A stretch of DNA of 37,349 nucleotides from Micrococcales bacterium (lineage in GTDB: Bacteria; Actinomycetota; Actinomycetes; Actinomycetales; Microbacteriaceae), in contig CANGEU010000013.1 of assembly GCA_947452985.1 (NCBI GenBank), positions 1 to 37,349 on the forward strand, written 5' to 3'. The notes under the pieces are model-generated. The model did not search any database, was not told the DNA's origin, and was given only the letters and a program-made list of their open reading frames with translations. Made by a program: the position numbers and the translations under genes. Shown one piece after another: positions 1 through 37,349 of the stretch (positions are counted from its first letter, which is position 1; each line of letters begins with the position of its first letter).

Positions 1-158
1 ATTTTCACGATCAAGAAGAAGTCGTGGTCCGACCATTCATCCACTCGAGAAGTATCGGCAGCCGAACCAACCAGAACTAGACCTAGAACGTCTGGGTGCT
101 CGCTAGCGCTTCGCGCTAGTTCGTCTGAATACTCTAGAAATTCTGCTTTATTCTGCAT
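1..158 (-). CDS. Nucleotidyltransferase-domain protein, N-terminal part (gene runs off the window)
   Basis: Only the first 52 codons are present, starting at an ATG whose first base is 158; the rest lies beyond base 1. The visible protein contains VLVGSAADTSRVDEWSDHD, with the G-S then D-x-D spacing of the Pol-beta-like minimal nucleotidyltransferase fold: glycine-serine at residues 31-32 and the metal-binding Asp pair at about 44 and 46. Such proteins move a nucleotide to a small molecule, protein or RNA, but this fragment does not say which. It starts 4 bp after the stop of the isochorismatase-family gene, so the two are probably co-transcribed. The fold is fairly certain; the function is unknown. 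Confidence 0.6.
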   Translation of the reverse strand, partial: MQNKAEFLEYSDELARSASEHPDVLGLVLVGSAADTSRVDEWSDHDFFLIVK

Positions 159-162
159 GTGT

Positions 163-693
163 CTAATTGTGGTTGAGGACGGTTGCGAACGATCCGTCAA
201 TAGCGGACATAAAGGCAGTTTGCACATCTGCGGCAGAAGTAACTCGACCTTCGAACTCTAGGTCTTTGGCTGCACAGGCGTCTGCGTAGACGGTCACGCT
301 GAAGCCTAGGTCGCTGGCGGCTCGAACAGTGGTGTCGATGCACATGTGAGACATCATTCCCACAATCACGAGTTCAGACACTTCAATGTTTTTGAGTGAA
401 TCCAACAATGCGGTTTCCCTGAATGCGTTTGGGAAATGTTTCACGATGATCGTTTCGCTATCTAACGGTTTCACGCTCTCGTGAATCTCGGCGCCTTCGG
501 TATTTGGCAGGAAGAAGGTTGCCGAAGGGCTTTTGGCAATGTGCTGGACGTTGATAACCGGAAGGCCTTGTTCGCGGAAGTCTTGCTGAATCTTTGCAGC
601 TACCTCGGCAGCTTCGATGCTACCCACCAACTCCATGGCTCCGCCAGGGAAATAGTCGTTTTGGATGTCGATGATCACGAGAGCTTTAGTCAT
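163..693 (-). CDS. Cysteine hydrolase, isochorismatase/nicotinamidase family
   Basis: A 176-residue protein of the usual length for single-domain isochorismatase-like hydrolases. The family catalytic triad is visible: Asp9 in ALVIIDIQNDY, Lys85 in IIVKHFPNAF and Cys118 in VGMMSHMCIDTT, with the non-proline bond normally in cis just before the Cys. The family hydrolyses amides such as nicotinamide or carbamoyl compounds, or the vinyl ether of isochorismate. The substrate cannot be read from the sequence. The protein is soluble with no signal peptide. It is the first gene of a probable two-gene minus-strand unit with the truncated nucleotidyltransferase. A TAGTGT hexamer lies 6 bp before the ATG, which would fit a leaderless transcript. 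Confidence 0.85.
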   Translation of the reverse strand: MTKALVIIDIQNDYFPGGAMELVGSIEAAEVAAKIQQDFREQGLPVINVQHIAKSPSATFFLPNTEGAEIHESVKPLDSETIIVKHFPNAFRETALLDSLKNIEVSELVIVGMMSHMCIDTTVRAASDLGFSVTVYADACAAKDLEFEGRVTSAADVQTAFMSAIDGSFATVLNHN

Positions 694-782
694 TCTCTAA
701 CACTAATAACAAGTGATTCTCCCAGTGCGGAGCACATGGGCGGCTAGATTAGACGCACAAATACTTTCCACAAGGGGGAATC

Positions 783-1418
783 ATGGACAAAGCTGCATCC
801 TGGCTACGCAAAATTAAATTGGCACTTAGCATTTCGATTGTTACTTCTTTCGTTTATGCGATAGTGAGCTACTTTTATGTCACCAACATGGCTGAAACCG
901 GAGTCGATCCACTAGGTGAGCAAAGCCAATGGAATGTCCCTATGGTTATCCTTTATTCCTCAGTGAGCCTCGTGGGTATCCCAGCCGCGGTGTTTCTGTT
1001 TGTTGCGTCAATCGGATTCATGTTCCGAAGCGCTCAGTGGTTGAAGGGCATGGACGCCACGGCAATTGATGGGAAACCAGGACTAATCATCGCGGCCTAC
1101 TTTATTCCGATCGCTGATCTAATTTTCCCTTGGCGCTACATGCAGTCGATGAACAAAGCTGGTGCTAACTCCGACGCAGAGAAGTCAAAGCTGGGAAATC
1201 TAATCAAACTGAACCTGGCGCTCGGAGTCTTAGCATTACTGGCTGGTGGAAACCAGTGGGCCGACATAATCCTTGGTGCTCCGCAGCAGACCATTGATGA
1301 AGTTGTGTTTCAGGAATGGCGAGGCATTATTGGAACCCTGTTTGACATTGGCGCGATGACCGCGTTGTACTTTATCGTCACACCGCTATTCGCGGGTTTA
1401 GAAAAAAGATCTAAGTAG
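783..1418 (+). CDS. DUF4328-type integral membrane protein
   Basis: A 211-residue protein with about five hydrophobic segments: roughly 13-33, 53-80, 100-118, 142-156 and 183-204. The central stretch FRSAQWLKGM...AAYFIPIADLIFPWRYMQSM carries the hallmarks of the DUF4328 family: an aromatic-R loop followed by a PIADL-x-x-P-W-R-x-M helix start. DUF4328 proteins are common in actinobacteria and their molecular role is not established. The ATG at 783 has an AAGGGGG ribosome binding site 5-11 bp upstream. The gene is divergent from the isochorismatase-family gene and is followed by a strong hairpin terminator. Family assignment is fairly sure; function is unknown. Confidence 0.75.
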   Translation: MDKAASWLRKIKLALSISIVTSFVYAIVSYFYVTNMAETGVDPLGEQSQWNVPMVILYSSVSLVGIPAAVFLFVASIGFMFRSAQWLKGMDATAIDGKPGLIIAAYFIPIADLIFPWRYMQSMNKAGANSDAEKSKLGNLIKLNLALGVLALLAGGNQWADIILGAPQQTIDEVVFQEWRGIIGTLFDIGAMTALYFIVTPLFAGLEKRSK

Positions 1419-1431
1419 AGAAGTTAAAGAA

Positions 1432-1461
1432 AAACGGCCAGTCATTTCTGACTGGCCGTTT
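1432..1461. terminator. Bidirectional hairpin terminator between the DUF4328 gene and the tRNAs
   Basis: A perfect 13-bp inverted repeat (arms 1432-1444 and 1449-1461, loop TTTC) with A residues before it and TTT at the end of the second arm. It lies 14 bp after the stop of the DUF4328 gene and 10 bp from the 3' end of the convergent tRNA-Ala, so it can end transcripts from both sides. Confidence 0.85.
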
Positions 1462-1470
1462 CCACTTGCG

Positions 1471-1543
1471 TGGAGACTAGGGGGGTCGAACCCCTGACCC
1501 CCTGCTTGCAAAGCAGGTGCTCTACCAACTGAGCTAAGTCCCC
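1471..1543 (-). tRNA. tRNA-Ala (anticodon TGC)
   Basis: Read on the minus strand, this 73-nt stretch folds as a standard cloverleaf. The 7-bp acceptor stem pairs GGGGACT with AGTCTCC with one G-T pair, and the discriminator is A. The anticodon arm CCTGC-TTTGCAA-GCAGG has anticodon TGC, and the T arm has loop TTCGACC. The 3' CCA is not encoded, so it must be added by the CCA enzyme at 23776-25194. Together with tRNA-Ile it follows gyrA and the DUF3566 gene, an order widely conserved in actinobacteria. Confidence 0.97.
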
Positions 1544-1569
1544 ATTGAGGATTTCTTTCGAAACCATCG

Positions 1570-1643
1570 TGGGCCTAGGAGGACTTGAACCTCCGACCTC
1601 TTCATTATCAGTGAAGCGCTCTAACCACCTGAGCTATAGGCCC
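1570..1643 (-). tRNA. tRNA-Ile (anticodon GAT)
   Basis: A 74-nt minus-strand cloverleaf with acceptor stem GGGCCTA/TAGGCCC, discriminator A, D arm GCTCAGGTGGTTAGAGC, anticodon arm CTTCA-CTGATAA-TGAAG (anticodon GAT) and T arm loop TTCAAGT. CCA is not encoded. It lies 26 bp upstream of tRNA-Ala and 53 bp downstream of the DUF3566 gene, so it may be processed from a read-through gyrase transcript or from a short tRNA transcript. Confidence 0.97.
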
Positions 1644-1696
1644 TTAGAGCCTTTCTAACTTTACGCCAAAAATCGCTCAGGCTCAAATCCTTTTAC

Positions 1697-2089
1697 CTAG
1701 TTGCTTGTGAAACCGATCTTAATTCCACCGGTGATGCGGGCAATGATGTTGTAAACCAAGGCCAAAACACCAGTAAGTAGCGTTCCAAATACGATGTTGA
1801 ATGCCGCTAATCCGAAGCTAACTCCAAGAACTTGAGGAAGTGAAACGCTCAAGTTTGTTGATGCGCCGGTGATGCTGGTTAGTAAACCGCTGAGGCTTGA
1901 GAACAGTGGAGTGAAGGTGACCAGGGCCCAAAGAGCTAGGAAACCAACCACACCGGCAATTCCAAGACCGCAAGAAACGGTGAAGCCGGTGCGAACAGCC
2001 GACCAGAAGTCGATGCGAACTAGCTTTAGTTGAACCTGCTTGACCGGTGGCACATCGCGCTTCTTCAAGCGGTTGATCATGTTGCTCAT
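1697..2089 (-). CDS. DUF3566 transmembrane protein downstream of gyrA
   Basis: A 130-residue protein with a basic N-terminus (residues 1-20), the segment [21 protein letters not shown] typical of DUF3566, and two hydrophobic stretches at about 40-62 and 86-118. DUF3566 genes almost always sit directly after gyrA in actinobacteria, as in the mycobacterial gyrB-gyrA-tRNA region. The role is not well defined; a membrane function is clear from the composition. Its ATG overlaps the gyrA stop by 4 bp (ATGA), so translation is likely coupled to gyrA. Confidence 0.9.
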
Positions 2090-4623
2090 TCGGTTACTCC
2101 TTCTGCCTCAGCTTCTGCCGCAGGCTCTTCGTCGCCTTGAGATTCAAGATTACGCTCTGAGTTCTTAGCAAGTCCAATGATTGAGTCGCCCTCATCTGGT
2201 CTTGCGAAGACAACACCCATGGTGTCGCGGCCACGAGCGGGAACTTCGGCAACCGCAGAACGGGCAACCTTTCCACTCTCGGCAACAACTAGGACCTCGT
2301 CGTCTTCAGCAACGATTAGTGCACCAACCAGGTCGCCGCGCTTTTCTTCAAGCTTGGCTACCTTGATGCCGATGCCGCCACGGTTTTGTGGACGGTACTG
2401 GTCAACTGAGGTGCGCTTAGCGAAACCGCCTTCGGTGACCACGAATACGTAGGCGCCGTCGACGTCGTTGATAACCGAAGCAGACAACAGGTTGTCGTCG
2501 CCGCGGAAGTGCATACCGATGTTTCCAGAGGTGTCACGACCCATTGGGCGAAGGCTTTCGTCGCTGGCCGAGAAGCGGATCGACATACCCTTGCGTGAAA
2601 CCAGGATGAGGTCGTCTTCTTCCGAAACCAAGATTGCTGAAACAAGTTCATCGTCTTCGCGAAGCTTGATGGCAATGATTCCGCCGCTTGAGGTGCGAGC
2701 GGTGTCATAGGCGGTTAGTTCGGTCTTCTTTACAAGACCAGACTTAGTAGCAAGAACTAGGTAAGGAGCTACCGAGTAGTCCTTTAGGTCTAGAACCTGG
2801 GTGACCTTTTCGTCCGGCTGCAAGGCAAGAAGGTTTGCAACGTGCTGGCCCTTGGTGTCGCGGCCGGCCTCTAGAACCTCGTAGGCCTTGGTGCGGTAAA
2901 TGCGTCCCTTGTTTGTGAAGAACAACAACCAGTGGTGAGTTGTGGTCACAAAGAACTGCTCAACCACGTCGTCGGCGCGCAGGTTCGCACCCTTAACGCC
3001 CTTGCCGCCGCGGTGCTGCTGGCGGTAGTTGTCGCTCTTGGTGCGCTTGATGTAGCCACCGCGGGTTAGCGAGATAACCATTTCCTCTTCAGGGATAAGG
3101 TCTTCGGCACTTACGTCGCCGTCTAGGCCAGCAACAATCTGGCTGCGACGGTCGTCGCCGTGACGGGTGACGATTTCGTCTAGCTCATCCTTGATGATGG
3201 TCTTCTGGCGAACAGGGTCGGCGATGATTGCCTTGAAGTCAACGATCTGAGCCTCAAGGTCGGCTGCTTCGTCGATGATTTTCTGGCGCTCAAGCGCAGC
3301 AAGCTGGCGAAGCTGCATGTTGAGGATGGCACGAGCTTGAAGTTCGTCGATCTTTAGAAGATCGATCAGACCATCTCTGGCATCTTCAACCGACTGGCTC
3401 TTGCGAATCAGGGCGATAACTGCGTCTAGGGCATCGAGAGCCTTTAGGTAACCGCGAAGAATGTGGGCACGTTCTTCGGCTTTACGCAAACGGAACTGGG
3501 TGCGGCGAACGATTACATCGACCTGGTGGTTAATCCAATGTGTGATGAAGCCGTCGATGCTCAAGGTGCGAGGAACGCCGTCGACCAGGGCCAACATGTT
3601 GGCGCTGAAGTTTTCCTGAAGTGGGGTCAGGCGGTAGAGGTTGTTTAGAACAACGCGGGCTACGGCATCCTTCTTCAAAACGATGACGAGGCGCTGACCG
3701 GTACGACCAGAGGTTTCATCGCGAATGTCTGCAATGCCGGCAAGGCGGCCTTCGCGAACTAGGTCGGCGATCTTCAGCGCCAGGTTGTCTGGGTTTACCT
3801 GGTAAGGCAACTCGGTAACAACTAGGCAAGTGCGGTTTTGAAGTTCTTCAACATTGACGATTGCTCGCTGAGTGATCGAACCGCGACCGGTACGGTAAGC
3901 CTCTTCAATACCCTTGCGACCCAAAATGGTTGCGCCGGTAGGGAAGTCTGGGCCCTTGATGAGACCGAGCAGAGCTTCAATCAGTTCTTCCTGAGTGGCG
4001 GTTGGGTTTTCCAACGCCCACTTGGCACCGGCAGCAACTTCGCGCAGGTTGTGAGGAGGAATGTTGGTGGCCATACCAACCGCGATACCGATCGAACCAT
4101 TTACAAGTAGGTTCGGGAAACGGCTTGGAAGAACGGTAGGTTCCTGGGTGCGGCCGTCGTAGTTGTCCTGGAAATCGACGGTCTCTTCGTCGATGTCGCG
4201 AACCATTTCCATGGCAAGCGGAGCCATGCGGCACTCGGTGTAACGAGGAGCAGCAGCTGGGTCGTTACCAGGTGAACCGAAGTTACCCTGACCGGAAACC
4301 AGTGGGTAGCGAAGGTTCCAGTCCTGAACCAAACGAACCAAGGTGTCGTAAATTGCGGTGTCACCGTGGGGGTGGTACTGACCCATGACGTCGCCGACAA
4401 CGCGAGAACACTTGCTGAACTGCTTATCCGGACGGTAGCCGCCATCGAACATTGCGTAAACAACGCGACGGTGAACTGGCTTCATGCCGTCGCGAACGTC
4501 TGGAAGTGCGCGACCAACGATAACGCTCATCGCGTAGTCGAGGTAGCTTCGCTGCATTTCGACCTGAAGGTCGACCTGCTCTACGTGGTCGTGGCCCTGT
4601 GGGGTAGTGGTTTCGTCTGCCAT
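2086..4623 (-). CDS. gyrA: DNA gyrase subunit A
   Basis: The DNA-breaking subunit of gyrase, which with GyrB introduces negative supercoils using ATP. The protein is 845 residues, normal for the family. The active-site tyrosine is Tyr128 in AAPRYTE. The quinolone-determining segment reads [10 protein letters not shown], with Thr89 at the position of E. coli Ser83 and the acidic residue conserved. The C-terminal beta-pinwheel carries the GyrA box as QHRGGKG and a second Q-N-R-G-G-I-G repeat. The tail is acidic ([14 protein letters not shown]). The ATG at 4623 has an AGGAGA ribosome binding site. The gene follows gyrB by 24 bp and overlaps the DUF3566 gene by 4 bp, forming an operon. Confidence 0.98.
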
Positions 4624-4647
4624 GATCTAATCTCCTCTTCGCGTTTC

Positions 4648-6615
<1,968 letters not shown>

Positions 6616-6640
6616 TTAGGCCCTCACGACTGCGGACGAT

Positions 6641-6658
6641 ATATCCGACTGATATCCG
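6641..6658 (-). promoter_or_regulatory. Probable gyrB promoter region with an 11-bp-spaced direct repeat
   Basis: ATATCCG occurs at 6641-6647 and again at 6652-6658, one helical turn apart, about 55-70 bp before the gyrB ATG. On the minus strand, a TTAGCC-like -35 followed at normal spacing by the A/T-rich GATATATC could be the promoter. The repeat may bind a regulator or may simply be part of the -10 region. Weak evidence. Confidence 0.3.
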
Positions 6659-6685
6659 GGGTGGCTAACCCCCCAATTTTATCGC

Positions 6686-6706
6686 GAAAACCCGACATTT
6701 TCGGGG
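6686..6706 (-). terminator. Terminator after the dnaN-gnd-recF-DUF721 gene set
   Basis: On the minus strand the sequence reads CCCGA, loop AAATG, TCGGG, then TTTTC. This 5-bp G/C-rich stem lies 46 bp past the DUF721 stop and ahead of gyrB, so it separates the two minus-strand operons. The stem is short and termination may be partial. Confidence 0.5.
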
Positions 6707-6751
6707 ATGTCCACAGGGTCAAAATCCGCTTTGTGTCGCGGTTTTTCTGGG

Positions 6752-7240
6752 TTAAATGTATGAGTCCCGAGGGCCTCTACCTGGCACCGATCTTTGACCT
6801 CGTTTGAAGGTCGGGCTGACCGGATTCAAAACCTTTAATTCAATAATTTCCAGCTTCGGAAACTTGGCTTGAAGCTTCTCCAAAATGACGCTGTTCAGTA
6901 GGCGAAGTTGGGTAGCCCAGGCGGTGGAAGTGGCACGAACCTCGAAGATTCCATCGTGGAAAGCTTCGGGAATCGCCTTCGCCGCAATATCTTCGCCAGC
7001 CACTTCTGCCCAAGACACAAAAAGTTCCGCTTCACCTAATTCGGTAGACCACTTAAAGTCGCTAATTAGGGCGTCTAGGCTGGCTCCAGCGGTTAGCGGG
7101 TCGCGGCCTTTCTCGAATGGGCGTGAGCCACCCTTCTTCTTTTTCGCAATGATCCGCTTCGCGTCTCGGCTTAGGCGACCGGTTACTGCCTCGCGCATCT
7201 TCCAATAGAACTCTTGGGCAAAGTTATCGTTCTCAGACAC
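6752..7240 (-). CDS. dciA: DUF721 protein, probable DciA-type replicative helicase loader/operator
   Basis: A 162-residue protein with a basic, low-complexity N-terminal half (KRIIAKKKKGG near 30) and a C-terminal DUF721 core. The core reads VSWAEVAGEDIAAKAIPEAFHDGIFEVRATSTAWATQLRLL at about residues 77-117, the characteristic W-x-x-(V/A)-x-G-x-x-(I/L)-A-x-H-(A/T) type pattern followed by the W-A-x-x-L helix. DUF721 proteins of the DciA group are the helicase-handling factor in bacteria without DnaC or DnaI, and actinobacteria are in that set. The start overlaps the end of recF by 8 bp. The family call is strong; the DciA role is inferred from family knowledge. Confidence 0.85.
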   Translation of the reverse strand: MSENDNFAQEFYWKMREAVTGRLSRDAKRIIAKKKKGGSRPFEKGRDPLTAGASLDALISDFKWSTELGEAELFVSWAEVAGEDIAAKAIPEAFHDGIFEVRATSTAWATQLRLLNSVILEKLQAKFPKLEIIELKVLNPVSPTFKRGQRSVPGRGPRDSYI

Positions 7241-8396
7241 GCTTCACCTCTCCCTTGGAAACCTCAAAAACCGTGGCTTTCAGGCTTGACGGAACATCCT
7301 CGGCAACTGCCGCGGTAATTATTACCTGTTCATTATCTGCGACGAGGCTGGCCAGGCGATCACGGCGACCGGCATCCAATTCGGCAAAGACATCGTCGAG
7401 TATGACTACCGGGTCACCGGTTTTGCTCTCGGCACTGAGTAACTTGGCGGAAGCCAAGCGAAGTGCAAGGGCATAAGACCAAGATTCTCCGTGGCTGGCG
7501 TAACCCTTGGCCGGCAGATCACCCAGAAGCAATACAAGGTCGTCGCGATGCGGGCCAATTAGGGTAATTCCTCGCTCAAGTTCCCTAGTTCTCACCGAAG
7601 CTAGCTTTTCCCGATACAAATCTGGAACTTTTTGTAATTCGTCGATGGTTAAATACTCGAGTTCGGCTTCCTCGTAGTCATCAACAACCTGGGCTCCAAG
7701 TAGCGAGCTTTTCATAAGCACGGTCGGTTCGTTATTGGCAATGGCAATCGCCTGGTAAGCCTCGGTTAGGTGCGGCTTGATCTTTTCCAGAATGGAGAGG
7801 CGAGTTTGCACGATTTCCGAGCCGAATTTGATCAGGCTTTCATCCCAGGCATCCAAGGTACTCAGCGCCGAGCCCTTAGTTCCAGTTGATCTGGCGGTTT
7901 TCAGTAAAGTATTTCTTTGTTTTAGAACTCGTTCATAGTCGCTGATCACTCCGGCCATGCGCGGCGAAAACTGAACCAGCAGTTGGTCAATGAAACTTCG
8001 GCGGTTACTTGGGTCACGCTTGACGATGTCTATGTCTTCTGGGGCAAAAACCACGGAATAAACGGTTCCCAGAACATCTCTCATCTTCGGAATGGGTGAC
8101 TGATTTATACGTAATTGGTTCGGATTGTCCCGATTTAGCTCTAGGTCCACAATCACGTCGCGGGTTTCATGTGAAACCTTTAGGCGGATGATTGCGCCGG
8201 TGGCATCCTTGTGAATCAGTGGCTGGTATCCCGCAACACGGTGAGAGCTGAGAGTACTCACGTACTCGATTGCCTCGACGACGTTTGTTTTACCCTGGCC
8301 ATTTGATCCGACCAATAGATTCACGCCAGATTCGAACTCTATTTCCGTATTTTTGTGATTTCGGAAATGCGAAAGGGTGAGGTGTTTTACAAACAT
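7233..8396 (-). CDS. recF: DNA replication and repair protein RecF
   Basis: An SMC-like ATPase of 387 residues that helps load RecA at gaps with RecO and RecR. Walker A is GSNGQGKT at about residues 30-37. The ABC-type signature region lies in the HGESWSYALALRLASAKLL stretch, and Walker B with the D-loop is VVILDDVFAELDAGRRDRL near the C-terminus. The start is an ATG at 8396 with AAGGGG upstream. It follows gnd by 27 bp and overlaps the DUF721 gene by 8 bp. The dnaN-gnd-recF order is known from Streptomyces and relatives. Confidence 0.97.
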   Translation of the reverse strand: MFVKHLTLSHFRNHKNTEIEFESGVNLLVGSNGQGKTNVVEAIEYVSTLSSHRVAGYQPLIHKDATGAIIRLKVSHETRDVIVDLELNRDNPNQLRINQSPIPKMRDVLGTVYSVVFAPEDIDIVKRDPSNRRSFIDQLLVQFSPRMAGVISDYERVLKQRNTLLKTARSTGTKGSALSTLDAWDESLIKFGSEIVQTRLSILEKIKPHLTEAYQAIAIANNEPTVLMKSSLLGAQVVDDYEEAELEYLTIDELQKVPDLYREKLASVRTRELERGITLIGPHRDDLVLLLGDLPAKGYASHGESWSYALALRLASAKLLSAESKTGDPVVILDDVFAELDAGRRDRLASLVADNEQVIITAAVAEDVPSSLKATVFEVSKGEVKRV

Positions 8397-8423
8397 CCCT
8401 CACCCCTTCGAAAGTGGTATTAG

Positions 8424-9311
8424 TTATTCAGCCTTTTTGACTGCGTGGCCACCAAATTGGTTGCGGAGAGCCGCAACTGCCTTCATGGCTGGCGAGTCAT
8501 CCTGGCGTGATGCAAAGCGGCTGTAAAGCGAAGCGGTGATTACCGGCATTGGAACTGAGTTAGCAATACCTTCTTCGACGGTCCAGCGGCCTTCGCCAGA
8601 GTCTTCTACGTAGCCACGGATGTTTCCTAGGTGTGGATCTTCCTTCAGAGCAATAACGAGAAGGTCAAGTAGCCATGAACGAACCACGGTTCCACGCTGC
8701 CAGGCAGCAAAGGTTCCCTGAACGTCCTTGATGATTTCCTTCTTCTCGAGAAGCTCGTAGCCTTCTGCGAATGCCTGCATCATGCCGTATTCGATACCGT
8801 TGTGAACCATCTTTGCGTAGTGTCCGGCTCCAACTTCACCAACGTGAACGAATCCTTCTTCGCGGGCACCTTCTGGGCGAAGTGCATCAAAAATTGGCAT
8901 TGCCTTCTCAACTAAAGCTGAGTCGCCACCAACCATTAGGCCATAACCGTTTTCAAGACCCCAAACGCCACCGGAAACACCGCAGTCTAGGTAACCAATT
9001 CCCTTATCGGCGATCTGTGCGGCGTGACGTGCGTCGTCTGAGAAGCGAGAGTTTCCACCCTCGATGATTAGGTCACCTGGCTCTAGATACTGCTCTAGCT
9101 CATCGATAACGGCGTCGGTTGGCTTGCCGTGAGGAACCATAACCCAGACGATGCGAGGCGCCGGAAGCGCTTCTACCAAAGCTTTAATTGAGTCAACATC
9201 TGGATTGTGCTCTGGGCTGCGGGCAAATCCAACAACTTCGATTCCCTTGTTGCGAAGGCGCTGGCGCATATTTCCGCCCATTTTGCCTAGTCCAATTAGA
9301 CCAATCTTCAT
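8424..9311 (-). CDS. gnd: 6-phosphogluconate dehydrogenase (decarboxylating), short NAD-type
   Basis: Oxidative decarboxylation of 6-phosphogluconate to ribulose 5-phosphate in the pentose phosphate pathway. The protein is 295 residues, the length of the short class (about 300), not the roughly 470-residue NADP class. The Rossmann motif GLIGLGKMGGNM is at residues 4-15. The substrate motifs are IIEGGNSRF near 83, CGVSGGVWGLENGYGLMVGG near 110, and KMVHNGIEYG near 167 with the catalytic Lys and the paired His-Asn. A GGAAGG ribosome binding site precedes the ATG. It sits between dnaN and recF, a position conserved in several actinobacteria without an obvious functional link to replication. Confidence 0.95.
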   Translation of the reverse strand: MKIGLIGLGKMGGNMRQRLRNKGIEVVGFARSPEHNPDVDSIKALVEALPAPRIVWVMVPHGKPTDAVIDELEQYLEPGDLIIEGGNSRFSDDARHAAQIADKGIGYLDCGVSGGVWGLENGYGLMVGGDSALVEKAMPIFDALRPEGAREEGFVHVGEVGAGHYAKMVHNGIEYGMMQAFAEGYELLEKKEIIKDVQGTFAAWQRGTVVRSWLLDLLVIALKEDPHLGNIRGYVEDSGEGRWTVEEGIANSVPMPVITASLYSRFASRQDDSPAMKAVAALRNQFGGHAVKKAE

Positions 9312-9332
9312 ATTTTTATACCCTTCCGGTAA

Positions 9333-10478
9333 TTACTTCGATAGAAGGTGCGGCTGAAGAACGTAGCGGTAGTCGTCCGCGTTCTTTTCGTCTTTTGCAC
9401 CGTGGCTTGAGATTAGAACCGGGCTTGGCTTGTTCGGGTTGCCCTTGTTCATGAAAGAGATTTTTGTAAATTCGGTGTGGACTCCGGCCAAGCCATCAAT
9501 AAGGTAGCGAGGGCGTAGCTTAATTACCTTTGGCACGCCATTCATTTCAATTGCCACAGCTTCGGATGCCTGGGCAACTTCGTTTTCAGAAGCCTCAAGT
9601 ATGAGTTTTCCATCCTGGAAGTCGCACTTCATAGCTACGTCGTTCTCTAGAACTAGGCCAACTCGTCTAGTTGAATCGATTAGATCCTGAGTATTCACGA
9701 TTGCGTATTCTTCGATTGGCTCGGTTGGAAGGTGTTCCTTCACATCTGGGTAGCGACCCTTGATTAGTAGGGAAGTAATTGTGCGGTTGTTGGCTCGGAA
9801 GGCGATCAGGCCGCGGTTCTCGTCGTTGTTGATTGCCAGAGTTAGTTCGCCCTGGTGGCCAAAGGTTTTGGCAACCTCGGTGAGGGTACGGGTTGGAACC
9901 ACAGAGACATAACCAACTAGTTCTTCAGCACCACTCCATGGAACTTCCTTGACTGCCATACGGTGGCGGTCTGTACCAAGAAGTGAAAGGGTCTTTGCTT
10001 CTACCTCAAACAAGATTCCATTAAGGGTCATAACGTGGTCGTTCTTTGCGACAGCTGGGACGATCTGTTGAACGGCCTTAGCAAATTCCTCACCTGAAAT
10101 GGTGATCGAGGTGGCAGGAAGTTCTGGAAGGTTTGGGTACTCTTCAACCGGCATGGTTAGCAGTGCGAACTTTGATGGGCCGCAAATAACCTGAACCTTG
10201 TTGCCCTCAAGAGTTACTTCGATTGGCGCGTTTGGAAGCTTTGATGTGATCTCTGAGAGGAGACGACCTGAAACTAGGACGCGTCCAGGAACATCAACTT
10301 TGGCAACGATTTCTACCTGAGCCGAAACCTCGTAGTCAAAGACGGAGAGTCGAAGCGCATTCTCATCAGCTTCGATCAAGATTCCGTTGAGGATAGGCAT
10401 TGGGATGCGCTGCGGAAGAACGCGAACTACAAAAGATACTGCTTCGTTAAAAGCATCGCGATTTACTTGAAACTTCAA
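9333..10478 (-). CDS. dnaN: DNA polymerase III beta subunit (sliding clamp)
   Basis: The ring-shaped processivity clamp, 381 residues with the three repeated clamp domains, beginning MKFQVNRDAFNEAVSFVVRVLP and ending with the typical YRYVLQP clamp C-terminus. The start is TTG at 10478, chosen because the conserved N-terminus begins exactly there and no in-frame ATG or GTG fits better. No clear Shine-Dalgarno sequence precedes it. The gene is downstream of dnaA, separated by the 354-bp oriC interval, and is followed 21 bp later by gnd. The rare start codon may lower translation. Confidence 0.97.
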   Translation of the reverse strand: MKFQVNRDAFNEAVSFVVRVLPQRIPMPILNGILIEADENALRLSVFDYEVSAQVEIVAKVDVPGRVLVSGRLLSEITSKLPNAPIEVTLEGNKVQVICGPSKFALLTMPVEEYPNLPELPATSITISGEEFAKAVQQIVPAVAKNDHVMTLNGILFEVEAKTLSLLGTDRHRMAVKEVPWSGAEELVGYVSVVPTRTLTEVAKTFGHQGELTLAINNDENRGLIAFRANNRTITSLLIKGRYPDVKEHLPTEPIEEYAIVNTQDLIDSTRRVGLVLENDVAMKCDFQDGKLILEASENEVAQASEAVAIEMNGVPKVIKLRPRYLIDGLAGVHTEFTKISFMNKGNPNKPSPVLISSHGAKDEKNADDYRYVLQPHLLSK

Positions 10479-10832
10479 GGTTCTGCCTGTTCTATTTAGC
10501 GGATCAAAGGTGATTTGGCTGGAAAGTCAATCTTGCCACAATTCTCGTAACACTCGGTTGAGGCGGTTATTTGTAATTCGTTTCAAATTTAAACTTTTAA
10601 ATAATCTTCTTAATAACCCCTGTGGAATATGTGGATAACCACCGGGGTCCTTCTTATTTATTGGGAACTACAACCGTGAAAGTTGTTAACAGGACTGTGG
10701 ACAAATCTGTGGATAACTTAATGGCCTGTGGACAGGTTTCATAGTCTGCACAGGCACTGAGTTCTTGTTCATATGTTTCTTGTAGTTCTTAGACACTTAT
10801 CCCCAAGTTATCCACAGAAAACTTTTAAAGAA
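10479..10832. other. oriC: oriC, dnaA-dnaN part (DnaA boxes and AT-rich unwinding tract)
   Basis: A 354-bp gap between dnaA and dnaN. Perfect 9-mers of the TTATNCACA type are at 10630-10638 (minus), 10708-10716 (minus) and 10808-10816 (plus). One-mismatch boxes are TTGTCCACA at 10696-10704 (minus), CTGTCCACA at 10727-10735 (minus) and TTATCCCCA at 10797-10805 (plus). An AT-rich tract lies on the dnaN side. Position beside dnaA, box density and the divergence of gene orientation at this locus all mark the replication origin. No other gene is seen in the interval. Confidence 0.9.
10571..10616. other. Candidate DNA unwinding element of oriC
   Basis: A 46-bp tract with only 7 G or C bases (about 15% GC), starting 93 bp upstream of the dnaN start and ending 14 bp before the DnaA box at 10630. 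An AT-rich stretch beside phased DnaA boxes is where DnaA normally opens the duplex. It is the lowest-GC tract noticed in the origin interval. Confidence 0.65.
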
Positions 10833-12224
10833 TTATTTGTGTTTTGACTTAATGGTGTCGGTCAAATCGGTGACCGTGTTGTAGATAGTGCGGTCGATGC
10901 TCATCGACTCAGCAATCTTTTTAGCGGCGTACATCACAGTGGTGTGGTCGCGGTTTCCAAACAGCTGGCCGATTTTTGGAAGGGACAGGTTTGTTTGGTC
11001 TCGGCAAATGTACATTGCTACCTGGCGGGCCGTTGCAATGTGGGCTACGCGGGAGTTACCGGATAGGTCATCGACAGTGAGTCCAAAGTGAGAGGCCACG
11101 GCATTCATGATCTCGACTGGGGTAATCATTGCTTCTTGATTTAGAGGCGAACGATCCTTGAGAACCGTCTTTACCAAATTCATGTCGATAGGGATACGGC
11201 TCAAATTAGCAAAAGCTGTAATTCGAATAAGAGTTCCCTCAAGTTCGCGCACGTTGCTTGAAACTCGCTCGGCAATGTATTCAAGGATCTCGTCGGCCAT
11301 GCGGACCTTCTCAATCTCGGCCTTCTTGCGCAAGATCGCGATGCGAGTCTCCAGGGCCGGAGCTGAAACCTGCAGCATCAGACCCATTTCGAATCGAGAC
11401 CTCATGCGGTCCTCAAATCCGGTCAGCTGATTAGGCGAAACGTCGCTCGAGATCACAACTTGCTTGTTGTTCCGGTATAGGTCTTCAAAAGTGTGGAAGA
11501 AGGTTTCCTGGGTCTGGTCTTTACCTTGCAGGAATTGGATGTCGTCGATTAGGAGAATGTCTACCTGACGATATTCGTTCTGGAACTCGTGAGCCTTGTT
11601 ATTGGCGATTGCATTGATGTAGTGGTTGGTGAACTCTTCGCTCGAAACATAGCGAACCTTATAGTCCGGATATAGATTCAAAGCCTCATTACCAATGGCA
11701 TGTAAAAGGTGTGTTTTTCCAAGCCCTGAGTTTCCGTGAATGAACAGCGGGTTGTAACCTTGCGCGGGAGCATTGGCAACTGCCCAGGCTGCTGCACGTG
11801 CAAATGAGTTTGATTCACCCAAAACGAAACTGTCAAATGTGTACCGAGGGTTCAATCGGGTTTCGAAGTTGTTGGTTGCTCCGGAGTAATTAGCGTTTTC
11901 TGGCCGAGGTTCAACGAAGATATCCGCTGGTCCTTGGTCAACAAAAGTTGGCTCAATGTTTGGGTTTGTCGTCACACGAAACTGCAGGGTGCTGCCGGAT
12001 TCGGTGTTAAGTTTTAGAGCTTCCTCAATGTAGCCGCGAATTCTCTGATCGAGCATTGATCGAGCCAGGTCGTTTGGCACCTCAAGATAAAGAGTCTCGT
12101 TAATGATTCCCTGAGCCTCGGCAAGTTCCAGAAAGCCGTGCATGGCAGGAGTAATTCGGGAGTCGTGCTTCAGGATGTCGCGTGTGGTTCGCCAAAGAGT
12201 CTCTGTTCTGACCAGGTCGTCCAC
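10833..12224 (-). CDS. dnaA: Chromosomal replication initiator protein DnaA
   Basis: An AAA+ initiator of 463 residues that binds DnaA boxes and opens oriC. Domain I spans about residues 1-80 and a short linker domain II about 85-120. The AAA+ core has Walker A GNSGLGKT at 164-171 and Walker B ILLIDDIQF with the Asp pair at 227-228. The C-terminal DNA-binding domain includes LPKIGQLFGNRDHTTVMYA. The start is GTG at 12224 with AAAGGGG about 5 bp upstream. Domain II is much shorter than the long linker of Streptomyces. DnaA boxes on both sides suggest autoregulation. Confidence 0.98.
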   Translation of the reverse strand: MDDLVRTETLWRTTRDILKHDSRITPAMHGFLELAEAQGIINETLYLEVPNDLARSMLDQRIRGYIEEALKLNTESGSTLQFRVTTNPNIEPTFVDQGPADIFVEPRPENANYSGATNNFETRLNPRYTFDSFVLGESNSFARAAAWAVANAPAQGYNPLFIHGNSGLGKTHLLHAIGNEALNLYPDYKVRYVSSEEFTNHYINAIANNKAHEFQNEYRQVDILLIDDIQFLQGKDQTQETFFHTFEDLYRNNKQVVISSDVSPNQLTGFEDRMRSRFEMGLMLQVSAPALETRIAILRKKAEIEKVRMADEILEYIAERVSSNVRELEGTLIRITAFANLSRIPIDMNLVKTVLKDRSPLNQEAMITPVEIMNAVASHFGLTVDDLSGNSRVAHIATARQVAMYICRDQTNLSLPKIGQLFGNRDHTTVMYAAKKIAESMSIDRTIYNTVTDLTDTIKSKHK

Positions 12225-12258
12225 CGTACACCCCTTTCAATTGTTAGCTTTTCACAGG

Positions 12259-12329
12259 TTATCCACAATTCTGAAACCTGTGCACAATTATGTGCATAAC
12301 CCTGTGGAAATCTCAAACAGTTATCCACA
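12259..12329. promoter_or_regulatory. DnaA-box cluster upstream of dnaA (second part of a bipartite origin and/or dnaA operator)
   Basis: Within the 362-bp dnaA-rpmH gap, four boxes lie in 71 bp: TTATCCACA at 12259-12267 (plus), TTGTGCACA at 12279-12287 (minus), TTATGCACA at 12291-12299 (minus) and TTATCCACA at 12321-12329 (plus). They lie 35-105 bp before the dnaA start, where the dnaA promoter should be. The rest of the gap (12330-12586) holds the rpmH promoter and leader and no other recognised element. Confidence 0.85.
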
Positions 12330-12458
12330 GGAAGAAATCCACTGGAGTTATTCTGGTTACTTGCCAATGCTTAATGCAAATCCAATCGGCGTGTCTTACG
12401 AATAATTTCTAACTTTTCCTGTAATCACGAAGGTTTTTCAAAAAAGATCACTAAAAAC

Positions 12459-12488
12459 TTGACCAAACCCCTATTGAACCCTTAGGTT
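12459..12488 (+). promoter_or_regulatory. Probable rpmH promoter
   Basis: TTGACC at 12459-12464, an 18-bp spacer and TAGGTT at 12483-12488 fit a housekeeping actinobacterial promoter, leaving a leader of about 90 nt before the rpmH ATG. It would drive rpmH-rnpA and possibly further genes to khpB. An overlapping alternative using TTGAAC at 12474 is possible. Confidence 0.5.
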
Positions 12489-12586
12489 TAAAAGGTTGAC
12501 TGGCGTACGAGTCTGGCCAAATCAACACAAAGTCGAAACTTCGACACTAACCAAAGACTCGAACAAAGATTTTGGAGTGATCACCA

Positions 12587-12724
12587 ATGTCAAAGCGTAC
12601 CTTCCAGCCGAACAACCGTCGTCGTGCAAAGACCCACGGTTTCCGCCTACGTATGTCAACCCGCGCCGGTCGCGCCATCTTGGCCGCACGTCGTCGCAAG
12701 GGTCGCGTCGAGCTTTCGGCCTAA
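12587..12724 (+). CDS. rpmH: 50S ribosomal protein L34
   Basis: A 45-residue, very basic protein beginning [20 protein letters not shown] and ending [11 protein letters not shown], the standard L34 sequence and length. The start is the ATG at 12587 with GGAG about 10 bp upstream. L34 is a structural component of the large ribosomal subunit. The gene is divergent from dnaA and is followed 14 bp later by rnpA, the near-universal rpmH-rnpA arrangement. It is shorter than common ORF cut-offs and is easily missed. Confidence 0.98.
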
Positions 12725-12738
12725 CCACCAGATAGACG

Positions 12739-13077
12739 GTGCTCGCACGCGAGAACCGGATCAGAACTGGGGCGGATTTCCGCCAGGTAATGAAAACCGG
12801 TGTCAAAGTCTCTGGCAAAGCAACTGTCATCTACCTAAAGCGGGATGAGTCTCTGACTCATGCCCGCTTTGGTTTTATCGTAAGTAAAACAGTCTCAGGC
12901 GCCGTGGGACGAAACCTAATCAAACGTCGCCTCCGAGCTATCAGCAGAGAATTGGTAGCCACCCACCCATCCGGATTCGATTTGGTGATCAGGGCTCTAC
13001 CCGAAGCCAAAGAGTTCGAGTGGAATAGACTTCAACAAGAAGTGCTGACCAACGCGGAAGCGTTGTTTAGTAAATGA
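12739..13077 (+). CDS. rnpA: Ribonuclease P protein component
   Basis: The protein subunit of RNase P, which binds the catalytic RNA and helps remove 5' leaders from precursor tRNAs. It has 112 residues, in the normal range. The family RNR motif appears as GAVGRNLIKRRLRAI at about residues 54-68, and the N-terminus LARENRIRTGADFRQVMKTG is typical. The start is GTG at 12739. The 3' end overlaps yidD by 4 bp (ATGA). Confidence 0.96.
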   Translation: MLARENRIRTGADFRQVMKTGVKVSGKATVIYLKRDESLTHARFGFIVSKTVSGAVGRNLIKRRLRAISRELVATHPSGFDLVIRALPEAKEFEWNRLQQEVLTNAEALFSK

Positions 13078-13376
13078 AAACGGTTATTCGTGTAATCGAA
13101 TTCATCTGGTTAATACCCAGGAACGCAGTAGTTGCTTTTCTGTTGGGATATCGAAAGTTGATTTCCCCGCTATACGGCGACGTGTGTAGGTATTACCCAA
13201 CCTGTTCGGCCTATGGCCTTGGGCAGATTCAGCAACGCGGAGTAGTGGCTGGTTCGGTTCTTACAGTTTGGAGAATACTTCGCTGTAATCCTTGGGCGGC
13301 CGGTGGAATGGATCCGGTTCGTCCGGGTTCTGAACACTTCAAAATTTTGCACAACGGATTCGTACTACCGAGATAG
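13074..13376 (+). CDS. yidD: Membrane protein insertion efficiency factor YidD
   Basis: A 100-residue protein with the YidD core: LLGYRKLISPLYGDVCRYYPTCSAYGLGQIQQRG and the later WRILRCNPWAAGGMDPV, including the conserved Cys residues near 38, 44 and 71. YidD is a small inner-membrane-associated protein that improves insertion by YidC. The ATG overlaps the rnpA stop by 4 bp, and yidC begins 11 bp after its stop. The rnpA-yidD-yidC order is conserved in bacteria. Confidence 0.95.
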   Translation: MKTVIRVIEFIWLIPRNAVVAFLLGYRKLISPLYGDVCRYYPTCSAYGLGQIQQRGVVAGSVLTVWRILRCNPWAAGGMDPVRPGSEHFKILHNGFVLPR

Positions 13377-13387
13377 AGAGTAAGTAA

Positions 13388-14311
13388 ATGGATTTCTTAT
13401 GGCCAATTAAGTGGGTTGTCGAGGCCCTGCTTGTTTCTTTCCACAGCCTCTGGAGTTTCCTTGGCTTCAACGGCGACGACGGCCTTACCTGGGTGTTGTC
13501 GATCATTGGCCTAGTTCTTGTAATTCGTGCAGCGCTAATCCCCCTTTTCGTTAGACAAATCAAAGGTCAGCGCAACATGGTTCTGGCCCAGCCTGAACTG
13601 GCTGCCCTGCAGAAGCGGTACAAGGGAAAGACCGATCAGGAATCTCGCCAGAAAATGGCCACGGAACAAATGGAGATCTACAAGCGCACCGGTTCAAACC
13701 CGCTGAGCTCGTGCTTGCCTCTGCTAGTGCAGATGCCAATCTTCTCGAGCCTTTTCTTTGTGCTGTCGGATGCACAAAAGGGAAAGTTCATCTCTGGCGG
13801 CTGGTTGAACACCGAGCTTGCAGACTCTTTCTCTAAGGCGACCTTCTTTGGAGCCCCGCTGCACGAGACCTTCTTGAGCGCTACCGCGACACTCGAAGTG
13901 AAGATTATGGCAGCCGTCATGATCTTTGTAATGACTGCAACCCAGTTCATCACTCAGCGCCAGATCATTGCTAAAAACCAGAACCCTGCAAGCGTGCAGA
14001 GCACTCAGTACATGCAGACCCAGAAGATCATGCTTTGGATCTTCCCAATCATCTTTGCTATTTCCGGTATCAGCTTCCCACTCGGTGTTATGTGGTACTG
14101 GCTAGCTTCTAACTTCTGGACCATGGGCCAGCAGTTTGTGGTTATCCGCAACATGCCGACAGAGGGTTCCAAGGCATGGCACGACCGCCAAGCTCGCTTG
14201 GAGAAGCGCGGCAAGCTAGCTCCCTTAGATATTCAGGCGATCGAAGATGCAGAGGCAGTCAATCGTCAGCGCGTGCAGCCAGTTGGCAAGCGCAACAAGA
14301 AGCGTAAGTAA
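13388..14311 (+). CDS. yidC: Membrane protein insertase YidC
   Basis: A YidC/Oxa1/Alb3-family insertase, 307 residues, without the large periplasmic domain of Gram-negative YidC. A first membrane segment lies near 36-56. The conserved core includes RAALIPLFVRQIKGQRNM, with the functional Arg in the membrane groove, and LSSCLPLLVQMPIFSSLFFVLS near 104-126. Further membrane segments are near 175-193 and 225-245. The C-terminus is basic (GKRNKKRK), as in actinobacterial YidC, and probably contacts the ribosome. It lies in the rnpA-yidD-yidC-khpB unit with an AGAGAG ribosome binding site. Confidence 0.96.
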   Translation: MDFLWPIKWVVEALLVSFHSLWSFLGFNGDDGLTWVLSIIGLVLVIRAALIPLFVRQIKGQRNMVLAQPELAALQKRYKGKTDQESRQKMATEQMEIYKRTGSNPLSSCLPLLVQMPIFSSLFFVLSDAQKGKFISGGWLNTELADSFSKATFFGAPLHETFLSATATLEVKIMAAVMIFVMTATQFITQRQIIAKNQNPASVQSTQYMQTQKIMLWIFPIIFAISGISFPLGVMWYWLASNFWTMGQQFVVIRNMPTEGSKAWHDRQARLEKRGKLAPLDIQAIEDAEAVNRQRVQPVGKRNKKRK

Positions 14312-14325
14312 TAGGAGATATACGA

Positions 14326-14850
14326 ATGAGCGAAAACGAAGAAACTCAAACTGAGGTAGTTACCGAAGTGACCGAATCACCAGAAGTTAGCACCAAGGCT
14401 CTAGAGGAAGAGGGCGACATCGCCGCTGACTACCTTGAAGAGCTTCTGGACATCTATGACCTAGACGGTGACATTGACATCGATGTTCGTCAGGGTCGCG
14501 CTTACCTGGAGATTTCATCAGACCAGGACAGCAACCTACGCCTTATCTCGGACCCAGACACCGTGGAGGCTCTTCAGGAGCTGACTCGTCTTGCGGTTCA
14601 GGTAAAGACCACCAGCTTTAGCCGTCTAATCCTAGACGTCGGCGGATCACGTCAGAAGCGCGTAGACGAACTTACCCGTGTGGTTAACAAGGTAATTGAG
14701 AAGGTTCGCGATTCTGGTGAGCAGTCACCACTGAAGCCGATGAGTTCTTATGAGCGCAAAATTGCACACGACATCATCGCAGAAGCCGGATTGACCTCTG
14801 AATCCGAGGGTGAAGGCCGCGACCGCCACATTGTGATCAAGCCTGCCTAA
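14326..14850 (+). CDS. khpB: KhpB/Jag RNA-binding protein (KH and R3H domains)
   Basis: A 174-residue RNA-binding protein. The N-terminal 30 residues are acidic and rich in Thr and Glu. A KH-like domain (about 33-110) includes DIDIDVRQGRAYLEISSDQD, and an R3H domain follows at about 132-172 with SSYERKIAHDIIAE and GRDRHIVI. The N-terminal Jag-N domain of the longer Firmicute proteins is absent, as usual in actinobacteria. It starts 14 bp after yidC with an AGGAG site at good spacing and is followed by a terminator. Confidence 0.93.
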   Translation: MSENEETQTEVVTEVTESPEVSTKALEEEGDIAADYLEELLDIYDLDGDIDIDVRQGRAYLEISSDQDSNLRLISDPDTVEALQELTRLAVQVKTTSFSRLILDVGGSRQKRVDELTRVVNKVIEKVRDSGEQSPLKPMSSYERKIAHDIIAEAGLTSESEGEGRDRHIVIKPA

Positions 14851-14865
14851 GCTTTGTTTGAGAGG

Positions 14866-14891
14866 GGCCGGGCTATTTGCTCGGCCTTTTT
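14866..14891 (+). terminator. Terminator after khpB
   Basis: GGCCGGGC and GCTCGGCC form an 8-bp stem (one G-T pair) around loop TATTT and run directly into TTTTT. It lies 16 bp past the khpB stop and closes the rpmH-to-khpB unit just before parS. Confidence 0.85.
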
Positions 14892-14899
14892 CATTGCAA

Positions 14900-14915
14900 T
14901 GTTTCACGTGAAACA
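14900..14915. other. parS: parS centromere site 1
   Basis: The exact 16-bp palindrome TGTTTCACGTGAAACA, identical to the widely conserved ParB-binding site. It lies between the khpB terminator and the rsmG start, about 1.7 kb upstream of parB. Its identity to the known site makes the call nearly certain. Confidence 0.97.
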
Positions 14916-14931
14916 TGGATGATTGAAAGAC

Positions 14932-15567
14932 ATGACTGAAGAAGTATTTGAACCAGAATTGGAGCCAGCAGAGGCATCCAAGATTTTTGGCGACCGGATT
15001 GAGCTAGCCCGCGGATACGCAAAAGCCCTTATTCGAGACGGTGATCTACTGGGGCTACTTGGTCCACGTGAGCTTCCAAGGCTGTGGACAAGGCACATCC
15101 TCAACTCCGCGGTTGTTAGCGAACTCGTTCCAACCGGACTGAGTGTGGCAGATATCGGTTCTGGTGCTGGTCTACCCGGTATTCCGATGGCGATTTGCCT
15201 GCCAGATAATCACTTCACATTGATTGAGCCAATGGAACGTCGCTCGGATTGGCTAAAAGACTTGGTTGATGAGCTCGGCCTCACAAATGTCACCGTTCTT
15301 CGCGCCCGCGCCGAGGAAGTCGGGGATGTTTTCGATATAGCTACAGCGCGTGCGGTGTCGGCACTTCCGAAATTACTGCGCATGGTCGTGCCACTCGTGC
15401 GCGACGGCGGACTGGTTTTGGCCATGAAAGGCTCTAAGGCTGCCGAGGAAATCGAAGACGCCAAGAAACTTCAGAAGAAAATGAGACTTTCTAGCTTTGA
15501 AATCGTTCATGCAGGGGCAGACCTCCTGGCAGAGCCAACCCTCGTGGTTCGAACTAAGTTAGTCTGA
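14932..15567 (+). CDS. rsmG: 16S rRNA (guanine-N7) methyltransferase RsmG
   Basis: The GidB/RsmG enzyme methylates N7 of a guanine in the 530 loop of 16S rRNA using S-adenosylmethionine. RsmG motifs are LPRLWTRHILNSAVV, then the SAM-binding VADIGSGAGLPGIPMAI, and TARAVSALPKLLRM. The start is placed at ATG 14932 (211 residues); a TTG at 14923 would add three residues and has no better ribosome binding site. It lies between the two parS sites and upstream of parAB, as in most actinobacteria. Confidence 0.95.
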   Translation: MTEEVFEPELEPAEASKIFGDRIELARGYAKALIRDGDLLGLLGPRELPRLWTRHILNSAVVSELVPTGLSVADIGSGAGLPGIPMAICLPDNHFTLIEPMERRSDWLKDLVDELGLTNVTVLRARAEEVGDVFDIATARAVSALPKLLRMVVPLVRDGGLVLAMKGSKAAEEIEDAKKLQKKMRLSSFEIVHAGADLLAEPTLVVRTKLV

Positions 15568-15592
15568 TTGCGGGGAAGTTTTGGAGAATCAG

Positions 15593-15760
15593 ATGTCTGA
15601 GCAAATTGCAGCGGAAGTAACCGCAGTGACCAAGGCGACAGTGGCACCAGGTTTGGGCTTCCCAGCCGACCGCGCAGAAACTAGCCAGGCTCCTACCGGC
15701 TGGCAGCACAGTGTTTTGTCCGGGGAATTTACTAATGTTTCACGTGAAACATCGCGATAA
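15593..15760 (+). CDS. Small ORF upstream of parA; apparent detached N-terminal segment of ParA
   Basis: A 55-codon ORF beginning MSEQIAAEVTAVTKATVA, with a GGAG ribosome binding site 7 bp before the ATG, 25 bp after rsmG. The last residues, TNVSRETSR, are encoded across the perfect parS at 15736-15751. Its TAA is 2 bp before the parA ATG, in a different frame. In mycobacterial and other actinobacterial ParA proteins, an N-VSRETS stretch followed by a DTP motif lies inside one longer ParA N-terminus; here the DTPLAQEL part is at residues 6-13 of parA. This looks like a ParA leader cut off by a one-base frame change. It is not a recognised independent family. A sequencing error or a true translationally coupled leader peptide are both possible. 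Confidence 0.6.
   Translation: MSEQIAAEVTAVTKATVAPGLGFPADRAETSQAPTGWQHSVLSGEFTNVSRETSR
15736..15751. other. parS: parS centromere site 2, inside the coding end of the small ORF
   Basis: A second exact TGTTTCACGTGAAACA, 12 bp before the parA start. ParB bound here would sit over the 5' end of parAB, so autoregulation is possible. The site encodes the VSRET residues of the small ORF. Confidence 0.97.
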
Positions 15761-15762
15761 CT

Positions 15763-16650
15763 ATGAACGACTTTAACGACACTCCCCTAGCTCAAGAGCT
15801 GAGCCAGAGCTTTCAGCGCTTGACGCAAATTGAACAGGCTGTGCTGCCTAAGCCTGCCAACACCCGAATCTTCACCGTTTCTAACCAAAAGGGTGGAGTT
15901 GGAAAGACCACCACAGCGGTAAACGTCGCAGCAGCCCTAGCCAGCAAGGGCTTGCGGGTCCTCGTTTTGGACCTAGACCCGCAGGGAAACGCCTCTACTG
16001 CGTTGAACATTCCACACCACGCAGAAATCAAGAGCCTTTACGAGGTTTTGATGGGCGAGGCCGAGCTCGAAGATGTAATTCAGATAAGTTCCGAGCTCCC
16101 TGGGCTCTACTGTGTGCCGGCAACTATTCACCTCACCGGCGTTGAGATGGAAATGGCTTCGGCGGTAGCGCGAGAGCAACGCCTCAAGACCGCAATTGAG
16201 CGTTACCTTGAAACCACGATGACGCCACCGGACTACATTTTTATTGACTGCCCACCGAGCCTTGGCCTACTAACCATCAATGCTTGGACGGCTGCACGGG
16301 AAATTCTTGTTCCAATTCAGTGCGAGTACTACGCACTGGAAGGCGTAGATCAGCTTTTGAAGTACATCGATCTCGTTCGTAAGCAATTGAACCCTGGGCT
16401 TCAGCTAAGCACCATCTTGCTAACCATGTACGACGGCCGCACTCGTCTCGCCGAAGAAGTCGTGGCTTGGGTGCGCGAGAAGTTCCCGAATATCACTTTG
16501 AAGGCAGTCATTCCTCGAGCAGTTCGAGTCTCCGAGGCACCAAGTTTCAACCGAACCGTAATCACACACGATCGTCGCTCGCCCGGTGCGATTGCCTATC
16601 TTGAGGCAGCGATCGAAATTGCTAACAGAGGAGCACAACTTGGCAGATAA
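15763..16650 (+). CDS. parA: Chromosome partitioning ATPase ParA
   Basis: A deviant Walker ATPase of 295 residues that moves ParB-parS complexes apart after replication. Walker A' is SNQKGGVGKTTTAVN at about residues 42-56 with the signature first Lys. Walker A is followed by LRVLVLDLDPQGNAST, and Walker B is YIFIDCPPSLGLL. The start is the ATG at 15763. It has no Shine-Dalgarno sequence and lies 2 bp after the stop of the small ORF, so reinitiation after that ORF is the likely route of translation. The gene overlaps parB by 11 bp. Confidence 0.96.
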   Translation: MNDFNDTPLAQELSQSFQRLTQIEQAVLPKPANTRIFTVSNQKGGVGKTTTAVNVAAALASKGLRVLVLDLDPQGNASTALNIPHHAEIKSLYEVLMGEAELEDVIQISSELPGLYCVPATIHLTGVEMEMASAVAREQRLKTAIERYLETTMTPPDYIFIDCPPSLGLLTINAWTAAREILVPIQCEYYALEGVDQLLKYIDLVRKQLNPGLQLSTILLTMYDGRTRLAEEVVAWVREKFPNITLKAVIPRAVRVSEAPSFNRTVITHDRRSPGAIAYLEAAIEIANRGAQLGR

Positions 16651-17572
16651 GCGCATCGGTCTCGGCCGCGGAATTGGCGCCCTGATTCCTACTTCTGATA
16701 ACCCGAACGAAGCTCCGATTGACGTGTTCTTTCCTGCGGGCGGTTCGACCGGCCCAGAGCTGGTTGCCGTTCCTGGCGCTCGCTTTGGCCACCTTGACAT
16801 CAGTTCGATTCGTCCTAATGCAAAGCAGCCTCGCTCCGTTTTTGAGCCGGAAGCCTTTGCCGAACTGGTTCACTCAATCAAGGAACTCGGCGTCTTGCAG
16901 CCAATCGTGGTTCGCTCTATTCCAGACGAGGCCGGTAAATACGAGCTCATCATGGGTGAGCGTCGTTTGCGCGCGTCCAAGGAAGCCGGACTGACCAAGA
17001 TTCCTGCAGTTATTCGCGAAACCGCAGACGAGAACATGCTTCGCGACGCCCTTCTCGAGAACCTGCACCGCAGCGACCTGAACCCTCTTGAAGAAGCCAG
17101 TGCCTACCAGCAGCTTTTGGAAGACTTCGGCATTACCCAAGAGGAATTGGCCAACCGCATTGGCCGCTCTCGTCCTAAGATCACTAACTCGATTCGCCTG
17201 CTCAAGCTACCAGCAGAGGTTCAGCGCAAGGTGGCAGCCGGTGTCTTGAGCGCCGGGCACGCCCGCGCTCTTCTGGCTGTCGAGGACAATGACCGCCAGC
17301 TTCAACTAGCCAACAAGGTAATCAACGAAGGGCTTTCAGTTCGCAGCCTCGAGGAAATCGTTTCGGTAACTAAGCCAAGTCGTACTGGCAAGGTTCGCCC
17401 AGGTAGCCGCCAGGATTTGTTCAAGGGACTAGCCGACCAGGTTGGCGATCACCTGAGCACTAGCGTGAAGATTTCGATTGGCAAGGGCAAGGGAATCATG
17501 GCAATTGAATTTGCTAGCCTCGACGACCTCAAGCGAATCATCAAGGAAATCGGCGTAGACGCAGAATATTAG
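16640..17572 (+). CDS. parB: Chromosome partitioning protein ParB
   Basis: A CTP-dependent parS-binding clamp of 310 residues. Visible parts are the N-terminal KRIGLGRGIGALIP segment that stimulates ParA, the CTP-binding ParB/Sulfiredoxin core with GERRLRASKEAGLTKIPAVIR, the helix-turn-helix QEELANRIGRSRPKITNSIRLLKLP, and a C-terminal dimer domain. The start is placed at TTG 16640, overlapping the parA end, because AGAGGAG lies just upstream and the conserved ADKRIGLGRG begins there; an upstream in-frame ATG at 16586 would add 18 unrelated residues. It acts on the two parS sites in this window. Confidence 0.95.
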   Translation: MADKRIGLGRGIGALIPTSDNPNEAPIDVFFPAGGSTGPELVAVPGARFGHLDISSIRPNAKQPRSVFEPEAFAELVHSIKELGVLQPIVVRSIPDEAGKYELIMGERRLRASKEAGLTKIPAVIRETADENMLRDALLENLHRSDLNPLEEASAYQQLLEDFGITQEELANRIGRSRPKITNSIRLLKLPAEVQRKVAAGVLSAGHARALLAVEDNDRQLQLANKVINEGLSVRSLEEIVSVTKPSRTGKVRPGSRQDLFKGLADQVGDHLSTSVKISIGKGKGIMAIEFASLDDLKRIIKEIGVDAEY

Positions 17573-17590
17573 ACCAAAAGTCTAGTTTTT
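17570..17590 (+). terminator. Short hairpin terminator after parB
   Basis: TAGAC, loop CAAAA, GTCTA, then GTTTTT. The stem starts inside the parB stop codon and the T-run reaches the ddl stop. It is a weak 5-bp stem placed exactly between convergent genes. Confidence 0.4.
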
Positions 17591-18560
17591 AGCCACGACC
17601 ACGTAGCGCGGCCTCGGCCAGCGAGTAGTAAACCTCACCCAGCGAATGTCCTGCTGCCAAAACAGCCTGTGGCAAGAGCGACGTCTCGGTAAGCCCAGGC
17701 AGAACGTTGGCTTCGAGGAACCAAGGAGTTCCCTTAGCGTCAACAATCAGGTCAATTCGAGATAGGTGACGGAGCCCAAGCGACTCATGAGCCTGAATCG
17801 CTACCTTCGCGGCCCTTTCAGAAACGGCCTTAGACAGGCGAGCCGGCACGAAATAGTTGGTTTCACCCGCGGTGTAACGCTCTTGGTACCCAAATTGGCC
17901 CGTAGAAGCCTCAATTTCGACCGCAGGCAACGCAATTGGACCTGCGCCGAGGTCAATCACGCTAATCGCCAACTCGGTGCCCTCAACGAATTTTTCGATA
18001 ATTGCAACGTCGCAGTAAACATAGGCGTCGATCATGGCACGAGACAGCTGATCCTGCTTGCGAACTATGGTCACACCCTGGGCTGAACCGGAACGAGCCG
18101 GCTTCACGACCACTGGGAAAGCCAACGACGACGAAATCGCCTTCAAAACGCCTTCAGCATCAAGTTCACGGAACGATTCTTTAGGCAGGGTCACCGAATT
18201 CGGGGTTTGGATCCCTGCTTTTGCAACCAAAACCTTTGCAATCGACTTATCCCAAGCCAAACGAGCTCCAGGAGCAGTTGCACCGACGAATGGCACAGAA
18301 GTTAGCGCCAAAATGTCGCGAAGCGCGCCATCCTCACCGGTAGCACCGTGCAAACAAGGCCAAATGACATCCGGCTTGTCCTTTTTGATGTTTCCCAAAA
18401 GGTCCGAATCTGGCTCGCGAATAATCACACTCGCGCCTTGCTCGATAAGAGCGTCGGCGACCCGTCGCCCTGACTTCAAAGAAACCTCGCGTTCATGCGA
18501 AATACCTCCAGCCAGAACCAGAATGCGCAATTTCCCACTTTGTTTAGGTTTTGGAATCAA
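17589..18560 (-). CDS. ddl: D-alanine--D-alanine ligase
   Basis: An ATP-grasp ligase of 323 residues that makes D-Ala-D-Ala for peptidoglycan precursors. The N-terminal domain has LVLAGGISHEREVSLKSG, the family G-G-x-S-x-E-R-x-V-S-L-x-S motif, and HGATGEDGALRDIL. The ATP-grasp core includes VVVKPARSGSAQGVTIV, and the end has SRIDLIVDAKGTPWFLEANVLPGLTETS with the metal-binding E-x-N. The ATG overlaps the end of the aminotransferase gene by 4 bp, so the two are co-translated. It is part of the minus-strand block, opposite to the replication direction from oriC. Confidence 0.93.
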   Translation of the reverse strand: MIPKPKQSGKLRILVLAGGISHEREVSLKSGRRVADALIEQGASVIIREPDSDLLGNIKKDKPDVIWPCLHGATGEDGALRDILALTSVPFVGATAPGARLAWDKSIAKVLVAKAGIQTPNSVTLPKESFRELDAEGVLKAISSSLAFPVVVKPARSGSAQGVTIVRKQDQLSRAMIDAYVYCDVAIIEKFVEGTELAISVIDLGAGPIALPAVEIEASTGQFGYQERYTAGETNYFVPARLSKAVSERAAKVAIQAHESLGLRHLSRIDLIVDAKGTPWFLEANVLPGLTETSLLPQAVLAAGHSLGEVYYSLAEAALRGRG

Positions 18561-19816
18561 TTTGCTACTCCCTTCGTGCTGAATGTATCTAGTAGCTCGG
18601 TTTGGCGGTTGATCACTGTGGCCAAACGCTGAATTCCGAGACGAATTCGCTCAGGGGTCGGATACGAGTAGCAAACGCGAAGCTTGTTGTGGCCGGTGCC
18701 ATCACCATAGAACGCGGTTCCTGGTGTGTAAGCAACCAATTCTTTGACCGCCAAAGGCAACATTGCCTTGGAATCAACGCCATCTGGAAGAGTTACCCAA
18801 AGGTAGAACCCACCATCCGGCTGGGTTGTGTGAAGTTTCGGTAAGAATTCGCGCATCGCGCCAAGTGCGGCGTCTTTGCGCTCACGATAAACCCCGCGGA
18901 AAGTGTCGATTTGACCCTGCCAGTCGGAATTTGCCAAATATTCGCTGATCATCATCTGTGAGAAAGCACTAGGACACAAAATCGCGGACTCCTGCGCCAA
19001 AACCAGTTTGTCTTTGATGGCTGGGGGAGCCAAAACGTAACCAACTCGGAAGCCAGGAGCCAAAATCTTCGAAAACGAACCCAGGTAGATAACGCCCTCT
19101 TCGTCCATTGAGCGCAAGGCATCTGGTACCGGCTTGTCGAAGTAAAGCAAACCGTAAGGGTTGTCTTCAAGAATCAGAATGTGGTGCTTTCGGCAAATCT
19201 CAAGAATGCGAGGACGACGTTCCTTTGCGAGAGTCACACCAGACGGATTGGCGAAGTTCGGCACCAAATAGAGGAATTTGATGGTTCGACCGTCGGCCTT
19301 GAGGCGATCAATTGATTCTTCCAAAGCTTCTGGGGACATACCGTCTTGGTCGGTGTAAACATGTTCAACGTGCGCCTGGTAGTGGCGGAAAATGCCCAAG
19401 GCGCCAACATAGCTAGGGCCTTCGGCCAAAACCACATCGCCCTCATCGATGAACAAACCGCTGAGCAGCTCCAAACCGTGCTGCGAGCCTGTGGTCATCA
19501 CGATGTCTTCGACCGATGAACGAATACCTTCGAGAGCCATCAGCTCACGAACCTGATCGCGCAAGGTTTCATCGCCCTGGCCACCGCCATACTGAATGGC
19601 GAGCAGACCCTTCTTCTCCATCATGCTGTTGTAAGACTTTTCGAGAAGGTCTTTCGGCAAGGCAGCCACATAAGGCATGCCGCCGGCTAGGGAAACTACT
19701 TCGGGGCGGCTAACTACCGCAAATAGCGCTCGAACTTCCGACACCGATAACGTGTGGGCGCGTTCGGCGTATGCCGAAAGCCACGGGTCAAGGTTGTTGC
19801 CGGATTGAGCAGTCAT
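18557..19816 (-). CDS. PLP-dependent aminotransferase, class I/II (2-aminoadipate/aromatic transaminase-like)
   Basis: A fold-type I transaminase of 419 residues. The PLP Schiff-base Lys is Lys250 in YLGSFSKILAPGFRVGY with the phosphate-contacting Arg257. The cofactor Asp218 and Tyr221 are in LEDNPYGLLYF, and the Asn-Pro motif is in VPNFANPSG. The N-terminus (EVRALFAVVSRPEVVSLAGGMP) resembles LysN-like and MocR-related transaminases but has no helix-turn-helix domain. The preferred substrate cannot be told. It is co-transcribed with ddl, which hints at amino-acid supply for the cell wall, but that is only inference. Confidence 0.88.
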   Translation of the reverse strand: MTAQSGNNLDPWLSAYAERAHTLSVSEVRALFAVVSRPEVVSLAGGMPYVAALPKDLLEKSYNSMMEKKGLLAIQYGGGQGDETLRDQVRELMALEGIRSSVEDIVMTTGSQHGLELLSGLFIDEGDVVLAEGPSYVGALGIFRHYQAHVEHVYTDQDGMSPEALEESIDRLKADGRTIKFLYLVPNFANPSGVTLAKERRPRILEICRKHHILILEDNPYGLLYFDKPVPDALRSMDEEGVIYLGSFSKILAPGFRVGYVLAPPAIKDKLVLAQESAILCPSAFSQMMISEYLANSDWQGQIDTFRGVYRERKDAALGAMREFLPKLHTTQPDGGFYLWVTLPDGVDSKAMLPLAVKELVAYTPGTAFYGDGTGHNKLRVCYSYPTPERIRLGIQRLATVINRQTELLDTFSTKGVAN

Positions 19817-19822
19817 TAGTCA

Positions 19823-19841
19823 AGCCTATTGTGCATAGGCT
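19823..19841. other. Small inverted repeat between trxA and the aminotransferase gene
   Basis: AGCCTAT at 19823-19829 and ATAGGCT at 19835-19841 form a perfect 7-bp palindrome with a 5-base spacer in the 38-bp gap after trxA. No T-run follows on the minus strand. It could be a weak terminator, an operator or a leader hairpin of the aminotransferase mRNA. Confidence 0.35.
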
Positions 19842-19854
19842 CAGGATGCGAAAA

Positions 19855-20172
19855 CTAGATGAGACCTTCGAGGTCAGCAAGTAGCGCAGGCTTTGGCTTG
19901 GCGCCAACCATTTCGCGAACAATCTTGCCGTTCTGGAAGACCTTCATGGCTGGGATTCCGGTGATCTGGTATTCGGCGGCTAGGTGTGGCTCTTCGTCCA
20001 CGTTGACCTTCACGATTTCTAGCTTGTCGGCGTACTCTTCACCGATTTCGTCAAGAATTGGACCGACCATGCGGCACGGACCACACCATTCAGCCCAGAA
20101 ATCAACTAGGACGATCTTTTCGCTGTTGATTACATCTTCGGTGAATGATGCTGCGGTTGCATTCTTCGACAT
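19855..20172 (-). CDS. trxA: Thioredoxin
   Basis: A 105-residue classic thioredoxin. The redox site WCGPC (Cys30 and Cys33) follows VLVDFWAE. The cis-Pro loop ITGIPAMKVF and the ending GLI are typical. It reduces protein disulfides and is recharged by the TrxB encoded just upstream. The start has a GAAAGAAG ribosome-binding-like stretch. The 27-bp gap after trxB holds a parS-like sequence. Confidence 0.97.
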   Translation of the reverse strand: MSKNATAASFTEDVINSEKIVLVDFWAEWCGPCRMVGPILDEIGEEYADKLEIVKVNVDEEPHLAAEYQITGIPAMKVFQNGKIVREMVGAKPKPALLADLEGLI

Positions 20173-20184
20173 TTTTGCTTCTTT

Positions 20185-20200
20185 CGTTTTACGTGAAACT
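20185..20200. other. Degenerate parS-like palindrome before trxA
   Basis: CGTTTTACGTGAAACT matches 13 of 16 positions of the two perfect parS sites and keeps the central ACGTGAAAC half. It lies in the trxB-trxA gap, with its last base in the trxB stop codon. Whether ParB binds is unknown. Confidence 0.35.
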
Positions 20201-21117
20201 TAGGCGGTTAGGTAGTGCTCTGCATCTAGTGCTGCTACACAACCAGACCCAGCAGCCGTAATGGCCTGACGGTAGGTTGGGTCGATCACATCGCCACAGG
20301 CAAATACGCCAGGGATGCTGGTCTTTGACGAACGGCCGTCAACCTTGATGAAGTGGTCTTCCGAAAGGTCGAGTTTGCCCTGAACCAAGCCAACGCGTGG
20401 GTCAGAACCGATTGCAATAAAGAGACCCGAGATTTCTAGGTCGCTCTTCGAGCCATCGACGGTGTTTTCTAGAACGACACCCTCAACCTTGGCTTCGCCC
20501 TTGATCTCGGCAACGGCTGAGTTGTAAAGAACTTCGATCTTTGGGTTCTCCAAAACGCGAGTCACCATGGTCTTCGAAGCCTTGAAGCTATCGCGGCGGT
20601 GGATTAGGTAAACCTTGTCGGCGAAGCGGGTTAGGAACATCGCCTCTTCCATGGCTGAGTCGCCGCCACCAACCACTGCAATGGTCTTTTCGCGGAAGAA
20701 GAAGCCGTCGCAGGTTGCACACCAAGAAACTCCGTGACCGGATAGTTCCTTTTCACGAGGCAAACCAAGTTCGCGGTAGGCAGCACCGGTAGCCATGATG
20801 ATTGCACGGGCTTCGTAGGTTTCGCCGCTTCCGGTTTTGACCTTCTTCACATCGCCGTCTAGTTCGACCTCAACTACGTCGTCCATGAGCACTTCGGTTC
20901 CGAAACGCTCGGCTTGTTCCTGCATTGCATACATAAGGTCTGGTCCCATTAGGCCGTTTGGGAATCCTGGGAAGTTTTCGACTTCGGTGGTCTTCATTAA
21001 TTCGCCACCAGGCTCAACCGAAGACGCGATCATGAGTGGCTTGAGGCCGGCGCGCGCGGTGTAGATAGCGGCTGTGTAGCCTGCTGGGCCGGATCCGACA
21101 ATGATTACTTCGCGCAA
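20200..21117 (-). CDS. trxB: Thioredoxin-disulfide reductase
   Basis: A homodimeric flavoenzyme of 305 residues that passes electrons from NADPH to thioredoxin. The FAD motif VGSGPAGYTAAIYTARAG is at about 7-24, the redox pair CATC at Cys133 and Cys136, the NADPH motif VVGGGDSAMEEA near 153, and the C-terminal FAD motif GVFACGDV near 271. The ATG is at 21117. It is followed 27 bp later by trxA, giving a complete reductase-thioredoxin pair; the same pair lies near parAB in mycobacteria. Confidence 0.97.
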   Translation of the reverse strand: MREVIIVGSGPAGYTAAIYTARAGLKPLMIASSVEPGGELMKTTEVENFPGFPNGLMGPDLMYAMQEQAERFGTEVLMDDVVEVELDGDVKKVKTGSGETYEARAIIMATGAAYRELGLPREKELSGHGVSWCATCDGFFFREKTIAVVGGGDSAMEEAMFLTRFADKVYLIHRRDSFKASKTMVTRVLENPKIEVLYNSAVAEIKGEAKVEGVVLENTVDGSKSDLEISGLFIAIGSDPRVGLVQGKLDLSEDHFIKVDGRSSKTSIPGVFACGDVIDPTYRQAITAAGSGCVAALDAEHYLTA

Positions 21118-21153
21118 CGTTACTCCTGAGTTCTTACGGGGGATAACACCAGT

Positions 21154-22794
21154 TTATCGGCGCAGTATTCCCTGCACAGACGACAGCGCCGAGCGCACTT
21201 CGGCGTTTTTGGCAAGCCAAAGCAGTCCAACGTAAATGGCCCCACCCAAGGCGGTCACAGCGAGGCACGCTATCAGGGCAGTCAATCCGCTCGCCAGGCT
21301 GAAGCTGACCACTGCCAACCCACCACTGACGAAGGGGATGGCTGCTGCCAAGAATCCGGAAACCCCAGCAGCGCCAATAACCTGCAGTGAATATCGGCCG
21401 AGTCGACCGCCGCTGAGGCTCCCAATGCGCTTGGTTAGAAGCAGATAGGCAAGAACTGATTGGATGGTGAAACTTAGCGACATCACTAGCGAAATTGCAG
21501 AAACCAGGGCAATTGCAGGAACTATGGCCGCACAGACATAAGCGCCAATAACAAAAATAACGATCTGAATGGTTGTAAAGATGAATGGGCTGCGGGTGTC
21601 TTCAAGTGCGTAGAAAACCCTTTGCAACATGAAGTTGACACTGAACGGGATGAGACCAACCATCATCGCAATTAGTACGTTGCCCAGAGCCGAGACCGAA
21701 CCATCGGCGGCAAAAACTCTAGAAATTGGGTAACTGAGCACAATCATGATGCTCGTGGCGAAAGCACTGATGACCAAAATCGATCGCAAAGCCTTCACAA
21801 TGTCCGTTTTCAGTAAGTCAAACTTCTTGGCGTGAGCGTGCTCACTCATCTTTGTGAAGTAGGCCGTTGCAATGGAAACTGTTCCAACTGAGTGGGGAAT
21901 CATGAAAATTAGCCAGGCAATGCCGGCAACTGCTACCGAGGCAAACCGTTGCTGTGACTCCCAGCCATCTCCAACAATGCTCTCGCGAGCCGACAAAGTT
22001 GTCGACATGATGTTGGTTTGAATTAGTCCACCAATTTGAGTAATAACCAACATGGCCAAGGTCCACGATGCAGCTTTCAGAGCGGGTCGAAGACCCAGAC
22101 CCTTCCACTTGAAGTTAAACGTGAAACGTAGGCCGATTCGCTTCCAGAAGAAGAACAGAACAAGCGCCTGGGCAGCCACACCGAGGGTCGCCGTTCCAGC
22201 TAGGACTAGAACTTGAGGCTCCGTCCACTGGTGATTTAGGTTCAGCCCAACTGGACCAAACATCCAAACGAAAACACCAAGGCCAACAATTGCAACCAAG
22301 TTGTTCAGCACCGGAGCCCACATGAATGGACCGAATGAGCTGCGCGCATTCAGCACTTCACCAAGGATCGAGTAGAGACCATAGAAGAACAACTGCGGAA
22401 GACACCAGTAGGCAAATGCGATTGCCAGGGCCAAAGTGGATTCGTCCCAGCCGCTGGTGTAAATGCGCACCAAAACCGGCGCGAGCAAGGTGGCTACCAG
22501 TGTGATCAGGGCGAAAGCCGTGATGATCACCGTTAGCAGCCCGTCGATGTAGCCTTTTCCGCCGTCTTTGTGAACTTTGGCTCGTACGATTTGCGGTACC
22601 AAAACCGCATTCAATAACCCTCCGACGATAATCGCGTAGACGTTGTTGGGTAATTGATTAGCAACTGCAAAGGCGTCTGCGCCGTTAGTTGCGACTCCAA
22701 TTGCTCCTGCCAACATTACGGTTCGAGCCAAACCCAGAATGCGCGAAACGATGGTTCCGCTGGCCATGATTAGAGACGAACGGGCGACAGACAT
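21154..22794 (-). CDS. murJ: Lipid II flippase MurJ
   Basis: A MOP-superfamily flippase of 546 residues with about 14 hydrophobic helices, exporting the peptidoglycan precursor lipid II. The N-terminus has SSLIMASGTIVSRILGLARTVMLAGAIG with the conserved Arg, and LPNNVYAIIVGGLLNAVLVPQIVRA follows, as in the family. The C-terminal pseudokinase and extracytoplasmic domains of the long mycobacterial protein are absent, so this is the minimal transporter. It is encoded directly after the secreted protein gene with no gap and 36 bp upstream of trxB. Confidence 0.94.
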   Translation of the reverse strand: MSVARSSLIMASGTIVSRILGLARTVMLAGAIGVATNGADAFAVANQLPNNVYAIIVGGLLNAVLVPQIVRAKVHKDGGKGYIDGLLTVIITAFALITLVATLLAPVLVRIYTSGWDESTLALAIAFAYWCLPQLFFYGLYSILGEVLNARSSFGPFMWAPVLNNLVAIVGLGVFVWMFGPVGLNLNHQWTEPQVLVLAGTATLGVAAQALVLFFFWKRIGLRFTFNFKWKGLGLRPALKAASWTLAMLVITQIGGLIQTNIMSTTLSARESIVGDGWESQQRFASVAVAGIAWLIFMIPHSVGTVSIATAYFTKMSEHAHAKKFDLLKTDIVKALRSILVISAFATSIMIVLSYPISRVFAADGSVSALGNVLIAMMVGLIPFSVNFMLQRVFYALEDTRSPFIFTTIQIVIFVIGAYVCAAIVPAIALVSAISLVMSLSFTIQSVLAYLLLTKRIGSLSGGRLGRYSLQVIGAAGVSGFLAAAIPFVSGGLAVVSFSLASGLTALIACLAVTALGGAIYVGLLWLAKNAEVRSALSSVQGILRR

Positions 22795-23277
22795 TTAGGC
22801 AAGCTTTCTGCGACGAAGCATGCGAATCGAACCAACCAACAACAGGATCAGAACTAGGCCACCGAGGCTTCCCAGTGCAATTGCTTCGGCATTACCAATC
22901 ACGTGCATGGTGACCACGGTGTCTGGGCCCAAGCGAACTCCTGAAAAACTGGTCAGCCATACCGTTAGCTCGACTTCACCGTTGGCTACTGCCTGGACCG
23001 GGATCACCGCATTGACGGTGCTGTTGGCTGCCACAACCACTGAGGTGGTTTGAGGTAGTCGAACTCGAAGATTCGACGTGGACACGTGAACTAGGACGCG
23101 CACATCGGTGTCGTAGTTATTTTGAATCAACACTGGAACGCGTGATGCTTGGGAAACCAGGTTGATGTTTGAACCCTTGATGATTTTGATGTCGTAGTTG
23201 TCGTTCGCCATCGCGCTCGCGGGAGCGAAGGCGATTAGGGCAACAACAAGTAGGGCGATTTTTTTCAAGAATTTCAT
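22795..23277 (-). CDS. Short secreted, membrane-anchored protein in the DUF6049 position upstream of murJ
   Basis: A 160-residue protein with a signal peptide (MKFLKKIALLVVALIAFAPASAMA), an Ig-like beta-rich middle (about 30-125, with SRVPVLIQNNYDTDVRVLVHVS), a membrane helix near 132-152 and a basic end RMLRRRKLA facing the cytoplasm. In many actinobacteria, the gene between the NUDIX gene and murJ codes for a much longer DUF6049 protein. This appears to correspond to only its C-terminal Ig-TM end, but homology was not tested. The start at 23277 overlaps the NUDIX stop by 4 bp; an ATG 18 bp upstream is possible. A cell-envelope role alongside MurJ is inferred from position. Confidence 0.7.
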   Translation of the reverse strand: MKFLKKIALLVVALIAFAPASAMANDNYDIKIIKGSNINLVSQASRVPVLIQNNYDTDVRVLVHVSTSNLRVRLPQTTSVVVAANSTVNAVIPVQAVANGEVELTVWLTSFSGVRLGPDTVVTMHVIGNAEAIALGSLGGLVLILLLVGSIRMLRRRKLA

Positions 23278-23741
23278 TTTGAGCGCTCGTACCATTCCAA
23301 AACACCGCGAGCCATTTTTCGTTCGTTCTCGTGAGCGAGCACATTGTGTAGTTCAGAGATGTCGAACCAGCGAGTCTCCACGGCTTCGTGGTTTGGGTCG
23401 CCGTCCACGGTTAATTCGCCGCTGGTTTGGCGAAGTAGGAAATGGTGAACGGTCTTGGCGATGTGTTTGTCCGGGGTGTAAAACTCGTAGTCAATCGAGC
23501 CAAGAAGCTCAATCACTTCGCCTTGAATGCCGGTCTCTTCGAAGATTTCCCGCTCGGCTGCCTGAATCAAAGTCTCTTCACCTTCAGGGTGACCCTTTGG
23601 AACACACCACTCTAAAGCCCCACGTTTGGTGAGCCTTCCAATGAGAGCAACCCGTGGTGAACCATCCGAGGCAAGCACAAAGCCACCGGCCGAAGTCTCT
23701 TTGACTCGTGCCAGTCGCTTACGCGCTGGATTTTGGTTCAT
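23274..23741 (-). CDS. NUDIX hydrolase (MutT4-like position)
   Basis: A 155-residue NUDIX enzyme with a perfect box G-x5-E-x7-R-E-U-x-E-E-x-G-U, read in GHPEGEETLIQAAEREI and FEETGI. The N-terminus TSAGGFVLASDGSPRVALIGR is the usual start of the fold. It cleaves a nucleoside diphosphate linked to another group; the exact substrate is unknown. It occupies the place of the mycobacterial mutT4 gene, divergent from the CCA enzyme and upstream of murJ. Only 34 bp separate it from the divergent cca gene. A TAGTCT hexamer 6 bp before the ATG fits a near-leaderless start. Confidence 0.93.
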   Translation of the reverse strand: MNQNPARKRLARVKETSAGGFVLASDGSPRVALIGRLTKRGALEWCVPKGHPEGEETLIQAAEREIFEETGIQGEVIELLGSIDYEFYTPDKHIAKTVHHFLLRQTSGELTVDGDPNHEAVETRWFDISELHNVLAHENERKMARGVLEWYERSK

Positions 23742-23775
23742 CCCTCAAGACTAAACCTGTGAAACACTAGAACCC

Positions 23776-25194
23776 ATGCAGAGCGTATCCGAAGCCCTCA
23801 AAAACCTTGAGGCATCCACCAACAATGCGCTCTTTGTCGACCTCGGTAAACGCTTCAGCGAAAAGGGTTTCGAGCTGGCTTTGGTGGGTGGCCCGGTTCG
23901 CGATGCTTTCCTAGGACGAACTGCTCCTGACATTGATTTCACCTCTTCGGCGAATCCGGATGAGATTTTGTCGATTGTGAAGCCGATTGCCAAAGCGCAC
24001 TGGGACATTGGCCGTGCTTTCGGAACCATCGGTGCTCGTTTCGGTAAGGACCAGGTTGAAATAACCACCTACCGCGCCGATTCCTATTCGGTTGACAGCC
24101 GCAAACCTGAGGTCGCATTCGGTACCGACTTGAACGACGACCTATTCCGCCGCGATTTCACGATCAACGCCATGGCTCTTCGACTACCCGACCGCACTTT
24201 CGTTGATCCGTTCAATGGTTTGGCCGACCTAATGGCCGGAATCATCCGCACTCCTGGCAAGCCCGAGGATTCTTTCAGCGACGACCCGCTGCGAATGCTT
24301 CGTGCCGCTCGCTTTGCCAGTCAGCTCGGATTCGAGATCGAGCCGGAAACCTTTGCCGCCATGACCGCAATGGCTGGGCGCATCGAAATTATTTCGGCCG
24401 AGCGTATCCAGCAAGAGCTGGTCAAGTTGATGCTTGGCAAATATCCGCGGAAGGGCCTAACGGCCCTAGTGGATTCTGGCCTGGCGGCCATAATCTTGCC
24501 GGAGCTTCCGGCCCTGAAGCTGGAGGTCGATGAGCACCACCACCACAAGGACGTTTACGAGCACACCTTGACCGTGGTTGAGCAGGCCATCGACTACGAG
24601 AAGGATTATGGTTTCGAACCAGACTTCACTCTTCGCTTCGCTGCTTTGCTCCACGACTGCGGAAAGCCAAAGACTCGCAGGCTCGAAGTTGGGGGCGGAG
24701 TTAGCTTCCATCAACACGACATGGTTGGCGCGCGCATTGCCAAAAAACGCATGCAGGCACTCAAGTTCGACAACGACACCATTAAGTCGGTGGCCCGCCT
24801 GATCGAACTTCACCTGCGCTTTTTCGGTTATGGCGAACAAGCCTGGACCGATTCTGCGGTTCGGCGCTACGTTCGCGACGCCGACGAACACCTGCTTCGC
24901 CTGCACGCCTTAACCCGCGCCGACGTGACCACCCGCAACAAGCGCAAGGCCGAACGCCTTTCTTTTGCCTACGACGACCTTGAGAACCGAATTGCAAAAC
25001 TTCGGGAGCAGGAAGAACTCGACGCCCTTCGCCCTGACCTTTCCGGCGAGGAGATCATGCAGATTCTCGACCTAAAGCCCGGCCCAGATGTTGGCAAGGC
25101 CCGAAACTTCCTAATGGAACTGCGCCTCGAAGAGGGCGCACTCGGGCCAGACGAGGCAAAATTGCGCTTGCTTCAGTGGTGGAAAGACCAGTAA
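23776..25194 (+). CDS. cca: CCA tRNA nucleotidyltransferase
   Basis: A 472-residue enzyme that adds or repairs the 3' CCA of tRNAs; the two tRNA genes here do not encode CCA. The head domain has ALVGGPVRDAFLGRTAPDIDF, with G-G-x-V-R-D at 38-43 and metal-binding Asp52 and Asp54. RRDFTINAMA (125-134) and the RNA-binding neck follow. An HD domain, LLHDCGKPKT (His293-Asp294), lies in the second half, as in the long actinobacterial form. The ATG lacks a clear ribosome binding site. The name pcnA is used for mycobacterial relatives; the family could also include A-adding enzymes, but the context favours full CCA activity. Confidence 0.92.
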   Translation: MQSVSEALKNLEASTNNALFVDLGKRFSEKGFELALVGGPVRDAFLGRTAPDIDFTSSANPDEILSIVKPIAKAHWDIGRAFGTIGARFGKDQVEITTYRADSYSVDSRKPEVAFGTDLNDDLFRRDFTINAMALRLPDRTFVDPFNGLADLMAGIIRTPGKPEDSFSDDPLRMLRAARFASQLGFEIEPETFAAMTAMAGRIEIISAERIQQELVKLMLGKYPRKGLTALVDSGLAAIILPELPALKLEVDEHHHHKDVYEHTLTVVEQAIDYEKDYGFEPDFTLRFAALLHDCGKPKTRRLEVGGGVSFHQHDMVGARIAKKRMQALKFDNDTIKSVARLIELHLRFFGYGEQAWTDSAVRRYVRDADEHLLRLHALTRADVTTRNKRKAERLSFAYDDLENRIAKLREQEELDALRPDLSGEEIMQILDLKPGPDVGKARNFLMELRLEEGALGPDEAKLRLLQWWKDQ

Positions 25195-25269
25195 ACTCGA
25201 AAGGTTGCACAAAACCCTCCTGTCATGGAAGTCCCATGGCCGTTCTAGTCCAAAGGAGGTGGGTTAAAT

Positions 25270-25683
25270 ATGCATCTATACGAGCTCATGGTAATTCTCG
25301 ACCCAACGGTTGAGGAGCGCACAGTTGCTCCAAGTCTGGACAAATTCCTAAACGTAATCCGCAACGGTGGAGGCACCGTTGACAAGGTTGACATTTGGGG
25401 ACGTCGTCGTCTGGCTTACGAAATCAACAAGAAGACCGAAGGCATCTACGCCGTCATCAACGTCAACGCAAACTCTGCAGACGTTCTTGAAGTAGACCGC
25501 CAGCTACGTCTTTCAGAAGCGGTTATGCGTACCAAGGTATTGCGCGCGGACGAAGCAGTAGTAGCTATCGAGCCTGTTGTTGTTCCTGAAGTTTCTGCTG
25601 AAGAGAAGGCTGCTGAACAGGCTGAGGAGGCTCCTGCAAAGAAGCCTGCCGCCAAGAAGCCAGCTGCTAAAAAGGCTGAATAA
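25270..25683 (+). CDS. rpsF: 30S ribosomal protein S6
   Basis: A 137-residue S6. The core (1-95) has [19 protein letters not shown] and [22 protein letters not shown] tail of about 35 residues follows, ending in repeats of A-A-K-K-P, so the protein is longer than the usual roughly 95-100-residue S6. The start is set by a very strong AAAGGAGGTG ribosome binding site at 25251-25260. It is the first gene of rpsF-ssb-rpsR-rplI. The 75-bp gap after cca should contain the promoter, but no clean -35/-10 pair is visible. Confidence 0.96.
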
Positions 25684-25688
25684 CTAAC

Positions 25689-26180
25689 ATGGCAAACGAA
25701 TTAACCGTGACGATTGTTGGCAACCTTGCCGACGATCCAGAGCTGCGTTACACCCAGGGCGGTATTGCAGTTGTTAGCGTGCGAGTAGGTTCAACCCCTC
25801 GTACCTTCAACCGCCAGACCAACGCTTGGGATGACGGCGAGACCGTTTGGGTGCGTTGCACCGCATGGCGTGAACTTGCTGAAAACGTTGCTCAGACCCT
25901 TACCAAGGGTTCACGCGTAATCGTTACCGGTCGTCTAAAGGCCCCTTCGGCCTACCAGTCGGCTCAGGGTGAGGCTCGCGCTTCGCTTGAGTTGGACATC
26001 GACGAAATCGGTCCATCGCTACGTTACGCAACCGCTTCGGTTACCCGTCGTGCTCGCGAAGCCGGTGAAGGTGCTGCCCCTTGGGGTAACTCCGACTCGG
26101 CTCCTGCCGCTAAGGCACCTGCAGTAGATGGCTGGGCTAACCCAGGCGCTCCTGCTGGCGCAGACGACACCCCGTTCTAA
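25689..26180 (+). CDS. ssb: Single-stranded DNA-binding protein
   Basis: A 163-residue SSB. The OB fold (about 1-110) starts ELTVTIVGNLADDPELRYTQGGIAVVSVRVG. A flexible linker rich in Ala, Gly and Pro follows, and the last residues GADDTPF give the acidic tip with terminal Phe that recruits partner proteins. It starts 5 bp after the rpsF stop. SSB protects single-stranded DNA at replication forks; location between rpsF and rpsR is conserved. Confidence 0.97.
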   Translation: MANELTVTIVGNLADDPELRYTQGGIAVVSVRVGSTPRTFNRQTNAWDDGETVWVRCTAWRELAENVAQTLTKGSRVIVTGRLKAPSAYQSAQGEARASLELDIDEIGPSLRYATASVTRRAREAGEGAAPWGNSDSAPAAKAPAVDGWANPGAPAGADDTPF

Positions 26181-26207
26181 ATAAGAATTCAAATCTAGGA
26201 GTATCAA

Positions 26208-26474
26208 ATGGCTGGAAAAACCACCCAAGACGCTCGTCGCAAGCCTAACCGCAACGCAAAAAACGCGAAGCTTGCGCCAGTGAAAGCAATCAAGGTTGGC
26301 ATCATCGATTACAAGGATGTTGCAACCCTACGTAAGTTCGTAAGCGACCGTGGCAAGATCCGTTCACGTCGTATCACCGGTGTTTCTGTTCAGGAACAGC
26401 GTCTAATTGCCCGTGCCGTCAAGAACGCTCGCGAAATGGCTCTAATGCCTTACGCTGGCGCCGGCCGAAGCTAA
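26208..26474 (+). CDS. rpsR: 30S ribosomal protein S18
   Basis: An 88-residue basic protein with the S18 core [51 protein letters not shown]18 binds S6 on the small-subunit platform. The N-terminal 25 residues ([17 protein letters not shown]) are a basic extension. An AGGAG site lies 8 bp before the ATG. It is 27 bp after ssb and 12 bp before rplI. Confidence 0.97.
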
Positions 26475-26486
26475 GGAGGGGAACAA

Positions 26487-26939
26487 ATGTCGAAGGTTAT
26501 TCTGACTAACGAAGTTTCCGGCCTAGGTTCTGCAGGAGATGTTGTTGAAGTAAAGAACGGTTACGCACGTAACTACCTAGTTCCTCAGGGCTTTGCTGTC
26601 CTTTGGACCAAGGGTGGCGAGAAGCAGGTCGACCAGATCAAGGCTGCTCGTAACGCACGCGCAATCGCAACCGTTGAGGAAGCACAGACTCTCAAGGCTC
26701 GCCTTGAGGAGAAGGCTATCCGCCTAAACGCCAAGGCTGGTGTTGAGGGTCGTCTATTCGGCGCAATCAAGACCGCTGACATTGCTTCGGCAATCGTTGA
26801 GGCCGGCCTGGGTGAAGTTGACAAGCGCAAGATCGAGCTTTCTGCTCCGATCAAGGTTGCTGGAAACCACTCGGCTACCGTTCGTCTTCACGACGGCGTT
26901 GTAGCTAACATCACCGTCCAGGTGGTTGGCAAGAAGTAG
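26487..26939 (+). CDS. rplI: 50S ribosomal protein L9
   Basis: A 150-residue L9 with the standard N-terminal domain [35 protein letters not shown], a connecting helix near 45-80 and a C-terminal domain with [22 protein letters not shown] precedes the ATG. It is the last gene of the rpsF operon and is followed by a strong terminator, so dnaB needs its own promoter. Confidence 0.97.
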
Positions 26940-26956
26940 TTCCTTTTAGGAATTTA

Positions 26957-26984
26957 GGTGGTGGGCGAAAGCCCACCACCTTTT
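26957..26984 (+). terminator. Strong terminator after rplI
   Basis: GGTGGTGGGC and GCCCACCACC form a perfect 10-bp stem closed by a GAAA tetraloop, followed by TTTT. It lies 17 bp past the rplI stop and cleanly separates the ribosomal operon from the DnaA-box region before dnaB. Confidence 0.95.
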
Positions 26985-26993
26985 GCTTTAACC

Positions 26994-27214
26994 TGTGGAT
27001 AAGTGTGGATAACTCCAGTTTTTAAAGCTTCAACCTTCAAGTTATCCAAAGGTTCAGGTGAATGTTTAGGGTTTGTTAACCTTAGTTATACACAGGTAGA
27101 AACCAATAAAACACAGGCATCTCGCAATCTTTCCACAATCTATCCACAGGTTGTCCACAAGTTACTCACATATCTCATGGCGTGTTTCCACAGTTATCCA
27201 CATTTCTATCCACA
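26994..27214. promoter_or_regulatory. Dense DnaA-box cluster in the rplI-dnaB gap
   Basis: This 342-bp gap, 15 kb from oriC, has four perfect TTATNCACA boxes: 26994-27002 (minus), 27004-27012 (minus), 27086-27094 (plus, TTATACACA) and 27194-27202 (plus). One-mismatch boxes are at 27042-27050, 27140-27148, 27151-27159 and 27206-27214, and a weaker TTACTCACA is at 27162-27170. No AT-rich unwinding tract like that at 10571 is visible. It contains more boxes than either arm of oriC. The likely roles are DnaA titration and/or DnaA control of dnaB. Confidence 0.85.
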
Positions 27215-27231
27215 GGACGATTGGATATAGT
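27203..27231 (+). promoter_or_regulatory. Probable dnaB promoter overlapping DnaA boxes
   Basis: TATAGT at 27226-27231 is a good -10. At 17-bp spacing, TTTCTA (27203-27208) is a poor -35, as expected for an activated or repressed promoter. The box at 27206-27214 overlaps the -35/spacer and the perfect box at 27194-27202 abuts it. The predicted leader is about 45 nt. Confidence 0.45.
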
Positions 27232-27281
27232 GCTGTCGGTGCTCCATGCTAGACAGGACTCGTAAGTATTTAGGGGAGCAA

Positions 27282-28637
27282 ATGGCACAGGTACAGAACA
27301 CCGTGGCGGAACAAACGTCATCGATTGAACGCTCCCTACCCAACGACATGATGGCCGAGCAGTCAGTTCTCGGCGGCATGCTGATCTCGATGGACGCGGT
27401 TGCCGTGGTCAACGAATACATCAAGTCACCAGACTTCTACGCACCAAAACACGAAGTAACCTTCGACGCCATCATGAGCCTCTTCGCTAAAGGCGAGCCG
27501 GTCGACGCCATCTCGGTTTCAGCCGAGCTAACCCGCTCGGGAACCCTGGTTCGAGCCGGCGGCGCCGACTACATCCACTCGCTCACCAGCATCGTTCCAA
27601 CAGCAGCCAACGTTGCCTACTACGCCAAGATCGTTCAAGAAAAGTCGATTCTGCGAAAGCTCGTAGAAGTTGGCACCCGCATTGCCCAAATGGGTTACGC
27701 AGCAGAAGGTGAACTCGACGATCTAATTAACGTAGCCCAAGCCGACATCTACGCGGTTGGTTCCAAGGCGCTCTCAGACGAATACTCACCGCTCAGTGCC
27801 TCCATCGACGCCGCCATCACCGAGATGGAAATCGCCGAAGCCTCTGGCGACGAAGTTGTCGGTGTTCCAACCGGTTTCCACAAGTTAGATTCCATGACCC
27901 ACGGTCTTCACGGTGGTCAGATGATCATCGTGGCCGCTCGTCCTGGTGTTGGTAAGTCAACCTTCGCCCTCGATATCGCGCGAAACGGCGCATTCAAGCA
28001 CGACAAGCCAGTCCTTTTCTTCTCACTTGAAATGAGCAAGGCTGAAATCGCCATGCGTATGCTTTCGGCCGAAGCGGAAATCCACCTATCCAAGATGCGC
28101 GGTGGCAAGCTTTCCTCCGACGAATGGAAGAAGATGGCCTCGGTTCGTGGTCGAATCAACGACAAGCCACTCTTCATCGACGACAGCCCAAACCTAACCA
28201 TGGTGGAAATCCGCGCGAAAAGCCGCCGCCTAGCCCAAAACCTAGGCCTAGAACTAATTGTCATCGACTACCTTCAGCTACTTTCATCAGGTAAAAAGGT
28301 CGAATCGCGCCAGCAGGAAGTTTCCGAATTCTCTCGTTCGATCAAGCTACTTGCTAAGGAACTCAAGATTCCGGTAATCGCAATCGCTCAGCTAAACCGT
28401 AACTCGGAGCAAAAGGCCGATAAGAAGCCGGAAATCTCACACCTTCGTGAATCCGGATCGCTTGAGCAAGACGCCGACGTCGTAATCCTGCTTCACCGCG
28501 ACGACATGAACGACCCTGGTCACGAGCGCGCTGGCGAAGGCGACATCATTGTTGCTAAGCAGCGAAGCGGGCCAACCGGTACCGTTGCCGCCTACTTCCA
28601 AGGCCAGTATTCACGATTTGTGAACAAGGCAGACTAA
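27282..28637 (+). CDS. dnaB: Replicative DNA helicase DnaB
   Basis: A hexameric 5'-3' fork helicase. The start is set at ATG 27282 (451 residues) because AGGGGAG lies 5-6 bp upstream; an in-frame ATG at 27246 would add 12 residues. The N-terminal domain begins LPNDMMAEQSVLGGML. The RecA-like domain has Walker A RPGVGKST at 220-227, Walker B LIVIDYLQLL, and FSLEMSKAEIAMRML. No intein interrupts it, in contrast to mycobacterial DnaB. It probably works with the DUF721/DciA protein encoded near oriC. The stop overlaps the next ATG by 1 bp. Confidence 0.97.
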   Translation: MAQVQNTVAEQTSSIERSLPNDMMAEQSVLGGMLISMDAVAVVNEYIKSPDFYAPKHEVTFDAIMSLFAKGEPVDAISVSAELTRSGTLVRAGGADYIHSLTSIVPTAANVAYYAKIVQEKSILRKLVEVGTRIAQMGYAAEGELDDLINVAQADIYAVGSKALSDEYSPLSASIDAAITEMEIAEASGDEVVGVPTGFHKLDSMTHGLHGGQMIIVAARPGVGKSTFALDIARNGAFKHDKPVLFFSLEMSKAEIAMRMLSAEAEIHLSKMRGGKLSSDEWKKMASVRGRINDKPLFIDDSPNLTMVEIRAKSRRLAQNLGLELIVIDYLQLLSSGKKVESRQQEVSEFSRSIKLLAKELKIPVIAIAQLNRNSEQKADKKPEISHLRESGSLEQDADVVILLHRDDMNDPGHERAGEGDIIVAKQRSGPTGTVAAYFQGQYSRFVNKAD

Positions 28638-29155
28638 TGAACTGGTTGCAGACCACTCGCGCAGCAGCGCATGCTGCGGTTGCCGCGGCCATCACCTTCA
28701 GTCGCATTCACAGCAGCGAATTCGGGTTGAACATGCTGACCCTCTTTGGTGCCCTTTACTTAGCAGCCAGCCTCGGAACTCATTTTCTCGACAAACGCAA
28801 TAAAGTGATGTCCGCTCGCCTAGGGCTACCGGTCATCGCTCCGGTAATTACTGGAATCGCAGCGGTCTTTGCTATTGGCGCTGGTTGGAACCAACAGGCT
28901 TCCCTGCGTTGGCTGGTAGCCATTTTTGCCGCCGGTTTTGCCCTAACCGAATTGTGGTTGTCTCGAAAGCTCGGCACCAAAACCGTGGACGGACGAGATG
29001 CCCTGATCTCAGCCATCCTAGGTTTCGCACTACTTGGCCTTTTCGCCGGATTCGATATGGGCCGAGTGCCGTTTATCGGTTTCCTCGGAGCGTTCCACGC
29101 CATTCTTGCTGTACATCTGGGCATTGCCGCGGCAACACCAAAGCCAAAGAAGTAG
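28637..29155 (+). CDS. Small multi-pass membrane protein, unknown
   Basis: A 172-residue, strongly hydrophobic protein with about five membrane segments (near 32-50, 64-82, 90-108, 117-135 and 140-165) and a basic end PKPKK. I do not recognise a family. It begins in the TAATG overlap with the dnaB stop, so it is translated with dnaB, and is followed 9 bp later by another small membrane protein. Nothing in the sequence suggests a catalytic site. Confidence 0.75.
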   Translation: MNWLQTTRAAAHAAVAAAITFSRIHSSEFGLNMLTLFGALYLAASLGTHFLDKRNKVMSARLGLPVIAPVITGIAAVFAIGAGWNQQASLRWLVAIFAAGFALTELWLSRKLGTKTVDGRDALISAILGFALLGLFAGFDMGRVPFIGFLGAFHAILAVHLGIAAATPKPKK

Positions 29156-29164
29156 GCTAGGGAC

Positions 29165-29407
29165 ATGACCCAAAAACCAAAGAAGACCGTTGGCGTTCGC
29201 GTTTACATTTCGCTTGCGGCAATCGCAGCAGTATTCGTGGGTGTCCTGGTTTATTTCGGTGTTCGCGACTGGAACAAAACCTACATTTGGGCCGGACTAA
29301 CCTTCATCGTTGTCCTGGTTACCATCGCAACATTGGCGCTAAGCGTCAAAGACGACAACTTCGATGGCAGCACGCCTCGACTAGCAAACAAGCCACCAAA
29401 AAAGTAA
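29165..29407 (+). CDS. Small two-helix membrane protein, unknown
   Basis: An 80-residue protein with a basic start (MTQKPKKTVGVRVYIS), two hydrophobic helices at about 14-34 and 41-60, and a polar end with KPPKK. The family is not recognised. It is last in the dnaB-led transcript. Its stop codon ends at 29407 and the convergent purB stop begins at 29408, leaving no spacer for a terminator. Confidence 0.7.
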   Translation: MTQKPKKTVGVRVYISLAAIAAVFVGVLVYFGVRDWNKTYIWAGLTFIVVLVTIATLALSVKDDNFDGSTPRLANKPPKK

Positions 29408-30796
29408 CTAATTCCTGAAGCGCTTGGTTAGCTCGGAAGCAAGCCCGGTGTAGCTACTAGGACGAAGTGCAATCAGTCGTTGCTTGGCTTCAGCTGAAAT
29501 GTCCAAGCCGTTGATGAACGAAATCAGGTCGTCATGGCCGATTCGCTTACCGCGGGTAAGGTCCTTGAGCAGGGCGTAAGGGTCGGAGATTTTAGAGCGA
29601 CCAGCGGCTACCTCGGCGCGAATCACGGTTTGAATCGCTTCGCCCAAAACTTCCCAGTTGTCGTTTAGGTCGGCTTCAAGAACACCGGCGTTTAGATCAA
29701 TCTCACTTAGGCCGCGAGTCACGTTGTCTAGCGCCAACATGCTGTGACCCAGGCCCAGACCAATGTTGCGCTGGGTCGAGGAGTCGGTGAGGTCGCGCTG
29801 CAAACGGCTGGTAACCAAGGTTGAACCAATCGAGTCCAAAATCGCGTTTGAAAGTTCGAGGTTCGACTCGGCGTTCTCAAAACGGATCGGGTTGATCTTG
29901 TGAGGCATGGTTGAAGACCCGGTTGCGCCTGCCTGAGGAATCTGCTTGAAGTAACCAACCGATATGTAACTCCAAATGTCGGTGCAAAGGTTGTGAAGAA
30001 TTCGGTTGAACAGAGCAACCGATGAATAAAGTTCGGCCTGCCAGTCGTGGCTTTCAATCTGGGTGGTCAATGGGTTCCAGGTAAGACCTAGTCCGGTAAC
30101 GAAGTCCTGTGACTGCTTGATCCAGTCAACCTCGGGCGCCGCAACAACGTGAGCCGAGAATGTTCCGGTAGCACCCGAGAACTTGCCAAGGTATTCGGTC
30201 TTTGCTACTCGCTCGAGTTGGCGGTTTAGGCGGTGAACGAACACGGCAAGCTCTTTACCCATTGTGGTTGGGGTCGCTGGTTGTCCGTGGGTGCGAGCCA
30301 GCATCGAGGCGTCGATGTATTTGTCGCTAAGTTCTGAAATTTTGGCAACCAGTGCGTGAGCCTTCGGCAGCCATACGTTCTGAATTGCGTCACGAACCGT
30401 GATTGCGTAGCTGAGGTTGTTGATGTCTTCGCTGGTGCAGCCAAAGTGGGTGAGTTCCAGAAGGTCGTGGCGCTCAAGCTTTTCGAGGCGAGCACGAATG
30501 AAGTATTCAACCGCCTTGACGTCGTGCTTGGTGACCGCTTCAGTTTCGCCAAGTTCACGAACATCGGAGTCAGAAAAATCGGCGACAATCTTGCGAAGCA
30601 CGGCCGCCTCGTTGTCCAAGATCGGACGGTCGGTGCCCAAAAGCGAGCGGTTAGCTAATTGAATCAGCCATTCAATCTCAACCTGGATTCTTGCGCGGTT
30701 CAAACCGGCCTCGGAAAGGTACTCGCCTAGGTCTGAAACCGCTGCGCGGTAGCGTCCGTCGAGTGGGGATAGTGGTTGTACCGAAAGATTGCTCAC
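29408..30796 (-). CDS. purB: Adenylosuccinate lyase
   Basis: The enzyme acts twice in purine synthesis: it releases fumarate from SAICAR and from adenylosuccinate. The fumarase/aspartase signature GSSTMPHKINPIRFENAE, with the catalytic Ser in the flexible loop, is present. So are TSEDINNLSYA near 115 and ARTHGQPATPTTMGKE. The start is placed at GTG 30796 (462 residues), where the conserved VQPLSPLDGRYRAAV segment begins seven residues in; the longer frame to 30871 adds 25 residues without family similarity. A DnaA box lies 15 bp upstream of the start. Confidence 0.95.
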   Translation of the reverse strand: MSNLSVQPLSPLDGRYRAAVSDLGEYLSEAGLNRARIQVEIEWLIQLANRSLLGTDRPILDNEAAVLRKIVADFSDSDVRELGETEAVTKHDVKAVEYFIRARLEKLERHDLLELTHFGCTSEDINNLSYAITVRDAIQNVWLPKAHALVAKISELSDKYIDASMLARTHGQPATPTTMGKELAVFVHRLNRQLERVAKTEYLGKFSGATGTFSAHVVAAPEVDWIKQSQDFVTGLGLTWNPLTTQIESHDWQAELYSSVALFNRILHNLCTDIWSYISVGYFKQIPQAGATGSSTMPHKINPIRFENAESNLELSNAILDSIGSTLVTSRLQRDLTDSSTQRNIGLGLGHSMLALDNVTRGLSEIDLNAGVLEADLNDNWEVLGEAIQTVIRAEVAAGRSKISDPYALLKDLTRGKRIGHDDLISFINGLDISAEAKQRLIALRPSSYTGLASELTKRFRN

Positions 30797-30810
30797 CCTA
30801 CTATTTTGCC

Positions 30811-30819
30811 TTATCCACA
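30811..30819. promoter_or_regulatory. Single perfect DnaA box in the purB divergent promoter region
   Basis: TTATCCACA on the plus strand, 15 bp from the purB GTG and about 50 bp from the divergent small ORF. On the minus strand a CAAAAT hexamer lies at the leaderless -10 position for purB, so the box would overlap the promoter spacer. DnaA control is a guess from position. Confidence 0.5.
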
Positions 30820-30869
30820 GAATGCTTGAGGACGTGTCGATTGCTTCTGGTAATTGACATTCTTTTGAC

Positions 30870-31049
30870 ATGCACGAAGTTGAACCGTTACTGAATGAGC
30901 TAATTGCTCAGCTCGAATCGAGTAAGCCGAACCCGTTGCTTTGGAATTCATCGGCGGCCAGGGCATTAGAAGTCCAGTTGGTTGAATTACAAAATCGGTT
31001 GAGATTCTTACAAGCCAACCTGATTCACCTACCAAGGATTTCGTTATGA
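30870..31049 (+). CDS. Small WXG100-like helical protein, partner of the downstream hydrolase
   Basis: A 59-codon ORF starting MHEVEPLLNELIAQL and ending in an ATGA overlap with the next gene, which strongly supports it as real. The middle, LLWNSSAARALEVQLVELQ then NRLRFLQANL, follows the pattern of WXG100/ESX-type helical hairpins: a Trp turn, a small-residue pair Ala-Ala, then a Leu heptad. The WxG is here W-N-S (Trp25). No signal peptide. No Shine-Dalgarno sequence is visible. The likely role is a chaperone, partner or targeting subunit for the 391-residue hydrolase. The family call is tentative. Confidence 0.6.
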   Translation: MHEVEPLLNELIAQLESSKPNPLLWNSSAARALEVQLVELQNRLRFLQANLIHLPRISL

Positions 31050-32221
31050 GCGGGCTAGTTAGCTACGGCGGAGACCCAAGCGTCACCGTGGCCAGGTCCG
31101 AGATAGATCGCATCACAGCCGGTCTAGCCACGATTCAGGCTCGGCTAACCGACGAACTTCAACCGCTGGCTCAGCTGAACGGGCTGGTTCACCACCTGCA
31201 ACTCGATGCCCAGCTTCCAGAAACCCTGATTCGCTTGGGGTTGCAACGGCACGGCTGCTTTGTAGCTTCGGAAAGTTATTTCACCGGAGATGCACGAATT
31301 GCTCATCAGTTTTCGTCGATTGCCGATGTAATCCATTCAAACCCTTGGCTGAGGAAGGTCATTCCGAAACAGGTTTGGGTCGGTTTGGCGGCTGGCGTCG
31401 GGGTTTCTGCTTTTACGAATTCCAACCTGACTGCGCTGGGTGTTCGCGCCCTGGTTGGTGAAATACCTACCGATAAACTCGGCAACGCGATTTCAAAGTT
31501 GCCAGGTGGAGAGGCTCGGTTAATTCCAGCAACGCCTTCAGCGGTATATCAAAACCCCAAGTCACTCAATGGTTTAGCAAGCCGCCTAAACAATGAATCT
31601 GGAAACATTCGGCTAGAAAGCTATCAAACCCTGAAGGGCAGGCTAGTGGTTATGTACCTTCCCGGCACTGCTGACTGGAATCCAGTTTCGTCGACAAAAG
31701 CGTTCGACATCCGAAGCGATTTGGAACTTCTAGGAAATGGCGAAAAATCAACTTCATATCGAGCCGCTAACGCGGCTTTGGACGCCTTCGGCGTAACCAA
31801 GGGTGACCGGCTGATTCTGGTGGGTTATTCACAAGGTGGTCTAGTGGCCGCCGAGCTAGCCAATTCACACAAAAATATTGAAGCGATTGTGACCATGGGC
31901 TCTCCAATAGCTAATGAGGAGATTCCTTCCGAAGTGAAGGTGATTTCTCTCGAACACTCAAATGATGTTGTTCCTGCACTCAGCGGAGAGACAAATCCGA
32001 TGACCGAGAACTGGGCCACGGCATCAAGGCACGTCGATGTAAATCTTGGGGAAACAATTTTGAAAGCGCACGGAATGCATGAATATGTTCAGACGGCAAT
32101 GCTCGCCGACGACTCAACCGATTCGGGTTTGGTGAGATTACGAGGCGAAGTCTTGGATAACTTCTCCGGGGCCACTTTGCTTGGTGCTAAAGAGTACTCG
32201 CCGCTTAGAGCAGCTTCATAG
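31046..32221 (+). CDS. Alpha/beta hydrolase (lipase/esterase-like) with helical N-terminal domain
   Basis: A 391-residue protein. Residues 1-100 are largely helical and polar with no signal peptide, a weakly hydrophobic stretch lies at 109-135, and the hydrolase domain follows from about 195. The nucleophile elbow is GYSQGG with Ser262. The likely acid is Asp307 (EHSNDVVP) and the likely base is His345 (AHGMHEYV). The YLPGTADW stretch near 204 fits the oxyanion loop. The substrate is unknown; lipid or peptide-ester cleavage is possible. It overlaps the small WXG-like ORF by 4 bp, and its 3' end overlaps the convergent membrane-protein gene by 17 bp. No type VII secretion core genes are in view. 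Confidence 0.75.
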   Translation: MSGLVSYGGDPSVTVARSEIDRITAGLATIQARLTDELQPLAQLNGLVHHLQLDAQLPETLIRLGLQRHGCFVASESYFTGDARIAHQFSSIADVIHSNPWLRKVIPKQVWVGLAAGVGVSAFTNSNLTALGVRALVGEIPTDKLGNAISKLPGGEARLIPATPSAVYQNPKSLNGLASRLNNESGNIRLESYQTLKGRLVVMYLPGTADWNPVSSTKAFDIRSDLELLGNGEKSTSYRAANAALDAFGVTKGDRLILVGYSQGGLVAAELANSHKNIEAIVTMGSPIANEEIPSEVKVISLEHSNDVVPALSGETNPMTENWATASRHVDVNLGETILKAHGMHEYVQTAMLADDSTDSGLVRLRGEVLDNFSGATLLGAKEYSPLRAAS

Positions 32222-32630
32222 CCTTGAATGCGCTACGAGCTAGGAACGTACTTAGGCTCATCACAATTGCTCCGAGCATTGCCCAACCCAGCGCGGTATT
32301 GCTTGCACCCGCAGCGCCGAAACCGCTAATGCTAAAAATGCCAACCTTGATCCAGGAACTTAGGTAGGCCACCAGCAAAAGCATCACGCCGTTGATCACG
32401 ATCGAAATAAGGCCGAAAGTAAGTAGGTAGAGCGGAAATGCCAAAACTTTAATCACAGGCGCAACAATCGAGGTTACGAAGCCAAAAACCATACCCACGA
32501 CTAGGTAGGAAGCCACCAAATTCCAGACAGTTGAGCCTGCCAAAGGGGAAATTTTGATCGCAGGGATGAGAGTAATGACCAACCAAAGGCCCAAGGAATT
32601 GATTACGGTACCAACTAGAAATCGCTTCAT
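32205..32630 (-). CDS. Phage holin family (COG1950-type) membrane protein
   Basis: A 141-residue membrane protein with four hydrophobic segments: about 5-25, 35-58, 60-85 and 105-130. The start MKRFLVGTVINSLGLWLVITLIPAI and the LVVGMVFGFVTSIVAPVIKVLAFPLYLLTFGLISIVINGVMLLLVA block are characteristic of the YvlD-like holin family found in many bacterial genomes outside prophage. The true role is unclear. The start is placed at ATG 32630; an upstream in-frame ATG at 32702 would run through the divergent operon's start. It ends 17 bp inside the convergent hydrolase gene. Confidence 0.8.
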   Translation of the reverse strand: MKRFLVGTVINSLGLWLVITLIPAIKISPLAGSTVWNLVASYLVVGMVFGFVTSIVAPVIKVLAFPLYLLTFGLISIVINGVMLLLVAYLSSWIKVGIFSISGFGAAGASNTALGWAMLGAIVMSLSTFLARSAFKAMKLL

Positions 32631-32656
32631 ATGTAGATTGTGCCACCGAACCAAAC

Positions 32657-32662
32657 TAAATT
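32657..32662 (+). promoter_or_regulatory. Candidate -10 element for a leaderless E1alpha transcript
   Basis: TAAATT ends 7 bp before the ATG at 32670, the spacing at which transcription would start on the A of the ATG. Only 39 bp separate this start from the divergent membrane-protein gene. A GGAAAGG directly before the ATG is too close for a normal ribosome binding site. Confidence 0.4.
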
Positions 32663-32669
32663 GGAAAGG

Positions 32670-33788
32670 ATGAATGCAAACGACAGTGTGCCAATGGTGC
32701 AAATGCTCTCCCCTGAGGGCGATTTTGCTGTGCCAAAAAACTATGCCGAATATGGTTCGTACATCGAGCGCTTGACCGAAGAGGACTTTCTAAAGTTCTA
32801 TCGCGACATGGCCCGCTGCCGCCGATTCGACAACGAAGCCACTGCACTTCAACGCCAAGGCCAGCTAGGTCTTTGGATTCCAGCCATCGGCCAAGAGGCC
32901 GCTCAAATCGGTTCGGGCTACGGCGTTGGTCACAACGACCACATCTTCCCGAGCTACCGCGAACACGGTGTTGCAATTACTCACGGCGTTGAGCTGATGT
33001 CTATTCTCAAAATGCTTCGTGGTGTGAACCACGGTGGTTGGAACCCAGACGAAACTCGTTTCCACCTTTACGGCATCGTTCTAGGCAGCCAGGTTCTTCA
33101 CGCAACTGGATATGCCATGGGCGTTAAGTTCGACGGCAAGGTTGCCACCGGCAACAAGGCCGAAGACCTCGCGGTCATCTCTTACTTCGGCGACGGCGCA
33201 ACCGCTGAGGGCGACATCTCGGAGTCGTTCCTTTTCGCAGCCAACACCCACAGCCCAATCGTGTTCTTCTGCCAGAACAACCAGTGGGCAATTTCTTCAC
33301 CGACCGCCAGCCAAACTCGCGTACCTCTTTACCGTCGCGGTGAAGGTTTCGGTGTTCCAGGTATTCGTATCGATGGCAACGACGTTCTAGCCAGCTACGC
33401 GGTAACCGCTAAACACATGGACGACGCCCGTGAAGGCGCCGGCCCATTCATGATCGAAGCTCTGACTTATCGAATCGGTGCTCACACGTCGTCGGACGAC
33501 CCAACCAAGTACCGCTCGGATGAAGAGGTCGCGTACTGGACCGCTCGTGATCCGCTAAAGCGTTTCGAAGTATTCCTTCGCCGCCAGGGTATCGGCGAGG
33601 ACTTCTTTGAAGAGGTAGCCGAAGCTGGCGAAAAGCTTGCGTCTGAAATTCGTGAGGCAACCTTTGCTTTGAAAAACCCAGACATGGAAGACATGTTCAA
33701 ACATGTCTACTCAGATTCTCACCCGGTCATCGACGAACAACTCGATTGGCTGAAGCGTTACGAAGCTTCGTTCGGAGGTGAGAACTAA
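32670..33788 (+). CDS. 2-oxoacid dehydrogenase E1 component, alpha subunit (branched-chain or pyruvate type)
   Basis: The thiamine-diphosphate subunit of a 2-oxoacid dehydrogenase complex, 372 residues from the ATG at 32670. The TPP/Mg motif begins GDGATAEGD at about residue 174 and ends at Asn203 (CQNNQWAISS). The HIFPSYREHG segment and the TYRIGAHTSSDDPTKYR loop near the C-terminus are typical of E1alpha. Substrate class (branched-chain 2-oxoacids, pyruvate or acetoin) cannot be settled; in actinobacteria the heterotetrameric form is usually the branched-chain enzyme. The stop overlaps the E1beta ATG by 1 bp (TAATG). Confidence 0.9.
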   Translation: MNANDSVPMVQMLSPEGDFAVPKNYAEYGSYIERLTEEDFLKFYRDMARCRRFDNEATALQRQGQLGLWIPAIGQEAAQIGSGYGVGHNDHIFPSYREHGVAITHGVELMSILKMLRGVNHGGWNPDETRFHLYGIVLGSQVLHATGYAMGVKFDGKVATGNKAEDLAVISYFGDGATAEGDISESFLFAANTHSPIVFFCQNNQWAISSPTASQTRVPLYRRGEGFGVPGIRIDGNDVLASYAVTAKHMDDAREGAGPFMIEALTYRIGAHTSSDDPTKYRSDEEVAYWTARDPLKRFEVFLRRQGIGEDFFEEVAEAGEKLASEIREATFALKNPDMEDMFKHVYSDSHPVIDEQLDWLKRYEASFGGEN

Positions 33789-34771
33789 TGACCAATTTCG
33801 CAGAAATGGCGATCGCCAAGGCGATCAATGCCGGACTTCGCAAAGCGATGTCGGAAGACAACAAGGTTTTGGTTTTCGGTGAAGACGTTGCTCAACTCGG
33901 TGGAGTGTTCCGTGTCACCGAGGGTCTGCACGCAGAATTCGGCGAGAGCCGAATCTTCAACTCACCTATCGCCGAATCTGGAATCGTTGGTACCGCCATC
34001 GGTCTAGCCATGCGCGGTTACCGCTCGGTTGCCGAGATTCAGTTCGACGGCTTCATCTTCCCGGCATTTGACCAGATCACCACTCAACTTGCCAAGATGC
34101 AGAACCGCTCCGAGGGCTTCCACAAGATGCCGGTCGTGATTCGAGTTCCGTTTGGCGGCGGCATCGGAGCAGTTGAACACCACTCTGAAAGCCCTGAAGC
34201 TTACTTCGCACACACCCCTGGTCTTCGCGTGGTCACTCCAAGTAACCCGAACGACGCCTACTGGATGATTCAGCAGGCCATCCGCTCAGACGACCCAGTT
34301 ATGTTCTTCGAGCCAAAGCGTCGCTACTGGCAGAAGGGTCCAGTGAACCTGGACGCACCACCACAAGACCTTTATTCGGCCCGCGTTCTTCGTGAGGGAA
34401 CCGACCTAACCATCGTTTCTTACGGACCAATGGTTCACACTTCTCTTCAGGCAGCCGAGGTTGCAGCCAGCGAAGGCATCAGCATCGAAGTCATCGACCT
34501 TCGTTCGCTGTCACCGATTGATTTCCCAACCATCATCGAATCGGTTAAGAAGACCGGTCGATTGATCACGGTTGCAGAGGCGCCAAACTCGTTCTCGGTT
34601 GCCAGCGAAGTTTCGGCTCGCATCACCGAAGAGTGTTTCTACCACCTGCAAGCACCTGTGCTTCGCGTTGGTGGTTTTGACATCCCTTACCCTGCGGCCA
34701 AGCTTGAAGAAATCTATCTTCCAGACGCCGACCGCATTCTTGAAGCAGTCGACAGATCGAGAGCCTACTAA
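33788..34771 (+). CDS. 2-oxoacid dehydrogenase E1 component, beta subunit
   Basis: A 327-residue transketolase-like beta subunit. The N-terminus has ALRKAM-type [34 protein letters not shown], with the TPP-contacting Glu in the [25 protein letters not shown] region. The C-terminal domain has [16 protein letters not shown] and [11 protein letters not shown]. It forms an alpha2beta2 E1 with the upstream product, which decarboxylates the 2-oxoacid and transfers the acyl group to lipoyl-E2. It overlaps both neighbours by 1 bp, so the three subunits are made in coupled amounts. Confidence 0.93.
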
Positions 34772-36135
34772 TGAGCAAGATTGCCTATTTCAATTTGCCT
34801 GACGTTGGCGAAGGTCTCACCGAAGCAGAGATTGTTTCTTGGAAGGTAAAACCTGGCGACACCGTGAAGGTGAACCAGGTAATCGTCGAGATCGAAACTG
34901 CAAAGTCTTTGGTCGAACTTCCTTGCCCATTTGAGGGTGTTATTTCTGAACTTATGGCCAACGAAGGCGACACCGTTGAAGTGGGCAAGCCACTTATCTC
35001 GGCAACCGTGGCCGATGGCGCAGTTGGCGCAACCGTTTCCGAGGCAGCTAGCGCTGCCAGCATGCACGAGGCTATCGCCAACGTTGCTGCCACTGGAGCC
35101 GCTGCCGAAGAGCGCACCCCAAACCTTGTAGGTTACGGAACGGCCGACCCGAATGGCCCAATTCGCCGTAAGCGCGCTGGTGCAGTTTCAACCAACACCT
35201 CAGCCATCACCGCAATCCCGGCCGCAGCAGTTCCAGCACCAGCCGGCCACTTGGCTGTGCCAACTCACCCAGACACCCAGGTTTTGGCCAAGCCTCCGAT
35301 TCGCAAACTTGCCGCCGACCTTGGCGTTGACCTTGGCAAAGTAACCCCAACCGGTCTCAACGGCGACATCACTCGTGAAGATGTGCTCGGTTCGGCTTCA
35401 CAGGCCAGCGTCTTCCGCAACCTAAGCACCCCGGCTGCACCTAGCGAACGCGAAGAGCGCATTCCGGTTAAGGGTGTTCGTAAAGCGATCGCTAACGCGA
35501 TGGTTAGCTCCGCCTTCACGGCTCCGCACGTAAGCATCTTCGTAGACGTCGATGCCACTCGCACCATGGAATACGTGAAGCGTCTAAAGGCCTCAACCGA
35601 TTTCGCCGGAACCAAGGTCACCCCGCTTTTGATCATGGCCAAGGCCATGATGTGGGCGGTTCGCCGCAACCCAATGGTGAACGCAACCTTCACCGCCGAG
35701 GAAATCATCGTTCACAACTTTGTGAACTTCGGTATCGCCGCGGCAACCCCGCGCGGACTTATTGTTCCTAACATCAAAGACGCCGACAAGATGTCGATGC
35801 TTGAGCTTGCTCAGGCAATCGAGCAGCTGGCCGCTACCGCTCGTGAAGGCAAGACCACTCCTGCCGACATGAAGGATGGAACCATCACCATCACCAACAT
35901 CGGTGTCTTCGGTGTAGACACCGGAACCCCAATCTTGAACCCAGGCGAAGTTGCAATCGTGGCTCTCGGTTCGATCCGTCCAAAGCCTTGGGTGGTCAAC
36001 AACGAGATTCAGGTTCGCCAGGTAACCACCATCGGCGCCACCTTCGATCACCGAGTTGTCGACGGTGACGTTGCATCGCGCTTCGTTCAGGATGTCGCTT
36101 CGGTTATTGAAGAACCAGCTCTGCTTCTTGATTAA
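34771..36135 (+). CDS. Dihydrolipoamide acyltransferase (E2) of the 2-oxoacid dehydrogenase complex
   Basis: A 454-residue E2. One lipoyl domain (about 4-80) has the modified Lys45 in [12 protein letters not shown]. An Ala/Pro-rich linker (about 85-168) follows, then a peripheral subunit-binding domain (171-207, [20 protein letters not shown]). The catalytic core (about 220-454) has the active-site motif DHRVVDGD (His427, Asp431). The single lipoyl domain fits branched-chain or generic E2. The E3 dihydrolipoamide dehydrogenase is not in this window. Translation is coupled to E1beta by TAATG. Confidence 0.94.
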
Positions 36136-36161
36136 ATTGCCTTCCAGAGGAATATAAAAAT

Positions 36162-37313
36162 ATGAAAAGTACTGCCAAATTGGTTCTCTCGGCAATAACA
36201 GCTGCTATTTTGGCACTGGCTCCAGCGGCGGCTTTTGCAGATAACTCTGCAACAAAGATCTCAACCTCCGAGTACCCAGCTGGCATATTCCTAGACTCCG
36301 CGGGCAACGTGTATATTGCGGATAACGCAGGTCACCGCTTGGTCGCGTATCCACATGGCTCGGAATCTGTTTCGCTTTTTGGTAGAACTCTCACAGGCGG
36401 CACCGAATCATCTTTCACTTTACCGGTGGGTGTCGTTGCACCTAAAGGTGTTGCAGTTGACCCGATTTCAGGCGCGCTATTTTTCACAGAATTTTCCGGC
36501 AAAGTTTGGGCGATTTCTACCCGACCAGTTTCACTTTTTGGAACAACAATCGATCAAGCCCACGTGAACTCTTTTGTTCAAATCGCCACAATACCTTTAG
36601 CAAAGGGTGCAATCGCGTTTGACTCGGAGGGAAATCTATTTGCAGCGGGTGAAGACAGCGGCCAAATCCAAGTACTTCCGCGAACCTCCAGTATTTTTGG
36701 CAACATATACACAATCAACACCCCGAGTCAGCTCGTTCAGGCCCAGCCATTTGCGGCTGATGACGACTTCCTTGCAGATATTGCGTTCGACCAGTCTGGC
36801 AACCTCTACGTAACGGCAATGTTCGGTAACACCACGGGAGTGCACGTGCTATCCGCGGGCGCTTCAACCCTGTTTGGTCACGCGGTATCAACTTCAGGGT
36901 TCACATCAATTACTGAAGGCTCTGGTGTTCAAAACCCGTGCGGTATCGATATTGATTCTTCGGGCCGTGTCTACTTCGGGGACTGGGGTCAGAATAAAGT
37001 TTTCGAGCTTTCCTCCAGGTCCGAGAATGTGTTCGATGTTCCACTGACCGCAAACGTAGCTTCTTCTATTCCTTCCTTCGACGGCTTAGCAAATCAGGGC
37101 ATTGCAGTTCGCCCTAATGGTTTGGTTCTTTATTCGGGTGCCCTGGATGGTACTTATAAGCTGGTGAACTACTCTCCAGCCTGGACGACTTTGAGGGCTC
37201 AGGAAAACACGGTTCTCGCAAATACTGGTTCCGACAAGGTGCCAATTGGCCTGATCGGATTGGGTTTGGTCATTGCGGGGTTTGTACTACGTCGGGTCCG
37301 CCTCGCCAATTAG
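36162..37313 (+). CDS. Cell-wall-anchored NHL-like beta-propeller protein with LANTG sorting signal
   Basis: A 383-residue surface protein. A signal peptide ends AAAFA near residue 26. Six propeller repeats have a G-x-x-(F/V)-D-x-x-G-N-(V/L)-(Y/F) core, starting near residues 41, 96, 149, 206, 261 and 313. Between blades a short [ST]-[LIV]-F-[GD] motif recurs at about 71, 124, 177, 236 and 289, about every 53 residues. The C-terminus has LANTG (352-356), a membrane helix (361-376) and RRVR: a sorting signal matching the LAxTG type used by class E sortases in actinobacteria. A GAGGA site precedes the ATG. The ligand is unknown. No sortase is in view. Confidence 0.85.
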   Translation: MKSTAKLVLSAITAAILALAPAAAFADNSATKISTSEYPAGIFLDSAGNVYIADNAGHRLVAYPHGSESVSLFGRTLTGGTESSFTLPVGVVAPKGVAVDPISGALFFTEFSGKVWAISTRPVSLFGTTIDQAHVNSFVQIATIPLAKGAIAFDSEGNLFAAGEDSGQIQVLPRTSSIFGNIYTINTPSQLVQAQPFAADDDFLADIAFDQSGNLYVTAMFGNTTGVHVLSAGASTLFGHAVSTSGFTSITEGSGVQNPCGIDIDSSGRVYFGDWGQNKVFELSSRSENVFDVPLTANVASSIPSFDGLANQGIAVRPNGLVLYSGALDGTYKLVNYSPAWTTLRAQENTVLANTGSDKVPIGLIGLGLVIAGFVLRRVRLAN

Positions 37314-37314
37314 T

Positions 37315-37333
37315 ATTGACAATCATTCTCAAT
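37315..37333. promoter_or_regulatory. Fur/Zur-type operator with overlapping -35 element
   Basis: ATTGACAATCATTCTCAAT is a 9-1-9 palindrome with one mismatched pair, close to the TGAnAATnATTnTCA shape bound by Zur and related Fur-family metal sensors. TTGACA (37316-37321) inside it could be a -35 for a gene beyond the window, with the operator covering the promoter. The next gene is not visible, so zinc or iron control is inferred from the site alone. Confidence 0.7.
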
Positions 37334-37349
37334 AAGCATTAGTTTGAGA

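Follow-up and report, generated by a model that had tools for sequence, protein, structure and literature searches.

Directly upstream of the replicative helicase gene dnaB, the window (the whole stretch of 37,349 nucleotides analysed here, contig 13 of a 1.42-Mb draft assembly with 39 contigs and 92% completeness) contains a dense cluster of DnaA boxes between positions 26994 and 27214. We consider that this cluster probably acts as a DnaA-responsive control of dnaB, in either direction, a reading to which we would give a probability of about 0.68 from the sequence features described below. As a row of DnaA sites in 11-base steps stands before dnaB family-wide, initiation of replication is probably coupled to helicase supply.

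The gap between rplI and dnaB is 342 bp long, the length given by an earlier reading made from the sequence only, if the ATG at 27282 is taken as the start of dnaB; this codon was chosen for the preceding GGGGAG, and there is another in-frame ATG at 27246. The genes rpsF, ssb and rplI precede the gap, and dnaB follows it (27282 to 28637, plus strand; 502 bits against TIGR00665, cut-off 385), with 84% DnaB identity to the closest named relative, Rhodoluna limnophila (L002). A terminator-like hairpin after rplI (26956 to 26981, plus strand), with an 11-bp stem containing eight G-C pairs and a T-rich tail, was found too in an inverted-repeat search, and it parts rplI and the ribosomal-protein and ssb genes upstream of it from the array and dnaB. 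An RNA element in 26900 to 27320 was rejected, there being no Rfam match up to E = 1. At its other end, dnaB is overlapped by one base by an ORF of 172 aa (28637 to 29155, plus strand) with no NCBIfam or Pfam match. The dnaA gene (10833 to 12224, minus strand) adjoins dnaN, and the dnaA-dnaN neighbourhood is the usual place of oriC.

Where the sequence-only reading had listed four perfect boxes and at least four with one mismatch, we counted four perfect TTATNCACA boxes (26994 and 27004 on the minus strand, 27086 and 27194 on the plus strand) and five one-mismatch boxes (27042, 27140, 27151, 27162 and 27206, all on the plus strand). The array begins with two perfect boxes, TTATCCACA, on the minus strand, 10 bp apart (26994 to 27012). 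On the plus strand follow the one-mismatch box TTATCCAAA (27042 to 27050), the perfect box TTATACACA (27086 to 27094) and a run of four boxes in exact 11-bp steps (27129 to 27170), composed of the weak CTTTCCACA at 27129, which matches at 7 of 9 positions, CTATCCACA at 27140, TTGTCCACA at 27151 and TTACTCACA at 27162. A separate repeat search of the window likewise returned four copies with steps of 11, 11 and 11. Neither this regular run nor the hairpin after rplI had been listed in the sequence-only reading. The array ends with a proximal double box (27194 to 27214, plus strand), in which the perfect TTATCCACA (27194) and CTATCCACA (27206) are 12 bp apart; it represents registers -12 and 0 and was used as the anchor of the array. 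The gap was correctly said to hold more boxes than either arm of oriC, each of which has three perfect boxes together with two (dnaN side) or one (rpmH side) of one mismatch.

Perfect TTATNCACA boxes number 12 in the 37-kb window against 0.74 expected, and sites with at most one mismatch 37 against 17.7 expected. In the whole assembly there are 38 perfect boxes (9 for the reversed motif), and only the two oriC arms and the rplI-dnaB gap have at least two of them within 500 bp. Single perfect boxes were also seen at 30811 to 30819, within purB, and at 31825 to 31833, within an ORF at 31046 to 32221. Two genomes of the same genus consist of a single contig, and their dnaB gaps contain six (G010) and three (G092) perfect boxes. 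Away from dnaB and the dnaA region, pairs within 300 bp occur twice in G010, at distances of 27 and 232 bp, and never in G092, and neither genome has a further group of three perfect boxes within 300 bp. Three further relatives were covered in full by a listing of perfect boxes: G013 and G095 have six and five at dnaB and a single close pair each in the rest of the genome, at distances of 10 and 24 bp, and G059 has no more than two at dnaB. The objection that such clusters might be common by chance does not hold, as they are rare both in the assembly and in the genomes of the relatives examined.

Conservation was assessed by counting YTRTNCACA boxes in the region before dnaB, with the reversed motif as a control. 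The family set of 120 genomes, including that of the window (G000), gave 119 loci after removal of G012 and G083, which have no full dnaB, and addition of G168; for 14 of these loci no rplI was detected in the stretch, and the 650 bp before dnaB were taken instead. At least one box was present in 114 of the 119 loci, at least two in 107 and at least three in 76 (window included), while the reversed motif occurred once in 18 loci and twice in none. Altogether, the family loci contain 355 boxes versus 18 in the control, and the 105 loci with rplI next door contain 309 versus 18. Conservation of the boxes in relatives, put forward by the sequence-only reading as a check, is thus borne out, and a chance origin of the cluster was rejected by the box counts in the window, the assembly and the family loci. 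Seven family loci have a single box, and five (G005, G015, G016, G097 and G109) have none before dnaB, possibly through natural loss.

Wider samples, largely genomes with the best DnaB matches, comprised 40 loci from 55 genomes of the order, 26 from the class (27 of 55 genomes, one of them without upstream bases) and 28 from 55 genomes of the phylum outside the class. In the order, 28 of 40 loci have at least one box, 21 at least two and 12 none; in the class, the corresponding numbers are 23, 13 and 3 of 26. None of the 28 loci outside the class has two boxes, with two boxes in 24.9 kb altogether, so that among the genomes examined the element is confined to this class.

The array belongs to dnaB rather than to rplI. 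Out of 28 rplI loci, 25 were used, the other three having rplI and dnaB on different contigs. The 700 bp after rplI contain no box in any of the 23 order and class genomes whose dnaB is more than 1.3 kb away, and an rplI-linked element was rejected on this ground; in two more genomes, with dnaB about 0.8 kb from rplI, boxes are present after rplI. Nor does the array need closeness to the origin: six boxes are kept in G001, where dnaB lies 452 kb from dnaA, and three, five and four in G017, G098 and G019, where the distance is 39-51 kb. In G015, a genome of 0.9 Mb, dnaB is about 76 kb from dnaA and has no boxes. In many complete genomes the array is about 15-25 kb from dnaA and is therefore replicated early.

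The geometry of the array was analysed in 130 loci, the 119 of the family and 11 named ones (L001-L010 and L060, of which L008-L010 and L060 come from other families). Boxes are on the plus strand in 375 cases versus 27 on the minus strand alone, so that the pair at 26994 and 27004 in the window represents the minority orientation. The peaks of the same-strand spacings include 12, 23, 32, 44, 55, 67, 122, 133, 145, 156, 177 and 189 bp. A period of 11.1 bp fits best (R = 0.785, from 479 pairs that are not independent because the loci share ancestry); 300 randomised placements reached at most 0.292. For sixteen spacing peaks R was 0.895, and none of 5000 random sets was as high. The better evidence for a lattice comes from the order, where the period was fixed beforehand and 45 same-strand pairs gave a mean cosine of 0.666, attained by none of 5000 random sets. 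Outside the order, the genomes of the class gave no significant 11.1-bp phase (11 pairs; 951 of 5000).

Weak boxes follow the same lattice. Where a strict box is absent, a box matching at six of nine positions occurs at frequencies of 0.87 at register -12, 0.69 at -44, 0.79 at -55, 0.65 at -67 and 0.55 at -134, with a background of 0.036. Counted from 27206, the plus-strand boxes of the window, weak ones included, lie at 0, -12, -22, -44, -55, -66, -77, -99, -120 and -164, of which -120 and -164 show a poorer fit. The four-box run at 27129, 27140, 27151 and 27162 occupies registers -77, -66, -55 and -44, and the conserved registers include -66/-67, -55 and -44.

Promoter elements were counted in the 105 of the 130 loci with two or more boxes on the anchor template; 18 loci with one and seven with none were omitted. 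In 83 of these 105 loci a TTG follows the proximal box at a distance of 7 or 8 bp, and other offsets more than one base away account for at most six loci each, a comparison between offsets rather than with shuffled sequences. At least 71 of the 105 also have TAnnnT, at 16-18 bp beyond the -35 hexamer. From these positions, the proximal double box would therefore lie just upstream of a sigma70-like promoter. The tie to the dnaB promoter suggested by the sequence-only reading thus appears well supported, the array going with dnaB and usually abutting a conserved predicted promoter; boxes at the promoter, in numbers beyond chance and conserved, are what a DnaA-regulated promoter is expected to show.

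The promoter of the window differs from the family's sigma70-like pattern, and a scan of the window with the sigma70 consensus returned no plain sigma70 promoter. PafBC (RecA-NDp) promoters have the motif TTGTCRGTG-N8-TAnnnT. In the clade of the window a PafBC-like motif lies directly behind the array, and we regard this sequence (27234 to 27255, plus strand), a PafBC/RecA-NDp-like TGTCGGTG-N8-TAGACA, as the candidate dnaB promoter of that clade; L001, L002, G010, G092 and G013 have the same layout. TGTCGGTG, the 8-base spacer and the TA agree with the PafBC motif, while its initial T and the final T of TAnnnT differ (CTGTCGGTG, TAGACA). With at most one mismatch, TGTCRGTR-N8-TAKA is present within the 400 bp preceding dnaB in 41 of 119 family loci, nine of them exact, against none on the other strand and none in both reversed controls, so that DNA damage may induce dnaB in many members of the family. 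At two mismatches the count was 73 loci versus 9, 3 and 10 in the three controls. Over the whole genome the looser TGTCRGTR-N8-TA was not enriched (7 matches versus 9 in the control). A PafBC-like motif before dnaB was also noticed in L001, L002 and L222. The genome carries two adjacent WYL-domain genes, as would be expected for pafB-pafC, and this promoter type extends beyond mycobacteria (passages of PMC8223512). In M. tuberculosis, the passages of PMC8151990 that concern dnaB describe a response to mitomycin C, partly via PafBC, and a dnaB level that is still raised with both RecA and PafBC down.

Between the groups of boxes, the family also shares a conserved motif that is not a DnaA box, GGCGTTTC(N)CGC, of which the window has the diverged form GGCGTGTTTC (27179 to 27188, plus strand); CGGCGTTTCNCGC is a fuller consensus form of GGCGTTTC. 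This GGCGTTTCNCGC motif, as GGCGTTTC or GCGTTTCNCGC, occurs in 76 of 119 family loci in the forward direction, in two on the other strand and in none when reversed. As a motif shared with oriC, GGCGTTTC was rejected, for it is absent from 21 of 21 oriC regions. Two more conserved stretches, approximately AAANNCCTGGTCAGA and AACNTTCAA, were seen in the family array consensus at roughly -113 to -95 and -165 to -150, counted from the proximal box; their short forms occur in 36 and 32 of 119 loci, respectively, with 2-4 in controls.

A region so rich in boxes could belong to the replication origin as its third part, or be the true origin itself. Over 20 genomes the mean number of boxes is 1.45 on the rpmH-dnaA side, 2.55 on the dnaA-dnaN side and 2.9 at dnaB, where it equals or exceeds the richer oriC arm in 14 genomes, and G010 has a local cumulative GC-skew minimum at -17.5 to -15 kb, nearer dnaB. 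GC skew was weak overall, too weak to serve as an origin test. AT skew in eight genomes was negative between dnaB and dnaA in all eight and positive beyond dnaA in seven; its change leans towards dnaA as the origin, a weak lean because the skew beyond dnaB, mixed as an origin there would allow, was negative in only four. The skew evidence on the origin, for which the sequence-only reading had proposed GC skew, thus leans weakly to dnaA in its AT part and gives little signal in its GC part. Since, moreover, the array moves off from dnaA together with dnaB and its extra motif GGCGTTTC is missing from oriC, we consider an origin role for the dnaB gap, as a third part or as the true origin, highly improbable. 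An element resetting the DnaA nucleotide, like DARS, which releases ADP from DnaA, or datA, which stimulates ATP hydrolysis, would also be an intergenic DnaA-box cluster outside oriC, and the sequence-only reading had drawn this parallel. Nothing found at the dnaB gap supports it; boxes set in tandem on one strand and tied to a single promoter are not known as a hallmark of DARS or datA. The described datA holds an IHF site (passages of PMC5742627). Such an element seems very improbable too.

Several perfect boxes grouped outside oriC, with an affinity predicted from sequence, are also what a titration cluster would present. The array would then be a DnaA sink near oriC, like those of B. subtilis and Streptomyces, where such clusters are named H69, H24 and D78; it would mop up DnaA after initiation and stand before dnaB incidentally. 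Its box density and its position relative to dnaA in many complete genomes agree with this, and the clusters of B. subtilis and S. coelicolor repress untimely initiation (passages of PMC5742627). But the array follows dnaB and not the origin, as the displaced loci of G001, G019, G098 and G017 demonstrate, and a sink would need neither promoter phasing nor boxes mostly on one strand. We therefore hold titration to be unlikely as the main role; it may coexist with promoter control, and could be a side effect of it. A closer rival, differing from the preferred reading in direction, is that DnaA shuts off dnaB as it does at its own promoter. The short distance from the proximal box to the -35 element would suit a repressor, and DnaA represses dnaA and, at high ATP-DnaA, nrdAB (passages of PMC8203912). 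Against this, the -35 element is downstream of the anchored boxes, and the I282T variant of M. tuberculosis DnaA, which binds less upstream of dnaB, under-expresses dnaB (passages of PMC7738170). Repression thus seems rather unlikely. It is because of this variant, one published variant in another genus, that we infer activation of dnaB by the array, at odds that we judge about even.

Under DnaA-responsive control of dnaB in its activating form, DnaA would bind the anchor boxes before dnaB and then spread cooperatively, head to tail, over the weaker boxes along the lattice of about 11 bp, which leaves 2-3 bp between boxes. The assembly would end next to RNA polymerase, which it would assist, at the promoter 7-8 bp downstream of the proximal box. 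Plentiful active DnaA would probably raise dnaB transcription, so that the supply of helicase keeps pace with initiation, and dnaB may also be raised by DNA damage through a second promoter, the PafBC-like one. More tentatively, the strong and weak boxes, about 200 bp with 18 registers, might support an orisome-like DnaA filament that responds cooperatively to active DnaA, in the manner of oriC, and fires dnaB at the time of origin opening, with the PafBC-type promoter serving DNA damage and the GGCGTTTCNCGC site between the box groups admitting a further regulator. To our knowledge, little is known of how helicase supply is matched to initiation outside model species. If the model is correct, one element would join the initiator, the helicase gene and possibly the DNA-damage response across the family and in part of the class, and the 11-bp geometry would offer a natural set of variants for studying DnaA assembly away from the origin.

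DnaA at dnaB is already known in mycobacteria, and in C. crescentus by regulon. The Rv0057 region of Mycobacterium presumably lies between rplI and dnaB. In this related actinobacterium there is likewise a DnaA site before the helicase gene, the region being one of five strongly bound ones, and DnaA of M. tuberculosis binds in vitro upstream of dnaB, the M. smegmatis homologue being bound in vivo (passages of PMC7738170 on Mycobacterium); those passages do not contain the lattice, box architecture, promoter phasing and taxonomic range described here. In C. crescentus, of another phylum, DnaA boxes are predicted upstream of dnaB, and dnaB responds to dnaA transcription (Hottes 2005, cited in PMC8203912); a dense array is not described for it in the passages of PMC8203912 concerned. 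Our literature search, which covered few subscription journals, found no description of the array in Microbacteriaceae, and on this weak evidence the array, being dense, phased and directional, appears new relative to the literature covered, as do its reach and the way it is coupled to two promoters. The B. subtilis and S. coelicolor clusters outside oriC are likewise box clusters of Gram-positive bacteria, and the role described for them is restraint of initiation (as cited in PMC13220808 and PMC5742627). E. coli DnaA prefers box pairs 2-3 bp apart (passages of PMC11317965), and such double boxes share their 11-12-bp steps with the proximal double box and the box run. Unlike the E. coli doubles, the array described here sets up to 10 plus-strand boxes, weak ones included, before a single gene.
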